Assembly: GCF_000817735.3 (NCBI RefSeq)
Contig: NZ_JTJC03000001.1
Span: 1,606,632 to 1,670,631, forward strand
Length of the DNA stretch: 64,000 nucleotides
Origin: Scytonema millei VB511283
GTDB lineage: Bacteria > Cyanobacteriota > Cyanobacteriia > Cyanobacteriales > Chroococcidiopsidaceae
Direction: 5' to 3'
A model generated the notes under the pieces. It worked only from the letters and a program-made list of their open reading frames with translations. It was not told where the DNA came from and made no database searches. This document shows positions 1 through 64,000 of the stretch, in pieces. The position numbers and the translations under genes are program-made. The stretch's first letter is position 1, and every line of letters begins with the position of its first letter.

Positions 1-763
1 ATCGGTGTTGCAATCGGACGGACAAATTCGCATGAGTGCGGCGCTGATGGATGGCATTGCTCAAAGATTTAGCGGTACGATCAATGTCTCGCGAGTCCAG
101 CATCCAATCGAACTAGCATTGTATTTACAAAGCTCCCCCGATCGCGTGTTGTCAGACTTTGGGGCAGCAGAACTATTGCGAGAACTGCAACTGCCTAGCT
201 ACGATCCGATTACAGAGCGCCGTCTCAATGAATGGCTGCAAGAAAGGCAGGAAAATTTCACAAAGACGATGGCGGCGGTAGTGGCAGAAGTCGGGGTAGG
301 AGATGATGCAGATACCACAGTTGTCGATACGAGTGCTAGACGGGGGACAATCGGCGTAGTGGTGCTAGATAGCCAAGGAAAGCTAGCATCTGGTACGTCT
401 ACAGGTGGTAAGGGGTTTGAACGCATCGGACGTGTCAGCGATTCTGCCATGCCTGCGGGAAATTATGCTACAGCACACGCCGCCGTAAGCTGTACGGGAA
501 TTGGCGAAGACATTATCGATGAGTGTTTGGCAGCGCGGATCGTCGTCCGCGTCACGGATGGTATGTCTTTGATAGATGCGATGCAACGCACGTTTACTGA
601 AGCCAGCGATCGCCAGCGAGATTTAGGGGCGATCGCCCTTGATGCTTCTGGTGCGATCGCTTGGGGAAAAACCAGCGATGTGATTTTAGCTGCTTTCCAC
701 GATGGCAACAAGATTGCTGACACTTTAGAGTTGCCCGTGGGGACGCAGGTTGGTTGTATTTGA
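1..763 (+). CDS. Isoaspartyl peptidase/L-asparaginase, plant type (5' truncated by window edge)
   Basis: This is an Ntn-hydrolase that hydrolyses isoaspartyl dipeptides and L-asparagine after self-cleavage into two subunits. About 252 residues are visible and the frame is open to the left edge, so the N-terminal part of a family protein of about 310 residues is missing. The autocleavage site and nucleophile threonine lie in RRGTIGVVVLD (Thr about 115 of the visible part). The substrate-site segments STGGKGFERIGRVSDS and AGNYATAHAAVS follow. A long linker (visible residues 65-110) precedes the cleavage site, as expected for the loop that is removed. The stop codon runs straight into a tandem GGGAGCA-type repeat. 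Confidence 0.88.
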   Translation, partial: SVLQSDGQIRMSAALMDGIAQRFSGTINVSRVQHPIELALYLQSSPDRVLSDFGAAELLRELQLPSYDPITERRLNEWLQERQENFTKTMAAVVAEVGVGDDADTTVVDTSARRGTIGVVVLDSQGKLASGTSTGGKGFERIGRVSDSAMPAGNYATAHAAVSCTGIGEDIIDECLAARIVVRVTDGMSLIDAMQRTFTEASDRQRDLGAIALDASGAIAWGKTSDVILAAFHDGNKIADTLELPVGTQVGCI

Positions 764-872
764 GGGAGCAGGGAGCAGGGAGCAGGGAGCGCAAGGTTGC
801 TGAGGAAGCTGAGGGAGCAAGACAATTCACGCATTCACGCATTAATTCCGAATTCCGAATTCCGAATTCTCT
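761..872. repeat. Tandem heptamer repeats (GGGAGCA and AATTCCG types)
   Basis: Between the asparaginase and glmU lie about four GGGAGCA units (761-790) and then about four AATTCCG units (843-870). The AATTCCG unit also occurs at 12258-12282 and, on the opposite strand, inside the histidine kinase at 39684-39722. Confidence 0.85.
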
Positions 873-917
873 CCACTACACCCCACACCCTATTTACTAC
901 TAGTCACCAGCCACTAG

Positions 918-2306
918 TCACCGATCGCTCCCTCGATTCAGCCTCCAGCCAGGTTTGACGACCTGACGCGATCTGGCAATAACCAAACAATCGTCGGGTA
1001 CGTCTTCGGTAATAGTCGAGCCTGCGGCAATGTTGACATCCTGTCCGATCTCGATTGGAGCGACGAGGACGCTATCAGCACCTGTTTTGCTGCGATCGCC
1101 AATTTTAGTCGGATGCTTTTTTACGCCATCGTAGTTAGCTGTAATTGTACCGCAACCGATATTAACTTTTTCTCCAATGGTGGCATCACCTAGATATGAT
1201 AAATGGGCGGCTTTGGTTTCTGCCCCTAATTTCGTATTTTTCAATTCCACAAAATTACCAATCCGACAACCCGCACCAACTTCAACCTGACCTCGTAGGT
1301 GAGCGTAGGGACCGATTTGAGTTTCAGCACCGACGATACTGTTGCTGACGACAGAATACATCGCCGTGACGTTTTCGCCAATTTGACTATTTTCTATGAG
1401 ACTACCTGGTCCAATCCGACAGCCAGAGGCGATCGCGGTTTGACCCCGGAGGTGGGTTTGTGGCTCAATGACAACATCTGGTTGAATCTTTACCGTGTCG
1501 TCAATTGTGACACTAGCTGGATCGATTAGAGTGACTCCTGCTGACATCCAATAGGACTTGATGCGTCTTTGTAAAATCTCGTAGGCAGTTGCTAATTGTT
1601 CGCGATCGTTGACTCCCAAAATTTCTTGTTCGTCTTCGATATCAACTGCCATCGCGGGTTGGAGTAAATTTACAGCGTCTGTCAAATAGTATTCTTTTTG
1701 GTCGTTGTTTGCTTGTAGTTGCGGTAATACCTTCGCTAAATCTTGCCAGCGAAAACAGTATACCCCAGCGTTAACGCGACGATTTTGCTTTTGAGCTGCG
1801 CTACAATCGCGATCTTCAATAATTTGTTGGACGATGTTTTGACCGTTACAAAATACCCGTCCGTAACCTTGAGGATCGGAGAGTTGAGCTGTGAGAATGG
1901 TAGCAGCATGTTGGTGCTGTTTGTGGGTCTGAATCAACCGCTCTAGAGTTTGGGGTCGTAACAGGGGAACGTCGCCATTCAACACCAATAAATCCCCTTC
2001 AAAGCCTTCTAAATGTGGCAGGACTTGCTGAATTGCGTGACCCGTACCTAACTGCTCGGTTTGTTCGACAAACTCCAACTTTGGCAAGGAATCAGAGACT
2101 AGCGAGCGGTTGGGATCTAAAAGAGCTGTCTTCACTTGCTCGGCTTGATATCCCACAATTACCAAAACTCGCTTGGGAGAGATTTCTAGACTACCCTGGA
2201 TCGCTCGTTCGATCAGCGATCGCCCTCCGATTTGATGTAAAACTTTGGGCAACGTCGATTTCATTCGCGTACCGCGCCCAGCTGCCAAAATTGCTACCGC
2301 TACCAT
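918..2306 (-). CDS. glmU: Bifunctional UDP-N-acetylglucosamine pyrophosphorylase/glucosamine-1-phosphate N-acetyltransferase
   Basis: It makes UDP-GlcNAc for peptidoglycan and outer-membrane glycans in two steps: acetylation of glucosamine-1-phosphate and uridylyl transfer. The 462 residues match the family length. The N-terminal nucleotidyltransferase opens with [18 protein letters not shown] and has NGDVPLL. The C-terminal half is a left-handed beta-helix of hexapeptide repeats, with the acetyltransferase segment [12 protein letters not shown] and [14 protein letters not shown]. It is alone on its strand, and its start abuts the repeat-rich gap in front of the divergent metal ATPase. Confidence 0.97.
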
Positions 2307-2364
2307 ATGTTTAGACTTGGCTATCTGCTATTCGCCTATTCAAGGATAAAGGAATCAGTGACTT

Positions 2365-2438
2365 GTGACTAGTTGTCAGTTATCAGTTATCAGTTAACCG
2401 TCTACCAACTACCAATTACCAACTACCAATGACTTGAC
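2365..2438. repeat. Short tandem repeats (AGTTATC and ACCAACT types)
   Basis: Degenerate tandem units TCAGTTA and CTACCAA fill the gap between glmU and the metal ATPase and end just upstream of the palindromic operator at 2440. Confidence 0.75.
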
Positions 2439-2439
2439 A

Positions 2440-2455
2440 TTGACATTGATGTCAA
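2440..2455 (+). promoter_or_regulatory. MerR-type operator palindrome in front of the metal ATPase
   Basis: TTGACAT-TG-ATGTCAA is a perfect 7-bp inverted repeat with a 2-bp centre, preceded by another TTGACA (2434-2439) and followed by AGGTTTAGGGT. MerR-family metal sensors bind this kind of palindrome between over-spaced -35 and -10 elements of metal-exporter genes. The start codon is 33 bases downstream. No MerR gene is adjacent, so the regulator would be encoded elsewhere. Confidence 0.6.
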
Positions 2456-2488
2456 GGTTTAGGGTGAGAGGGTGTATGTGCAGTTGCT

Positions 2489-4618
2489 ATGACTTACTTC
2501 GCGATTACCCGTCTCCAAACCTTATCGAAAACTTTATTTCGAGTTTTCAGTCGAGAACATCTAGATGCGATCGCCGCTTTTGTTTGTGCTGTATTGGTAC
2601 TTTTGGGGTGGATAGCGCTCCAAATAGGTTGGCTTGGGCTGGGATTATTGTTACTACCAGCAGCATACGTTATCGGCGGGTATGAGAGCGCGAAGGAAGG
2701 GCTGACAACTCTGTGGCAAGAAAAAGAGTTGGATGTGGACTTGTTGATGATTGTCGCTGCTTTGGGGGCGGCGGGATTAGGTGTGTGGCGGCGGGAATAT
2801 TACTTAATTGTCGATGGGGCAGTTCTAATTTTAATTTTTGCTATCAGTGGGGCGCTGGAAGGCTATGCAATGCAGCGCACGGAACGAGATATTCGCAGTT
2901 TGATGAGTCTAAGTAGCGATACAGCTAGGGTACTCGATCGCGGACAGGAAAAGTTGGTTGATGTCGATCGGTTACAAGTTGGCGATCGCATTTTAGTTAA
3001 ACCTGGAGAACTCATTCCCACCGATGGCATCATTCAAGAAGGTTACAGCACCCTCAACGAAGCAGCAATTACGGGGGAGTCTTTACCAGTAGAAAAGACT
3101 GTAGGGCATGAAGTTTTTGCGGGGACTTTAAATGGTAACGGCGCTTTAATTCTGCAAGTGCATCAGCCGCCGGAAAGCAGCCTAATTCAGCGCATCATTC
3201 AATTAGTCAAGCAAGCCCAAACAGAAGCACCTCCTTCACAAATGTTTATCGAACGCTTTGAGCGCGGCTATGCCAAAGTTATCGTTCTTGCTGGGATTTT
3301 ATTGGCAATTTTACCCCCCTTTATTTGGGGTTGGAATTGGGAAACAACAATTTATCGCGCCTTAATTTTTCTCGTTGTTGCCTCTCCTTGCGCTTTAATG
3401 GCAGCAATTATGCCGACATTGCTATCGGGAATTGCCAACGGTGCCAGACAGGGAATTTTATTTAAAAGTGGGGCGCAGTTAGAAATGATGGGAAAAGTGC
3501 GGGCGATCGGATTTGATAAAACTGGAACTCTCACCACAGGTAAATTAGCAGTTACGGAAGTTATCCCTACCACCGGGCATTCAGTGGATGAAGTTTTACA
3601 AATTGCTGCTGCTCTAGAAGCCTATTCCGAACATCCTATCGGACAAGCGATCGTCACCGCTGCCCAACAAAAACAAATCGAGATCGTCCCTGCTGTTGGC
3701 GTATATTCTCACCCAGGACAAGGAATTATTGGAGAAGTTTATCAACAGCAAGTCCTAGTAGGGAAATTTGATTTTTTAATTCAAAATTCAAAATTCAAAA
3801 TTCAAAATTTGGAGTTAACGAATAACTCCCCTGTACGGGCGAGTTTAGCAAATAGCTTGACAATTCAAGCCTACGATTTTTGGTCAAAACCCGCCCCTAC
3901 AACTCCCGACTCCCGACTCCCGACTCCCAACTCCTTAGTACGGGCGCACAGCAGTGCGCCCCTACCGACTCCCGAACTATCCCAACACCTCGAAACCGAA
4001 GGTAAAACCGTCATCTGGGTAGCACGAGAAAGTGAAATCATCGGAATTGTGGCTGTAGCCGACACCCTACGTCCCAAAGCTGCTGAAGTCATCAAGCACC
4101 TGAAGCAATTAGGAATTGAAGAAACAATCGTCCTCACGGGAGATAATCAGCGTACAGCCGATCGCATTGCTCGAGCTGTTGGGATCGATCGCGTTTATGC
4201 TGAATTATTACCCGAAGATAAAGTTAAAGTCATTCGTCAGCTTCAGGGTCAATATCAAACTGTAGCTATGGTAGGAGATGGCATCAACGACGCACCAGCC
4301 TTAGCTCAAGCATCGGTAGGTATTGCTATGGGTGTGACTGGTAGCGATGTTGCTTTAGAAACCGCCGATCTCGTTTTGATGGCAGATCGTTTAGAAAAAT
4401 TAGTAGTAGCAATTCATTTAGGTCGTCGATCGCAAAGAATCATCAAACAAAATATTACCTTTGCTCTCAGCTTTATCGTGTTACTACTCATTGCTAATTT
4501 TACTGGCAACATGAATATGCCAATTGGCGTAATTGGTCATGAAGGATCGACTGTCATTGTGACTTTGAGTGGTTTAAGATTGTTAAGAAATTGGTGGTTT
4601 GTAATGAGTAATTGGTAG
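2489..4618 (+). CDS. PIB-4 type heavy-metal transporting P-type ATPase (CoaT-like)
   Basis: This is an inner-membrane metal efflux ATPase. The phosphorylation site DKTGTLTTG is at Asp346, the actuator motif TGES is present, and the hinge GDGINDAPAL is intact. The membrane metal site is SPC (about residue 299), not CPC. The last helices carry HEGST, the signature of the PIB-4 group (cobalt/zinc-type exporters such as CoaT). There is no N-terminal metal-binding domain, also typical of this group. The nucleotide-binding domain holds about 65 extra residues (431-495) encoded by repeat DNA; without them the protein would be about 644 residues, near the usual CoaT length. The metal is inferred, probably Co or Zn. 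Confidence 0.92.
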   Translation: MTYFAITRLQTLSKTLFRVFSREHLDAIAAFVCAVLVLLGWIALQIGWLGLGLLLLPAAYVIGGYESAKEGLTTLWQEKELDVDLLMIVAALGAAGLGVWRREYYLIVDGAVLILIFAISGALEGYAMQRTERDIRSLMSLSSDTARVLDRGQEKLVDVDRLQVGDRILVKPGELIPTDGIIQEGYSTLNEAAITGESLPVEKTVGHEVFAGTLNGNGALILQVHQPPESSLIQRIIQLVKQAQTEAPPSQMFIERFERGYAKVIVLAGILLAILPPFIWGWNWETTIYRALIFLVVASPCALMAAIMPTLLSGIANGARQGILFKSGAQLEMMGKVRAIGFDKTGTLTTGKLAVTEVIPTTGHSVDEVLQIAAALEAYSEHPIGQAIVTAAQQKQIEIVPAVGVYSHPGQGIIGEVYQQQVLVGKFDFLIQNSKFKIQNLELTNNSPVRASLANSLTIQAYDFWSKPAPTTPDSRLPTPNSLVRAHSSAPLPTPELSQHLETEGKTVIWVARESEIIGIVAVADTLRPKAAEVIKHLKQLGIEETIVLTGDNQRTADRIARAVGIDRVYAELLPEDKVKVIRQLQGQYQTVAMVGDGINDAPALAQASVGIAMGVTGSDVALETADLVLMADRLEKLVVAIHLGRRSQRIIKQNITFALSFIVLLLIANFTGNMNMPIGVIGHEGSTVIVTLSGLRLLRNWWFVMSNW
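3779..3973 (+). repeat. In-frame repeat insertion inside the PIB-4 ATPase gene
   Basis: About 195 bases (65 codons) of repeat DNA sit between codons for LVGKFDFL and ELSQHLETEGKT. In order they are five ATTCAAA heptamers (3779-3811), a family B palindromic element (3833-3900), CCCGACT tandem units (about 3904-3933), and a family C hairpin (3938-3965). The same elements occur in gaps elsewhere in the window. The reading frame stays open through all of them. Confidence 0.85.
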
Positions 4619-4745
4619 TTATTGGTTGACAGTAGACGCTGCACTACACTGCGTGAAGACAGTTTTTGCTCCCCCAGCTTCCCCAGTTCCCCCAGCTCTC
4701 TTTTCCCCCCCTGCTCCCTGCTCCCTCCTCCCTGCTCCCTAATAA
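4619..4745. repeat. Family E repeat plus CCCAGCTT/CTCCCTG tandem units
   Basis: Just after the ATPase stop, a GTTGACAGTAGACGC...ACTGCGTGAAGACAG element is followed by CCCCAGCTTC and CTCCCTGC tandem units. Relatives of the first part occur at 12305-12371, 42517-42560, 54130-54185 and 55231-55305. Confidence 0.75.
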
Positions 4746-4751
4746 AGATTT

Positions 4752-4922
4752 CTAAATTAACGATATAACTAAAATCCAAATAGAAAAGATTAAACATGCA
4801 ATAATTAATCTGGGCTCAGAGAACATGATTAACCCGATTAAACCCAGACATCCTAAAATAGCTCCGTAGACAAGACCCATTTCAAACAGATGTTTATCTT
4901 CATCTTCGCTGTTTCTGGTCAT
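4752..4922 (-). CDS. Small hydrophobic protein, 56 residues
   Basis: This is a short open frame of 57 codons including the stop. It begins MTRNSEDEDKHLFEMG, a charged head, and then has two hydrophobic stretches, LVYGAILGCLGLIGLIMF and IIACLIFSIWILVISLI, separated by SEPR. That pattern fits a two-helix inner-membrane miniprotein. I do not recognise a family. The neighbour at 5082-5369 is also a small membrane protein on the same strand. Support comes only from composition and the clean charged-then-hydrophobic layout. Confidence 0.5.
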   Translation of the reverse strand: MTRNSEDEDKHLFEMGLVYGAILGCLGLIGLIMFSEPRLIIACLIFSIWILVISLI

Positions 4923-5081
4923 GGCTAAGCTATTAGTAGAAATATTGAGTTGTAGAGATATCGAGTTGTAGACGCGATCGCGCCTGACTTTTATAAATTA
5001 ATTAATTCAAATACTTTATTTATACTACGTATTTGCTACTGAGTCTAGTTAGTTTGTCAAGCTCATCACATATATTATTGA

Positions 5082-5369
5082 CTACTTAACCTTAATAGAT
5101 AACATCCGCTCTAACATTACAACTTTTTGCAAACGGGCAAATGCTTTATTTCTCTGCTGCTGACGACGATAGTGTAGGCGTAACTTTTTAGTAACGAGTA
5201 TTGAAACGAGCATCAATATTGGTAATACTACGATTGCCGATGGAATCAGCAAATCGTTGTGGCTGGTTTGCGTGTCTGCGTTAGATTTGCTACAAGTCTC
5301 CTGCCAAGTTTTAGTATTTGCCCAAGCTTTAGGCGTTTGGCAGATATTAGCGGCGTATAAATTATCCAC
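5082..5369 (-). CDS. Hypothetical small membrane protein
   Basis: The 95-residue protein has a polar N-terminal half with three cysteines (residues about 10-35), one strong transmembrane segment (LLIPSAIVVLPILMLVSILV, about 43-62), and a basic tail rich in R, K and Q. It looks like a single-pass protein with the positive end in the cytoplasm. It lies just downstream of devA on the same strand (35-base gap), so it may be the last gene of the exporter operon. No family recognised. Confidence 0.55.
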   Translation of the reverse strand: MDNLYAANICQTPKAWANTKTWQETCSKSNADTQTSHNDLLIPSAIVVLPILMLVSILVTKKLRLHYRRQQQRNKAFARLQKVVMLERMLSIKVK

Positions 5370-5403
5370 TTTTTATTCTCCTGGGTAGTAACTCCATATA
5401 TAT

Positions 5404-6138
5404 CTACTCACCCAAGACAGCTGAATTCGGATTATTGGCTAAACAACCATCTTCCATGTAAACAATGCGATCGGCGATATCGAGAATGCGGTTATCGTGG
5501 GTGACAAGCAGGATGGTACAACCCTGTTCCTTTGCCAAACGCTGCATAATCTCTACCACGTCGCGTCCAGATTTCTTGTCAAGTGCGGCTGTCGGTTCGT
5601 CTGCTAGGACAATTTTAGGATGACTCACTAACGCACGGGCGATCGCCACTCGTTGTTTTTGCCCTCCTGAGAGGTTTTCTGGATAATAATCGACTCGATG
5701 TCCCAAGCCAACGCTTTCTAGCATGGCTGTGGCTTTAGCGTTTAAATCTTCAGCAAGATAGCGATCGTGTAATTCTAAAGACATTCTTACGTTTTGTTTT
5801 GCAGTCAGAAATGACATCAGATTGTGTGCTTGAAAGATATATCCAATTTGGCAGCGTAACCGAGTTAATAGTTGTTTGTTTGCCCCGCGAATTTCCTGTC
5901 CGAGGATTTTTAAACTACCTTCTTGAGCCGATCGCAACCCTCCCATCAGGCTTAATAAAGTTGTCTTACCAGAGCCAGAAGGTCCAGTCATAATAATAAT
6001 TTCCCCAGACACAATTTCTAAGTTGATATTAAATAAAACTTGTTTTTTTAGTTCGCCTTGTCCGAAGTAGTGGTTGAGATTTTGGATGGAGATGACTGGT
6101 AGTTGGTAGTTGGTAGTTGGTAGTTGGTAGTTGTTCAT
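5404..6138 (-). CDS. devA: DevA-type ABC exporter ATP-binding subunit
   Basis: This is the ATPase of a DevBCA-type exporter, the family that moves glycolipids or other envelope compounds through a TolC-like channel. It has Walker A GPSGSGKTT, the signature LSGGQKQRVAIARAL, Walker B VLADEPTAAL and the H-loop LLVTHD. The family usually starts near PVISIQNLNHYFG. Here the preceding residues (MNNYQLPTTNYQLP) are encoded by the TAGTTGG heptamer array. An alternative in-frame start is at 6165. It is separated from devC by an oppositely oriented gene at 6176-6542. Confidence 0.9.
   Translation of the reverse strand: MNNYQLPTTNYQLPVISIQNLNHYFGQGELKKQVLFNINLEIVSGEIIIMTGPSGSGKTTLLSLMGGLRSAQEGSLKILGQEIRGANKQLLTRLRCQIGYIFQAHNLMSFLTAKQNVRMSLELHDRYLAEDLNAKATAMLESVGLGHRVDYYPENLSGGQKQRVAIARALVSHPKIVLADEPTAALDKKSGRDVVEIMQRLAKEQGCTILLVTHDNRILDIADRIVYMEDGCLANNPNSAVLGE
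6093..6133. repeat. TAGTTGG heptamer array, left flank of the four-helix-bundle gene
   Basis: Five to six TGGTAGT units sit here. They overlap the 5' end of devA on the minus strand and end about 40 bases before the four-helix-bundle start at 6176. The inverse array, CCAACTA, lies on the other side of that gene at 6552-6584. Confidence 0.85.
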
Positions 6139-6175
6139 GGGAAGAATAGGAGATAGGAAGTACAAGGAATTTTTA

Positions 6176-6542
6176 ATGGCTAGACCGGAGTTTGAAAGTT
6201 TGGATGTGTATAAGTTAGCGGAGCGATTAGCAAATCAAGTTTGGCAGATTGTTAAGCAATGGGATAGTTTTACTAAAGACACAATGGGAAAACAGATTGT
6301 TCGAGCCGCAGATAGTATCTGTGTCAACATTGCAGAGGGACGCGGTCGCCATAACTTCAAAGACAATCAGCGATTCATAAAAATAGCCAGAGGATCTTTA
6401 TATGAACCTATTAGTTGGTTGCGCTTAGCTTATACTCGAAAACTAATTACTTACTGCTGAGCAATCAGCTACAATTAAACCAATAATTGATGAATTATCG
6501 CCCAGATTAACAGCTTATTTAAACTCATTAGACAACAGGTAA
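6176..6542 (+). pseudogene. Four-helix-bundle protein (23S rRNA intervening-sequence family), frameshifted
   Basis: The start MARPEFESLDVYKLAERLA and the core VRAADSICVNIAEGRGRHN place this in the S23/IVP family of small helical-bundle proteins, which are found in rRNA intervening sequences and as relatives of the Avd protein. The first frame stops at 6460 after RKLITYC. A one-base shift near 6445 restores the family C-terminus: LLTAEQSATIKPIIDELSPR and then LTAYLNSLDNR, ending at the TAA at 6540-6542. So it is a recent one-base frameshift, a slippage case or a sequencing error. An AAGGA lies just upstream of the start. It sits against the transcription of the dev operon and is flanked by inverted heptamer arrays. 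Confidence 0.85.
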
Positions 6543-6551
6543 TAGAATCAG

Positions 6552-6584
6552 CTACCAACTACCAACTACCAACTACCAACTACT
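6552..6584. repeat. CCAACTA heptamer array, right flank of the four-helix-bundle gene
   Basis: Four CTACCAA units lie between the frameshifted four-helix-bundle gene and the 3' end of devC. The array is the reverse complement of the one at 6093-6133, so the gene is bracketed by inverted arrays. Confidence 0.85.
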
Positions 6585-6586
6585 AA

Positions 6587-7747
6587 TTAAAACACATCAG
6601 CAGGATCGGCAGAACGTAATTTTTGCATTGCGATCGCTCCAGATAAACTACACATAATAAACGTAATTGCTAACACAAAGATTGCTCGTTCCACTTTCAT
6701 TCCAATTGGCATTAAAATAGCTGCTGCTGCAATTTGATATAGTCCTAAAGAAATTAGAAAGCCTGGAATATATCCCAAAATTGCTAATATCAGTGATTCC
6801 TGAATCAAAACGCCTAATAAATAGCGATCGCTATATCCCATTGCCTTAAGCGTGGCGTATTCGGGTAAGTGATTGGCAACATCGGTGTAAAGAATTTGGT
6901 ACACAATGACAATGCCTACAATAATTCCTACAACCACACCAAGCCCAAAAATAAATCCAATTGCACCCTGGCTTTCCCAGTAATATTTTTCTACTTCAGC
7001 AAACTCTTTTGGTGTCATGACTCTAACATCATTCGGTAGATTTGCTGTTAATTGTGCTTTGACGCTTTCTGAATTTGTCCCTGGCTTGAGTTGAATTAAT
7101 CCAATTTCAATTTGATTGGATTTGCGTTCGGGTAGTAGTTTGAGAAAAGTTGAATCACTAACGATCGCATTACCATCAGCCGCAAAAGATGCACCAATTC
7201 TAAATAAGCCAATCGTGCGAATATTTTGTCGATTTAACTGGACTTCTACACTACCTTGCTTTTCTACTGTCTCTGCGATCGCACCATATTCGGGACGAGA
7301 AGCGCGATCGAATAAAGCAGTATTTAAAAGTTGTAATCGTTTTGCATTTTGTTGAATTTCTGGTACGGCAAAGCTAGGTGCATTTGGCTCGATTCCCCAA
7401 ATTAAAATTGTTCTGTCAATTCGCGTTGCAGGATTTTTCCATTCACCTCTGCCAATATAAATCGAACTAACAGAAGACACGCCATTGTATGCTAATGTTT
7501 GATATAATCTTTCTCTTGAAAAGCTTTGTAGCGTAGACAGCGATTCAAATTGCCGATTAATCATTACTAAATCTGCTTGTAGCAAACTTTGTGTCTGTGT
7601 TGCACTGTCGTAAAGAGAGTCATTGAATCCCAGTTGGATAAAAATCAGCATATCAGCAAAACCAATTCCCGCGATCGCCACTAGCAACCGCGTCTTTTCT
7701 TTCATTAATTGATGCCATGCGAGGGGAATTTTTTTCAGCCATTTCAT
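6587..7747 (-). CDS. devC: DevC-type ABC exporter permease
   Basis: This is the FtsX/MacB-like membrane subunit of the exporter. It has one helix near the N-terminus (VAIAGIGFADMLIFIQLGF), a large extracytoplasmic domain (about 50-270) and three C-terminal helices. The C-terminal segment DVANHLPEYATLKAMGY is characteristic of the DevC group. I chose MKWLKKIPLAWHQL as the start (7747). An in-frame extension to 7783 would be encoded by GGGTAAT repeats. Confidence 0.9.
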   Translation of the reverse strand: MKWLKKIPLAWHQLMKEKTRLLVAIAGIGFADMLIFIQLGFNDSLYDSATQTQSLLQADLVMINRQFESLSTLQSFSRERLYQTLAYNGVSSVSSIYIGRGEWKNPATRIDRTILIWGIEPNAPSFAVPEIQQNAKRLQLLNTALFDRASRPEYGAIAETVEKQGSVEVQLNRQNIRTIGLFRIGASFAADGNAIVSDSTFLKLLPERKSNQIEIGLIQLKPGTNSESVKAQLTANLPNDVRVMTPKEFAEVEKYYWESQGAIGFIFGLGVVVGIIVGIVIVYQILYTDVANHLPEYATLKAMGYSDRYLLGVLIQESLILAILGYIPGFLISLGLYQIAAAAILMPIGMKVERAIFVLAITFIMCSLSGAIAMQKLRSADPADVF

Positions 7748-7792
7748 AATGGTAATGGGTAATGGGTAATTGATGGCGTACATCCATTACTT

Positions 7793-7856
7793 GTAGGGGC
7801 GGGTTTATCGATATACTTAGTTCAAAACAGATTCTTTTGGTAAACCCGCCCTTACC
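7793..7856. repeat. Family B palindromic repeat
   Basis: The ends GTAGGGGCGGGTTT and TAAACCCGCCCTTACC are inverted copies around a variable core of about 35 bases. It lies between devC and the DUF2834 gene within the operon. Confidence 0.8.
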
Positions 7857-7889
7857 TTCGGCGTAGTCAATTAAATTCGTTTCGATAAT

Positions 7890-8210
7890 TTATTGTGGAT
7901 TCTGAATGAGATATCTTTGTCGCATGAGAAGAAATAAGGGTAAACCTGTAGAAACACCAATTAAACTACTAGCAAAATAAACCCATAAATATTTCATTCT
8001 CAATCGCGAACCTTCCCATAAAATAAATGCCCATAAAACTAATTCCGCCACAATGACATCCCAACCAAATAAAGCTGAAATCTTATTAGTAAATAACTGC
8101 TCTACAAAGATTTGAAGGTTGAATCCTTGCTCGAATAGAAAAGGTAAAATCTCAGAGAAGGCTAAAGCAGTGCCTAATATAAAAAGTGTTAAATACAAAA
8201 CTTGCACCAT
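7890..8210 (-). CDS. DUF2834 domain membrane protein
   Basis: The 106-residue protein has three hydrophobic segments: LYLTLFILGTALAFSEILPF, the FGWDVIVAELVLWAFILWEG region, and YLWVYFASSLIGVSTGLPLF. The FGWDVIVAELVLW pattern and overall layout match DUF2834, a family of unknown function common in cyanobacteria. It lies between devB and devC in the same direction, so it is probably co-transcribed and may assist or modulate the exporter; that role is inferred from position only. Confidence 0.75.
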   Translation of the reverse strand: MVQVLYLTLFILGTALAFSEILPFLFEQGFNLQIFVEQLFTNKISALFGWDVIVAELVLWAFILWEGSRLRMKYLWVYFASSLIGVSTGLPLFLLMRQRYLIQNPQ

Positions 8211-8343
8211 CTCAATTTCTCCTTTTCAGTTGTCAGTCGTCAGTCATCAGGCGAGAGGCGAGAGATAGATTTTGACTTTTAACTTTTGACTTTTCCTCAG
8301 CTTTTTATACCGAACATCCGTTATGCTGTGAAACAAACAAAAA

Positions 8344-9507
8344 CTACAGTTGAATTGCCGTTTCTACCTGTAAATTCGTCAACCCAGCTACCTGTTGACT
8401 AGCTTCTGGACTCAGGCGAATCTTGACTTCTACTATGCGCCGATCTAGATTTTCTCCAGGCTGGTTACTAAACACATTTTGCCGATCTACCTGCAAACCG
8501 ATTTGGGAAACCTTACCGCGCAGCTGTCCTGAAATTGCTTGACTAGTAATAATAGCTGGCTGTCCCAACTTAACTTTACCAATATCAGTTTGATAAACTT
8601 CGGCGACAGCAACCATTTGAGCCGTTTGTCCCATTTCTACAATGCCTGAATCACTAATTTTTTCTCCTTCTCGCGTGCGAATCTTGAGAATTTGCCCAGA
8701 TATAGGAGCGCGAATATAAGCTTCTTGTAGCTGCGTTTCGGCTATTTTCGCAGCAGCGATCGCAGTATCCACTTCTGTTTGGGCTGCATTCACGTCTACC
8801 GGACGCACCTCGGCAATCTGATTCAAGGTAGCTTTGGCTTCTTGTAGTTGAGCCTGTAAAGTTTCCACCGTCCGGTTTTTCCCCGAAAGTGCTTCCTTTA
8901 ATTGTGCTTGAGCGGTTTCTAGGGTTAATCGCCTGCTATCTATGTTCGATGCAGAGATCGCACCTTGACGATATAATTGTAAAAAACGATTATACTCTGC
9001 TAGGGCGTTGCTGACTTCTGCTTGATAGCGAGTAATAGTGGCATTTTGAGTTGACGTTTCTCCAGCAATTTCTGCTTGTATCCGGGCAATAGTTGCTTCT
9101 TGAGCCTTAATTTCTCCTGTTTTTGCCCCTGCTCTCACCTGTGCTAACTTAGCTTGGGCAACTCTGACTTGTTCGCGTGCTTGTGCCAAAGCATTTTGCA
9201 AGCGATCGCGAGAATCTAAAATCGCAATCGTTTGTCCTGCTTTGACGCGATCGCCTTCTTTAACTAATAATTGGTCTACGCGATCGCCATCCAATGCAGA
9301 TGGAGCAAATAAGCGAATTGCTTCTGTTTCTGGTTCCAGTCGTCCCAAAGCTGTAACTTGCGTCACTGGAGGAGTTGTCGCCACAGGAGGAGAAGGCTGA
9401 GAAGATTGAGAAACGACATAAAAGCCAGTTGCACCTGTAATAGCAGTTGCCGTAAGAATTAAACCAGTCAACCAGCGGTTTGAAGGTTTTAAAATGTCAT
9501 TAGTCAT
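8344..9507 (-). CDS. devB: DevB-type membrane fusion protein (HlyD family)
   Basis: This is the periplasmic adaptor of the exporter. An N-terminal membrane anchor (WLTGLILTATAITGATGFYVV, about 12-32) is followed by a lipoyl half-motif (LEPETEAIRLFAP, VKEGDRVKAGQTIAILDSRD). A long alpha-helical coiled coil rich in A, Q and E spans about 100-250, followed by the second lipoyl half and a beta-barrel. The length (387) fits DevB. It is the first exporter gene after the TetR regulator, 76 bases downstream. The start MTNDILKP overlaps a GTCATTG repeat. Confidence 0.9.
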   Translation of the reverse strand: MTNDILKPSNRWLTGLILTATAITGATGFYVVSQSSQPSPPVATTPPVTQVTALGRLEPETEAIRLFAPSALDGDRVDQLLVKEGDRVKAGQTIAILDSRDRLQNALAQAREQVRVAQAKLAQVRAGAKTGEIKAQEATIARIQAEIAGETSTQNATITRYQAEVSNALAEYNRFLQLYRQGAISASNIDSRRLTLETAQAQLKEALSGKNRTVETLQAQLQEAKATLNQIAEVRPVDVNAAQTEVDTAIAAAKIAETQLQEAYIRAPISGQILKIRTREGEKISDSGIVEMGQTAQMVAVAEVYQTDIGKVKLGQPAIITSQAISGQLRGKVSQIGLQVDRQNVFSNQPGENLDRRIVEVKIRLSPEASQQVAGLTNLQVETAIQL

Positions 9508-9583
9508 TGGTAGTTGGTAGTTGGTAGTTGGTGGTGTTTGATGCGTGGTGCGTGATAACTGATAACTGATAACTGATAACTGA

Positions 9584-10144
9584 TTATTTCAGGTATGCTA
9601 CGAGAATTTTGCTGAGTAAGGTTGCTTGTTCTGGATAGGAAATTGTTTCAGTTTCAAATATTCCTCGCATTAATAAACCGTAAAGATAGTTCAGGACAAA
9701 ATCCGCGATCGCTTTATCTGGTACTTGCAAATAGTCGGCGATCGCCTGCGTAGTCTTGTCCCAAGAGCTGTGAAAAGCTTTATTTCTGCTCAATTCAGCT
9801 TTTTCCTGCTGGTAGAATTCCACCCAAAGTAAAACTTGCTTGCAAAAATTATCTTCATTTTTAGCTACAAAATTGAACATAGTTTCAATTCGCTCTGTTA
9901 AGGTGGGTGGATTTCCCGCCTCCGCCAAGAAGTTGAGCAAGTCTTGTCTGTCTAGTTCTTCTACCAACTGAAGAAATAAGGCTTGTTTGCTGGGAAAGTA
10001 ATGATAAAGCGTCCCTGTAGACACGCCCAACCCTTGAGCTAACTGTCGCATGGTGATCGAGCCGTAGCCTCTTTCGGCAAATAGATCGAAACTCTTGAGC
10101 AACAGTTCTTTACGATATTGGTCGTGGTCTACAATCTTGGGCAT
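9584..10144 (-). CDS. TetR/AcrR family transcriptional regulator
   Basis: The N-terminal helix-turn-helix is clear: LLLKSFDLFAERGYGSITMR, LAQGLGVSTGTLYHYFPSKQ (about 14-52). A helical ligand domain follows. With 186 residues it is a normal TetR. It is the first gene of the run TetR-devB-DUF2834-devC-devA, so it most likely represses the exporter and itself. A palindrome about 30 bases upstream of its start (10173-10186) is a good operator candidate. Confidence 0.92.
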   Translation of the reverse strand: MPKIVDHDQYRKELLLKSFDLFAERGYGSITMRQLAQGLGVSTGTLYHYFPSKQALFLQLVEELDRQDLLNFLAEAGNPPTLTERIETMFNFVAKNEDNFCKQVLLWVEFYQQEKAELSRNKAFHSSWDKTTQAIADYLQVPDKAIADFVLNYLYGLLMRGIFETETISYPEQATLLSKILVAYLK

Positions 10145-10172
10145 CGGGACAATTAATTTGACTCCATATTAG

Positions 10173-10209
10173 ATCGAACGTTTGATATAAATAAATATAA
10201 AACAAACGT
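10173..10209. promoter_or_regulatory. Candidate TetR operator upstream of the exporter operon
   Basis: ATCGAACGTTTGAT (10173-10186) is a 14-bp palindrome with one mismatched symmetric pair, centred on AACGTT. A further half site, CAAACGT, lies at 10203-10209, inverted relative to the ACGTTTG half. This arrangement immediately upstream of a TetR gene suggests autoregulation. Confidence 0.5.
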
Positions 10210-10223
10210 CCAATATAAATCAA

Positions 10224-10366
10224 GTAGGAGCGGTTTTTTTCCCAACAGATATGTCAAGTAACACATACATTTGCTGGCAAACCCGCCCGTCCCAGAATTG
10301 TAGGGGCGGGTTTTTTGCGGAGATCTGTCAAAAACAAACAGCTCTGTTGACAAACCCGCCCGTACC
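10224..10366. repeat. Two family B palindromic repeats in tandem
   Basis: The first copy runs from GTAGGAGCGG to AAACCCGCCCGTCCC, the second from GTAGGGGCGGGTTT to AAACCCGCCCGTACC. They are separated by only six bases. Confidence 0.8.
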
Positions 10367-10401
10367 GAGAATAAGGAGGAATTTATAGTTGCAGAAGTTA
10401 C

Positions 10402-10497
10402 GCAGTTGAGATCCCCCAACCCCCTTAAAAAGGGGGCTTTAGATTCCCCCCTTTTTAAGGGGGGTTAGGGGGGATCGAGATCTCTAGCTTCAACTGC
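10402..10497. repeat. Family D palindromic element, complete copy downstream of pgk
   Basis: The outer 8-bp inverted repeats are GCAGTTGA/TCAACTGC. Inside are GATCCCCCAACCCCC and GGGGGTTAGGGGGGATC arms, plus AAAAAGGGGG/CCCCCCTTTTT stems. It starts 22 bases beyond the pgk stop and could also act as a transcription terminator. Related copies are at 24934-25000 (within the hox cluster) and, degraded, at 14786-14851. Confidence 0.8.
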
Positions 10498-10519
10498 GGA
10501 TCTCCTCTCAGTCCCTGAA

Positions 10520-11722
10520 TCAGGCATCATCCAAAGCAGCAATACCGGGCAATTCCTTACCTTCAAGTAATTCCAAGCTAGCGCCGCCGCCAGTTGAAAT
10601 GTGGCTCATTTGCTCGGCTACACCGACTTTTTCCACCGCTGCTACAGAGTCACCACCACCAATGATAGAAGTTACGCCTTGCTTGGTAAGATCGGCAAGA
10701 GTACGAGCGATCGCTTCAGTGCCTACAGCAAACTTGTCAAACTCAAATACACCCATCGGACCATTCCAAATCACCGACTTACACTCAGCCAGTGCTGCTT
10801 GGAAAGTCTTGACCGAATCTGGACCAATATCCAAACCCATGCCATCGCCTGGAATATTATCCACGCTAACGGTCTGAGCGTTGGCATCAGCAGCAAATTT
10901 ATCTGCTACCACCACATCTGTAGGTAACAGCAAATCGACACCACGTTCTTTTGCCTTAACTTCCAAAGATTTAGCCAGTTCTAGCTTGTCTTCTTCCACC
11001 AGCGACTTACCAACATTCAAACCCCGTGCCTTGTAGAAGGTGAAAATCATCCCACCACCCAACAGCAGCTTATCGCACTTATCCAACAGCGTTTCGATTA
11101 CGCCAATCTTACTGGAGACTTTCGAGCCACCAATAATTGCCGCTAGGGGACGCTGAGGATTTTCGATCGCGCTTTGGAGATACTGAAGTTCTTTTTCAAT
11201 CAAATAACCTGCTACCGAAGGGCTGAGGTAGTGAGTTACGCCCTCAGTTGAAGCATGGGCGCGGTGAGCCGTACCAAAAGCATCATTTACGTACAAGTCC
11301 GCATTTGCTGCTAACTTTTGAGCAAATTCTGGATTGTTCTTTTCTTCCTCGGGATAGAAGCGGACGTTTTCTAGTAGCAACACCTGACCGTTTTGCATTC
11401 CTGCGACTTTGCCAGCAACTTCATCGCCGATACAGTCGTCGCACTTAATTACCTCTTGACCGAGTAACTCGGAAAGGCGCTTAGCAACGGGAGTCAGACG
11501 CAATTTATCATCTACACCTTTGGGACGACCGAAGTGGCTTGCCAAAATGACTTTAGCACCCTTTTTAATTAAGTCTTGAATTGTCGGCAGTGCAGCCCGA
11601 ATGCGGGTATCATCGGTGATATTGCCTTGGTCGTCTAGCGGTACGTTAAAATCTACCCGTACTAACGCCCGCTTCCCAGATAAATCTGACGAGGATAAAT
11701 TTGCTAGAGTTTTTTTGGACAC
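10520..11722 (-). CDS. pgk: Phosphoglycerate kinase
   Basis: It interconverts 3-phosphoglycerate and 1,3-bisphosphoglycerate, serving the Calvin cycle and glycolysis in the cytoplasm. The 400 residues include the substrate loop [10 protein letters not shown], the basic patch ASHFGRPKG, the hinge motif WNGPMGVFE and the nucleotide loop [10 protein letters not shown]. An AGGAGG ribosome site lies just before the start (GGAGGTTGACG). It is a single-gene unit, with a family D repeat immediately downstream. Confidence 0.98.
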
Positions 11723-11812
11723 AGCGTCAACCTCCTAATTGCCTTTTTGGTCTAGTCCATCATTTAGCGCCGTCCACATTTTACCGAAGCATGGGTATCG
11801 GAGTTACCACAA

Positions 11813-12211
11813 ATGTTTAAGACTGTTCTGTTTCCGATCGATCGCAGCCGCGAAACACAAGAAGCCGTGGGAGTCGTGGTTGAAATCGTGCAAAAGTATG
11901 GTAGTCGTCTAATACTGCTATCGGTAGTAGAAGGATCGGAGGAGGCTGACGAGGGCATGGAATCGCCTGATGTCGTAGCCCGACTTCTCGAAGATGCCCA
12001 GTCCGTCTTCAAGCAGCAAGGCATTCAAACAGAGGCATTCGAGCGGCAGGGCAAGCCTGCATTTGTTATCTGTGATGTAGCCGACGAGGTGAGTGCTAAC
12101 TTAATTGTCATGGGATGCCGAGGACTCGGGTTGACAGAAGAAGGAGTCACCGAAAGCGTCACCAACCGTGTAATTAATCTATCTCCCTGTCCGGTTTTAG
12201 TTGTACCTTAA
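11813..12211 (+). CDS. Universal stress protein (UspA family)
   Basis: This is a single Usp domain of 132 residues with the usual opening KTVLFPIDRSRETQEA. The C-terminal phosphate-binding region is GCRGLGLTEEGVTESVTNRV. ATP-binding members have G-x2-G-x9-G-S/T; here the last glycine is Glu, so nucleotide binding may be altered. It is divergent from pgk with a gap of 90 bases. Confidence 0.9.
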   Translation: MFKTVLFPIDRSRETQEAVGVVVEIVQKYGSRLILLSVVEGSEEADEGMESPDVVARLLEDAQSVFKQQGIQTEAFERQGKPAFVICDVADEVSANLIVMGCRGLGLTEEGVTESVTNRVINLSPCPVLVVP

Positions 12212-12227
12212 TGAGGGGCGAGGAGTG

Positions 12228-12371
12228 AGTAGTGAGGGGACAAGGAGGACAAGGGAGAATTCGGAATTCGGAATTCGGAATTAAAACACGCACTACTCAC
12301 CACTCTCTTACCGTCAACCGTCTTCACGCAGTGTAGCGGAGCGTTTACTGTCAACCGTTAACCGTCAACCA
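12228..12371. repeat. Tandem repeats and a family E element
   Basis: GACAAGG units, then four AATTCGG heptamers (12258-12282), then the family E sequence running from CCGTCAACCGTCTTCACGCA to GTCAACCGTTAACCGTCAACC. Confidence 0.75.
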
Positions 12372-12378
12372 ATGATCG

Positions 12379-13236
12379 ATGACAAACGAAATCCAATGGT
12401 ATCCAGGTCACATTGCCAAGGCTGAAAAGGCGCTTGCCGAACAGCTGAAGTTGGTAGATGTGGTATTGGAAGTAAGGGATGCACGGATTCCGCTAGCAAC
12501 CCATCATCCTCGCGTACCAGAGTGGGTAGGCAGTAAAACACGGGTATTGATTCTCAACCGCGTCGATGCGATTCCTCCTGCGGTGCGTCAGTTGTGGCAG
12601 CAGTGGTTTAAGTCACGGGGAGAAACAGTTTACTTTACCAATGCTAAAGATGGTAACGGTGTAGGACAAGTATTGCAGGTAGCGCAAAGAGCAGGTGATG
12701 AGATTAATCAACGCCGCAAAAATCGCGGCTTGTTAGCCCGTCCCGTGCGGGCGGCGGCGATTGGATTTCCCAACGTGGGTAAGTCAGCGCTAATCAATCG
12801 GCTGTTGAAGCGGCGGATTGTCGTCAGCGAGGCTCGTCCTGGGGTAACGCGCCAGTTGCGCTGGGTCAGAATTTCCGATCGCGTTGAATTATTAGATGCA
12901 CCTGGAGTAATTCCAACTAAGCTAGAAGACCAAGCAGCAGCAATTAAGTTAGCTATCTGCGATGATATCGGCGATGCTGCCTACGATTCTTACCAAGTGG
13001 CTGTTATCTTTATCGATTTGCTACAAGAATTAATGGCAACTGCTCCCGAACTCATGCCAGAAAATCCCCTATCTCGCTACAAAATCGATTCGTTAGGCAT
13101 GACGGGGGAAGAATTTGTCTATGAGTTATCGGCAAAACGCGATCGCGGTGACTTGGAACGCACGGCAAGACAGATACTGATCGATTTTCGCAAAGGAATT
13201 TTGGGGACAGTTCCCTTAGAGTTACCACCGAATTAA
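12379..13236 (+). CDS. ylqF: Ribosome biogenesis GTPase YlqF/RbgA
   Basis: This is a circularly permuted GTPase needed for late assembly of the 50S subunit. The motifs occur in the permuted order: G4 as NRVDAIP, G5, then G1 GFPNVGKSALIN, G2 RPGVTRQ and G3 DAPGVI. It opens with IQWYPGHIAKAEKAL, the usual start of this family. The 285-residue length is normal. It stands alone, facing psb30 across a probable terminator. Confidence 0.95.
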   Translation: MTNEIQWYPGHIAKAEKALAEQLKLVDVVLEVRDARIPLATHHPRVPEWVGSKTRVLILNRVDAIPPAVRQLWQQWFKSRGETVYFTNAKDGNGVGQVLQVAQRAGDEINQRRKNRGLLARPVRAAAIGFPNVGKSALINRLLKRRIVVSEARPGVTRQLRWVRISDRVELLDAPGVIPTKLEDQAAAIKLAICDDIGDAAYDSYQVAVIFIDLLQELMATAPELMPENPLSRYKIDSLGMTGEEFVYELSAKRDRGDLERTARQILIDFRKGILGTVPLELPPN

Positions 13237-13273
13237 TTTTTGTAACTTTACTTTTCATCCAAATAAACCAAAA

Positions 13274-13302
13274 GAGGGAAAATAGCTCAAAGCTACTCCC
13301 TC
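13274..13302 (-). terminator. Hairpin between rbgA and psb30
   Basis: GAGGGA and TCCCTC form the outer stem, with TAGCT/AGCTA inside. On the minus strand it is followed by a T-rich tract (TTTTGGTTTATTTGG), so it probably terminates psb30; it may also serve rbgA. Confidence 0.5.
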
Positions 13303-13333
13303 CCTTATCCATTGATGGTATATCGTATGAGTT

Positions 13334-13465
13334 TTAGAGATCGCCGTTGCGAAAGGCAAGGACAAAAATAACTGCTGGACCAGCTAGCATGATCAGGGCA
13401 ACGCTTACTAGTTGAAACAGAGTTTCCCACTGAAAACTACCGATCGCATCAAAAATTCCAGACAT
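13334..13465 (-). CDS. psb30: Photosystem II subunit Psb30 (Ycf12)
   Basis: This small thylakoid membrane protein sits at the edge of photosystem II near cytochrome b559. The 43-residue frame starts MSGIFDAIGSFQWETLFQ and has one transmembrane helix, LVSVALIMLAGPAVIFVLAF. It ends RNGDL, matching the conserved GP-VIF-LAFR-G-L pattern of Psb30/Ycf12. A GGAG lies just upstream of the start (minus strand, about 13478). Confidence 0.85.
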   Translation of the reverse strand: MSGIFDAIGSFQWETLFQLVSVALIMLAGPAVIFVLAFRNGDL

Positions 13466-13695
13466 AAGATTTATCTCTCCTCCCAGCTTGTCTATTTAAC
13501 GTCGATTTCTTACATAAAAATCCGCACCTTATTTTACCTAGAGGAGAATTACCGGATTTAATTAACTTAACAAATCTATAACAAACCACAAATAAACCCT
13601 TGCTGCTCTCATTTTAGTGATGGGGGAACCAAAATCGCTAAGCTTGAGTAGCGGGACTCGATCGTCACCCAATCTGAATATTATGGCGACTTGAA

Positions 13696-14046
13696 ATGGC
13701 AACTTGGAAATGTGTAAAACAGTGTGGCGCTTGCTGTCATCTCGACCCAGAAGAACGCCCAGACATAGCAGAGTATTTGACACCAGAAGAGTTAGCACTC
13801 TATCTCAGCATGGTAGGTGAAGGTGGTTGGTGTATCAATTACGACCATTTAAGGCGAGAATGCAAAATCTACCCCAACCGTCCTCGCTTTTGCCGAGTCG
13901 AGCCAGAAATATTCCTAGATATGTACGGCATCGAGCCGGAAGAAGTCAACGATTTTGCGATCGAGTGCTGCGAGCAACAGATTTCCGGCGTTTATGGCGA
14001 TCGCAGCTTGGAAATGGTGCGGTTTCATCGGGAAGTTGAGTCGTGA
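13696..14046 (+). CDS. YkgJ family cysteine cluster protein
   Basis: The 116-residue protein begins ATWKCVKQCGACCHLDPEERP and later has WCINYDHLRRECKIY and FCRVEP. These spaced cysteines (C-x3-C-x2-CC and further single Cys) define the YkgJ/UPF0153 family, thought to bind zinc or an iron-sulfur centre. The function is unknown. The ORF is isolated and its stop is followed by repeats. Confidence 0.88.
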   Translation: MATWKCVKQCGACCHLDPEERPDIAEYLTPEELALYLSMVGEGGWCINYDHLRRECKIYPNRPRFCRVEPEIFLDMYGIEPEEVNDFAIECCEQQISGVYGDRSLEMVRFHREVES

Positions 14047-14275
14047 GTGACTAGTGGCTGGTGACTAGTGGCTAGTAAATAGGGTGTGGGGTGTGGGGTG
14101 TAGGGTGTGAAAAATGGGGTGTAGGGTGTAGGGTGTAGGGTGTAGGGTGTGGGGATTTTGGATATTGAATTGATTTTCCCCTCTGCTCCTAGTCTCCTCT
14201 GCCCCTCTGCACCTGAAGCCCCTCTGCTCCCTGATAACTGATAACTGATAACTGACAACTGACAACTGATAACGG
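14047..14275. repeat. Long GGTGTAG heptamer array with AACTGAT units
   Basis: A run of about ten GGGTGT(A/G)G units (14088-14155) is followed by CTCTGCCC units and AACTGAT/AACTGAC units (14233-14270). The apparent minus-strand frames (for example HPTPYTLHPTPY) are repeat translations. Confidence 0.85.
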
Positions 14276-14342
14276 GGTTGCCTTTTATAACAATTTGGCA
14301 GAAAATGAAAGGAATATGAAAAGTATCGCGTATTGAACTGAG

Positions 14343-14783
14343 TTGCCTGTGAAACTGGAATCTGTACCCCCTCAGCGATCTAGCTTATCTGACCAAATAA
14401 CAGCACTGGAGAAACAGGTCTTGGAAACACACAGCCAACCTGTTGTCAGCGTTAGCGATCGCCCTCTACAACAGCAAAAACAACAGCAAAAGCAAACACA
14501 GCAGTCTTGGTGGGCAATATACGCCTCGACATTTTTCACCATATTTTTGGCAGAATGCGGCGATAAGACCCAACTTTCCACGCTCTTGATGAGTGCAGAG
14601 TCTCAATCACCCTGGATTGTCTTCGTAGGTGCAGCCGCAGCGTTAATTACAACCAGTTTACTAGGCGTACTCTTGGGACAGTGGTTAGCAAAACACCTAT
14701 CCCCCAGAAAGTTAGAAATTGCCGCAGGTACGAGTTTACTACTGATCGCGATCGCTTTAGTAGGAGATATTTTACTCTCGTAG
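14343..14783 (+). CDS. TMEM165/GDT1 (UPF0016) family protein, hemi manganese exporter, first half
   Basis: This is one half of a Mn(2+)/Ca(2+) exchanger. The UPF0016 signature is ECGDKTQLS within a three-helix unit (about residues 55-146). The first 55 residues are polar and glutamine-rich, ending in QTQQSWW. The start is uncertain: TTG at 14343 or GTG at 14349. Full-length Mnx proteins have two such units; here two single-unit genes follow each other, so a heterodimer is likely. By homology to Mnx it should move Mn out of the cytoplasm into the thylakoid lumen or periplasm. Confidence 0.85.
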   Translation: MPVKLESVPPQRSSLSDQITALEKQVLETHSQPVVSVSDRPLQQQKQQQKQTQQSWWAIYASTFFTIFLAECGDKTQLSTLLMSAESQSPWIVFVGAAAALITTSLLGVLLGQWLAKHLSPRKLEIAAGTSLLLIAIALVGDILLS

Positions 14784-14785
14784 AA

Positions 14786-14851
14786 GATCCCCCTAGCCCC
14801 CCTTAACAGGGGGGAACAAGAGAGAAATTCCCTTTTAAGGGCAATCTAGAG
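14786..14851. repeat. Degenerate family D element between the two hemi-exporter genes
   Basis: GATCCCCCTAGCCCCCC and AGGGGGGAAC arms are followed by CCCTTTTAAGGG. This is a worn copy of the element at 10402-10497. Confidence 0.65.
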
Positions 14852-14906
14852 AGACTGATTAAAGATGCCCTCACCCCTCACTCCTCACTCCTCATCCCTC
14901 AACTTC

Positions 14907-15209
14907 ATGGACTGGAAACTGCTAGGAATCACTTTTGTAACTGTATTTCTCTCAGAATTGGGAGACAAAAGCCAACTAGCGGCGATCGCCCTCAGTGGCG
15001 GTTGTAAATCTCCTCGCGCTGTCTTTTTTGGCACGGCTAGCGCTTTGGTATTGACAAGTTTGCTGGGAGTTTTAGCAGGTGCGGGTGCTGCTCAGTTGTT
15101 ACCTGTAAAATTCGTCAAGGCGATCGCGGCTGTGGGTTTCGCCGTGCTTGCAATTCGGTTATTATGCTTTGGAGACAATTCCCAGGAAACTGAGGAAACT
15201 ACGATCTAA
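14907..15209 (+). CDS. TMEM165/GDT1 (UPF0016) family protein, hemi manganese exporter, second half
   Basis: The second signature, ELGDKSQLA, sits in a three-helix unit of about 100 residues. The motif differs slightly from the first copy (ECGDKTQ), as the two halves of a full-length Mnx do. I chose MDWKLLGITF (14907) as start; an upstream ATG at 14865 would add 14 residues translated from CCTCACT repeats. It presumably pairs with the product of 14343-14783, from which it is separated by a degraded family D element. Confidence 0.85.
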   Translation: MDWKLLGITFVTVFLSELGDKSQLAAIALSGGCKSPRAVFFGTASALVLTSLLGVLAGAGAAQLLPVKFVKAIAAVGFAVLAIRLLCFGDNSQETEETTI

Positions 15210-15364
15210 AAGGTGCAAATTCTACCTTTTGTCAAAGCAAGGATTAAATGCACTCTCTTGGTTTCCAGGTAGTGCGTTAATTAACGCACCTACTCGCAAT
15301 TGTGAAATTCACGGCTGAAAGCGGTATTGTGTGAAAAGGTATAAAAAACCAAGTTTTATAACTT

Positions 15365-16561
15365 ATGACCGCCGTTCATCCCAATCATAAGAAAGCCAAA
15401 GCCCTCAAATCAGGAAGCCGCCGCCCAGCCAAAGAACTTTGTAGCGAGTGCGGATTGTGCGACACATATTACATCCACTATGTCAAGGAAGCCTGTGCCT
15501 TTTTAAACCAGCAATTTGACCAACTAGAAACTCAAACACACGATCGCAGCCGTAATTTAGACAATCCAGACGAACTTTATTTCGGCGTGCATCAGTCAAT
15601 GACAGCGGCACGAAAAAAAGAACCGATTCCAGGGGCGCAATGGACGGGTATTGTTAGTACCATTGCGATCGAAATGCTAAATCGCGGCATTGTAGAAGGC
15701 GTAGTCTGCGTCCAGAATACCAAAGAAGACCGCTTTCAACCAATGCCAGTTATCGCCCGTACCCCAGAGGAAATTTTAGCCGCACGGGTGAACAAGCCTA
15801 CATTATCGCCAAACTTATCGGTGCTAGAACAAATAGAACAGTCGGGTATGAAACGGCTGTTAGTTATTGGAGTCGGTTGCCAAATTCAAGCATTGCGGGC
15901 AGTAGAAAAACAACTCGGCTTAGAAAAGCTGTATGTTTTGGGAACCCCTTGCGTAGATAATGTCACCCGTGCAGGATTGCAAAAATTCTTAGAAACGACC
16001 AGCAAATCGCCCGATACAGTAGTACATTACGAATTCATGCAAGATTTCCGCGTTCACTTCAAACACGAAGATGGTTCGGTGGAAACAGTACCTTTCTTTG
16101 GTTTAAAGACAAACCAGTTGAAGGATGTCTTTGCACCTTCTTGCATGAGTTGCTTTGATTATGTCAATTCCCTTGCCGATTTGGTTGTCGGTTACATGGG
16201 TGCTACCTTCGGTTGGCAGTGGATTGTCGTGCGTAACGATCGCGGTCGCGAAATGCTGGATTTGGTGCAAGATAAATTAGAGCTACAACCAGTTATATCG
16301 CAGGGCGATCGCCATCAAGCGGTACAACAGAGTATACCTGCTTACGATAAAGCGGTGACTTTGCCCATGTGGGCGGCGAAGCTAATGGGTGTGGTGATTG
16401 AAAGAATTGGTCCAAAAGGGTTGGAATACGCACGATTTTCGATTGACTCTCACTTTACACGGAATTATCTGTACGTGAAGCGGAATTATTTAGAGAAGTT
16501 GGAAGCGCATGTACCGGAGTTTGCTAAGCGAATTGTAGGGCAGTATAAGTTGCCGGATTAA
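15365..16561 (+). CDS. bciB: Divinyl chlorophyllide 8-vinyl reductase, F420-hydrogenase beta subunit family
   Basis: This is a ferredoxin-dependent iron-sulfur flavoprotein that reduces the 8-vinyl group during chlorophyll synthesis. At 398 residues it has the length of cyanobacterial BciB. A cysteine cluster, CSECGLC, lies near the N-terminus (about 27-33) and a second, APSCMSCFDYVNSLADLVVG, near residue 260. The related 7-hydroxymethyl chlorophyll a reductase of plants shares the fold, so the exact substrate rests on family placement. It is a single gene, with a 155-base leader downstream of the exporter pair. Confidence 0.85.
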   Translation: MTAVHPNHKKAKALKSGSRRPAKELCSECGLCDTYYIHYVKEACAFLNQQFDQLETQTHDRSRNLDNPDELYFGVHQSMTAARKKEPIPGAQWTGIVSTIAIEMLNRGIVEGVVCVQNTKEDRFQPMPVIARTPEEILAARVNKPTLSPNLSVLEQIEQSGMKRLLVIGVGCQIQALRAVEKQLGLEKLYVLGTPCVDNVTRAGLQKFLETTSKSPDTVVHYEFMQDFRVHFKHEDGSVETVPFFGLKTNQLKDVFAPSCMSCFDYVNSLADLVVGYMGATFGWQWIVVRNDRGREMLDLVQDKLELQPVISQGDRHQAVQQSIPAYDKAVTLPMWAAKLMGVVIERIGPKGLEYARFSIDSHFTRNYLYVKRNYLEKLEAHVPEFAKRIVGQYKLPD

Positions 16562-16759
16562 TGGCTCGTCTTTGCGTGACATTCTTCTTAAATCTTCACA
16601 AAACTCACCTGCATAATTTTCTTCCATACCGCTGATAAGTAGATAGCGGAGGAAACACGCTATGTCTAGGAGGTGAGACAACAAGCAGCGCGGTAGTGAT
16701 TTCAGAGGATTTTTCCTTGAAAATAAACATACCCCTGCTGGAAATCATACAAAACTGTT

Positions 16760-17476
16760 ATGGAAGAATTTGAGGTGAGTCTGCGTCAATTGGTCGTAGA
16801 AACTTGTCAGCAGAAGATCGGTAGTCTCGATCGCCAGCGAGGTTTAACTAGAATTGTCCGCTCGATTGCCAAGTCTGGCAAGCTGTGGAAAGAAAATACT
16901 CCCGATTACGAGGATGCCTTACAACAAACCTGGTTGTATTTCTGCCGTAACCTGTGTGAAGCTACGACAGGCGATCGCTACGATCCCAGTCGTAGTAGTG
17001 TCACGACTTGGTTAAATGCATATCTGCGGCGACGGTTGCAAGACCTATACCTGCAAAGAAAGACTACCAATAACTCGACAACTAGACAAGTCTATTCTGT
17101 TGACGAGCTGGGGAAAGATGCGATTGAAGCCTTGGAAGCTGCGCCCGATGTCCCACCAATTTTGGAAACGACACGAAAGTGGATTCAAACCGATCCTGAT
17201 GGCGACCTCCGCCGTACTTATATTCAAGGTTATCCAAAAGTGAATTGCCAAGTTTTATTGTTGCAAAGGCTGCCACCAGAGACAAGCTGGGAAGATTTGG
17301 CAGCGCAATACAAGCTGTCTGTTTCAACACTGAGTAGTTTCTATCGGCGACAATGCCTACCACGATTGCGTAAATTCGGCGAATCGCAAGGGTATTTAGA
17401 GGATACCTATCATGAATTATCAAGCACGAGAAAACGATCGCTCCCTTCCGTTACCAATTACTCAAGCCGCGAATAG
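16760..17476 (+). CDS. Sigma-70 family RNA polymerase sigma factor of the CHAT-CHASE2 operon
   Basis: The 238-residue protein has a region 2-like part (YEDALQQTWLYFCRNLCEAT ... VTTWLNAYLRRRLQDLYLQR, about 55-98). A variable linker follows, then a C-terminal helix-turn-helix resembling region 4 (TSWEDLAAQYKLSVSTLSSF, about 178-197). This type of divergent, ECF-like factor is repeatedly seen in cyanobacteria beside DUF1822 genes. It is the first gene of the operon and overlaps the DUF1822 gene by 65 bases, so the two are translationally linked. No classical membrane anti-sigma gene is next to it; the CHAT-CHASE2 protein may fill the regulatory role (inference). Confidence 0.82.
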   Translation: MEEFEVSLRQLVVETCQQKIGSLDRQRGLTRIVRSIAKSGKLWKENTPDYEDALQQTWLYFCRNLCEATTGDRYDPSRSSVTTWLNAYLRRRLQDLYLQRKTTNNSTTRQVYSVDELGKDAIEALEAAPDVPPILETTRKWIQTDPDGDLRRTYIQGYPKVNCQVLLLQRLPPETSWEDLAAQYKLSVSTLSSFYRRQCLPRLRKFGESQGYLEDTYHELSSTRKRSLPSVTNYSSRE

Positions 17477-18404
17477 CATTGCTTGGCAGTTCAGCCAGCA
17501 GCAGCCAACATCACAAAAAGCAGAGCAAGTGCGACTGAATACTTTGGCTGTGTGTGCCGTCCGCGATTATTTGGAAATGATGGGCGTTCCGGTGAGTTGG
17601 AGTGGGTGCGATAGTTGGAATCCTTTCATGCGTGCGTGTGTGGATGCAGCAGACTTGGAGGTATTGGGTTTGGGTCGCTTGGAATGTCGGGCGATCGCCA
17701 CTGATGCTTCTACCTGTTACGTGCCACCGGAGGTTTGGGAAGATCGGATCGGTTATGTTGTCGTGCGTTTGCATGAAGTAGAAAAACAGGTCGATATTTT
17801 GGGTTTTGTCCAGCAAGTTACCCAAGAACAGTTGACCGTTAATCAGTTGCGATCGCCGGAAGATCTATTGTCTCATTTGCAAGACTTAAGCGCGATCACT
17901 TCGTTAAGCTTCGCTAACGCGAATCCTCTCGCGAGTACGGTTAACTTGAGACAGTGGTTCCAAAATACGTTTGAACCAGGTTGGCAAACTGTCGTCTCGC
18001 TATTAAATCCAACCGAACAAAATTTAGCCTTTAGCTTTCGTAAAACAGAAGAACTGAGTACAAATGAAGTGAATCGCCCTGAAAATTTTGTCAGACGGGC
18101 AAAGTTAATCGACTTGGGAATGCAGCTAGCAGGTCATGCAGTCGCTTTGGTCATGGAACTGCGTCCTGCATCAGAGCAGAAAACCGATCTGATCGTACAA
18201 GTGCATCCGACGGGGAGAGAGACCTTTTTACCACCGTCATTACAGCTAATCGTTTTGGATGAATCTGGTTCAGTTTTCTTAGAAGCTAAAGCCAGACGCG
18301 CCGATAATTACATTCAGTTGCAATTTAGCGGTACTACCGGAGAAAGATTTAGCGTTAAAGTAGCTCTGGGGGATGTTGGCATCACCGAACACTTTATTAT
18401 TTGA
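17412..18404 (+). CDS. DUF1822 family protein
   Basis: The 330-residue protein opens RSLPLPITQAANSIAWQFSQ and has a central segment LEVLGLGRLECRAI ... RIGYVVVRLHEVEKQVDILGF, typical of DUF1822. This cyanobacterial family has no known function. No signal peptide or membrane segment is visible, so it is probably cytoplasmic. The start lies inside the sigma gene (65-base overlap) and the next gene follows 52 bases after the stop. A likely role is linking the CHAT-CHASE2 protein to the sigma factor, as a substrate or anti-sigma-like partner (inference from gene order only). Confidence 0.85.
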   Translation: MNYQARENDRSLPLPITQAANSIAWQFSQQQPTSQKAEQVRLNTLAVCAVRDYLEMMGVPVSWSGCDSWNPFMRACVDAADLEVLGLGRLECRAIATDASTCYVPPEVWEDRIGYVVVRLHEVEKQVDILGFVQQVTQEQLTVNQLRSPEDLLSHLQDLSAITSLSFANANPLASTVNLRQWFQNTFEPGWQTVVSLLNPTEQNLAFSFRKTEELSTNEVNRPENFVRRAKLIDLGMQLAGHAVALVMELRPASEQKTDLIVQVHPTGRETFLPPSLQLIVLDESGSVFLEAKARRADNYIQLQFSGTTGERFSVKVALGDVGITEHFII

Positions 18405-18456
18405 GTTACGACTTACGACTTACAACTGAAAATGACGTGCCTACAGGTGATATATC

Positions 18457-20835
18457 GTGGGTAAGTTAGTTGTCCTGAAGTTTGGCGAAGGTAGCTTTGA
18501 GCAGGGATTTCCTGTGACGCTACAAATTGGCGAGGATGGCGATCGCCCCGCTGTAGAACTTGCTGGCAGATTACCACCCCAGCCGGAAATTTCACAACTC
18601 TATAGAAAATGGCAATCGGCTTACTACAGCTTGGGTTTGCGATCGCGTCTGGAAGCCGCTGCCGTCCAAATCACGAATGTTTGTGTCTTAGAAGACTGTT
18701 ACAATGCCGCAGAATCCCTCAGTCGCAGTTTAAACAATTGGCTTTCTTCCCCATCATTTCTCCCTTTGAGAGATAAGTTTTTAGAAAAATTAATGCCTGC
18801 GGATGCAATTCGCGTCATTTTGCAAACTGAAGATTTACTACTACAGCGGCTACCCTGGCATCGCTGCGATCTATTCGCTCGCTATCCTCAAGCAGAAATT
18901 GCCCTGAGTACCCCCGCTTACGAAGAAATTGCGCTGAAAACGACATCCTCTCGCACTCAAATCAGAATTTTAGCGATTTTAGGTAGTAGTGCCGGAATTG
19001 ACATTCAAGCAGACCGTAATCTGCTCGAAAGCTTGCCAGGAGCAGATGTCAAGTTTTTGGTCGAGCCGTCACGTCAAGAGTTAGACCGTCAGTTATGGTC
19101 TACCCAAGGATGGGATATTTTATTTTTTGCCGGACATAGTGCCAGTCAAACAACTGCCTCTCAGAATGAAGTGACAGGCAGAATTTATTTAAATCAAACC
19201 GAAAGTTTAACTATTGCCGATCTCAAACACGCTTTACAAACTGCGGTAGAAAATGGTTTGAGCGTAGCCATTTTTAACTCTTGCGATGGCTTGGGATTGG
19301 CGCGGGACTTGGCAAGTCTGCACATTCCCCAAGTAGTATTCATGCGCGAACCCGTACCGGATCGCGTGGCGCAAGAATTTTTGAAGAGTTTTCTCCAGGC
19401 TTTTGCTGGGGGAAAGTCTCTCTATTTGTCGGTACGAGAGGCAAGGGAAAGACTCCAGGGATGGGAAAGCGAATATCCTGCTGCTAGCTGGCTACCAGTC
19501 ATTTATCAAAATCTTGCCGAAATTCCTCCGACTTGGCAACAGTGGATGCAACGTCTACGTCCACCACGACAACGGCTTTCTCTGCGGCGCGTCTTCTTCA
19601 CCAGCACCATTGTCACGGCGGCGGTGGTAGGAATGCGGTTATTGGGTTTATTCCAACCTATAGAATTGCAAGCTTTCGACCAATTGATGCGGCTGCGTCC
19701 TATAGAAAAAGCCGATCCGCGTCTGTTAATTGTGACGGTGACTGAGGAAGATTTGCAGCTGCCAGAACAGAAACACAGAAAAGGATCTCTATCAGATTTG
19801 GCACTGGAAAAACTGTTGCAAAAACTAGAACAATTACACCCGCAAGTGATCGGTTTGGATATCTATCGCGATTTTCCAGTCGAGAAATTACCGAGTCTGA
19901 AGTCAAGGCTGCAAAATAGCGATCGCCTTTTTGCTATCTGTAAAGTCAGCGATCCAGAATTCGATCCGCGTGGCGTTCAACCCCCGCCAGAAGTCGCGCC
20001 AGAACGGATAGGTTTTAGCGATGTCATTGCCGATCCAGATGACAATATCGTGCGCCGCCATTTGCTCAATTTCGAGCCGCCACTGACATCCCGTTGTAGT
20101 GCTAATACCGCGCTCAGTTTTCAACTCGCCCATCAATATTTGGCAGCGAAAGGGATGGAAACTCGATTCACGCCTAGTGGTAACTTACAACTCGGTAACG
20201 TGGTTTTTCCGCGCTTGCAACCTTTCCACACGGGCGGCTATCAACGAATCGACACCAAAGGCTATCAACTGTTGCTCAATTACCGTCCCTTCGACTCTGT
20301 AGATGATATTGCCGTAGCAGTGACGCTAGGAGATCTACTGAGCGATCGCATTCCGCCCAATCTTGCCCGTACCCTCAACAACCGGATTGTACTGATCGGT
20401 CTAGCGGCTCCTAGTACTGGTGATGCGTGGTCTACTCCCTACAGCATCGGTAGACAGGGGCTACAAAAACAAATTCCGGGTATTTATTTACAAGCTCAGA
20501 TGGTGAGTCAACTCCTCAGTGCTGTTTTGGACGGACGAACACCACTGTGGGTTTTGCCTCTCTGGGGCGAAATTACCTGGATTTGGGCTTGGTCGTTGGT
20601 GGGAGGAGTTGTTGTTTGGTGCTGGCGTTCTCCCGTGCGATTGGGACTGAGTGTTTGCTTGACAATTGCAGCTCTTTATGGATCGAGTTGGATATTACTA
20701 CTTCAAGGTGGCTGGCTGCCTTTAGTCCCTGCGGCTTTGGCTTTAGTCGTGACGGGAGGCAGAATTGCGGTCGTTAAGCGTTCTTTGCCCGATAGCAGCA
20801 ATCTACCGCTGAAACCTACACTAAAGATAGATTGA
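18457..20835 (+). CDS. CHAT domain protease fused to a CHASE2 sensor domain
   Basis: The 792-residue membrane protein starts at GTG with LVVLKFGEGSFEQGFPVTLQ. The N-terminal half (to about 360) is a CHAT caspase-like domain: His227 in FFAGHSAS and Cys276 in FNSCDG form the expected dyad. A transmembrane helix follows (STIVTAAVVGMRLLGLF, about 380-396). A CHASE2 domain (about 400-690, FDQLMRLRP ... VIGLDIYRDFP ... NRIVLIG) lies outside the inner membrane. Three more helices at 698-770 return the chain to the membrane. The layout suggests an extracytoplasmic signal switching a cytoplasmic peptidase. It is nine bases from the DUF928 gene. Confidence 0.92.
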   Translation: MGKLVVLKFGEGSFEQGFPVTLQIGEDGDRPAVELAGRLPPQPEISQLYRKWQSAYYSLGLRSRLEAAAVQITNVCVLEDCYNAAESLSRSLNNWLSSPSFLPLRDKFLEKLMPADAIRVILQTEDLLLQRLPWHRCDLFARYPQAEIALSTPAYEEIALKTTSSRTQIRILAILGSSAGIDIQADRNLLESLPGADVKFLVEPSRQELDRQLWSTQGWDILFFAGHSASQTTASQNEVTGRIYLNQTESLTIADLKHALQTAVENGLSVAIFNSCDGLGLARDLASLHIPQVVFMREPVPDRVAQEFLKSFLQAFAGGKSLYLSVREARERLQGWESEYPAASWLPVIYQNLAEIPPTWQQWMQRLRPPRQRLSLRRVFFTSTIVTAAVVGMRLLGLFQPIELQAFDQLMRLRPIEKADPRLLIVTVTEEDLQLPEQKHRKGSLSDLALEKLLQKLEQLHPQVIGLDIYRDFPVEKLPSLKSRLQNSDRLFAICKVSDPEFDPRGVQPPPEVAPERIGFSDVIADPDDNIVRRHLLNFEPPLTSRCSANTALSFQLAHQYLAAKGMETRFTPSGNLQLGNVVFPRLQPFHTGGYQRIDTKGYQLLLNYRPFDSVDDIAVAVTLGDLLSDRIPPNLARTLNNRIVLIGLAAPSTGDAWSTPYSIGRQGLQKQIPGIYLQAQMVSQLLSAVLDGRTPLWVLPLWGEITWIWAWSLVGGVVVWCWRSPVRLGLSVCLTIAALYGSSWILLLQGGWLPLVPAALALVVTGGRIAVVKRSLPDSSNLPLKPTLKID

Positions 20836-20844
20836 GGTGAGATA

Positions 20845-21633
20845 ATGCACAAGCTTGCAGCCACAGCAGCGATCGCCTTCACACTGCTCGTACCCACAGC
20901 AGCGATCGCTACCCACAATAACAGTCAAAATAACACTCACCAGCAAGTCAGCGCTCAACCCCGTTACACGCCGCCGCCCTTTCCCGCCTCCGGTACTCCC
21001 ACCGGACGAACTAGAGGCGCAGCCGGACGAGGAAGAGACTGCGGCTTCAAGTTGCCGCTAACGGCGCTAGCACCTGCCGTAGAAAGGACTGTAGGCACGG
21101 GTAAAGCAACCTATGTTTGGGGACAGACGATCGCCGAATATCCCACTTTCTGGTTTTACATTCCCGCTGCCAGCCCTTCACTCCGTTCTGTAGAATTTGT
21201 CCTGCAAGACGATCTCGATAACGATGTCTATCGTTCTGCTGTCGAACTGCCAGCCAAACCAGGAATCATCGGCGTGCGTTTACCATCTACCCAACCACCA
21301 CTCACACTGGATCGGAACTATCACTGGTTTTTGAAAACAGAAATAGCAGCCAGTTGCGATCGCCAAGATTCCACTATTGCGATTAAAGATTCGGTTGAAG
21401 GATGGGTACAGCGCGTATCGCCAACTGCCACGATGCGATCGCAACTCAAAACAGCCACACCCGAACAAAAACTCGATCTCTACGCTCAACAAGGTTTATG
21501 GTACGACGCGATCGCCACCATAGCCGAACAGCGATTACAACAGCCGGACAATGCCTCTCTCAAAGCAAATTGGAACAGGCTTTTACAATCTGCCAATTTG
21601 AGCGATGTGTCATCTCAGCCACTTTTGCCATGA
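20845..21633 (+). CDS. DUF928 domain protein, predicted exported
   Basis: The 262-residue protein has a signal peptide (MHKLAATAAIAFTLLVPTAA, cleavage near AIA-TH). The DUF928 core is GRTRGAAGRGRDCGFKLPLT ... EYPTFWFYIPAASP ... YRSAVELPAKPGIIGVRLP ... LTLDRNYHWFLKTEI. It probably works in the periplasm, where the CHASE2 domain of the upstream gene also lies, so a ligand-presenting or partner role is possible (inference). The ribosome site is GAGGTGAG, and the stop overlaps the next start as ATGA. Confidence 0.85.
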   Translation: MHKLAATAAIAFTLLVPTAAIATHNNSQNNTHQQVSAQPRYTPPPFPASGTPTGRTRGAAGRGRDCGFKLPLTALAPAVERTVGTGKATYVWGQTIAEYPTFWFYIPAASPSLRSVEFVLQDDLDNDVYRSAVELPAKPGIIGVRLPSTQPPLTLDRNYHWFLKTEIAASCDRQDSTIAIKDSVEGWVQRVSPTATMRSQLKTATPEQKLDLYAQQGLWYDAIATIAEQRLQQPDNASLKANWNRLLQSANLSDVSSQPLLP

Positions 21634-22439
21634 CAACTGAAATGGGACAAGAAATTTTTCAGGTCGATGCTTTTACAAATAAACCTTTTGCAGGTAATCC
21701 TGCTGGTGTTTGCGTTCTGCCGCAACCGAGAGATGACGGTTGGATGCAAAATGTCGCTCAGGAGATGAATTTATCGGAGACGGCTTTTTTACTCCGGCAA
21801 GACGATGGTAGCTACAATTTGCGGTGGTTTACCCCTGCTACAGAAGTTCCTCTCTGCGGTCATGCTACCCTAGCTAGCGCTCATGTACTGTGGAAACAGG
21901 GTTATTTACAACCAGAGGAAACAGCTCGGTTTCACACTCTCAGTGGCTTGCTGACGGCAAAACAGGCAGGAGAATGGATCGAATTAGACTTCCCCATGCA
22001 AGTTCCTGCTGAATCGGAAATACCTACCAAGCTGATTCAAGCTTTGGGAACCAAACCAAAATATGTAGGCGAGACGCATAGAAATTATTTGGTAGAGTTA
22101 GATTCAGAGGAGATTGTCAGCAATCTTCAGCCAGATTTTAGTTTACTGAAAACCTTACCCGTGCAAGGTGTAATCGTCACCAGCAAAGGGACAAACTCAG
22201 AGTATGATTTTGTCTCTCGCTACTTTGCCCCTAATGTCGGCATTGATGAAGATCCGGTGACGGGTTCGGCGCACTGCTGTCTTGCACCCTACTGGCGCGA
22301 TCGCTTGGGGAAAGATAATTTTCTCGCCTATCAAGCTTCTGCTAGGGGTGGAGTTATTAAAGTTAGTTGTCAAGGCGATCGCGTTTTATTAGAAGGACAA
22401 GCTGTTCTCGTTTTACGCGGTGAATTGCTTGATGGCTGA
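21630..22439 (+). CDS. PhzF family phenazine biosynthesis-like isomerase
   Basis: The 269-residue protein has the PhzF opening FQVDAFTNKPFAGNPAGVC, the active-site glutamate in MNLSETAFLL, PLCGHATLASAH, and the C-terminal EDPVTGSAHCCLAPYW. PhzF proteins catalyse isomerisation of small acids; the actual substrate here is unknown. The start ATG overlaps the DUF928 stop by four bases, so it is likely read from the same transcript. Whether it belongs functionally to the sigma/CHAT-CHASE2 group or merely follows it is open. Confidence 0.9.
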   Translation: MTTEMGQEIFQVDAFTNKPFAGNPAGVCVLPQPRDDGWMQNVAQEMNLSETAFLLRQDDGSYNLRWFTPATEVPLCGHATLASAHVLWKQGYLQPEETARFHTLSGLLTAKQAGEWIELDFPMQVPAESEIPTKLIQALGTKPKYVGETHRNYLVELDSEEIVSNLQPDFSLLKTLPVQGVIVTSKGTNSEYDFVSRYFAPNVGIDEDPVTGSAHCCLAPYWRDRLGKDNFLAYQASARGGVIKVSCQGDRVLLEGQAVLVLRGELLDG

Positions 22440-22448
22440 TGGGTAATT

Positions 22449-22547
22449 TGCGATCTCGATTCTCGATTGCGTGCGTGACATTTGCAAGGGCGCACAGAGA
22501 AAGCGCCCCTACAGATTGTCTGTTTTACCCAATTGAAAATCGCTATG
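22449..22547. repeat. Family C element with MITE-like flanks, copy 2
   Basis: The sequence running from TCTCGATTGCGTGCGTGA to CAATTGAAAATCGCTAT around the hairpin AGGGCGCACAGAGAAAGCGCCCCT matches the copy at 38562-38656. It lies between the convergent phzF-like gene and hypA. Confidence 0.7.
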
Positions 22548-22561
22548 AAGCCGGCGATCGA

Positions 22562-22903
22562 CTAGGAAACTTCTAAAAATGCCAGTTCAAACTCTTTACC
22601 CTGTCGTACCTCACAATACGGTTGATGGCATTCGGGACATTCGTAGAGTAAATCGGTGGGATGAAATTCAGTAGTGCAATTGGTGCAGTAACAAACGACT
22701 GGTACGGACTCCACCTGAAGTCTGGCATCTTCAGCTATTGTCTCCTTTTTCACTACATCAAACGCCAGTCGTAAAGACTCTGGTACTACCCCAGATGCCT
22801 CACCGACTCGCATTTGTAACAGGCGAATATGGCTCGCGCCTTCATGTTTTGCACGTTCTACAGCAGTTGCGAGAACGTTTTGCATCATTCCAACTTCATG
22901 CAT
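22562..22903 (-). CDS. hypA: Hydrogenase nickel incorporation protein HypA
   Basis: It is a nickel chaperone that, with HypB, delivers Ni to the large subunit of NiFe hydrogenase. The 113 residues start MHEVGMM; His2 is the nickel ligand. The zinc site is C-x2-C (YCTNC) and C-x2-C (YECPECHQPYC) about 15 residues apart. The start overlaps the end of the hydrogenase protease gene by 19 bases, so the two are translationally coupled within the hox cluster. Confidence 0.95.
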   Translation of the reverse strand: MHEVGMMQNVLATAVERAKHEGASHIRLLQMRVGEASGVVPESLRLAFDVVKKETIAEDARLQVESVPVVCYCTNCTTEFHPTDLLYECPECHQPYCEVRQGKEFELAFLEVS

Positions 22904-23361
22904 AGTTCTACCTTGCCTAATTTCATCAAATGGTAAATTTGTTCCAGCGCTACCTGCATACCTCGTTCAGCAATGGGTGAAAGGCGATCGCCTAATTCAA
23001 AATTCGTTCCTGGTATCGTTACCCACCAAGCATTCGGAACTCGATTGTAAAGCGCTTGCGTCAGGGCTAGTAGCGATCGCGGATCGCCTGTATGTCCGCC
23101 GATCGCAGTAGAATTGGTAGGTGCGAGCGGTTGTACTCGCACGTCGCAGACACTTGCAAAACAGGCATCGATAAAAATTGCTAGCTCGGCTGTTGCTAGA
23201 AATGATGCTAGTTCGGGTGTGAGTTGATGGACGCAGAGCGATGTGACATGCGGTAATTTCTCAGATGCGATCGCATGAGCTACTTTTTGCCCCACAGCAT
23301 CATCGCTACGTAAGTCATTACCGTAGCCAATGACCAAGACAGTTTTTGAGTTCTCGCTCAT
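22885..23361 (-). CDS. hoxW: Hydrogenase maturation protease (HoxW type)
   Basis: This endopeptidase trims the C-terminus of the NiFe hydrogenase large subunit after metal insertion. The 158-residue protein begins VLVIGYGNDLRSDDAVG, with the metal-binding Glu/Asp segment typical of the HycI/HoxW family. It also has the central FIDACF and GGHTGDPRSLLAL. It follows hoxH by 84 bases and overlaps hypA, so HoxH is its likely substrate. Confidence 0.88.
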   Translation of the reverse strand: MSENSKTVLVIGYGNDLRSDDAVGQKVAHAIASEKLPHVTSLCVHQLTPELASFLATAELAIFIDACFASVCDVRVQPLAPTNSTAIGGHTGDPRSLLALTQALYNRVPNAWWVTIPGTNFELGDRLSPIAERGMQVALEQIYHLMKLGKVELCMKLE

Positions 23362-23445
23362 GTTATTCTCTTAGCTGACTCTATCTTGAAGCTATGAGGA
23401 AACATTGAGGAATTTGTGAGGTATGGCAGATTCACCGAAAAACTT

Positions 23446-24897
23446 CTAATTTCGCCAAACTTCGTTAACAATATTTCCATCTGTTCCGACTAATTGAACG
23501 TGCAATGGCATTTGTCCGGCTGCATGAGTCGAGCAACTCAAGCAAGGATCGAAAGCCCGAATTCCAGCTTCCACTCGATTCAACATTCCTTCAGGAATTT
23601 CCGTACCATGAATAAAATGTCGGGCAATTTGAGCCACAGTGCGATTCATTGCGAGATTATTTTGACCAGTAGCAATAATTAAATTTACTTGCTGCATTAA
23701 GCCGTTTTCATCAACTTTGTAGTGATGAAATAAAGTTCCGCGTGGTGCTTCACTACAGCCAACTCCTTCTAATTGGTTAATTCCAGCTTCGGCACGGATT
23801 TTAGTAGATAACACCTGTGGATCGTCTAGTAATAATTCAATCTGCTCGATTGATGCCAAAATTTCAATCAGTCGGGCATAGTGGTAAAAGAAGGATGAGA
23901 GTACAGTACCACCACCGCGATCGCGAAATTCGCTTAATTCTCGATCGGCGATCGCCGTGCCAATGCGAGTACAAATATTTAACCTTGCTAAAGGTCCAAC
24001 TCGATAAATGCCACTATCTAAACGACAGCGATCTTTTCGATCGGGATATCCTAAAGGACGATAGTAGGGGAACTTAAGATAAGTATAAGATTCAACTGCT
24101 TCACCAATAAATTCTTGATAGCGAGTTGGATCGAGTTTGTCTGCAATAATGTTGCCAGCGCTATCGACAAACCGAATACATCCATCGTAGTTTTCCCACA
24201 AACCATCAGATGTGACCAAACCCATAAATAAACTGGGAAAATTACCAAAAGTTTGAGCTTCCCGTTCGTAGTCCTGAAGCAAACGCTTAAATCTACCAAG
24301 CGCATCTAAAATTGTGGTTTTAGCTTCGGGAATGCGACTTTGAATCTGCGTGCGTCCTGCTTGGGATAATGGTTCTCGCACGCCACCTGGAACTGCCCAC
24401 GATGGATGAATTTTACGTCCGCCTAGTATTTCTATAATTTCTTGTCCGAATTGCCGCAATCGAATTCCACCTCTGGCTAATTCTGGTTGAGCGGCAATTA
24501 ACCCAAAAACGTTGCGCTGTTGGGGATCGCTATCCATGCCTAATAGTAAATCTGGGGCGCTGAGATGGAAAAAACTCAGGGCATGGGATTGGATGATTTG
24601 CCCTAAATTCATCAACCGACGCAATTTAGTCGCGGCGGCGGGAATAGTGACAGAAAGGATGCGATCGCCTGCTTTAGCAGAAGCTAGCAAGTGACTCACT
24701 GGGCAAATTCCACAAATTCGCGCCGTAATTCCTGGCATTTCCCACAAAGGACGACCTTCACAGAATTTCTCAAACCCCCGAAATTCTGTGACGTGGAACC
24801 GAGCATCGGTCACTTCTCCGGCATCATCTAAGTAGATGGTAATTTTAGCGTGACCTTCAAGCCGCGTGACTGGATCGATGACAATTCGCTGGGACAT
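23446..24897 (-). CDS. hoxH: NiFe hydrogenase large subunit HoxH
   Basis: This is the catalytic subunit of the bidirectional hydrogenase. The active-site cysteines occur as [10 protein letters not shown] near the N-terminus and DPCLSCSTH near the C-terminus. About 25 residues after STH ([20 protein letters not shown] ...) form the peptide that the maturation protease removes. The 483-residue length fits. hoxY lies upstream on the same strand, separated by a 116-base spacer that holds a family D repeat. hoxE, hoxF and hoxU are not in the window. Confidence 0.96.
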
Positions 24898-24933
24898 AGA
24901 ACACTGCTCTTTTCGCGATGATTTTGTGGAGGC

Positions 24934-25000
24934 GATCCCCCAACCCCCTTGAAAAGGAGGCTATTCGTTCTCCCCTTTTTAAGGGGGGCTAGGGGGGATC
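24934..25000. repeat. Family D palindromic element between hoxY and hoxH
   Basis: GATCCCCCAACCCCCTTG ... CTTTTTAAGGGG ... CTAGGGGGGATC, followed by GAGATCTC. It closely matches the copy downstream of pgk at 10410-10476. It fills most of the 116-base hoxY-hoxH spacer and could weaken read-through in the operon. Confidence 0.8.
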
Positions 25001-25013
25001 GAGATCTCAGCTA

Positions 25014-25559
25014 CTAACCAAATTTGATAAACTCGCGCCCTTCTAACTGCAGTTTTTCTCCACGCAACAGCGATTCCAGTACGGCTCGAATCCGCGCTGC
25101 TGGAGGCGGACAACCTGGCAAGTAAATGTCAACGGGTACGACTGTATGTACTGGCGTGACTCGATCTAACAAAGGCGGAACAATACCCGGTTCATGGGGA
25201 ATCTGTCCGCGCACGTCTGCGGTTTCAATGTAACAGCGTTGCAAAACTGGTTCGGCACTCCCTAATGGATTGCGTAAAGCTGTCACGTTACCAGTTACAG
25301 CACAATCACCAAAAGAGATCAGGAGTTGCGATCGCTCTCTTACTGTTTTAATCGTTTGCAAGTGATCTTCATTGGCGATCGCTCCTTCTACCAATACCAC
25401 ATCCACGCCTTCTGGATATTCTTTGGTATCCATAAAGGGACTGTAGACTAAATCCGTCCCAGCTGCTAGGTCGATCAGCCATTCGTCTAAGTCAAGAAAT
25501 GACATGTGACAGCCCGAACAGCCACCTAACCAAACTGTTGCTAGTTTCAAACGAGTCAT
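25014..25559 (-). CDS. hoxY: NiFe hydrogenase small subunit HoxY
   Basis: This small subunit carries the proximal iron-sulfur cluster of the bidirectional hydrogenase. The cysteines are in [11 protein letters not shown] (start), FGDCAVTGN (middle) and [12 protein letters not shown] (end), the standard HoxY ligand set. The length is 181 residues. It heads the local cluster hoxY-hoxH-hoxW-hypA. Upstream lies rpmB rather than hoxU, so the diaphorase genes must be elsewhere or absent. Confidence 0.95.
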
Positions 25560-25865
25560 TGTTTATTTACTCCCTTGCTCGTAAAGAACTTCGGGGGATG
25601 TTGCCATACAGCTATGGTTATAAACAAATAACTTGAGGAAATTATGAGGAAAGAGCTGAGAATTCCCTGGAGACAATATAGAATTACTGGCTAAAGCAGT
25701 TATTGGCTGCGAACAAACTACCGCTTGGCTGAGATAAATTCAGCCTATGAAGAGAAGGGCGAAAAGAAATTGCAAATAATTCTACTTTGTAGAGCCGCAA
25801 AATTTCACGGCTCCAGAAAATTAACCATTAAAACTAGTATGGTCAATAGAAAATACCATCAAATC
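25560..25865. other. Gap between rpmB and hoxY; no gene seen
   Basis: About 306 bases without a convincing frame or known repeat. It should hold the hoxY promoter and the end of the rpmB transcript. Confidence 0.5.
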
Positions 25866-26102
25866 TTAATAATGGTTGAGGTTGATTCCGGCTTCTTTAG
25901 CCATTGCTGATAAGCTTTTGAAGTTGAGAGTTTTGATTGCTTTAGTTGAAAGCTTCAGTCTCACCCAGCGATTACCTTCTTCCCACCAAACCCGTTTCCA
26001 CTGCAAGTTGGCTTCTTGCACTTTTTTAGTCCGGCGGTGAGAGTGGGAAATGGCATAACCATTGTTTGCCTTTCTGCCTGTGAGCATACATTTACGGGAC
26101 AT
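25866..26102 (-). CDS. rpmB: 50S ribosomal protein L28
   Basis: The 78-residue ribosomal protein starts [20 protein letters not shown], followed by [20 protein letters not shown], which is the L28 pattern. I chose the start at 26102, since the longer frame to 26261 adds residues outside the family. It is divergent from the phosphate permease gene (101-base gap). Confidence 0.96.
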
Positions 26103-26203
26103 AAGGATCTCCAGATCTTCGCGTTTGGGTATCTTGCACAATCTATCATTGTACCCGTAATTTTCCTGGGAGGCTATGATGGCTGTGTTGAGAGCGAATA
26201 AGC

Positions 26204-27475
26204 ATGATTCTTTTTTTAGTTGCGCTCCTATCCTTCTACCTTGCTTGGAACTTAGGCGCAAATGATGTTGCTAATGCGATGGGAACCTCTGTCGGCTCTA
26301 AAGCTGTGACGTTGCGTCAAGCCTTAGTCATTGCAGGGACTCTAGAATTTACAGGTGCGGTGCTGTTTGGACATGAAGTTTCAGAAACTCTAGCAACCAA
26401 AATTTTCAATCCTGCCCTATTCATCTCTCAGCCAGAAGTCTTGTTAGTAGGCATGATATCAGTTCTACTAGCTGGGGGAGCGTGGTTGCAAATCGCGACA
26501 TCACAGGGCTTACCCGTGTCATCATCCCATGCAATTGTAGGAGCGATCGCGGGTTTTAGTGCTTGCGCGATCGGATGGGAAGCAATAGACTGGGCATCAA
26601 TCGGGAAAATCACTTTTGCTTGGGTTATTACGCCTATAGTCAGTGGTGCGATCGCCTCTACATTTTACAGTCAGATAAGACACTGGATTTTGACTCAACC
26701 CGATCCTCTCAAACAGCTAGATGAGTGGATTCCTTGGTTAAGTGTGGCGCTGATCGGGATTTTTGGTGTCATCGTTCTACCTACTGTCAGTCATCCGATA
26801 TATACTCTGCTAACTCAATATTGGGGTTTACAACTTCCCGCCCGCGATTTACCTTTAGGGCTAGGGGCGATCGCGTCTGTATGTCTGAGCGTCTATGGTT
26901 GGAGACAGCTAGCAAAGTCAAAAGTTCAAAGTCAAAAGTCAAAAGTAGTTCCGACTCCCGATTCCCTTGTAGAAAAACAACTGGCACGCTTCCAACTCTT
27001 GAGTGCTTGCTTTGTCGCTTTCGCACATGGTTCTAACGATGTCGGGAATGCGATCGCACCCTTGGCAGCAATCTCTTATATTATTCGTACTGGCAGTGTT
27101 CCTGTAGATGGCATCGCAATTCCGTTATGGATTCTCGTACTTGGCGGTGCTGGTATTGTTGCAGGTTTAGCTGTTTGGGGTAAAAAAGTCATCGCCACCA
27201 TCGGCGAGGGAATTATTCCCTTACAACCCAGTGGGGGCTTCTGTGCTGAATTAGCCACGGCAACAACAATTTTACTGGCTTCGCGCCTGGGTTTACCCGT
27301 TTCTACATCCCATGCTCTAGTTGGTGGTGTTGTGGGAGTTGGTTTAGTCAGAAATTGGAAAACAATTCAGTTCCAAACTGTGCGAGGAATTGCCGCAGCT
27401 TGGATAATTACAGTACCGATAAGTGCCGTTTTGGGTGCTAGCATCTTTGCGATTGCACGTCGAATCTTCCTCTAG
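26204..27475 (+). CDS. Inorganic phosphate transporter, PiT family
   Basis: This low-affinity, ion-coupled phosphate permease of the inner membrane carries both PiT signature repeats: [20 protein letters not shown] near the N-terminus and [19 protein letters not shown] in the second half. About ten hydrophobic helices are visible. The hydrophilic loop between halves contains [17 protein letters not shown] (about residues 239-255), which is translated from GTCAAAA heptamers. The 3' end overlaps the convergent gene at 27438 by 38 bases. Confidence 0.93.
26915..26966 (+). repeat. GTCAAAA-type tandem repeat inside the phosphate permease gene
   Basis: AAAGTCAAAAGTTCAAAGTC and following units, then CCGACTCCCGATTCC, are the same units found in gaps at 35619-35661, 49023-49055 and 50926-50949. 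The frame remains open and the segment falls in the predicted central loop. Confidence 0.8.
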
Positions 27476-28454
27476 TTGAAAGCTTGTCAGCAACTTTGTG
27501 CGCGACACAGTGCTTGTGAGCGTAAACCGTGCGATCGCCAATTTGACACTGTTGAATCCAATCCCAACCTAGTCTTACCATCGGACGATGACAAATACCG
27601 CAGACGTATTTATCAATCGTATCTAGTTCTGCACCAATTAAATATTGTTGTGCTTCAGGAAAAATTCCTGACTCTTTTAAAAATTCACAAATAACCCGAT
27701 ACGGATCTACCCGACACCACCAACTGGCGACATGATACATCTCAAAACCTAGTTTTTCTAAATACTTTTCATTGCCTAAAGTTTTGCTGTGTCCTCCATT
27801 CAGAAAATGTTGTTCGCCAGCAACTTCTAAGCCTAATAATCTAACTTGGTTGCTGTTATGACTCGCCACCCACAGTTGGTCTAAAATATATGGGATAGAA
27901 GATTGATAACTAGAACTCGGTACGATAAATTGAGGGGCAATTAGTTTAATTGCTTTATAAAACTTGGCATAGTTATACATAAAATTAGAGAAATTAGCTT
28001 TGTTAGACCAAATTCCTAATGCCTTACCATGCATAATTTCATGCATAGCAGAATAAGCTTCATACTGCCCGTAGCAAAACTGTTTGGTAGTTAAAAATTT
28101 CTCAGGGATTTCATAACCTCTTTGTTTGGCAACGTGAAATGCTTGAGAGGAGTTTAATTGCTGAAAATACTTTTCTTTCGATACTGGAATTGTTGTACCG
28201 TTAGAACTGATATAATGCCAGCCCGTTCTTAGAGCTTGCATCAGCAAATCGCGATCGCCAATTTCTTGATACAGTTGCTCGACATACTCGTAGCAAGGTT
28301 TATTATGAGTCGGTAAGTCAACAACAAGTTTCGTTTTCGGCGCACCCAGCATAATATCTGAGTTTTTCAGAGTTAATTTTGTGAGTTTTTCTAATTGTGA
28401 AATATAGTCGTGAATTCTAATTGCACTCTTAATTTCTTGTACATCTAGAGACAT
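27438..28454 (-). CDS. Unknown protein with C-terminal zinc-finger-like cluster
   Basis: I do not recognise this 338-residue protein. It has no signal peptide or membrane helix. The middle part is rich in aromatic residues (YNYAKFYKAIKLIAPQFIVP, HVASWWCRVDPYRV). The C-terminal region has CGICHRPM ... HKHC, a possible zinc site. YSAMHEIMHGKALG (about 135-148) contains H-E-x2-H, resembling a zincin motif, so a metallopeptidase-like fold is possible but unproven. The last 38 bases overlap the convergent phosphate permease gene. Confidence 0.7.
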   Translation of the reverse strand: MSLDVQEIKSAIRIHDYISQLEKLTKLTLKNSDIMLGAPKTKLVVDLPTHNKPCYEYVEQLYQEIGDRDLLMQALRTGWHYISSNGTTIPVSKEKYFQQLNSSQAFHVAKQRGYEIPEKFLTTKQFCYGQYEAYSAMHEIMHGKALGIWSNKANFSNFMYNYAKFYKAIKLIAPQFIVPSSSYQSSIPYILDQLWVASHNSNQVRLLGLEVAGEQHFLNGGHSKTLGNEKYLEKLGFEMYHVASWWCRVDPYRVICEFLKESGIFPEAQQYLIGAELDTIDKYVCGICHRPMVRLGWDWIQQCQIGDRTVYAHKHCVAHKVADKLSTRGRFDVQSQRC

Positions 28455-28609
28455 ATAAATATTACTAATAAATTTCCCATGTATAAAACCATACTGGAAT
28501 TTACTGATGATGTCTAACCTTCTCCAGGTATATTTATGAAAACTTTATTCAAATTGTAAAAACAGTAAAGACTTAACGTAGAAATACGGAGGATTTAAAA
28601 TTTGGGTAA

Positions 28610-28715
28610 GAGGTGAGAGGTGAGAGGTGAGAGGTAAAAAAAGCTAATAACCAACAGCTAATAGCTCCCTAATAACTGATAACTGTCAACTGTTAACTGT
28701 CAACTGTTAACTGAA
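28610..28715. repeat. GAGAGGT and AACTGTCAACTGTT tandem repeats
   Basis: GGTGAGAGG units (28608-28635) and AACTGTCAACTGTT units (28679-28712) lie in the gap between the unknown gene and tsaD and touch the tsaD stop. Confidence 0.75.
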
Positions 28716-29746
28716 TAAAGCTGCATTACATCCCTAAGAGATAAACGCGACTGCACGCCCAAAGTTAAGGATGAGGTATGCCCTCGGTTAAGACGATCGG
28801 CAGCAGCACAACCAATCATGGCAGCGTTATCAGTACAAAGCTTTAAAGGCGGAAATAACACGCGCAGATTATGACTGGCTGCTGCTACTTGCAGGTGTTT
28901 TCTGAGGCTGCTGTTGGCTGCAACTCCACCACCTACGGCGATCGTTTCTAAGCCATAGTCCCGAGCGCAAGCGATCGCCCGTTTAGTTAGAGATCGTGCT
29001 ACTGTTTCCTGAAAACTTGCCGCTACATCTGCCACTGGTACAGCACCATTTTGCTCTAACTGTCTTACCAATCGCAGTACTGCTGTTTTCAAGCCGCTAA
29101 AACTCGAATCATAGGGATGATAACCACCCTGCGATCGAGATATATTTCCCTCTGGCAAGGAAAAAGCTTGAGCATTACCTGTCTGTGCCAATTTGTCAAT
29201 GATGGGACCGCCAGGATATCCCAATTGCAACAGCCGTGCAACTTTATCAAAAGCTTCTCCAGCCGCATCATCGCGGGTTTCACCTAATGTCTCGTACACG
29301 CCGCAATCTTTAACGTAGATCGAGCTAGTGTGTCCGCCAGAAACTAGCAGGCACAAAAATGGCGGTTGCAAACTCGGTTCGCTCAAGTAGTTGGCGTAAA
29401 TATGCCCTTCTAAGTGATGTACGCCCAAAAAGGGCTTTTGATGGATTAATGCTAAAGTTTTTGCTGCCGTGATGCCCACCAACAAAGCACCAACCAAGCC
29501 AGGCGCGCAAGTCGCCGCAATCCCATCCAGATCTTGCCAGTTCATTTCAGCTTGCTCTAAAGCTAGGGCGATCGCCTGATTGATAATTTCTAAATGCTGG
29601 CGCGAAGCAACCTCTGGTACAACTCCCCCATACTGACTGTGTACTAGGATCTGGGAGTTAACAACACTGCTGCAAACTTGACGATTCTTAACAATCGCCA
29701 CCGCAGTTTCATCACAACTTGTTTCTATCGCTAATACAGTAGCCAT
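28700..29746 (-). CDS. tsaD: tRNA N6-adenosine threonylcarbamoyltransferase TsaD
   Basis: It transfers the threonylcarbamoyl group to A37 of ANN-decoding tRNAs. The 348 residues begin [16 protein letters not shown] and include the metal site HLEGHIYAN (H-x3-H) and LVSGGHTS, with [11 protein letters not shown] in the C-terminal lobe. The final residues (QLYSVNS) are encoded by the edge of an AACTGTT repeat, so the C-terminus may have been slightly changed by it. Confidence 0.97.
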
Positions 29747-29776
29747 GTGAGGAAGGGAGTCGGGAATCGGGAGTCG

Positions 29777-29922
29777 GTAGGGGCAGGTTTATTCAGCATA
29801 CCTACACTAGGGTGAAAAATTCAGTGGTTAAACCTGCCCGTACGGGAGTCAGTAGGGGCAAGTTTATATCAGCATAGCTGTACTAGGCTGAAGAACTCAG
29901 TGCTTCAACCTGCCCGTACGGG
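29777..29922. repeat. Two family B palindromic repeats in tandem
   Basis: Both copies begin GTAGGGGCAGGTTT or GTAGGGGCAAGTTT and end ACCTGCCCGTACGGG; cores share CAGCATA and CAGTG. They probably arose by local duplication. Confidence 0.8.
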
Positions 29923-30175
29923 AGTGGGAGGGGGAATAGTTACAGGGGAACGAGAAAGATGAAGAATTTTTGCGGATACGCCCTTTGTTCTTCATAATTT
30001 CACGCTCAATTTTTAGTCTTTCTTCCCCTACTCCCTACTCCCTACTCCCTACTCCCTATATTAAGTAGCTTAAACTTTGATTTGCTCTAACTTTACTAGG
30101 ATCGCGCGCGAGAGTATGATTGCTTCCAAGTGCGTGCAAACATACTGTACAAACTGATTCATTTTGTAAAATAAA

Positions 30176-30197
30176 CTTTTTGTTTTGTAACAAAAGG
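30176..30197 (+). promoter_or_regulatory. Hairpin overlapping the psaF ribosome binding site
   Basis: CTTTTTGTT (30176-30184) can pair with AACAAAAGG (30189-30197) around a four-base loop. The right arm enters the AAAGGAAA ribosome site ahead of the ATG at 30208, so folding could reduce initiation. Confidence 0.35.
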
Positions 30198-30207
30198 AAA
30201 CAATTCC

Positions 30208-30711
30208 ATGCGTCGATTGTTTGCGCTGATTTTAGTTATTGGTGGACTGTGGTTTACATTTGCTCCACCAGCTCAAGCACAGCAAGCTAGTTTAGTACGT
30301 TGCAGCGACTCTCCTGCATTTGTTCAACGGGCAAAAGCTGCCCGCGATACGACTGCCGATCCGCAATCCGGCGAAAAGCGGTTTGAGCGCTACGCTCAAG
30401 CAATGTGCGGTCCTGAGGGCTTACCTCACTTGATTGTTGATGGTAATCTCAGTCGTGCTGGCGATTTTTTAATTCCTAGCATTATGTTTCTCTACATTGC
30501 TGGTCAGATCGGCTGGGCGGGGCGTGCCTATCTGCAAGCCACCAAGAAAAAGTATGCTAGTGAAACCGAAATCAAAGAAGTCATCATTGATGTTCCCTTA
30601 GCATTTCAGAGCATGGTGTCAGCGTTTGCTTGGCCCCTAGCCGCAGTGAAAGAGTTGCTCTCAGGAGAACTCACTGCTAAAGACGAAGAAATCCCCATTT
30701 CTCCGCGCTAA
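30208..30711 (+). CDS. psaF: Photosystem I subunit III (PsaF)
   Basis: This lumenal-side docking subunit of photosystem I has one membrane span. The 167 residues include a cleavable signal ([20 protein letters not shown], then AQAQQ) and the mature start [20 protein letters not shown], with two cysteines (CSDS and MCGPEG). [20 protein letters not shown] is the helical segment. It heads psaF-psaJ-psaJ-psaL, all in one direction. Confidence 0.97.
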
Positions 30712-30751
30712 TTGAACATTAATTTGTTTGAAATACTTGGGAGAGCTACAA

Positions 30752-30886
30752 ATGCAACAAAAATATTTTCTGCAATATCTTTCTCTAGCACCAGTTTTGC
30801 TATTTGCATGGCTGGCTGAAACAGCTGTGTGGTTAATTGTGTTTAACTACTTCTTCCCCGATCTTCTCTTCCACCCTATGCCATAA
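30752..30886 (+). CDS. psaJ: Photosystem I subunit IX (PsaJ), first copy
   Basis: The 44-residue, single-helix subunit has the pattern [20 protein letters not shown] then [13 protein letters not shown], standard for PsaJ. It lies 40 bases after psaF, the usual partner, with GGGAGAG upstream. A terminator-like hairpin (30924-30954) follows. Confidence 0.93.
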
Positions 30887-30923
30887 GTAAGGGTGTTTGA
30901 GCTGGAGGTGAGGGGATAGATCG

Positions 30924-30954
30924 GAGAGAATAGCGATCGTTGCTACTCTTTTTT
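30924..30954 (+). terminator. Terminator-like hairpin between the two psaJ copies
   Basis: AGAGAATAGCGA pairs with TTGCTACTCT (one mismatch, one G-T) and is followed by six T. It may end the psaF-psaJ transcript, leaving the second psaJ and psaL to a separate promoter. Confidence 0.6.
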
Positions 30955-31107
30955 CGTTCTGTTCTCTACCCTCTGGTTCTTAGATAGCCTGGTGGTCGAT
31001 CGACCAAGCGGATGATGGCGGTTTGAAACTAGCAAATTACTATCAATTTAGTGCATAGCGCGTTTCATGCTTGAAAAAATCATTGACTGGTCGGGAGACC
31101 AAAATTC

Positions 31108-31263
31108 ATGCAAAAACAGAACGAGAACGAACAAAAACACTATCTTCAGAGGTATCTTTCCTTAGCTCCGGTGCTAGCTGTGGTTGCTGTCTCGGTGGCT
31201 TTCACGACTTGGGCAATTTTTAACTACTTTTTTCCTGACTTACTCTTTCACCCAATGCCGTAG
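31108..31263 (+). CDS. psaJ2: Photosystem I subunit IX (PsaJ), second copy
   Basis: The 51-residue protein has a polar head (MQKQNENEQKHYLQR) about seven residues longer than the first copy. The helix [20 protein letters not shown] follows and the tail [13 protein letters not shown] is identical to copy one. The helix differs strongly ([12 protein letters not shown] against AVVAVSVAFTTW), so the copies diverged some time ago. GGGAGACC lies upstream. It may be an alternative subunit used under other conditions. Confidence 0.9.
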   Translation: MQKQNENEQKHYLQRYLSLAPVLAVVAVSVAFTTWAIFNYFFPDLLFHPMP

Positions 31264-31624
31264 GCTAAAACTAATTAGTTACTCACATCTAGCTAGAGCC
31301 TAAAATTAAGAATGTAGCGCTACAAATAGTCAGCTCTAGAGATAGTCCAATATTAGAGACTTTAATATTGAGTATTAAAATTACAATTACAGCCTAAGCG
31401 ATCGCGCGATTGGTAGATTTTACCTAGAAAAAATAGTTTTGCACAACGCAAAAAAAAGATAGTTTCGCGCCACGCGAACAGAGTGAAAACTCGCGTGTTT
31501 GATGCTTGCGACATGACGGCGATCGCTTAATTAATTTTTTTTAACTTCTCTGTCTAAATTGATATTTGGCTACAATTATTCACCTAAAATGATGCCACGA
31601 CCTTATTGATATCATACGGAGAAT
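31264..31624. other. Gap between psaJ2 and psaL with two small hairpins
   Basis: Two neighbouring hairpins stand out: TTTTGC/GCAAAA (31437-31453) and TTCGCG/CGCGAA (31464-31478). The rest is AT-rich. It should hold the psaL promoter. No open frame of note. Confidence 0.5.
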
Positions 31625-32158
31625 ATGGCGCAAGCAATAGATGCATCTAAAGATAGACCCGGCGATCCTAGAAATCAAGAAGTTGTCTTTCCTGCTGGGC
31701 GCGATCCTCAGAATAGTAACTTAGAAACACCAGTAAATTCTTCCGGCTTGGTGAAGTGGTTTATTAATAACTTACCCGCCTATCGCCCAGGTATTACCGA
31801 CATGCGGCGGGGTTTGGAAGTTGGTATGGCACATGGCTATTGGGTACTCGGACCTTTTACTAAACTAGGTCCATTACGCGATACAGATGTTGCCAACATT
31901 GCTGGATTGATCAGTACTTTAGGTATGGTGGCAATCATGACTGCTACTATGGCTTTGTATTCTGCTAGCAATCCACCTCAACCTGTTGCTACTACTACCA
32001 CTGGTGGTCAAGTTCCTTCTACTTTCAAATCACCAGAAAGCTGGAACAACTATATTAGTGGTTTCTTGATTGGAGGCGTTGGTGGCGCGGTGTTTGCCTA
32101 CTTCGTGCTGACAAATATAGCTATCATCAAGAACGTTTTTGGTGGGCTGTTTGCATAA
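31625..32158 (+). CDS. psaL: Photosystem I subunit XI (PsaL)
   Basis: This is the subunit through which photosystem I monomers join in trimers or tetramers. The 177 residues contain INNLPAYRPGITDMRRGLEV, GMAHGYWVLGPFTKLGPLRD and two long helices (AGLISTLGMVAIMTATMALY and SGFLIGGVGGAVFAYFVLTN). Between them is a low-complexity TTTTGG loop. Location directly after psaF/psaJ is the order seen in cyanobacteria that form tetrameric photosystem I. A CGGAG lies just ahead of the ATG. Confidence 0.96.
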   Translation: MAQAIDASKDRPGDPRNQEVVFPAGRDPQNSNLETPVNSSGLVKWFINNLPAYRPGITDMRRGLEVGMAHGYWVLGPFTKLGPLRDTDVANIAGLISTLGMVAIMTATMALYSASNPPQPVATTTTGGQVPSTFKSPESWNNYISGFLIGGVGGAVFAYFVLTNIAIIKNVFGGLFA

Positions 32159-32159
32159 C

Positions 32160-32223
32160 TGATTAGTTGGCAGTTGACAGTCAACTGTTAACTGTCAACT
32201 GTTAACTGTCAACTGTTAACTTT
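32160..32223. repeat. AACTGTCAACTGTT tandem repeat
   Basis: About four units of GTCAACTGTTAACT directly after psaL, the same unit as at 28679-28712. Confidence 0.8.
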
Positions 32224-32252
32224 CAAGCTAACAAATTATTTCACCTAGATTA

Positions 32253-32867
32253 TCAGGATGAAAATAAAATAGCTTCTATTTCTTGTAGTGCCGCTTCTCG
32301 ATTATCGTTGATGACTTTGTAATCGAATTCACCAGCAGCATTAATCTCTGCTTGAGCGCGGCGCAGACGACGAGCGATCGCCTCTTCTGAATCTTGACCG
32401 CGACTGCGCAAGCGTTGCTCTAGTTCTTCCATTGAAGGTGGTAAGATAAAAATGCGTAGCACTTCAGGAAAAGAAGCGCGGATTTGTCTTGCTCCTTCTA
32501 ATTCAATTTCTAAGATGGCAGTTTTGCCCTCGCCGATCTTTTCTGCCACTGGTTGACGAGGAGTCCCGTAGCAATTACCGGCAAATTCAGCCCATTCTAG
32601 TAATTCGCCGCGATCGACCATTTGGCGAAATTCTTCACGACTCACAAAGTAATAGTGTTTGCCGTGAATTTCTCCAGGGCGAGGGCTGCGCGTCGTGACT
32701 GAAATTGACAGGTAAAGCTGAGGGTGACGCTGCAACAGCAATTGCATGAGCGTACCTTTGCCTACGCCACTAGGACCTGTGAGTACAATCAACCGACCAG
32801 CCTTCGAGCCTGGAATTACGGTAGGAGAAATTTGAGTAGGCAAACCTGTCGTCATCCGCGTTCCCAA
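32253..32867 (-). CDS. gmk: Guanylate kinase
   Basis: It phosphorylates GMP to GDP. The 204 residues have the P-loop [15 protein letters not shown], the GMP-binding [20 protein letters not shown] and [15 protein letters not shown]. An N-terminal tail of about 23 residues precedes the core. The remA-like gene is 54 bases upstream on the same strand, the same pairing as in Bacillus. Confidence 0.97.
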
Positions 32868-32921
32868 TTTTGTAGTGAAAAAAACGAAATGGTTTATTTC
32901 ACATACTACTGCTTCTCCAGC

Positions 32922-33185
32922 TCAATTGTCTCCATGATGGTCGCGACCGATCACAAATCGATTTGCCACTGTTTCCGGTTGGATTGCTGAAAGAATTACA
33001 TGGCTGGAATCAGTCACGATCACAGCCCGCGTCCGCCGACCGTAGGTCGCATCGATTAGCTGTCCTCGATCCCGCGCGTCAGTAATGATACGCTTGATAG
33101 GTGCGGATTCTGGACTGACAATGGCAACGACTCGGTTAGCAGATACAATGTTGCCAAAACCGATGTTGATTAACTGAATGTCCAT
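32922..33185 (-). CDS. remA: RemA-like DUF370 protein
   Basis: The 87-residue protein matches the RemA/DUF370 family: [40 protein letters not shown] and [20 protein letters not shown]. In Bacillus RemA is a DNA-binding activator of matrix genes that forms ring-shaped oligomers; the RDRGQ region carries DNA-contacting arginine. In cyanobacteria the role is not established. It is upstream of gmk in the same direction. Confidence 0.9.
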
Positions 33186-33556
33186 GATAAATTAACGCAA
33201 AAAATGCGGCGTGAGAGGCAAATAAATATCTACTTTTCATGGTATCTATAAAAATTTGGAGTTACAAGGCTAAAATCACCCAAAAACCAGGCTTTTTATT
33301 TACTTCGAGTGCATTTTTATCCAATATCTATCTTTAGATATCCTTCAAAAGATAGAGAAAAGAAAAATCAGTTATCAGTTATCAGTTGTCAGCTATCAGT
33401 AACTAGTCAATTGCAACTTACGACTTATGACTTATGACTTATGACACCTGTACGGGCAGGTTTATCAATGGTCTTTGACTCTGACCTGTATTTCTGGTGA
33501 ACCCGCCCCTACAATTTCTGACTTCTGAGTTCATCCCTTACCCCTAGATCCCTCAA
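33186..33556. other. Gap between remA-like gene and rqcH with repeats
   Basis: It contains CAGTTAT units (33370-33400), ACTTATG units (33417-33443), a family B palindrome (33450-33512), and AT-rich sequence near the remA-like promoter. Confidence 0.65.
33450..33512. repeat. Family B palindromic repeat
   Basis: The ends GTACGGGCAGGTTT and GAACCCGCCCCTAC lie just upstream of rqcH. Confidence 0.8.
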
Positions 33557-35299
33557 TTGCAACCAGTTGACTTCACTACACTTACTGCTACTTGTAGCGA
33601 GTTGAGTAAAGATTGGATTCCGGCTCGTTTGGAGCAGGTTTATCAACGCGATCGCTACACGATTTTGCTAGCGCTACGGACGCTCGATCGGCGTGGATGG
33701 CTGGAAATATCGTGGCATCCCCAAGCAGCCCACCTTTGCATCGGCACTCCACCACCGCGACAGCCGGATACTTTTACTTTTAGCCAACAATTACTGCACC
33801 AACTTAATGGTTTAGCTCTCATTTCTTGTCGTCCCGTCGTCCCTTGGGAACGAGTTGTCGATTTACAGTTTGCCCGTCGTCCAGGGGAACCCGTACTTTG
33901 GCACGTATACGTGGAAATTATGGGCAAATATAGTAATGTCGTCCTGACAAACGCTGCAAACGAGATTACTACGGCTGCACATCAAGTCAGCCCCCAACAA
34001 TCGAGCGTGCGCCCGATTCAGACTGGGCAAAGTTACGAACTACCACCCGCACTAACGGGGACAGCCCCATCTTTAGATGAGCCGTTCTCGCGCTGGCAAG
34101 AACGGGTAAGCCTCGTACCGTCAGCTTTAAAACGCTGTTTGCTCAAAAGCTATCGCGGGATCAGTCCTGCTTTAGTCGAGGCGATCGCGCAAGCAGCCGA
34201 TCTAGATCCAGAGCAATCTACAGATAATTTGACAACGGAAGATTGGCAGCAGCTATTTCATTACTGGCAAGCGTGGCTGCAAACCTTAGCAAAATCTGAA
34301 TTTTTTCCTGGTTGGACGGCAACAGGATACACGGTTTTAAAATGGAATGCCATTCAGCCTGTAGCAAGCGTTCAAGAGTTACTGAACCAATACTATACAA
34401 ATCAACTCAATAGACAGGAATTTAGCCAACTCCAATATCAGTTAAGTCAAAAAATTCAAAGCCTATTGGCAAAATTACAGCAAAAGATCGATACCTTTAA
34501 AGCACGTTTGCAGCAATCCGATCGCGCCGACAGCTATCGCCAACAGGCAGACTTATTGATGGCTCACCTCCAAGAATGGCAGCCAGGGATGAAGTCAATT
34601 ACGCTAGCAGACTTTGAAACGGGAGAACCAGTAGCGATCGCCCTCAATCCCGAAAAAAATGCGATTCAGAATGCCCAAGGTTTATACAAGCAAGCGGGTA
34701 AACTCAAACGAGCAAGAGGTGCAGTAGAACCACTACTAGCCGAGGTAGAACAGGAACGCGATTATCTAGAGCAAGTCGAAGCCGCAGTTGCTCAAGTCGA
34801 TAAGTATCGATCTACAGAAGACTTGGAAGCCCTGAAAGAAATTCGCGAGGAGTTGATCCAACAGAAATATCTCAAAGCACCAGATTACGGACGGCGCAAT
34901 GCAAATGAAGATTCCAGCGTCAATTTTCATCGCTACTCTACCCCCAGTGGCTTTGAACTGCTCGTCGGACGCAACAACCGCCAAAACGACCAATTGACTT
35001 TTCGCGTTGCCGGAGATTACGATCTGTGGTTTCACGCTCAAGAAATTCCTGGCAGTCACGTTTTGATCCGGGTTACACCTGGGGCTGCACCAGAGGAAGC
35101 AGATTTACAGTTTGCAGCGGATTTTGCCGCTTACTACAGTCGCGCCCGTCAAAGCGATCGCGTACCAGTTATCTATACAGAGCCGAAGTATGTTTACAAG
35201 CCAAAAGGAGCAAAGCCTGGAATTGCCATTTACAAACAAGAACAGGTGATTTGGGGGCAACCCTTGCAAGCAGAGCAACATCTGCAACAATCGAACTAG
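33557..35299 (+). CDS. rqcH: NFACT family protein, RqcH/Rqc2 homologue
   Basis: It is a ribosome quality-control factor that binds stalled 50S-peptidyl-tRNA and adds C-terminal alanine tails in bacteria. The 580 residues comprise NFACT-N (about 1-200, EIMGKYSNVVLTN), helical segments with a long coiled coil (about 280-440), and a C-terminal NFACT-R domain (GFELLVGRNNRQNDQLTFRV, DLWFHAQEIPGSHVLIR). The start is TTG (MQPVDFTTL). The Asp-Arg pair important in Bacillus RqcH seems to be Glu-Arg here (PWERVVDLQF); my alignment of that point is by eye. Confidence 0.92.
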   Translation: MQPVDFTTLTATCSELSKDWIPARLEQVYQRDRYTILLALRTLDRRGWLEISWHPQAAHLCIGTPPPRQPDTFTFSQQLLHQLNGLALISCRPVVPWERVVDLQFARRPGEPVLWHVYVEIMGKYSNVVLTNAANEITTAAHQVSPQQSSVRPIQTGQSYELPPALTGTAPSLDEPFSRWQERVSLVPSALKRCLLKSYRGISPALVEAIAQAADLDPEQSTDNLTTEDWQQLFHYWQAWLQTLAKSEFFPGWTATGYTVLKWNAIQPVASVQELLNQYYTNQLNRQEFSQLQYQLSQKIQSLLAKLQQKIDTFKARLQQSDRADSYRQQADLLMAHLQEWQPGMKSITLADFETGEPVAIALNPEKNAIQNAQGLYKQAGKLKRARGAVEPLLAEVEQERDYLEQVEAAVAQVDKYRSTEDLEALKEIREELIQQKYLKAPDYGRRNANEDSSVNFHRYSTPSGFELLVGRNNRQNDQLTFRVAGDYDLWFHAQEIPGSHVLIRVTPGAAPEEADLQFAADFAAYYSRARQSDRVPVIYTEPKYVYKPKGAKPGIAIYKQEQVIWGQPLQAEQHLQQSN

Positions 35300-35584
35300 T
35301 TACACGCACGGATGTTGAAGTCTAATGCCGCTCGCAGAAGTAAAAATTTACTCCTCTCTACTCAAGGCATTGCGATCGAACTTAATAACTACTTCAAATT
35401 ATTGCCTTGCAACATCTACCTTCTGGCTCAGTTAAGTCAAGAATTTGTGAATTTTGTTAAAAAAGTCTGTGTTTCTCGTTACAATATCAGTTGGGAGGAA
35501 AAGCTTTTGCCCGCTGTAGCGATGGGAACGCACAGTTTTGGTATTCCTCAATATCGTAGCCGACAACGTAATATAAATTGATTG

Positions 35585-35615
35585 GACTAGCTATGGGAAG
35601 CTGGTCTTTTTTTTT
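35585..35615 (+). terminator. Rho-independent terminator
   Basis: GACTAGCT pairs with AGCTGGTC (one G-T) around a six-base loop and is followed by nine T. It lies 285 bases beyond the rqcH stop, so the transcript has a long 3' part or encodes something short. Confidence 0.75.
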
Positions 35616-35618
35616 GAA

Positions 35619-35661
35619 GTCAAAAGTCAAAAGTCAAAAGTCAAAAGTCAAAAGTCAAAAC
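35619..35661. repeat. GTCAAAA heptamer array
   Basis: Six AAGTCAA units in perfect tandem directly after the terminator. Confidence 0.9.
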
Positions 35662-35894
35662 TGAGGAGTCAGGAGACAATTCAAGTTGCAACTCGCAAGT
35701 TGCAATTAACTTGCCACACCCTACACCCTACATCCTACATCCTGCTTGCTAATGACAAATGACCACCAAAGGCAGAAGAGGGAATAAGGGTGAGATAATT
35801 AACTGAAACAATTAGAAAAGTGCGATCGCATCTTGACTTAGGTGCAAGACTTAGCCATGCTGTTTTGTTGTTTGAACTGCGATTGAGGTAGGTC

Positions 35895-36428
35895 GTGAAC
35901 ATTCAGCAACTACGCCACGCTCTTAAGGTCAAATGGCTGATTTACTATCAGCAGAATCGACCTTGGTTGACGAAAATTCGGATTTGGGGAACGTTTGATG
36001 GCAAGCGTCGCCCTTGTTCTAGTTTCATTTTGGCAGTCGTAACCAACTTAGAGCCAAAACTAATTGAGGTGCTGCCTTTTGTCGCCCAGTTAAATAGCGA
36101 CCCCGACCAAATTGTAGCGGCTTTGGGGCTAAACTTCAATCCAGACGAGGAGTTGAAAGCTTCAAAGACACCGACAAAGGTACAGATAAGCCCAGCTAGT
36201 AACGGTGTGGTTTCGCCCATGCAGGCAGCACCATATCAAAATGGTAACGGCAATGGAAACGGGCATGTCAATGGCGGAGGGCAACCGACTCAAGTGCCAG
36301 TACAATCACCTGTACGCTCAAGTTACAAGCCAGACGATCGCGTTCCGCCACGACTGCCTGTCACAAATTTGCCGAATTGGGTAGATGAGTCATGTAAGGG
36401 GGTAGGACGCAATCCTACCCAGATGTAG
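35895..36428 (+). CDS. DUF5331 family protein
   Basis: The 177-residue cyanobacterial protein of unknown function starts at GTG. The N-terminal 95 residues, MNIQQLRHALKVKWLIYYQQ then RPWLTKIRIWGTFDGKRRP and DPDQIVAALGLNFNPDEEL, match DUF5331. The C-terminal half is a low-complexity linker (GNGNGNGHVNGGGQPTQ) ending in a short conserved-looking tail LPNWVDESCKGVGRN. No membrane segment. It converges on the porin gene with a two-base gap. Confidence 0.75.
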   Translation: MNIQQLRHALKVKWLIYYQQNRPWLTKIRIWGTFDGKRRPCSSFILAVVTNLEPKLIEVLPFVAQLNSDPDQIVAALGLNFNPDEELKASKTPTKVQISPASNGVVSPMQAAPYQNGNGNGNGHVNGGGQPTQVPVQSPVRSSYKPDDRVPPRLPVTNLPNWVDESCKGVGRNPTQM

Positions 36429-36430
36429 TC

Positions 36431-38092
36431 CTAGAACCGAAATACAGTTCTAATTGCACCGATGATGATGTCGTCATTATCGGCATTGTGGTCTGGTGCA
36501 GTTAACCAGATAATTGCCGGAGTCACTTGAATGTTATCTGTGAGTGCATACTTATAAAAAGCCTCCAGATGCAGAGATGTATCGCGATCGGGGCTACCGA
36601 GATTGCTGTCAAGTTCTGTTAGTCTCGGTTCCATGCCGACTATAATACCGCCTACGCTACCTTCTTTGCCTAAGTCAGGAAAGTTCAAGCTAGCTGCCCA
36701 AGTCCACATACTCCCATCTCCCCTACCGATATAACGATGGTTAGCATGTCCCACCCAACCGCTAATGGCTAGACCGGGGCTAAGCCTAAACGTACCCGAA
36801 AAACCGTAGGCATTGACGCTGACGGGTCTACCAAAGCTGCTATTCGATAGGTTGCTACCAGTACTCGTACCAAAAGGCGTTAATTCCGTATTTGGCTCTA
36901 CATCAGGATCGTCGCCTCCAGTGGGGGAGTAGGAGTTGATATAAGATAGACCGAACCTAGAGTTGTCGCTGAGATTGAAGATGATCTGAGCTAATCCAGC
37001 ATACGTACCGTCGAACAGACCGTTCTGTGGGAAGGGGTTACTAGCGTTATTGGTAGGAACCAAATAACCTAAATTGAGTTCAATTTGGTCGTTGAAAAAG
37101 TGTCTGATACCTATACCAGTACCAGCACTGTAGTTATAGATTGGGTTGCGTAAACCGAACAATGAAACGGCGTTGCCATCTAGGAAGGGAGTCAACTGGT
37201 AGGAAGCATCGAGATCGACAAAACCATTACCCGCCGCCGCTAAGTAAATGTTGGTGCGATCGCCCACCGGAAAGCGATAGCGCAGTAACCCCAGTTGGGC
37301 ATCTCCGCCTGTATCGCCGTCAAATTCGATCCGACCTTCGTTTGTGAGTGTTTCACCGCTATTTGTCCCGCCTAGAGGGACGACGTTACCCATTTGCAAA
37401 CGTGTTGTGAGTTGATCTTCGCCCGTAAAACTAGTTTGTAAATTGAGGCGCACCCTGTAACTCGCGGTTGGGTTAGTGTCTACTGGTTCGCCAGCAGCAT
37501 TATCACCTTCTATAAGACTGATGAGGGCAAAGATAACTTCTCCCTCTAACTTAGTTGTCGTCGAAAACTGGTTAGCTTCTAGTTCTGCCGTCGTTGCTTC
37601 TAACGTGTCAACCCGACCGCGAAGAGTTGCAAGTTCGGGAGCAAATTCTTGCTGTAATCTTTGTATTGTTGCTAAATCGTCTTTATTAACAGTGTCGGCG
37701 CTACCCGTGGCAATTAGTTCGTTAATTCTGTCTAAAGCTGCATTTAATCCAGCTGCAAATTCATAACGAGTCATTGCCCGATTACCGCGAAAAGTGCCGT
37801 CGGGATAACCTGCAATAACTCCATATCTTTCTACTAAAGATTGCAATGCCTGAAATGCCCAATCAGTAGGTTGCACGTCTGATAATTGTGAGACAGATGT
37901 AACTTGGGCTAGCGAGTTTTCTGCTAGACTTTGTACTTTAGTTTCTTCAGTCGAATTAAGCTCGGAGGCGATCGCCCGATCTGACGTTGATATATTTGTT
38001 TGCGCTGCTAATAAATTGATACCTGCAAACGGAGCTATTAAGATGCTAAGTGTCAATAAGAGGATATGTTTTGTAAAATTTCGCATTTGCAT
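36431..38092 (-). CDS. Iron uptake porin with SLH domain (cyanobacterial OprB-type)
   Basis: This is an outer-membrane porin. It has a signal peptide (about 1-30, ending LLAAQ), an SLH domain that ties it to peptidoglycan (PTDWAFQALQSLVERYGVIA, GYPDGTFRGNRAMTRYEFAA), a short coiled coil with LATLRGRVDTLEATTAELEA, and a beta-barrel up to the terminal FRF. The final Phe is the usual barrel-assembly signal. The 553-residue length is normal. Such proteins form the main pores of the cyanobacterial outer membrane and have been linked to iron uptake. Confidence 0.93.
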   Translation of the reverse strand: MQMRNFTKHILLLTLSILIAPFAGINLLAAQTNISTSDRAIASELNSTEETKVQSLAENSLAQVTSVSQLSDVQPTDWAFQALQSLVERYGVIAGYPDGTFRGNRAMTRYEFAAGLNAALDRINELIATGSADTVNKDDLATIQRLQQEFAPELATLRGRVDTLEATTAELEANQFSTTTKLEGEVIFALISLIEGDNAAGEPVDTNPTASYRVRLNLQTSFTGEDQLTTRLQMGNVVPLGGTNSGETLTNEGRIEFDGDTGGDAQLGLLRYRFPVGDRTNIYLAAAGNGFVDLDASYQLTPFLDGNAVSLFGLRNPIYNYSAGTGIGIRHFFNDQIELNLGYLVPTNNASNPFPQNGLFDGTYAGLAQIIFNLSDNSRFGLSYINSYSPTGGDDPDVEPNTELTPFGTSTGSNLSNSSFGRPVSVNAYGFSGTFRLSPGLAISGWVGHANHRYIGRGDGSMWTWAASLNFPDLGKEGSVGGIIVGMEPRLTELDSNLGSPDRDTSLHLEAFYKYALTDNIQVTPAIIWLTAPDHNADNDDIIIGAIRTVFRF

Positions 38093-38723
38093 TTTTCACC
38101 ACACTCAAAAATTTTTTATTTATCATTTGGAATTCATGCATAGCAATGGAACGAGCAAGCATTTCAAAAACTGCTCGGGACTGTTATAGGCAGCTAAAAC
38201 AGCTAGAACTTGAGAAGAATTGATTTTATTTCTAGGTTGATACTGCTTCTTCCATAGGAAATTTAACCGCAAACATCTACGGTTGAATTTATCCAAACAT
38301 GAACGTTTGCAGCTATTGTTCTGACTAGCAGATAAAACTCTGATGTTTCTGCCGGGTTTCTGCCGTTAGATTTTCTCCCGCTCAAAATAAAATATTGATT
38401 ATCTTCAAAAGACCTACCATTTCCTCAATTTAACTATTAGAAAAAAGGCGAACATCCATCTACAGAAATAGTTAAAAATGCTACTTTTTTCTAGAGTAAA
38501 ATAATTTTCACTTTGAGCAAATTATTAAAAATTGTTGCAAAAGCATCTCTGATTGTCAGTTTATAGCAATTCTCGATTGCGTGCGCGAGACTTGTAGGGG
38601 CGCACGGCTGTGCGCCCCTACAGATTGTGTATTTTATCCAATTGACAACCGCTATATGTATGTGGCGATCGCCGAAACAAAAGGCGTTTGTGGGTAAATA
38701 AATTTAGCCTATTTCGGCTGAAT
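38093..38723. other. Gap between porin and histidine kinase genes
   Basis: It is AT-rich near the porin start and carries one MITE-like element with a family C hairpin (38562-38656). No open frame of note. Confidence 0.65.
38562..38656. repeat. MITE-like element with TATAGC ends and a family C hairpin
   Basis: The imperfect terminal inverted repeats are TATAGCAATTCTCGATTG on the left and CAATTGACAACCGCTATA on the right. The centre is GTAGGGGCGCACGGC and its inverse (38593-38621). A second, more worn copy is at 22449-22547. TA at both ends suggests insertion at a TA target, as with IS630-type transposases (inference). Confidence 0.7.
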
Positions 38724-42275
<3,552 letters not shown>

Positions 42276-42617
42276 ATATCTTATTTATAGATGCAGTACT
42301 TCTCGGGCGATCGAGAAAGGCAGAGAGCAGAGGGCAAAAGGTAGAAAGAAATTTAACTACCAGTAATATAATATACTCAACAACTGAGCATTTTACGGAT
42401 AGATTTTCACATCCTATCTTTCGCTACTTTGAAGCAATTCTCCTCCTTAAGACATCTATCTAAAAGTAGATTGCTTTTCGATTGGTAATGGGTAACAGGT
42501 AATGGGTAGTTGGTGGTTGACGGTAAACGCGCTCGCTACACGGACGGTTGACGGTTGACGGTTGACAGTTGACAGTTGACAGTTGTTGGTTAACTGATAA
42601 CTGATAACTGATAACTG
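42276..42617. other. Gap between histidine kinase and gluconokinase genes, repeat-rich
   Basis: The right half (42484-42615) is a dense run of GGTAATG, TTGACGG, TTGACAG and AACTGAT heptamers with a family E core (GGTAAACGCGCTCGCTACAC). The left part holds the kinase promoter region. Confidence 0.7.
42484..42615. repeat. Mixed heptamer array with family E core
   Basis: GTAATGG units, then GTTGACGGTAAACGC..., four GTTGAC(G/A) units and four AACTGAT units, touching the gluconokinase stop. Confidence 0.85.
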
Positions 42618-44114
42618 TTAAAACTCTGCTTCTAGCTGCCGATATAAACGTTGATAGCGAGAGAATAACTGATGATAGATAAGTATCAAGTCAGGGTTAG
42701 GCGAAATGCGATCGCGAATCTTAATTGTCGGTTGCATGTCAGATAAATCGGCGATCGCACCTACAGCGTACATAGCTAGCACTGCCGCACCATAACCGCT
42801 AGCTTCGTAAACTTCCGGCATCGCTACCACCATACCAAATGCATCTGCCATCATTTGCAACCATGCTTGAGAACGGGCAAAACCGCCAGAAGCGCGAATT
42901 TCTCCTGTAGTTCCAGTAATTTCTTGAATTGCCACGTTGATGCTGTAGACGGCGAAGATAATTCCTTCCATCGCTGCCCTAATTGTATGCGATCGCGTGT
43001 GGTTGAAATTCAATCCGAAGAAGACACCCCGCGCTTTGGGGTTCCAGTAAGGGGCGCGTTCTCCCGATAAATAGGGTAAACAGATCAATCCTTCTGCGCC
43101 TGCGGGTATTTGCATCGCCGCTTGAATCATTACATCGTACGAATCGATACCTAATCGTTTTGCCTCTTCTACTTCTGGGTGACAAAAGCGATCGCGCAAC
43201 CATCGTAAAACAATTCCACCGTTATTTGTCGGTCCGCCGATAACCCAGTGTTTCTCGGTAAGGGCATAACAAAAAGTTCGCATCTGCGGATCGGTAATCG
43301 GTGCGGGGGCTACAGTCCGTACTGCACCACTTGTACCGATGGTAATGGCAAATTCACCCGGGGCGATCGCGCCTACGCCTAAATTCGCCAGTACGCCGTC
43401 GTTTGCACCAATGACGACAGGAGTGTGTGGATCGAGTCCCATTGCTTCTGCATACTCAGTTTGCATCCCGCGTAAAATGTGGGTGGTAGGGACTAATTCG
43501 CTTAATTGTTCCGCTTGAATTCCTGCTATTGTTAAAGCTTCTGCATCCCAATCTAGGTGTTGTAAGTTAAATAACCCTGTAGCGGAAGCAATAGAATAAT
43601 CTACTACATAACGTTGAAAAAGTCTGAAGAAAATATACTCTTTAATTGAAATAAATTTTGCTGCTTTATGGAAAATTTCTGGTTCTTTTTCCCGCAGCCA
43701 CATGAGTTTAGTTACAACAGAAACGGGATGAATCGGACTTCCCGTTCGCAGATATAAGTTATGAGTAATCTTATCTTGGTTCAATCTTTCTGTTTGAGCG
43801 ATACTGCGATTATCTGCCCAAATAATGATATTTGATAAGGGTTTATTATTAGCATCTACTGGTAATAAACTGTGAGTTGCCGTAGAAAAACCAACGGCGG
43901 CGATTTCCTGTTGAGATATATCAGTATCCATTGCCTGACGCACGGATGTAATAACCGCATTAAACAGCGCTTCTGGGTCTTGTTCCGCCCAGGTTGGATG
44001 CGGAACGATAATTTCATATCCTTGACTGCCCTTACCTTTAATAGCACCATCATGAGAAAATGCGATCGCTTTGGTGCTGGTTGTGCCGATGTCTACGCCG
44101 AGGAAGTAAGCCAT
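42618..44114 (-). CDS. gntK: Gluconokinase (FGGY carbohydrate kinase family)
   Basis: It phosphorylates gluconate to 6-phosphogluconate. The 498 residues begin YFLGVDIGTTSTKAIAF (phosphate 1 loop); the second phosphate region is AITIGTSGAVRTV and the FGGY C-terminal motif is IRASGGFARSQAWLQMMAD. It lies near a GntP-type permease on the same strand, which supports gluconate over xylulose or glycerol as substrate. Confidence 0.88.
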   Translation of the reverse strand: MAYFLGVDIGTTSTKAIAFSHDGAIKGKGSQGYEIIVPHPTWAEQDPEALFNAVITSVRQAMDTDISQQEIAAVGFSTATHSLLPVDANNKPLSNIIIWADNRSIAQTERLNQDKITHNLYLRTGSPIHPVSVVTKLMWLREKEPEIFHKAAKFISIKEYIFFRLFQRYVVDYSIASATGLFNLQHLDWDAEALTIAGIQAEQLSELVPTTHILRGMQTEYAEAMGLDPHTPVVIGANDGVLANLGVGAIAPGEFAITIGTSGAVRTVAPAPITDPQMRTFCYALTEKHWVIGGPTNNGGIVLRWLRDRFCHPEVEEAKRLGIDSYDVMIQAAMQIPAGAEGLICLPYLSGERAPYWNPKARGVFFGLNFNHTRSHTIRAAMEGIIFAVYSINVAIQEITGTTGEIRASGGFARSQAWLQMMADAFGMVVAMPEVYEASGYGAAVLAMYAVGAIADLSDMQPTIKIRDRISPNPDLILIYHQLFSRYQRLYRQLEAEF

Positions 44115-44332
44115 GATGGGAAGGGAGCAGGGGGAATAAGAGAGCTGAGGGAGCTGAGGGAGAAAAATTATTTATAAAATCAATTCTAGGTTTTTATTGA
44201 AGAGAAAACGCGATCGCTTTAACTTAAATAACAGTTGCTTCTGAGTCGCGATCGTTGTCTAAATTGCATCTGATAGCTGTGAGACAATTACAATAGCAGG
44301 AACAGAAAAATTCAAGAGGTAAAACGCAAAGT

Positions 44333-44785
44333 GTGAAAATTGTCAAAGTTACTCAGGATGATTTTAATGAGTGGCTGGATTTAGCGTTAAAACTTTGGTC
44401 AGATGAATCAATTGAAGAAATGCAAAGAAGTCTGACAATTATTCTCCACTCTCCTCACGAAGCAGGATTTTTAGTCAAAGATGATAATGACAAAGCAATT
44501 GGATTTATGAATCTTTCGCTGCGCTACGACTATGTTCCAGGTGCGACTCAGAGTCCTGTTGCTTATGTAGAAGGGATTTATGTAGAAGATGAATATCGAA
44601 AACAAGGTGTGGGTACAAAACTAATTCAATATGCTCAACAATGGGCAATTGAATGCGGATGTGTGGAGCTTGCTTCAGATGCTTTATTAGAAAATACGGC
44701 AAGTTATGATTTTCATATAAAAGTAGGGTTTCAAGAAGTAGAAAGAGTTGTCACTTTTATCAAACAAGTAACATCTTCTGACTGA
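44333..44785 (+). CDS. GNAT acetyltransferase, aminoglycoside 6'-N-acetyltransferase-like
   Basis: The 150-residue protein starts at GTG. The acetyl-CoA loop is VEGIYVEDEYRKQGVGTKLI. The pattern FMNLSLRYDYVPGATQSPVA, then CGCVELASDALLENTASYDF and GFQEVERVVTFIK is that of the AAC(6')-I group. Chromosomal relatives can acetylate aminoglycosides weakly or serve another amine; the true substrate is unknown. It lies on the strand opposite to the gluconate genes. Confidence 0.85.
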   Translation: MKIVKVTQDDFNEWLDLALKLWSDESIEEMQRSLTIILHSPHEAGFLVKDDNDKAIGFMNLSLRYDYVPGATQSPVAYVEGIYVEDEYRKQGVGTKLIQYAQQWAIECGCVELASDALLENTASYDFHIKVGFQEVERVVTFIKQVTSSD

Positions 44786-44860
44786 TAGTACTATTGTAAG
44801 TGCGCGATCGCTATTCTTTTACTGCTATTTTGTTTATCTCAAGGATGGTGAAATTACGTC

Positions 44861-45448
44861 ATGACACAAGCACTCAAACAAAGAACCTACACGCCTGAAG
44901 AGTATCTCGAACTAGAAGTTGCATCCGAAACCCGCAACGAATACCGTAATGGAGCAATCTTTCCTATGACTGGAGGTACACCTGACCACAATGACATTGC
45001 TAGCAACCTTGTAGTTGCTCTCAAACTAGCTCTCAGAAGCAAGCCTTATCGTGTCTTTATTACCGACCAACGGCTTTGGATTGGCGATCGCAACTTATAT
45101 ACATACCCTGATGTCATGGTAGTCGAAAAGCCTCTCCAATTTAAAGAGGGGCGCACAGATACATTAGTTAATCCATGTTTTATTGCCGAAGTCTTATCTA
45201 AATCGACGCGAGACTACGACCGTGGTGAAAAATTTGTTGCTTACCGTACTATTAATAATTTTCAAGAATATTTACTCATAGACCAGTACAGCATTCATGT
45301 AGAACATTACGTTAAAACTGCTGCTAATCAATGGCTACTCTCAGAATACAACGATCCTAATGTGACGCTATCTTTTAAAGTTTTAGATTTTCAAATTCAA
45401 ATTTCAGATCTTTACGAGAATATTGAGTTTATAGCTTCTAATTCATAA
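44861..45448 (+). CDS. Uma2 family endonuclease (DUF820)
   Basis: The 195-residue protein has a PD-(D/E)XK-like fold. It starts RTYTPEEYLELEVASETRNE, with DHNDIASNLVVAL and the catalytic-type residues in YPDVMVVEKP (Asp) and CFIAEVLSKSTRDYD (Glu, Ser-x-Ser/Thr). These genes are present in many copies in cyanobacteria, and their cellular role is unknown. It follows the acetyltransferase by 75 bases on the same strand. Confidence 0.92.
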   Translation: MTQALKQRTYTPEEYLELEVASETRNEYRNGAIFPMTGGTPDHNDIASNLVVALKLALRSKPYRVFITDQRLWIGDRNLYTYPDVMVVEKPLQFKEGRTDTLVNPCFIAEVLSKSTRDYDRGEKFVAYRTINNFQEYLLIDQYSIHVEHYVKTAANQWLLSEYNDPNVTLSFKVLDFQIQISDLYENIEFIASNS

Positions 45449-45484
45449 AATTCTAGCAAATAATATACAATTTTCTAAGTTTTT

Positions 45485-46831
45485 CTACACAAAAAAACTG
45501 ATAATAAACACAACTAAAAATCCCACGCAACCAACGATTGTTTCCATTACCGTCCACGCCCGCAAAGTTTCTTTTTCTGATAATCCTAAATAGCGACTAA
45601 CCAACCAAAAACCGGAATCATTGACGTGGGAAAGTACGGTTGCACCAGAGGCGATCGCAATTGTTATCAATCCTACCATAGGCGGCGAATATTTTCCTGC
45701 TTCAATTGCTGGAGCCATGATTCCTGCTGCTGTCACCATCGATACTGTAGCTGAACCTTGGGAGACTCGCACGGCGGTTGCAATCAGAAAAGCTAGCAGA
45801 ATTATTGGTAAATTTGAGGCTGCCATTGCCCTAGCTAAAACATCCCCAACACCACTAGCAACTAAAACTCTACCAAATACACCTCCAGCACCCGTGACTA
45901 AAATAATTAATCCTACTGGTTCTAACGATTTGGTGGCAATTTGTTGCACTTCATCAAGAGAATATCCGCGTTTAATTCCTAAAATATAAAAGGAAAGTAG
46001 GGCAGCAATCATCAAAGCTGTAAATGGATGTCCTAAAAAGGTAAGGAAGTTACGCAAAAAGTTTCCTTCTGGCAAAATGACTGTAGAAACAGTATTGAGC
46101 AGAATTAAGACTAAGGGAATGGCAATGATAGAAACTACCGTACTAAAGCGGGGTGGTTCTTTACCGAGTTCGTGCTTTGGTGCTTCAATTTCCATGTATT
46201 CTGGAACTGTAGCGTGAATTTTCCCTGCTATATACTTACCGAAAAATACACCACCGAAAATCGTAGCAGGAATCCCCGCGATCGCACCAAATAAAATTAC
46301 CCAACCTAAGTCTGCATTAATTAACGAGGCGACTGCAACTGGACCAGGAGTCGGGGGAATGTAACTATGACCGATCGCCAATCCAGCCGTCAGGGGAATG
46401 GCGTAATATAACAATGACTTCCCCGTGCGTTTTGCTAAACCGTACACTAAGGGGATGAGAATAATTAGCCCAACATCAAAAAAAACAGGAATCGCTACGA
46501 TTAAACCTGTTAAACTCAAAGCCCATTGAGCTTTATCTTGACCGAATTTTTTTACTAACGTAGCTGCTAGCACTTCCGCGCCGCCAGATACCCGCAGCAT
46601 TTCACCAAACATCGTCCCTAAGCCTACCACGATCGCGATAAAGCCGAGGGTACTGCCCATTCCCTGCTGGATCGTTTCGGCTATTTTATCTAACGGTATA
46701 CCCGCTGCTATGGCAACAAACAGGCTCGTCAATAACAGGGCAACAAATGCCTGCAAGCGCACGCCAATGACGAGAAATAAGAGGAGGGCGACACCTAGCA
46801 TCGCCACAAAAATTAATCCACCAGGAGACAT
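45485..46831 (-). CDS. gntP: Gluconate:H+ symporter, GntP family
   Basis: The 448-residue integral membrane permease has about 12 hydrophobic helices. GntP features include GLGTMFGEMLRVSGGAEVLA, PIPVFFDVGLIILIPLVYGL-like segments near residue 115 and SHVNDSGFWLVSRYLGLSEK near the C-terminus. It imports gluconate or related aldonates; with the downstream gluconokinase it forms a gluconate-use pair interrupted by two genes on the other strand. Confidence 0.92.
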   Translation of the reverse strand: MSPGGLIFVAMLGVALLLFLVIGVRLQAFVALLLTSLFVAIAAGIPLDKIAETIQQGMGSTLGFIAIVVGLGTMFGEMLRVSGGAEVLAATLVKKFGQDKAQWALSLTGLIVAIPVFFDVGLIILIPLVYGLAKRTGKSLLYYAIPLTAGLAIGHSYIPPTPGPVAVASLINADLGWVILFGAIAGIPATIFGGVFFGKYIAGKIHATVPEYMEIEAPKHELGKEPPRFSTVVSIIAIPLVLILLNTVSTVILPEGNFLRNFLTFLGHPFTALMIAALLSFYILGIKRGYSLDEVQQIATKSLEPVGLIILVTGAGGVFGRVLVASGVGDVLARAMAASNLPIILLAFLIATAVRVSQGSATVSMVTAAGIMAPAIEAGKYSPPMVGLITIAIASGATVLSHVNDSGFWLVSRYLGLSEKETLRAWTVMETIVGCVGFLVVFIISFFV

Positions 46832-47703
46832 AATTCAGTGACCAGTGACCAGTTAATTTTGACTTTTGACTTGTAACTTTTGACTAGCTATCAGTTGACC
46901 AATTACCAATTAGAAAATCTAATGCCGTCTATTTTCTGAGGTTAAAAGTTGTTTTACTTCTATCTTGAGATTTATTCTTGGCTTAGCAATTTTAGCTACA
47001 TTGCAGCATACTAATAAGTGTTTTTAGTCAAACAAAATTAATACTTTTTAATTTATTTAATAAAATTAATATATAAATCAACATGAACGATACGTTTGTC
47101 AAATTATTAGTAATATTCCTTAAAATATTTTTAAGGTATAAATATACATAAAAATTAATATTTAATCCAAGCAATTTTACGAGAAGCGCTCGTCTAACGA
47201 GTGTTTATCAGCTAAATTTATATGTACTTTACAGAATTTAACTCTAAATGGGGTTGAAGTGAAAAATAAATTTAAATTAGCGGTATCGTAGCACTCTAGC
47301 TAAGCAAAAAATATATTCCCTGAGATAGTTTGTCGCGATCGCCTCCCTATATCTTAAGAGAGTTGTAGTCTTAATTACAATTAGATTAATTTATAAATTG
47401 TGGCATCATTACCGCTAATACCATAAGTAATTTTAACTAAACACTTGCAAGTTAGATTGAGATTAAACTCTAAATCAATCTAAGCAAGAATAAACTGGTA
47501 GAATCATTTCATATTGGGTTAGTACAACAACATCGTTGTTGAGCTACTTATATACCAATAGCAAAATTTCTACTGGATTGAGTGCTTGAATATACTCGAT
47601 CTAAAATGGGGCGCGATCGGCGATCGCGATTTTAGTTAACCAACCGATCGATTTTCAATTTAATAAAATTTCAATTCACCTCAATCGTATTCTTAACATC
47701 ACA
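46832..47703. other. Long AT-rich gap before the sugar ABC operon
   Basis: This gap is 872 bases long. Near 46840-46905 are worn GTGACCA and GACTTTT repeat units; the remainder is AT-rich with HIP1 sites at 47333-47345 and 47616-47630. No frame of note and no RNA gene that I recognise. It should contain the promoters of gntP and of the ABC operon. Confidence 0.6.
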
Positions 47704-49020
47704 ATGGATCGTCAGTCAAAAAATAAACTGCACACTCTCCATCAAAAACTGAAAAAGTGGTATCGATGGGTGCTGCTATTCGTGCTGTCCCTAAGTATTA
47801 TCCTGACAGCATGGATAGTGATGGCACAGCAACCAGTTGTCTTGAATACCTTAATTCTTGCACCCGATGTCAAAGATTTGCGGGCAGGAATGTTCCAAGA
47901 CTTTGAGAAAGAAAATCCAGGGATTCGCATCAACGTCATTGAAGGACCGAACGCGGCTAATTTAATTGAAGACCTTTACTCTTCAGCTTTTCTATTAGGA
48001 GAATCTCCTTACGATTTAGTCCTCTTAGATATTGTTTGGACACCAAAATTTGCTGCGGCTGGATGGTTGTTAGACTTACAAAATCGGGTAAATCCAGAGG
48101 AATTAAAAGCATTTACCGTTCAAGATATAGAAGCAGGAAGATACAGGGAGGGATTATATCGCATCCCAATCCGTGCAGATGTTGGCATACTCTACTATCG
48201 TGAAGATTTACTCAAAGCAGCAGGATTAAAACCACCAGAAACCTTCCAAGATTTAATTCAAGCATCCCAAACTTTACAAAAACAAGATAAGGTCGATTGG
48301 GGTTATGTCTGGCAAGGACGACAATATGAAGGACTGTCAGCAATGTTCGTTGAAGTTCTTGAAGGTTATGGCGGATTTTGGGTAAATTCAGATACACAGG
48401 AAGTTGGGCTAGACAAACCAGAGGCAATTCAAGCAGTCCAGTTTCTCCGCAGTACGATTGAAAAAGGTATTTCTCCACCAGGGGTCACAACATACATTGA
48501 AGAGGACACTCGCCGCCTATTTCAAAGCGGTCAAGTTGCCTTTTTAAGAAACTGGCCCTATGTCTTACCTTTAGCAAATGAAGAAGGTTCTCAACTCAGA
48601 AATCGAGTAGCTATTAAACCAATGGTTCACGCCCCTGGAGAAACAAGCGGTGCTTGTTTAGGAGGCTGGGGTTTTGGTATTTCGAGTAACTCAACCCATA
48701 AAGAAGAAGCTTGGAAAGCCCTGCAATACTTTATGAGTCGGGAAGCGCAAAAGCGATTTATCTTAGGGGCGGGATACGTACCCAGCCGGAAGGAGTTATT
48801 TACCGACCCAGATGTTGTGGCAAAATATCCCTACTTTCCAGAGTTGCTGCAAATTGCTCAAAAAGCAGTTCTGCGTCCGGCAATTCCCCAATACGCGCAA
48901 GCATCCGATATTTTGCAACGTTACCTGAGTGCTGCCCTTTCCAACCGTATGAGTCCCGAACAAGCAATGGAAGCGGCTGCTAAAGAAACCCGCACTTTAT
49001 TAGGTCGAAATCAAGCCTAG
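47704..49020 (+). CDS. Carbohydrate ABC transporter substrate-binding protein
   Basis: The 438-residue periplasmic or anchored binding protein is of the sugar family 1 type (as ThuE/GgtB). A hydrophobic N-terminal segment (WVLLFVLSLSIILTAWIVMA, about 22-41) lacks a lipobox cysteine, so it is secreted or membrane-anchored. Typical features are LRAGMFQDFEKENPGIRINV, YDLVLLDIVWTPKFAAAGWL and CLGGWGFGISSNSTHKEEAW. First gene of the four-gene importer. The substrate is likely an alpha-linked disaccharide or glucosylglycerol (inference). Confidence 0.9.
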   Translation: MDRQSKNKLHTLHQKLKKWYRWVLLFVLSLSIILTAWIVMAQQPVVLNTLILAPDVKDLRAGMFQDFEKENPGIRINVIEGPNAANLIEDLYSSAFLLGESPYDLVLLDIVWTPKFAAAGWLLDLQNRVNPEELKAFTVQDIEAGRYREGLYRIPIRADVGILYYREDLLKAAGLKPPETFQDLIQASQTLQKQDKVDWGYVWQGRQYEGLSAMFVEVLEGYGGFWVNSDTQEVGLDKPEAIQAVQFLRSTIEKGISPPGVTTYIEEDTRRLFQSGQVAFLRNWPYVLPLANEEGSQLRNRVAIKPMVHAPGETSGACLGGWGFGISSNSTHKEEAWKALQYFMSREAQKRFILGAGYVPSRKELFTDPDVVAKYPYFPELLQIAQKAVLRPAIPQYAQASDILQRYLSAALSNRMSPEQAMEAAAKETRTLLGRNQA

Positions 49021-49136
49021 AAAAAGTCAAAAGTTAAAAGTCAAAAGTCAAAAATAATAAGTACTAATGACAAATGACGTAGGGCGAAGCCCTTCCCGAA
49101 GAGTATGACAAATGACCAATGACCAATGACAAAACT
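49021..49136. repeat. GTCAAAA and ATGACAA tandem repeats with a small palindrome
   Basis: Four AAGTCAA units (49023-49055), GTAGGGCGAAGCCCTTCCCG (49079-49098) and four CAATGAC units run into the start of the first permease gene. They could supply alternative ATG codons. Confidence 0.8.
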
Positions 49137-50045
49137 ATGAAACTCGATGTCGTACAAAAAAGAGAACAGAAAACTGGATGGATCTTACTCTTACCAGCAT
49201 TAATTGTCATGTTGGTAGTGTATGCTTATCCCATTTTACGAGCGTTTTGGCTGAGCGTCTTTACTCAAAACCTGGGAACTGAATTAGAACTGGTGTTTTC
49301 CGGCTTGAGTAATTACGGGCGGATGTTTAACGACGGGCGATTCTGGCAAAGTTTGTGGAACACCACCGTGTTTACAACTGCTTCCGTGTTGTCAGAATTA
49401 ATTTTAGGTATTGGTGTCGCTTTGGTACTCAACCAAGCCTTTAAAGGACGGGGAATTGTGCGGACAATTACCTTAATTCCTTGGGCTTTGCCAACAGCAG
49501 TCATGGGGGTTGCGTGGGCGTGGATTTTTAACGACCAGTATGGTGTAGTTAACGATATATTACGCCGCTTGGGATTCATTGAAACGGGGATTAGTTGGCT
49601 GGGAAATCCGACACTGGCAATGATTGCGGTGATTTTAGCCGACGTGTGGAAGACAACACCATTTATTGCATTGCTGTTGCTGGCGGGGTTGCAGTCAATT
49701 CCTGGCGACTTGTACGAAGCGCATTCTTTAGATGGTGCAACTCCGTGGCAGAGTTTTTGGAAGATTACCGTCCCTTTGTTAATGCCGCAAATAATTGTTT
49801 CTTTGTTGTTCCGTTTTGCTCAAGCTTTCGCTATCTTCGACTTAATTCAAGTTATGACTGGCGGTGGTCCTGGGGGGGCAACGGAAACGGTTTCGATTTA
49901 TATCTACAGTACGGTGATGCGTTATTTAGATTTCGGCTACGGTTCGGCGTTGATTGTCGTGACATTTTTGATTTTAGTCATTGCTGTAGCGATCGCATCC
50001 TTCCTCTTAACTAGAGCGCGGGCTAATGCCGCAGGAGTACGTTAA
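49137..50045 (+). CDS. Carbohydrate ABC transporter permease (MalF/GgtC-like)
   Basis: The first inner-membrane subunit has six helices; the first is GWILLLPALIVMLVVYAYPI. The EAA loop that contacts the ATPase is LYEAHSLDGATPWQSFWKIT (about 190-210). Start: MKLDVVQKREQK at 49137 is the family-like choice; ATG at 49119 adds six residues from an ATGACCA repeat. Three bases separate its stop from the next start. Confidence 0.93.
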   Translation: MKLDVVQKREQKTGWILLLPALIVMLVVYAYPILRAFWLSVFTQNLGTELELVFSGLSNYGRMFNDGRFWQSLWNTTVFTTASVLSELILGIGVALVLNQAFKGRGIVRTITLIPWALPTAVMGVAWAWIFNDQYGVVNDILRRLGFIETGISWLGNPTLAMIAVILADVWKTTPFIALLLLAGLQSIPGDLYEAHSLDGATPWQSFWKITVPLLMPQIIVSLLFRFAQAFAIFDLIQVMTGGGPGGATETVSIYIYSTVMRYLDFGYGSALIVVTFLILVIAVAIASFLLTRARANAAGVR

Positions 50046-50047
50046 TT

Positions 50048-50914
50048 ATGGCAATTGCACAATCGCGATCGCAAGTCAAAGCAGGGATAAATTGGCGAGC
50101 CATTTGGCTACCAATTGCCGTAGCTTTAGTTGTTATATTCTTCCTCGCCCCCGTGCTGTGGCAGGTATTAACTTCCGTAAAGGTCAACGAAGACATCTCA
50201 GCCGTTCCTACAGTTTACTTTCCCACTCGCTTCACCTTGGAGCATTACGCATCCCTATTTACCCGTCGTCCATTTGGACTTTACATTTTAAATAGTGCCT
50301 TTGTTTCTATTACATCTACCCTACTGTGTCTAGCTTTTGGCGCACCAGCAGCTTATGTTTTGGCACGGTTGCGATTAGTGGGTAAGGAAGTTATTCTCGC
50401 GATCGTCCTAATCGTTACCTTATTTCCCACGGTATTACTATTTCTAGGACTGTTGGAAATCGTTCAAGTCACTAATTTAGCTAACAACTTTTTAGCGCTC
50501 ATAATTCCATACACGGCGATTAATTTACCTCTAACAATTTTGGTAATGCGCAGTTTTTTCCAACAACTACCTAAAGATTTGGAAGATTCAGCGCGAGTTG
50601 ATGGATACAACACATTTCAATTATTGTGGAAGATTCTATTACCCATGACTCTTCCGGCTTTAGTGACGACAGGAATTCTGACTTTTATTGCTGCTTGGAA
50701 TGAGTTCATCTTTGCCCTAACATTTATTTCGCGAGAATCAATGAAAACCATACCCGTAGCAACCGCTCAATTGAGTGGGGCTTCGGTATTTGAAATTCCT
50801 TACGGACCCATCGCCGCTGCAACCATTTTAGGTACTCTACCTTTAATTCTCCTCGTCCTCTTCTTCCAGCGCAAGATCGTTCAAGGTCTGACTGCTGGTG
50901 CTGTTAAGGGGTGA
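50048..50914 (+). CDS. Carbohydrate ABC transporter permease (MalG/GgtD-like)
   Basis: The second inner-membrane subunit has 288 residues. Its EAA loop is LEDSARVDGYNTFQLLWKIL, with the family segment FPTVLLFLGLLEIVQVTNLA preceding it. The C-terminus ends with RKIVQGLTAGAVKG, the usual MalG-type tail. It is directly coupled to the first permease gene. A short GTCAAAA array separates it from the ATPase gene. Confidence 0.94.
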   Translation: MAIAQSRSQVKAGINWRAIWLPIAVALVVIFFLAPVLWQVLTSVKVNEDISAVPTVYFPTRFTLEHYASLFTRRPFGLYILNSAFVSITSTLLCLAFGAPAAYVLARLRLVGKEVILAIVLIVTLFPTVLLFLGLLEIVQVTNLANNFLALIIPYTAINLPLTILVMRSFFQQLPKDLEDSARVDGYNTFQLLWKILLPMTLPALVTTGILTFIAAWNEFIFALTFISRESMKTIPVATAQLSGASVFEIPYGPIAAATILGTLPLILLVLFFQRKIVQGLTAGAVKG

Positions 50915-50925
50915 TTCAAAAGTCA

Positions 50926-50949
50926 AAAGTCAAAAGTCAAAAGTCAAAA
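50926..50949. repeat. GTCAAAA heptamer array inside the ABC operon
   Basis: Three to four AAAAGTC units lie between the second permease gene and the ATPase gene. Confidence 0.8.
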
Positions 50950-50986
50950 TTAAACACTCGCCACTACTCATTACTTACTTTTAAAA

Positions 50987-52090
50987 ATGGCTAAACTCGA
51001 ACTCAGAAATTTAAATAAAACTTATGCTCCTAAAGTTGTCCCAGTTAAAGATGTGAGTTTGACTGTGGATGATGGAGAATTTTTGACGTTACTCGGTCCT
51101 AGTGGCTGTGGTAAGTCTACAGTATTGCGGATGATTGCGGGGTTAGATGCACCAACTCGCGGACGCATCTATTTGGGTGGGGAAGATATCACCTCCAAAC
51201 GACCAGGCGATCGCAATATGGCGATGGTGTTTCAAAGCTATGCTCTCTACCCGCACATGACGGTAAGCGAAAACCTCGCTTCTGGACTGAAGCTGAAAAA
51301 AGTTTCTCGCGCCGACATCGAACAACGGGTAGCGGAAGTTAGCAGACTATTGGGGCTGGATGAGTTAATGAACCGCAAACCAGGACAGCTATCTGGCGGA
51401 CAAAGACAACGGGTAGCTGTCGGTCGGGCGCTGGTACGTCAAGCTCAGGTATTCTTGTTAGACGAACCCCTAAGTAACCTTGATGCTTTATTGCGGGAAC
51501 GAGTCCGCGCCGATCTCAAGCGCATATTTGCAGCCCAAAAAGCCCCTGTAGTCTACGTCACCCACGACCAAACTGAAGCAATGACGCTTTCTACTAAGGT
51601 TGCTTTGCTCAATGACGGCTACTTACAACAACTCGACTCGCCCGATCGCATTTACAATCATCCGGCAAATCGATTTGTCGCAGGATTTGTTGGCAGTCCG
51701 CAGATGAATTTGCTTACCCTACCCTGTAAAGGTAGATCGGCAATGTTGGGCGAGTTCCAAATTCCCCTACCTGATTTACCCACCGTACCACCAGAAATCA
51801 TTTTGGGTATTCGTCCTGAAAACGTTGGCATTGCCCAACCAGGCGACACTAGTTTTGTCCGAGGGCGAGTCAATGTTGTAGAAAACTTGGGAATGAACTA
51901 TTTGGTCAATACGCGGGTCGAAAGTCACAGCGCCCCAACGCAGATCGTGCGGGCGTTGCTACCCACAGACCGTCGTTGGAACGAAGAGGAAGAAATTGCC
52001 CTTACCCTACCACCCCAACACCTACACTGGTTCGACGTTCAATCTGGAGATGCTTTAATTGGGCGACAGATGGCTGGGGTCAGGAGTTAG
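50987..52090 (+). CDS. Carbohydrate ABC transporter ATP-binding protein (MalK/UgpC/GgtA-like)
   Basis: This energising subunit has Walker A LLGPSGCGKSTVLRMI, the signature LSGGQRQRVAVGRALVR, Walker B VFLLDEPLSNLDALLRER and the H-loop VYVTHDQTEAMTLS. Residues about 235-367 are the MalK-type regulatory OB/TOBE domain (ILGIRPENVGIAQPGDTSFV). All four importer genes are adjacent, so the complex can be assembled from this locus alone; UgpC-type ATPases are often shared among several importers. Confidence 0.94.
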   Translation: MAKLELRNLNKTYAPKVVPVKDVSLTVDDGEFLTLLGPSGCGKSTVLRMIAGLDAPTRGRIYLGGEDITSKRPGDRNMAMVFQSYALYPHMTVSENLASGLKLKKVSRADIEQRVAEVSRLLGLDELMNRKPGQLSGGQRQRVAVGRALVRQAQVFLLDEPLSNLDALLRERVRADLKRIFAAQKAPVVYVTHDQTEAMTLSTKVALLNDGYLQQLDSPDRIYNHPANRFVAGFVGSPQMNLLTLPCKGRSAMLGEFQIPLPDLPTVPPEIILGIRPENVGIAQPGDTSFVRGRVNVVENLGMNYLVNTRVESHSAPTQIVRALLPTDRRWNEEEEIALTLPPQHLHWFDVQSGDALIGRQMAGVRS

Positions 52091-52096
52091 AGTATC

Positions 52097-52237
52097 GGGC
52101 GAATAGAATTCGCGACTATACAAACGAAGTCCGCCTACCCTTCGGGAACGCTTCGCGAACGCGGACTAACTACAAGTTATGTCTTTCAAACCCGCGCAGG
52201 CGGGTTTTGCCTGTGTAGCTGCGAATTCTATTCGCCC
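52097..52237. repeat. MITE-like element with 17-bp perfect terminal inverted repeats
   Basis: GGGCGAATAGAATTCGC (52097-52113) and its exact inverse (52221-52237) bound 141 bases. Nested inside are AGTCCGC/GCGGACT (with CTTCGGGAACGCTTCGCGAA) and AAACCCGC/GCGGGTTT hairpins. There is no open frame inside. It lies between the convergent ABC ATPase gene and the S1-like gene and may also terminate both. Confidence 0.85.
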
Positions 52238-52251
52238 AAAATGGAATATGA

Positions 52252-53154
52252 CTACTCCTCGCTGACTAACTTTCTCGCCTTATTTGCCCGCGCTTCAGCG
52301 TTTGTCATCACTTCGTCCATTTTCTCTTGGATTTCCCCTGGATAGTTTTCTAAAACTTTTGTGGAAAGAGAAATTCTGCCTCTACCCTCATCCAAATCGA
52401 TAATTACTGCTTTGATTTCCTGCCCAATTTTAAACAGGGCGGGTAGAGAAGCAGTGTAATTTTGGCTGACTTGCTTGATGTGGAGTAGACCGCTGACTCC
52501 ATTGAGATCGACAAATACGCCAAAAGCCTGAATGCTGGAAATTTTACCTGTAGCGAGTTGACCGATTTCCAATTGGCTGAAGCTGCTAGCGCGAGTCGCT
52601 AAGCGATTGGAAAGGACGAGTTTTTTATTGTCGTAATCGACTTCCAGAAAACTAGCTGTCAGGGTTTGACCCTTGAGCGATTCCATGTTTTCTTTTTCAA
52701 CTAAATGCGATCGCGGAATAAAACCCCTCAAACCCAGCACGTCTACTGTCACGCCGCCCTTATTTGCTCCTGTCACTCGTACCTGCACTGTCTGGCGATT
52801 CTCTTGCATCTGCTCGATGCGCTCCCAAATGTGCTGAATTTCTAACTGACGGCGCGATAAAGTGACCTGTCCATCTGCATCTTGGTCGCGGATAATTAGA
52901 AACTCTAGTTCCTCTTGTAAAGGCAGTACGGTAGACAAATCCGTAACTTGTTGCAGGGAAGCTTGATCTGCTGGGAGAAAAGCAGCGGACTTACCACCAA
53001 TATCGACATAAGCGCCGTTGCTGTCGTATTGAAAAACTTTACCACGTACTGTTTGCCCTTTCTGGAACTGATAGTCATGTTGTTCCAGTGCTTTAGCAAA
53101 ATCCTCCATCGAGAACGATGAGCTAGATACAGATGGGGTCGAATCAGATTTCAT
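52252..53154 (-). CDS. 30S ribosomal protein S1-like RNA-binding protein
   Basis: The 300-residue protein carries three S1 domains: about 37-105 (KGQTVRGKVFQYDSNGAYVD), about 120-190 (TVQVRVTGANKGGVTVDVLG) and about 207-275 (LATGKISSIQAFGVFVDLNG). The length and the Ser-rich N-terminus suggest the second cyanobacterial S1 protein (Rps1b/Nbp1 type) rather than the main ribosomal S1. I chose MKSDSTPSVS (53154); the longer frame to 53298 runs through a family B repeat. Confidence 0.85.
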   Translation of the reverse strand: MKSDSTPSVSSSSFSMEDFAKALEQHDYQFQKGQTVRGKVFQYDSNGAYVDIGGKSAAFLPADQASLQQVTDLSTVLPLQEELEFLIIRDQDADGQVTLSRRQLEIQHIWERIEQMQENRQTVQVRVTGANKGGVTVDVLGLRGFIPRSHLVEKENMESLKGQTLTASFLEVDYDNKKLVLSNRLATRASSFSQLEIGQLATGKISSIQAFGVFVDLNGVSGLLHIKQVSQNYTASLPALFKIGQEIKAVIIDLDEGRGRISLSTKVLENYPGEIQEKMDEVMTNAEARANKARKLVSEE

Positions 53155-53181
53155 AGGAATACAAAAAGGGAGTCGAGAGTC

Positions 53182-53248
53182 GTAGGGGCGGGTTTTGACA
53201 GGATATCCGTGAAATAACCCAGAATTGGGCGAATAAACCTGCCCGTAC
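53182..53248. repeat. Family B palindromic repeat
   Basis: The ends GTAGGGGCGGGTTTT and AAACCTGCCCGTAC lie upstream of the S1-like gene. Confidence 0.8.
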
Positions 53249-53323
53249 AGAAATAGGGAGCGGGAGTGGGGGGACAAGCGAGACAAAGGAAGAATCAAAA
53301 TTTAACTTCTGCCTCCTGCTTCC

Positions 53324-54064
53324 TCACAAAGTTTCAAACAGGTGTTTCACTTGCTCCCAGGCATCAGCTGTAGCTTCTGGATTATAGCTTGCGCGGCGAT
53401 CGCAGAAGAAGCCGTGACCTGCTCCATGATAGCGAAAGATCTTATAAGAGATGCGATGTTTAGTGAGTTCGGCTTCAATTTGGTTTATATGGTCGGTAGG
53501 AATACTCCCGTCCTCCAAGCCAAAAAAAGCATAAATTGTGCCGGAAATCTCGGCTGTACGAGTTAGGGTAGGAGAACCACCACCAGGAGTACGGGTAGGA
53601 ATGCCAGCCCCATAAAAAGCCGCAGTCGCTTTAATATCTGGTAAAGTTGCAGCTAGATAAGCGACGTGACCGCCAAAACAAAAGCCAATGCAACCGATCG
53701 CCTCTGCTTTGACTTGGGGTAAAGCTTTCAAGTAATCGATCGCGGCTTGAATATCGCTTAACAGTTCTGACGCTTTGGTTTGCTCCCAAGCATATTTTCT
53801 CCCCACTTCTAATTCTTCTGGAGAATAGCCAGTCTCAAAACCTGGTGCGAGGCGTTGAAATAACGCAGGAGCGATCGCCACATATCCTAGCTTGGCAATT
53901 CTTTCTGTCACATCTCGTATGTGTGAATTAACTCCAAATACTTCTTGTAACACCACAATTCCAGGATACGTCCCATCTACTGTTGGTGCTGCTAGGTATG
54001 CATCAATATCCAAACCGTCAGCCGAAATTTTGACATGATTTGTCTGAATTTCTTTATCTGTCAT
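53324..54064 (-). CDS. Dienelactone hydrolase family protein
   Basis: This alpha/beta hydrolase has 246 residues. The nucleophile cysteine is in IGCIGFCFGGHVAYLA (C-x-G-G), the usual arrangement of dienelactone hydrolases. Asp in FFGLEDGSIPTD and His in YHGAGHGFFCDRR complete the triad. It is cytoplasmic with no signal peptide. The physiological substrate is not evident. Confidence 0.92.
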   Translation of the reverse strand: MTDKEIQTNHVKISADGLDIDAYLAAPTVDGTYPGIVVLQEVFGVNSHIRDVTERIAKLGYVAIAPALFQRLAPGFETGYSPEELEVGRKYAWEQTKASELLSDIQAAIDYLKALPQVKAEAIGCIGFCFGGHVAYLAATLPDIKATAAFYGAGIPTRTPGGGSPTLTRTAEISGTIYAFFGLEDGSIPTDHINQIEAELTKHRISYKIFRYHGAGHGFFCDRRASYNPEATADAWEQVKHLFETL

Positions 54065-54127
54065 GATGGTATAGATTCAGTTATCAGTAGAAAGTGAGTA
54101 GTGAGTGGTCATTTGTCATTTGTCATT

Positions 54128-54186
54128 GGTTGTTAGTTGACGGTAAACGCGCTCGCTACACTCCGTGAAGACCGTTGACGGTTGAA
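54128..54186. repeat. Family E repeat
   Basis: GTTGACGGTAAACGCGCTCG then CTACACTCCGTGAAGACCGTTGACGG, overlapping the apparent upstream start of the GntR gene. Confidence 0.8.
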
Positions 54187-54235
54187 AACTGCTCCCTCAG
54201 CTTTCTTCTTACCCTACTCCCTACTCCCTAAAAAA

Positions 54236-55219
54236 ATGGTTCAATTTCACATCCAGCCCGATAGCGATATTCCTGCTTCAACTCAACTTTACAATCAAAT
54301 TCTTTACGCGATCGCCTCTAGACAGTTTCCACCTGGACAGCGTTTACCCAGTACGAGAGCTTTAGCAATCCAGACTGGTTTGCATCGCAACACTATTAGT
54401 AAAGTTTATCGTCAGCTGGAGGAAGATGGTTTAGTCGAAAGTTTGGCAGGTTCGGGTATCTACGTCCGCGCTCAAGCTCATGATAGCAGCCCCCGCTCGT
54501 CTTCCCCCGTGATAGAAAAATATCCCGCAGCAGAAAAGATTGTCCGACGCAGTTTAGAGGAATTACTCAAGTTAGGCTGTTCGCTCAACGAAGCACGGGA
54601 AGTATTTATCGCTGAAATTGATTGGCGATTGCGTAGTAGCGCTCAAGTCTTGGTGACGGTTCCATCTGACGACATCGGTGCGGGTAAGCTGATGATGGAT
54701 GAATTGCAAAGAGCATTGGGTGTAACCGTTCAGTTGGTTCCGATTGAGGAATTAGCAGCAATTCTAGAACAAACACCTTCCGGTACGGTAGTGACGAGTC
54801 GCTATTTTATTGGTGTTGCAGAAGCGATCGCCTCACCGAAAGGAGTGCGCGTCATTCCTATAGATGTCTACGATTACAGTCAAGAAATTCAAACTTTGAA
54901 AAAATTACCAAAGGGTAACTGTGTAGGAATCGTCAGCCTCAGCTCTGGTTTGTTAAGAGGTGCGGAAGTGATTATTTACAGCCTGCGGGGAAGCGAATTA
55001 CTAGTACGAACAGCCCAAACAGGAGACAGTTATAAGCTTAATGGCATTGTCAAAAGCGCCCACTTAATTATTAGCGATCGCGCCAGTTATGCTGCTGTTA
55101 GAGCCGCCGTTCAAGCTGCGAGAGAAAATATTATTCGTCCGCCCCAACTCGTTTGTTGCGAAAATTATATTGCCACTGACTCAATTGATTCTCTCAAGCG
55201 AGAACTGGGAATTGATTAG
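54236..55219 (+). CDS. GntR family transcriptional regulator
   Basis: It has an N-terminal winged helix of the GntR type (ASTQLYNQILYAIASRQFPP, LPSTRALAIQTGLHRNTISK, RQLEEDGLVESLAGSGIYV, about 12-80). The C-terminal region (about 100-328) is not a standard FadR or UbiC sensor that I recognise; it contains SLSSGLLRGAEVIIYSLRGS. Start: MVQFHIQPDSD (54236); a TTG at 54182 would add residues from repeat DNA. Its targets are unknown. Confidence 0.88.
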   Translation: MVQFHIQPDSDIPASTQLYNQILYAIASRQFPPGQRLPSTRALAIQTGLHRNTISKVYRQLEEDGLVESLAGSGIYVRAQAHDSSPRSSSPVIEKYPAAEKIVRRSLEELLKLGCSLNEAREVFIAEIDWRLRSSAQVLVTVPSDDIGAGKLMMDELQRALGVTVQLVPIEELAAILEQTPSGTVVTSRYFIGVAEAIASPKGVRVIPIDVYDYSQEIQTLKKLPKGNCVGIVSLSSGLLRGAEVIIYSLRGSELLVRTAQTGDSYKLNGIVKSAHLIISDRASYAAVRAAVQAARENIIRPPQLVCCENYIATDSIDSLKRELGID

Positions 55220-55230
55220 GAAGAAGAGTA

Positions 55231-55387
55231 AATGGTTGACGGTAAAAGCGCTCGCTACACTACCCCTTCGGGGAAGCAAGCTACGTGAAGACGGTTGACG
55301 GTTAATGGTCATTGTTCCCCGTTCCTCGTTCCCTGATAGCTGATAACTGATAACTGATAACTGATAACTGATAACTGATAACTGTTT
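55231..55387. repeat. Family E repeat and AACTGAT heptamer array
   Basis: GTTGACGGTAAAAGCGCTCG ... ACGTGAAGACGGTTGACGG (55233-55300) is followed by seven TAACTGA units (55330-55385). The family E copy contains an extra small hairpin, CCCCTTCGGGG. Confidence 0.85.
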
Positions 55388-55445
55388 AAACTTAAATCAT
55401 TTACACTTAAAATATTAGATTAATACTCAACATTTAGCAAAGAAA

Positions 55446-56114
55446 ATGACTGTAGACATTCATCCTTCTACTGGTTTGAAAGAAGCGATCGAGCAGCGCC
55501 GTGCGGCTAGAGCGTTTCGTTCCAATCCAATTCCCGAAGCAATATTAGAAGCAATTTTTCAGATAGGATTACGCGCTCCTTCCGGCTTTAATCTCCAGCC
55601 TTGGCGGTTCATTATCGTGCGAGAACAACACAATCGCGACAAACTCAAAGCCTGTGCCTCTAACCAGCGCCAAGTAGGAGAAGCCCCAGTTGTATTAATT
55701 TGCTGTGGCGATCGCACCAGTGCTGAAATGGAAAATATTGAAGCTGTCATCGCATTGGGTGCTGAAGTGGGGGCGATGAACGATGACTTTGCTAACTATA
55801 TGCGATCGCAAATTCCGTCTTTCTTTGAAAATCGCCCCAGTTTCGAGTCGATGGAAGCTTGGACAAACCGCCACACCATGCTAGCTGTCGCCCATCTGAT
55901 GTTAGTTGCTAAAAGCTTTGGTGTTGATAGTTGCCCGATGGAAGGTTTTTCTACAGCACGAGTCAAGGAAGCCTTCAATATTCCACCCCATGTCGATGTT
56001 TGCTGTTTAGTCGCCCTCGGCTACGCTGCCGAACCTTTCAAACAATACGGCGGACGCTTCAAAACCGATCGCGTTTGCTTCAGCGAAACCTACGGGGATC
56101 CTTTTTTAGGATAG
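55446..56114 (+). CDS. Nitroreductase family protein
   Basis: This FMN-dependent oxidoreductase has 222 residues. The flavin-site pattern is AIEQRRAARAFRSNP, LRAPSGFNLQPWRFIIV and later GVDSCPMEGFSTARVKEAF. NfsB/YdjA-like enzymes reduce nitro compounds or quinones; the natural substrate is unknown. It follows a heptamer array and ends at a family C hairpin that likely serves as terminator. Confidence 0.92.
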   Translation: MTVDIHPSTGLKEAIEQRRAARAFRSNPIPEAILEAIFQIGLRAPSGFNLQPWRFIIVREQHNRDKLKACASNQRQVGEAPVVLICCGDRTSAEMENIEAVIALGAEVGAMNDDFANYMRSQIPSFFENRPSFESMEAWTNRHTMLAVAHLMLVAKSFGVDSCPMEGFSTARVKEAFNIPPHVDVCCLVALGYAAEPFKQYGGRFKTDRVCFSETYGDPFLG

Positions 56115-56116
56115 AC

Positions 56117-56144
56117 GTAGGGGCGCACAGCTGTGCGCCCCTAC
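56117..56144. repeat. Family C hairpin
   Basis: GTAGGGGCGCACAGCTGTGCGCCCCTAC is written here as two 14-base halves, GTAGGGGCGCACAG and CTGTGCGCCCCTAC, which form a perfect palindrome. It lies between convergent genes and could end both transcripts. Confidence 0.8.
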
Positions 56145-56171
56145 CCTCGGTAATTTTGCCTCCTACCTGCT

Positions 56172-57086
56172 TCATACAGACACCGGAAGCGCCAAAAACT
56201 CCCGTACTCGCTGAAGATAACTCTGAGGATCTTCCAGCATGGGAAAGTGAGCCGTATTGGGGATCGTCACAAACTCCACGCGATCGCTCAATGCGGCTGC
56301 CTGCTTGCCCATCGCCGCCGGAATAATCTTGTCATACTCCCCAGAAATTAATAACGTCGGCACTTTCAGACGAGTAAACTCCTGCGGCATCACTTCGGCT
56401 GCTGTCTTGCTGACAGAAGTAAAAATCGTTCCCAAAGCCGCTGCGTAATCTGCTATTAAAAAATCTTCCAGAAAAGCCAGACGTTCGGCAGCAGGAATAG
56501 AACGACGGAGAAACCGCGCCATAAACATGCGATCGGCAAATGGTATTTTCTTCAACCACTGGGGGCGAAACTTGACAACGTAACCGCCAAATTTATGAAA
56601 GGCAGCAAAAGCCTTCTCGTCATACTCAAAGATGCCGCTACAGGTAAGAATCGCTTTTTCTACCCGTGCTGGATAGCGATTGAGAAAAAATGTTGCTACC
56701 GACGCTCCCATCGAATGAGCGTTAAGGTATACCCGGTGTAATTCCAACCGATCCAGCAATCCTGCAAGATCTTCAGCGTACTCTTCTAGCTCGTAGCTTA
56801 ACTCAGCGATCGCCTCGGCTTGTGCTTGCGGTGACTCTGCCTCAGCGAGATCGACGTTAGCAGCAGATAGGGCAGGTTTCCCGCGCGATCGCCCAAATCC
56901 CCGCATGTCATATAACAAGCAATCGAACTGTTCCGACAGCGCTTGTGCCGTACTGCGCCAATAACGAGCTGAACCCGCCCAGCCATGCACGAACACCATT
57001 ACAGGCTTATTTTGTCCCGCCTCCGGTGTCCGAATCCACTCGTAATAATGCTCAACGCCACGGACTGAAATATAAGGCATTTTCAA
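56172..57086 (-). CDS. Alpha/beta fold hydrolase
   Basis: The 304-residue hydrolase has the oxyanion motif VFVHGWAGSARYW, the nucleophile elbow NAHSMGASVATFF and the catalytic His in IPNTAHFPMLEDPQ. An Asp in LISGEYDKIIPA completes the triad. The cap domain spans about 140-235. The exact substrate is unknown; no signal peptide. Confidence 0.92.
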   Translation of the reverse strand: MKMPYISVRGVEHYYEWIRTPEAGQNKPVMVFVHGWAGSARYWRSTAQALSEQFDCLLYDMRGFGRSRGKPALSAANVDLAEAESPQAQAEAIAELSYELEEYAEDLAGLLDRLELHRVYLNAHSMGASVATFFLNRYPARVEKAILTCSGIFEYDEKAFAAFHKFGGYVVKFRPQWLKKIPFADRMFMARFLRRSIPAAERLAFLEDFLIADYAAALGTIFTSVSKTAAEVMPQEFTRLKVPTLLISGEYDKIIPAAMGKQAAALSDRVEFVTIPNTAHFPMLEDPQSYLQRVREFLALPVSV

Positions 57087-57143
57087 ACTGAAGCGTGAAA
57101 ACCATAGTGTTGACAGTTAACCGTCAACTGTCAACTGTCAACC

Positions 57144-58484
57144 TCAAGCCGATTCCGGCTTAGGCATAGAAGACGGATGCAGTAACAGTTCGGCAGTAGA
57201 GCGTTTCTCTACCATTTCCCGCGTCACCGCACAACGAGTTAAATCTTTCCGCGATGGCAACTCGTACATCAACTCCAACATGAGTTCTTCGACGATTCCT
57301 CGCAGCGCCCGCGCCCCAGTCTTGCGACGATAGGCTTCTTGGGCGATCGCCCGCAGAGCTTCGGGTTTGAACTCTAGTTGAACGTTATCCATCTTCAGCA
57401 GTTTTTGATACTGCTTGACTAACGCGCTCTTAGGCTGAGTCAGAATTGCCACTAACGCTTCTTCATCCAATGGTTCAACCACAGCTACCATTGGCACGCG
57501 CCCGATAAATTCGGGAATCATGCCAAATTTCACCAAATCGTCTGGCTCTAAGTGGACGAGAATATCTGCCGTCCGCTTTTCTCGCGATAGCCCTTCTCCT
57601 GGCTGAATGAAACCTATTGACTTTTTGCCAATTCTCTGCTCTACGACTTTTTCTAACCCGACAAAAGCCCCACCGCAAATAAATAGGATGTTGCTAGTAT
57701 CGATTTGGATGCAGTCTTGATATGGGTGTTTTCGTCCCCCTTGGGGTGGAACGTTCGCCACCGTGCCTTCCAGCATTTTTAGCAGCGCTTGTTGTACGCC
57801 CTCTCCCGAAACGTCCCTGGTAATTGAGGGGTTTTCACTCTTGCGGGCAATTTTATCAATCTCATCAATGTAGATAATGCCTCTTTGAGCTTCTTCTACA
57901 TCTAAATCGGCAACTTGCAATAATCTGAGCAAGATGTTTTCTACATCCTCGCCAACGTAACCCGCCTCTGTCAGCGTCGTGGCATCGGCAACCGCAAACG
58001 GTACGTCAAGAATTTGCGCTAAAGTTTGCGCCAGTAGAGTTTTGCCGCAACCGGTCGGACCTATTAACAAAATATTAGATTTTTGTAACTCTACGATATC
58101 TTCTGCACCAGCTTTGCCACTATTATTTTTCGATTGCACTAAGCTCAGGCGTTTGTAGTGGTTGTAAACTGCTACCGATAAAACTTTTTTCGCCTCATCT
58201 TGACCGATAACGTGTTCGTCGAGATGTGCTTTAATCTCGCGGGGTTTGGGAATTTGGTTGAGCGAGATCCCCCCAGTTCGACTGCGCCGTTTTGGTGGTG
58301 GTTCTGGACGAGGCTGTTGAGGTGCAGCAGTAGTTGATTCTAATAACTCCTCATCCAGAATTTCATTGCACAAATCTACACATTCATCGCAGATGTAGAC
58401 TCCCGGTCCGGCAATCAATTTCCGTACCTGCTCTTGCGATTTGCCGCAAAATGAACACTTTAAATGGGAGTCGTACTTAGACAT
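57144..58484 (-). CDS. clpX: ATP-dependent Clp protease ATP-binding subunit ClpX
   Basis: It is an AAA+ unfoldase that feeds substrates to ClpP. The N-terminal zinc domain is [15 protein letters not shown] ... [10 protein letters not shown]. Walker A is [15 protein letters not shown] and Walker B is [12 protein letters not shown]. The pore/processing segment [18 protein letters not shown] and the ClpP-binding IGF-type loop (KKSIGF) are present. The 446-residue length is normal. It follows clpP by 10 bases. Confidence 0.98.
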
Positions 58485-58494
58485 AAGAAGCCTC

Positions 58495-59193
58495 TTACTT
58501 CACTGATGTGACTGCTTCGCCCGCTTTGGGGAGATTTTGCTTAGAGATCGTTTGGTCGATCAACCCGTAATCTTTTGCCTCTGCTGCCGACATGAAAAAG
58601 TCGCGTTCCGTATCGGCTTCGATTCTCTCCAAGGGTTTACCCGTGTGGTAAGCGAGGATTTCATTTAATCGCCGCTTGTGGTAGAGAATCTCTTTGGCTT
58701 GGATCTCAATGTCAACTGCTTGTCCTTGAGCGCCACCGAGGGGTTGATGGATCATGATTCGCGCGCTGGGTAGAGACATCCGTTTTCCGGCTGCTCCGGC
58801 TGCGAGCAAAAACGCTCCCATACTAGCTGCTAATCCAAAACAAATAGTAGCAACATCAGAGCGAATCTGCTGCATTGTGTCATAAATCGCCATACCAGCC
58901 GTGACCGAGCCGCCTGGAGAATTAATGTAAAGATGGATATCTTTTTCTGGGTCTTCAGCTTCTAAGAATAACAACTGAGCCACGATCGAATCAGCAACAG
59001 CATCATCGACTGGAGTGCCCAAAAAAACAATCCGCTCTCTGAGCAATCTAGAGTAAATATCAAAGGCACGTTCTCCCATGCCTGATTGCTCCACCACCAT
59101 TGGCACGATATTGCTAGGACCCATCATAGAGTTTAGCTCTAGATGTTTGTGGCTGCTAATGAGTGGATAGTATGAGGACTGAGATACAAGCAT
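58495..59193 (-). CDS. clpP: ATP-dependent Clp protease proteolytic subunit ClpP
   Basis: This serine peptidase has the catalytic Ser in [17 protein letters not shown] and His in [11 protein letters not shown]; the Asp is in [16 protein letters not shown]. The core begins at [20 protein letters not shown]. The N-terminal 22 residues are variable, and a second start (MMGPSN, 59127) is possible. It sits between tig and clpX, the classic bacterial order. Confidence 0.97.
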
Positions 59194-59448
59194 AGATAAT
59201 TGTTCCAGAAGTAGAGCCAGATGCAGTGCATTTAACTGGCGCTGAAGGCGATCGCACTTTTCACCAGTGGCTTTGCTATCTGTTGACTATTATGCCTCAT
59301 GAACTAGGGGTTAGGAGTAAGGGGTAAGGGGTAAGGGAAAAGTTAAAAATCAAAAGTCAAAAGTCAAAATTTTCTTACATCCCACTCTCGACTACGCGGC
59401 TCCGATGCGGAGGATACCTCCGCCTCCACCCGCTTCCCGACTCGCCAA
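59194..59448. other. tig-clpP spacer with short repeats
   Basis: It contains GTAAGGG units (59309-59335) and GTCAAAA units (59347-59370). The clpP promoter probably lies in the part nearest 59194. Confidence 0.65.
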
Positions 59449-60879
59449 TCACTCAGCTTCAGTTGCTTCTACTGTTATAGTTGCTTCTGATGCTTCTGGC
59501 TGGGTCGATTCTTCTATAATTTCCGCATCATCAATTTCATCTTCTTCATCGTCCTGTAAAGAGCCTTCTGGTACGAGTTCGATCGCAGAATGTTCTTCTA
59601 ACCAAGCAAAAATCTTATCCGTTAGCAGTTCTTCTTGGACGACTTCTTTGAGTCTGTCTCGATCGATATCTTGACCGGAGTATTCAGCCATTAGCTCTTT
59701 GACCCGTGCTTCCACGGCAGCTGGCTCGACTTCAATCGATTCTTTTTTCGCGACTTCCTGTAGAGCTAGCGATCGCTTCAATCGATCGATCGCTTCTGGA
59801 CGCGATCTCTGTCTTAGCTGCGGCACTGTATCTTTAGTAAACAGTTTCTTGACATCAATTCCTTGTCTTTGGAGCTGCATCGCCGTTTGCGTCAATAACG
59901 AATCGACTTCTTGCTCGATCATCGTCTCCGGTAAATCGGCTTCTAGATGCTCGATCAGATCGTCCAACAATGCCTGTTGCTTATTTGTCTTAGTTTTCTT
60001 TTCTGCTTCTTCGCGAAAACGAGTTTCTAGCGTCGAGCGCAATTCTGCTAAAGTCTCAAATTCACTAATTTCTTGAGCAAAATCGTCATTCAGCTCTGGC
60101 AACTCTTTCTCTTTTAACTCCTTCACCGTTACCGTAAACTTTGCTGGCTTGCCTGCTATTTCTTGCTGAGGATATCCTTCGGGAAACTGCGCCGATATTT
60201 CCTTTGTTTCCCCTGGACTCATACCAACAATGCCATCTACAAAGCCTTCAATAAATCTTCCTGGTGATAGCTCTGTTTCAAAATCCGTGGCTGAGGCTCC
60301 TTCGATCTCCTGTGGTTCTTCGCCTTCTGCTTCCGGTACGAGATAGCCCTTGAAGTCTATAATGACCACATCTCCCATTTGCGCCGCCCGTCCTTCTACA
60401 GGAATTAAGGTAGCTCGTTCCTGGCGATTTTCTTCTAAAACTTTTTCTACCCTTTCTGGGTCATATTTAACTTCCTCTGCCTTAACTTGTAAGCCGCTGT
60501 ACTGCTTCAACTCAATTTCCGGCAGTACGTCCACCGCCGCAGAGAAAGTCAGGGGTTTTCCTGGCTCGAACGCACCAATCAAATCCTCAAAAGAGGAACG
60601 CAACTGAGGTTGACCGATCGCTTCTATTTCTGCTTGCTTAATGGCTTCCGTAATGCCACTTTGAATTAACTCTTCTAATGCTGCTGCCTTGATCCGCGTT
60701 GTCCCTAGCCGTTGCAACAAGATTTGGCGCGGCACTTTACCTTTACGGAACCCAGGAATATTGGCGGCGCGGGTGAAGTTTTGAATTACCTGCTCGTAAC
60801 TCTGTTGAGACTTGTCGGCGGGAATTTCTATTTCCAGACCAATTTGACTGGCGGGAAGCTTTTCCTGGGTGACTTTCAT
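59449..60879 (-). CDS. tig: Trigger factor
   Basis: This ribosome-bound chaperone and peptidyl-prolyl isomerase has 476 residues. The ribosome-docking loop is IPGFRKGKVPRQ (about 39-50). The FKBP-type domain spans about 160-250 (MGDVVIIDFKGYLVPEAEGE) and the C-terminal helical chaperone arms follow. The end is an acidic tail (DDEEDEIDDAEIIEES), longer than usual, as often seen in cyanobacteria. It heads the tig-clpP-clpX set. Confidence 0.97.
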   Translation of the reverse strand: MKVTQEKLPASQIGLEIEIPADKSQQSYEQVIQNFTRAANIPGFRKGKVPRQILLQRLGTTRIKAAALEELIQSGITEAIKQAEIEAIGQPQLRSSFEDLIGAFEPGKPLTFSAAVDVLPEIELKQYSGLQVKAEEVKYDPERVEKVLEENRQERATLIPVEGRAAQMGDVVIIDFKGYLVPEAEGEEPQEIEGASATDFETELSPGRFIEGFVDGIVGMSPGETKEISAQFPEGYPQQEIAGKPAKFTVTVKELKEKELPELNDDFAQEISEFETLAELRSTLETRFREEAEKKTKTNKQQALLDDLIEHLEADLPETMIEQEVDSLLTQTAMQLQRQGIDVKKLFTKDTVPQLRQRSRPEAIDRLKRSLALQEVAKKESIEVEPAAVEARVKELMAEYSGQDIDRDRLKEVVQEELLTDKIFAWLEEHSAIELVPEGSLQDDEEDEIDDAEIIEESTQPEASEATITVEATEAE

Positions 60880-61524
60880 TTTGATAGAGGATATGTAACT
60901 GATTGTTTTTTACCTGCTGAAGTACCACACTAGCACTAGTTCTACTCCGATCGCCTAATGCCATAAATTAGCGGCTGTGACCGACATTGCTTGCCTTGAG
61001 TGAGGACGATTTAAAGCGTTTTAGCTTTTCTGTTTGCTTGGCTCTCGACTTGCTCGGACAAATAACTGCTTTGAGGTCTAGTTGCTAGACGTAACTAGTC
61101 ATCTATAGACTATACTGCTGGAACACCTGTTATGAACTGAATGCATTCTCCTCAATTTTCTGATAAGATGCCAGCTTATATGTGATGATAATTGTTAAAA
61201 TCATTGGAACTTTTTGCGACCATCCACTCCAAGCCGCCAGCGATCGGCGAAAGCCGAAGGTTAACTGAATTGTTAAAATTACTTAAGTAGGGAGATAGAA
61301 AACGGCAGACAAGAGGCACAATAGTGAATCCTTAAATCTATAGATAGACTTTTTATCTTTTTCGTTCTAACAACACAATTATTTAAGTTCATCGTCATTG
61401 AATCCCGAACGTTAATGGGTTGCGATCGCCAAGGCTAATTTGAATTTTTTAAAACTTTAAAGTATAACCTCAAACTTTTAAGAAAACTCGTTTCAGTTTA
61501 TTGCAATATTAGGAGGCAGAAATT
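60880..61524. other. Divergent promoter region between tig and asd
   Basis: A gap of 645 bases without the window's common repeat families. It should hold both promoters. I see no tRNA, riboswitch or convincing frame. Confidence 0.55.
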
Positions 61525-62565
61525 TTGAGCAAATCCTATTCAGTTGCCATCTTGGGGGCAACGGGAGCTGTTGGAACAGAATTAATAAGTTTACTAGAAG
61601 AACGCCACTTTCCTGTCGCCCAATTGCGGCTACTCGCATCGCCTCGTAGCGCTGGTACAACCATGACATTTGCGGGAGAAAATATTCCGGTAGAGCCAGC
61701 GAGCGAGCGCTCCTTCGACAACATAGATATTGTCCTAGCTTCGGCTGGTGGTTCTACTTCTAAGGCATATGCTACCAAAGCCGTAGCAGCAGGAGCTGTT
61801 TTTATCGACAATTCCAGCGCCTTTCGGATGCACCCAGACGTTCCCCTCGTCATCCCAGAAGTAAATCCCCAAGCAGCAGCTACCCACAAAGGGATTATTG
61901 CCAATCCCAACTGCACCACTATTTTGATGAACGTTGCTGTTTATCCCCTCCATCAAGTCAGTCCGGTCAAACGGATCGTTGCCGCGACCTATCAATCAGC
62001 GAGCGGTGCTGGTGCTAGGGCAATGGAAGAAGTCAAAGCTCAAGCTCAAGCGATTTTAGCAGGCAATACCCCCACAACTGAGATCTTCCCCTACCCGCTG
62101 GCGTTTAATCTCTTCCCTCACAACACCCCGTTAAACGATCGAGGGTACTGTGAGGAAGAAATGAAAATGGTGAACGAAACCCGCAAGATTTTTGCCGAAC
62201 CGCAGTTGCAAATTACGGCAACCTGCGTGCGGGTTCCCGTACTCAGAGCGCATTCGGAAGCGATTAATCTAGAATTCGAGCAGTCTTTAAGCGTTGCCGA
62301 AGCAAGGGAAATTTTGTCTCAAGCTCCCGGCGTGCGTGTAGTCGAAGACTTCGCTGCTAACTATTTTCCCATGCCCATCGATGCCTCCGGTCGCGATGAG
62401 GTACTCGTAGGTCGCATTCGTCAGGATATTTCCCATCCCCGTGGCTTAGAACTATGGCTGTGTGGCGACCAAATCCGTAAAGGTGCGGCTTTGAATGCCG
62501 TGCAAATTGCCGAATTATTGGTAGCCAAAGACCTACTTCAGCCCTCCGAAGTAGCAGTAGTGTAG
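61525..62565 (+). CDS. asd: Aspartate-semialdehyde dehydrogenase
   Basis: It makes aspartate semialdehyde for lysine, diaminopimelate, threonine and methionine synthesis. It starts at TTG behind a clear AGGAGG (61511-61516). The NADP loop is ILGATGAVGTELISLL, the catalytic Cys is in NPNCTTI, and the active-site His lies near RAHSEAINLEF. The 346-residue length is normal. It is followed by dapA and rnj in the usual cyanobacterial order. Confidence 0.97.
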   Translation: MSKSYSVAILGATGAVGTELISLLEERHFPVAQLRLLASPRSAGTTMTFAGENIPVEPASERSFDNIDIVLASAGGSTSKAYATKAVAAGAVFIDNSSAFRMHPDVPLVIPEVNPQAAATHKGIIANPNCTTILMNVAVYPLHQVSPVKRIVAATYQSASGAGARAMEEVKAQAQAILAGNTPTTEIFPYPLAFNLFPHNTPLNDRGYCEEEMKMVNETRKIFAEPQLQITATCVRVPVLRAHSEAINLEFEQSLSVAEAREILSQAPGVRVVEDFAANYFPMPIDASGRDEVLVGRIRQDISHPRGLELWLCGDQIRKGAALNAVQIAELLVAKDLLQPSEVAVV

Positions 62566-62652
62566 GCAGATTGAGTGCAAGCAGATTTTTACAGTTCTTA
62601 CAGCTGAGCGCTTTGGCAAAGAATGCCAACAGCTAAAAATTAGGAGTCAAGC

Positions 62653-63543
62653 GTGGTAGATTTTGGCAGAGTCGTGACCGCAATGGTCACGCCATTTCAA
62701 GCAGACGGGAGCGTAAATTATGCAGTTGCAGAGCAACTAGCGGCGCATCTAGTGGCACAAGGAAGCGATGCCCTAGTTGTCTGTGGTACGACGGGAGAGT
62801 CTCCCACTTTGAGTTGGGACGAGGAATACCAACTATTTCAAGTCGTCATTAAAGCTGTTGCAGGTAAGGCGCTAGTCATTGCGGGAACGGGTTCTAATTC
62901 TACTCAAGAAGCGATCGCAGCTACCCAAAAAGCGGCTAAAATAGGAGTACATGGTTCTTTACAAGTAGTCCCCTACTACAATAAACCCCCGCAAGCAGGG
63001 TTGTTTAAGCATTTCCAGGCGATCGCGCAAGCATGTCCCGATCTGCCAATGGTGTTGTATAATATTCCCGGTCGCACGGGTCAGAATCTCTTGCCGCAAA
63101 CAGTGGCTCGGTTGTCAGCAATAGATAACATTGTCGGAATTAAAGAAGCGACAGGTAGCCTCGACCAAGCTAGTGAAATTAGTCGCATGACACCGCCAGA
63201 ATTTAAAATCTACTCTGGTGATGATTCCCTCACATTACCTTTACTGGCGATCGGTGGTTATGGTGTTATTAGCGTGGCAAGTCATTTAGTTGGTAAGCAG
63301 CTACAACAAATGATTCAAGTCTTTGCCGCAGGACAAGTTCAAACGGCAACTCAAATTCACCTTCAACTACTCCCTCTATTCAAAAGTCTGTTCCTGTCAA
63401 CAAATCCCATTCCCGTAAAAGCAGCCCTCAGACTTCAAGGCTGGGATGTAGGTTCAACTCGTCTACCGTTAGAAGACGACCAAAATGGATTAGCACAGAA
63501 ACTCAAGCCAGTACTAGCAGAGTTAAACCTGATACAGGTATAG
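62653..63543 (+). CDS. dapA: 4-hydroxy-tetrahydrodipicolinate synthase
   Basis: It condenses pyruvate with aspartate semialdehyde, the first committed step to diaminopimelate and lysine. GTTGES is the pyruvate-binding loop, the proton-relay Tyr lies in [12 protein letters not shown] and the Schiff-base Lys in GIKEATGS. It starts at GTG behind TAGGAG. Upstream asd supplies its substrate, so the pair is a metabolic unit. Confidence 0.98.
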
Positions 63544-63724
63544 AGCTTTCAGACAACTGAATAATTCGTGCAAGATACTTCCAAGTCGTTATCGCGATCG
63601 CCCGGATTGAAAATAATTGCCCTTAATGACAACTTTTATCTATCGCAAAACCACCTGACTTTGTTTTATCTAACTCAAACAACAAACGTGAATCTAAAAA
63701 AACAACTGTAAATTAAGGATACAA

Positions 63725-64000
63725 ATGAGTAACAACGGAACGACAGCCGCCGTCAAAATTATTCCCCTTGGCGGTTTACACGAAATTGGCAAAAACACTT
63801 GCGTTTTTGAATACAACGATGAAATTTTTCTCCTCGATGCAGGGTTGGCATTTCCTACCGACGAAATGCACGGGGTAAACATCGTTCTGCCAGATGTCAC
63901 GTACTTACGTGAAAATCGGCATAAGATTAAGGGCATGATCGTCACCCACGGTCATGAAGATCATATTGGTGGCATTGCCTTTCATTTAAAGCAATTTGAT
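63725..64000 (+). CDS. rnj: Ribonuclease J (3' cut by window edge)
   Basis: It is an RNA-processing metallo-beta-lactamase with endo- and 5'-exonuclease activity. The visible 92 residues start MSNNGTTAAVKIIPLGGLHE. They contain IGKNTCVFEYNDEIFLLDAG and the zinc motif VTHGHEDHIGG (H-x-H-x-D-H). The frame is open at the right edge. It follows dapA with a gap of 181 bases; asd-dapA-rnj is a common order in cyanobacteria. Confidence 0.95.
   Translation, partial: MSNNGTTAAVKIIPLGGLHEIGKNTCVFEYNDEIFLLDAGLAFPTDEMHGVNIVLPDVTYLRENRHKIKGMIVTHGHEDHIGGIAFHLKQFD

Follow-up and report, generated by a model that had tools for sequence, protein, structure and literature searches.

Comparison across genomes indicates that four genes of Scytonema millei VB511283, predicted to encode an ECF-like sigma factor, a DUF1822 protein, a CHAT-CHASE2 protein and a DUF928 protein, form a conserved unit. 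We propose that they act as one signaling module, in which sensing by DUF928 and CHASE2 would lead the CHAT peptidase to cut DUF1822 and free the sigma factor; this reading of the sequences seems to us about evenly balanced between right and wrong. The four open reading frames, taken from the listing for the window (the whole 64-kb stretch of DNA that was analyzed), all lie on the + strand and are given here with a candidate element that precedes them:

16610..16649, + strand: candidate cis element, promoter-like (putative function), TGCATAATTTT ... TGATAAGTAGATAGCGG, 5' of the sigma gene
16760-17476, + strand: gene for a predicted ECF-like sigma factor, regions 2 and 4 (238 aa, ATG start; Sigma70_r2 at 21.3 bits, below the Pfam cut-off of 24, and AlphaFold2 model)
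17412-18404, + strand: DUF1822 gene (330 aa; Pfam 281.6 bits, cut-off 25), proposed sigma-binding partner and protease target
18457-20835, + strand: CHAT-CHASE2 gene (792 aa, GTG start; Pfam, dyad conservation, hydropathy)
20845-21633, + strand: DUF928 gene (262 aa; Pfam 194 bits, cut-off 26; hydrophobic N-terminus), proposed periplasmic CHASE2 partner

The ORF coordinates reproduce the tight packing described in an earlier sequence-only reading: the sigma and DUF1822 genes overlap by 65 nt, and gaps of 52 nt and 9 nt precede the CHAT-CHASE2 and DUF928 genes, respectively. As candidate further members of the unit, a PhzF-like gene was found in none of the other 80 orthologous loci, and an FrhB-like gene in only two of these 80 (L018 and L021), about 7.6 kb before the sigma gene. 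Scans for sigma-70-type promoters and for terminators performed no better than shuffles.

Recurrent linkage of the families, on which the sequence-only reading had staked its proposal, was borne out. A gene matching the CHAT-CHASE2 profile lies at most 600 nt after DUF1822 in all 81 orthologous loci (the window and 80 others), which span many named genera, and DUF928 lies downstream in 67 of them (within 800 nt in 64). The sigma gene immediately precedes DUF1822 in 22 of the 81 and lies no more than 10 kb upstream in 35, one missed case having been found later (L025). A Pfam-based sample comprised 63 DUF1822 genes, 60 from fetched regions and 3 from the S. millei genome itself; 14 genomes were picked from 22 others with a DUF1822 match. 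Excluded from the 63 were 25 genomes of one family (f17), each with one weak DUF1822 match on a much longer protein (two loci of this family, on inspection, held no sigma or CHAT gene). Also left out were one of the two weak matches that G025 has and those in G061 and G023 that fall below the cut-off. In 55 of the 63, DUF1822 is preceded by a sigma or sigma-like gene, a count that is not independent for the two long sigma-like classes, since these were defined from genes upstream of DUF1822. In profile comparison the match between the two long classes stands at 99.5%, and the short sigma class (A1) matches them at an unsupportive 0.5% and 2%. Sigma70_r4 matches 11 of 28 upstream candidates, and the class of ~450 aa is termed sigma-like only because of the chain formed by these matches and the 99.5% figure.

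Sigma and DUF1822 are, by comparison, the most tightly coupled pair within the unit. Among 12 genomes picked for a locus lacking sigma, all 12 retain an orthologue (53-59% identical), and the additional sigma paralogues recovered in the orthologue search adjoin DUF1822 in all 18 loci fetched, which represent 16 distinct genes. Across 38 loci, sigma and DUF1822 distances correlate at 0.92; their partial correlation given CHAT is 0.73 (bootstrap 0.51-0.82), whereas the other two pairs reach 0.30 and 0.32; shared ancestry of linked genes also raises such co-variation. The predicted structure favors the assignment of the first gene as a sigma factor, with parts of the model resembling regions 2 and 4 of ECF structures, whereas the Sigma70_r2 match is sub-threshold and no Pfam model for Sigma70 region 4 matches the protein. 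The AlphaFold2 model (pLDDT 82) has a two-domain ECF-type architecture, and its best structural matches are sigma factors (sigma-E, SigW, AlgU). Whole, it aligns with E. coli sigma-E at Z 10.4 and rmsd 13.4 over 154 residues, and region 2 alone reaches Z 9.3 and rmsd 2.1 over 86 residues (4lup), though Z-scores of helical proteins are easily inflated and the best Foldseek E-value is just 0.012. A solved-structure search with the sigma profile gave nothing useful (best RpoE, E 0.6).

The 792-aa protein comprises, in order, a conserved N-terminal domain, CHAT (residues 197-335; Pfam 55 bits, cut-off 24), a membrane helix, CHASE2 (residues 386-718; 200.7 bits, cut-off 26.3) and C-terminal membrane helices; hydropathy places the first helix at ~379-397, ahead of CHASE2, and further ones near the C-terminus. 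The His227/Cys276 pair, noted previously as intact in this sequence and expected to be conserved among orthologues, is indeed invariant in all 82 aligned CHAT-bearing proteins; the alignment holds three more rows for CHASE2 proteins that lack CHAT, and 10 of the 95 profile hits, being shorter than 650 aa, were omitted. The N-terminal domain (residues 1-175) recurs in 31 of the 63 sampled loci by a profile built here and is likely EACC2, a name assigned from PMC8195603 by position. The NCBIfam HetF equivalog NF045509 scores 22.4 bits against a cut-off of 1200, over residues 191-350 only. A solved-structure search with the CHAT-protein profile returned no matches.

DUF928 travels with CHASE2 and not with CHAT, as judged by comparison of gene neighborhoods, including where CHASE2 bears another output domain. 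A CHASE2 gene lies within 4 kb of 48 of 80 DUF928 genes where ~0.85 would be expected (two of 82 matches were dropped, one a fragment and one below the cut-off). Within the 63-locus sample, DUF928 is present at 13 of 20 EACC2-CHAT-CHASE2 loci, at none of 11 EACC2-CHAT loci without CHASE2 (one-sided Fisher 0.0004) and at none of the 32 others; one locus (L014) has DUF928 beside a CHASE2-kinase. Its N-terminus carries a hydrophobic export-type segment (residues 8-22, hydropathy). The suggestion that DUF928 partners CHASE2 gains independent support from genomic proximity but is tempered by its absence from 7 of the 20 CHASE2 loci, 2 of which are truncated at a region or contig boundary; DUF928 is also absent from 7 orthologous loci having at least 4.5 kb downstream.

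The sequence-only reading had seen no anti-sigma gene, an observation better read as DUF1822 occupying the anti-sigma position. Its predicted model (pLDDT 86) has two domains, with a poorly predicted linker at ~residues 202-222 between an N-terminal domain and a C-terminal beta-sandwich, and hydropathy gave no hydrophobic segment over the threshold for a transmembrane helix. Pfam searches at E up to 1 recovered no known anti-sigma family in DUF1822, the only other match being a sub-threshold IMPa_N_2. Fold searches with the model gave just common Ig-like sandwich matches to the C-terminal domain (best Z 7.8), and the absence of Csx30 among the matches listed excludes nothing; a solved-structure search with the DUF1822 profile yielded nothing useful (best charybdin, E 0.23). 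Up to nine DUF1822 genes occur in one sampled genome. The gene following DUF1822 in the 63 sampled loci encodes CHAT in 36 (31 EACC2-type and 5 other), a trypsin-like peptidase in 3, a C14 caspase in 1 and an M48 peptidase in 1, a peptidase in 41 altogether. With caspase-like, trypsin-like, C14 and M48 peptidases all filling this slot, sigma-DUF1822 is most readily understood as an output cassette that accepts plug-in proteases. No peptidase was found after DUF1822 in the remaining 22 (four downstream genes were unscanned), chiefly in the sigma class of ~400 aa, where 8 of 11 loci lack CHAT, and DUF1822 therefore cannot always require a neighboring protease. A role for DUF1822 as both anti-sigma factor and protease substrate would fit where its gene lies, the way it co-varies with sigma and the exchange of protease classes behind it.

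Under the proposed circuit, DUF928 and CHASE2 would come together in the periplasm to detect a ligand or the state of the envelope, and the signal would pass through the membrane helices to switch on the cytoplasmic CHAT peptidase. CHAT would then cleave DUF1822, most simply in the linker at ~residues 202-222, so that the ECF-like sigma factor would be released from its DUF1822 holder. The released sigma may drive transcription, possibly of its own module via a conserved two-block element. To our knowledge, cyanobacteria have many caspase-like proteins, few substrates of which are known. If DUF1822 is both substrate and sigma holder, the whole operon family gains a testable function, and protease-gated sigma factors, so far from envelope stress and one CRISPR type, would become a modular family with exchangeable proteases.

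The outline of such a circuit is already published. The combination of EACC2-caspase, CHASE2, ECF sigma and DUF1822 was described by Kaur et al. 2021 in eLife (PMC8195603), so the gene association is not new. The EACC2-caspase systems presented there share an N-terminal alpha+beta domain, a caspase-type domain, a variable C-terminus (CHASE2 with TM helices among its forms), and neighboring ECF sigma and DUF1822 genes. Found here are CHAT with its His/Cys dyad, the sigma neighbor (by model; Pfam sub-threshold), the DUF1822 neighbor and the variable C-terminus of the caspase protein. DUF928, present here, is missing from the main text of that paper, and its section on these systems proposes DUF1822 neither as anti-sigma factor nor as substrate, labels it a TPR protein, and does not describe trypsin-like or C14 peptidases replacing the EACC2-caspase behind sigma-DUF1822. 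Our searches found no mention of DUF1822 as an anti-sigma factor among titles and abstract openings.

Several precedents and related systems have been reported. In the type III-E CRISPR CASP system, Csx29 (TPR-CHAT) cleaves Csx30, a protein that binds CASP-sigma and inhibits it (PMC10028731); there too a CHAT protease, a sigma factor and a third protein, the cleaved sigma inhibitor, are encoded together, but the trigger is target RNA via Cas7-11 in place of a membrane sensor, and the likeness seen is one of gene content. The RseA-DegS-RseP pathway (in PMC10028731) likewise leads from an envelope signal through a protease and an anti-sigma factor to an ECF sigma, whereas here a single protein would serve as both protease and sensor, and DUF1822, as the proposed anti-sigma, would be soluble, as hydropathy suggests. 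In Anabaena, HetF, a cyanobacterial protease with a weakly similar CHAT part, reportedly cuts a protein that inhibits a transcriptional activator (HetF-PatU3-HetZ, PMC12288457), but it acts at the divisome and is not itself a CHASE2 receptor, and the regulator is not a sigma factor. In cyanobacteria, the protein encoded directly behind sigG binds SigG in yeast two-hybrid (PMC2758279).

Kaur and colleagues assign EACC2-caspase, CHASE2, ECF sigma and DUF1822 to conflict or cell-death systems and propose autopeptidase activation (PMC8195603); the variable C-terminal domain would sense stimuli and trigger autoproteolytic activation of the EACC2-caspase, with sigma as a transcriptional arm and DUF1822 as a scaffold and not a substrate. 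We regard this as unlikely for our locus. A search with the four proteins gave no match to PADLOC-DB models of known anti-phage defense (0 families each, E up to 1), and sigma-DUF1822 pairs occur also with trypsin-like or C14 peptidases, or with no peptidase found, making the caspase the variable part. The TPR label itself is unsupported, the predicted DUF1822 model being without TPRs.

The tight sigma-DUF1822 co-variation would suit any stable partner, and the 22 of 63 DUF1822 genes for which no protease neighbor was found accord with a positive adaptor, which would tether sigma to the membrane receptor or aid RNA polymerase binding while CHAT governs turnover of sigma or of DUF928-CHASE2. 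Such an adaptor strikes us as improbable, and by itself it leaves the unrelated peptidase classes in the next slot unexplained. It is very unlikely, in our estimation, that sigma-DUF1822 and CHASE2-DUF928 are separate, co-inherited sensory units joined by operon shuffling and serving no single pathway; each pair is found without the other (DUF928 with a CHASE2-kinase; sigma-DUF1822 without CHASE2), yet DUF1822 and CHAT-CHASE2 stand together in every orthologous locus and the dyad is invariant. The cleavage circuit may also extend further, which we put forward tentatively and consider doubtful in full: a single-protein receptor protease, its periplasmic DUF928-CHASE2 sensor directly switching a caspase-like peptidase on the cytoplasmic side that cuts DUF1822, a novel type of soluble anti-sigma, would replace the usual multi-step envelope cascade; sigma-DUF1822 would serve generally as the plug-in output to which caspase-like, trypsin-like, C14 and M48 proteases are coupled; and in many lineages the 3' end of the sigma gene would hold the promoter for that sigma factor's own target genes.

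The putative regulatory element has two blocks, and a relaxed form of the motif lies at 16610, ahead of the sigma gene in the window. With a matrix trained on DUF1822 upstream regions of other genomes (17 non-redundant sites), the window site scores 21.9 bits, against a maximum of 10.6 among 1040 shuffles. Under a strict pattern it is the sole exact match in its genome; this pattern is not restricted to the module, as it matches in 8 of 12 genomes searched and some matches (e.g. in G001, G002, G003, G017 and G041) are outside the module or unchecked. The element exceeds the 99% shuffle level before just 2 of 26 adjacent sigma genes (21.9 in the window, 0.6 at L018) and before none of 26 other sigma genes (14 "apart", 12 "detached"). 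Its first interpretation, as an autoregulatory ECF promoter before DUF1822 in Nostocales, was rejected; a block coincides in register with the last codons of the sigma gene and could therefore be a mere scar. Within the end of the sigma gene, the codons are nearly fixed where DUF1822 follows; where sigma has moved away the element relaxes in the gene, and a non-coding copy persists before DUF1822. A synonymous-site test on these sequences favors constraint on the element at the DNA level.

The sequence-only reading placed four open reading frames on one strand of the window, and all four are borne out, with matching coordinates and junctions (a 65-nt overlap, a 52-nt gap and a 9-nt gap):

16760-17476, plus strand: sigma factor
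17412-18404, plus strand: DUF1822 protein
18457-20835, plus strand: CHAT-CHASE2 protein
20845-21633, plus strand: DUF928 protein

DUF1822, CHASE2, CHAT and DUF928 each exceed their Pfam cut-offs in the window proteins, the weakest domain call being that of the sigma factor (Sigma70_r2, where 21.3 bits fall short of the cut-off of 24). Sigma factors nonetheless fill the top rows for its structure model (alignment of 22 sequences, mean pLDDT 82), with a Foldseek E-value of 0.012 at best. First-ranked is E. coli sigma-E with RseA (Z 10.4, 154 residues) at an rmsd of 13.4, which is expected if the two domains are differently placed. Region 2 by itself matches 4lup (Z 9.3, rmsd 2.1, 86 residues), while fragments of SigR and SigL match region 4 (Z about 6). 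On this modelled fold, the first gene is taken as a putative ECF-like sigma factor.

To assemble orthologous loci, genome contigs were scanned with the DUF1822 protein and the best 80 of 186 confirmed matches were used, giving 81 loci with the window. The 80 are cyanobacterial by the genera named in their records. Within this set (best 80 of 186 plus the window), a CHAT-CHASE2 profile match lies within 600 nt downstream of DUF1822 in 81/81 loci; the linkage recurs in other genomes. DUF928 is found downstream in 67 of the 81, and in 64 of them no more than 800 nt separate it from the CHAT gene; half of the 14 loci without it (7) have less than 4.5 kb of sequence remaining. The sigma gene is upstream within 300 nt in 22/81 and within 10 kb in 35/81, counts in which the HMM step overlooked at least one adjacent sigma (L025). 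In 12 genomes picked for having no sigma upstream at the locus, an orthologue (53-59% identity) was present elsewhere in every case; no DUF1822 stands beside these detached genes within the fetched 1.5 kb, and an exported TPR-CHAT gene adjoins three of them. The search that located these orthologues carried no bias towards DUF1822; with 30 of 41 match rows taken as loci, it included 18 further sigma loci (16 distinct genes), all with DUF1822 beside sigma.

Several loci depart from the simple arrangement. A gene for a TPR-CHAT-like protein of about 900 aa sits between sigma and DUF1822 in seven Nostocales loci (L060, L071, L079, L083, L085, L086, L087); a member of this protein group occurs in 23 loci, with an export-type N-terminus in the single sequence inspected. 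In L050, L055, L057, L058 and L072 the one-strand four-gene module is joined back to back by another copy, which has diverged and lacks a sigma gene beside it. CHAT or CHASE2 genes look split or truncated in L188, L195, L206, L024 and L074, through decay or assembly errors.

A broader sample came from a Pfam search for DUF1822 in 59 genomes of the phylum, 47 of which matched. Leaving out 25 genomes of one family, in each of which the only match is weak and falls within a far longer protein, 60 fetched regions and three of the window's genome make up 63 DUF1822 genes. Directly upstream of 55 of these is a sigma or sigma-like gene: 31 short and ECF-like, 13 of about 450 aa and 11 of about 400 aa. 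The 400-aa class bears Pfam Sigma70_r4 (39.4 bits in L015; 11 of 28 upstream candidates match), and the 450-aa class is tied to the 400-aa class by profile comparison only (99.5%). Downstream, 31 have an EACC2-type CHAT protein, named after the likely N-terminal domain of the window's protein (20 with CHASE2), 5 have other CHAT proteins and 27 have none. Among the 27, Pfam identifies trypsin-like proteases in three loci, a caspase of family C14 in L184 and, 412 nt off, a peptidase of family M48 in L181.

Loci with sigma-DUF1822, then a trypsin-like peptidase, and no caspase-like protein (Pfam; TPR repeats in two)
L161, 6980-10447
L170, 3078-6026
L190, 7029-8792

Taken together, these matches place a peptidase (CHAT, trypsin-like, C14 or M48) behind sigma-DUF1822, or behind DUF1822 alone, in 41/63 loci; none was found in 22/63, four downstream genes being outside the scan. 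That scan took 18 of 22 same-strand non-EACC2 downstream genes; outside it were L165, L176, L202 and L213, of which L165 shares 85% and L176 75% identity with the L156 gene, itself among those scanned. The third DUF1822 gene of the window's genome (G000:C3:673391; L001, L015) stands behind a 404-aa sigma with clear Sigma70_r4, and over the stretch analysed no protease gene comes after it on the same strand. The single weak DUF1822 matches of L147-L155 (one family, genomes about 2 Mb each) cover mostly the N-terminal part, in frames of 935-1313 aa. Those of L147 and L150 run on into long acidic tails, with no sigma or CHAT gene visible within the short stretch nearby.

DUF928 accompanies 13/20 EACC2-CHAT-CHASE2 loci, 0/11 EACC2-CHAT loci without CHASE2 (Fisher 0.0004 for these two groups) and 0/32 other loci. 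Genome-wide, 14 genomes hold 80 DUF928 and 112 CHASE2 genes; 48 of the 80 have a CHASE2 gene no farther than 4 kb away, where about 0.85 would be expected by density. A further DUF928 gene in the window's genome stands before a CHASE2-kinase gene. A DUF928-CHASE2 neighborhood was already noted in Nostoc punctiforme (PMC5587647). This pattern indicates that DUF928 tracks the sensor (CHASE2) rather than the output, and fits a possible role as periplasmic sensing partner.

The orthologous set of 81 (the window plus the best 80 of 186) was scored for a two-block DNA element, GC[AG]TAA-N15-18-GATA. It occurs within 250 nt before DUF1822 in 55/59 loci with no adjacent sigma called. Where sigma is adjacent, it occurs within 250 nt before DUF1822 or within 520 nt before sigma in 22/22 (19 and 4, one locus having both). 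The reversed pattern is found in none of the 81. Across the window's genome, this operon has the single match to the strict pattern. Before the 12 detached sigma genes, the element was above threshold in none.

Similar element before sigma, in the window's lineage
Window, 16610-16649
L018
L021
L025 (sigma overlooked by the ORF step)

In the 19 adjacent-sigma loci with the element before DUF1822, it lies at the 3' end of the sigma gene, coding RKFGESEGYL or close variants, and codons were compared to tell protein constraint from DNA constraint. The adjacent sigma genes (18 non-redundant ones out of 21) show a single preferred codon at 89-100% for each RKF and EGY block position, against an average of 58% for 67 conserved body codons, which all stay below 95%. 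Away from DUF1822 (20 non-redundant sigma genes out of 25), the R, F, E and G codons drop to 55-61%, the K codon is still at 89% and Y is mostly replaced, although body codons average 75%. From these frequencies, the DNA itself seems to be constrained where DUF1822 follows. In Nostocales the element is kept as non-coding DNA with sigma elsewhere. It is likely to serve the DUF1822-CHAT-DUF928 unit as a promoter or operator.

Across 38 loci where the genes for sigma, DUF1822 and EACC2-CHAT follow one another, the correlation of their distances is 0.92 for sigma-DUF1822 and 0.84 for each other pair; partial correlations are 0.73 (0.51-0.82) against 0.30 and 0.32. The higher sigma-DUF1822 value points to these two, short of proof, as the physical pair. 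In the DUF1822 model (43 sequences, mean pLDDT 86), residues from about 11 to 200 form an N-terminal domain of alpha+beta type and those from about 225 to 330 a C-terminal beta-sandwich; the linker between them (202-222) is predicted poorly. Fold matches fall mainly on the sandwich and are of a common Ig-like kind (best Z 7.8, with rmsd 2.6 over 81 residues). The predicted model has no TPR-like look. The linker is variable in sequence, with a conserved RRAKLIDLG stretch after it, and would be the simplest cleavage site for a protease.

The proposed circuit, in which a CHAT protease with a CHASE2 sensor and DUF928 as partner cuts DUF1822 to free the sigma factor, is partly supported: strong as an association, putative in its direction and chemistry. 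We give even chances to sigma release being gated by the protease via DUF1822. The core association was known: Kaur et al. 2021 (PMC8195603) describe EACC2-caspase proteins whose variable C-termini include CHASE2, alongside ECF sigma and DUF1822 genes, and propose that they are activated as autopeptidases, with transcription as the end step. As far as literature searches show, what is new is the exchange of proteases after an unchanging sigma-DUF1822 pair, the statistics on DUF928 pairing with CHASE2, the co-variation of sigma and DUF1822, the model of DUF1822 as two domains, and the DNA element. If the circuit is right, its closest mechanistic analogues would be Csx29-Csx30-CASP-sigma (PMC10028731) and HetF-PatU3-HetZ (PMC12288457). 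The window's CHAT protein itself, scored against the HetF equivalog, falls below its cut-off.

Beyond the module, a PhzF-like gene (21630-22439) has an in-frame ATG that shares bases with the stop codon of DUF928 (ATGA); the gene was not found in the other orthologous loci (best 80 of 186). Farther on (22562-24897, minus strand) are three genes that we presume to encode hydrogenase maturation (HypA), maturation protease and large-subunit proteins.
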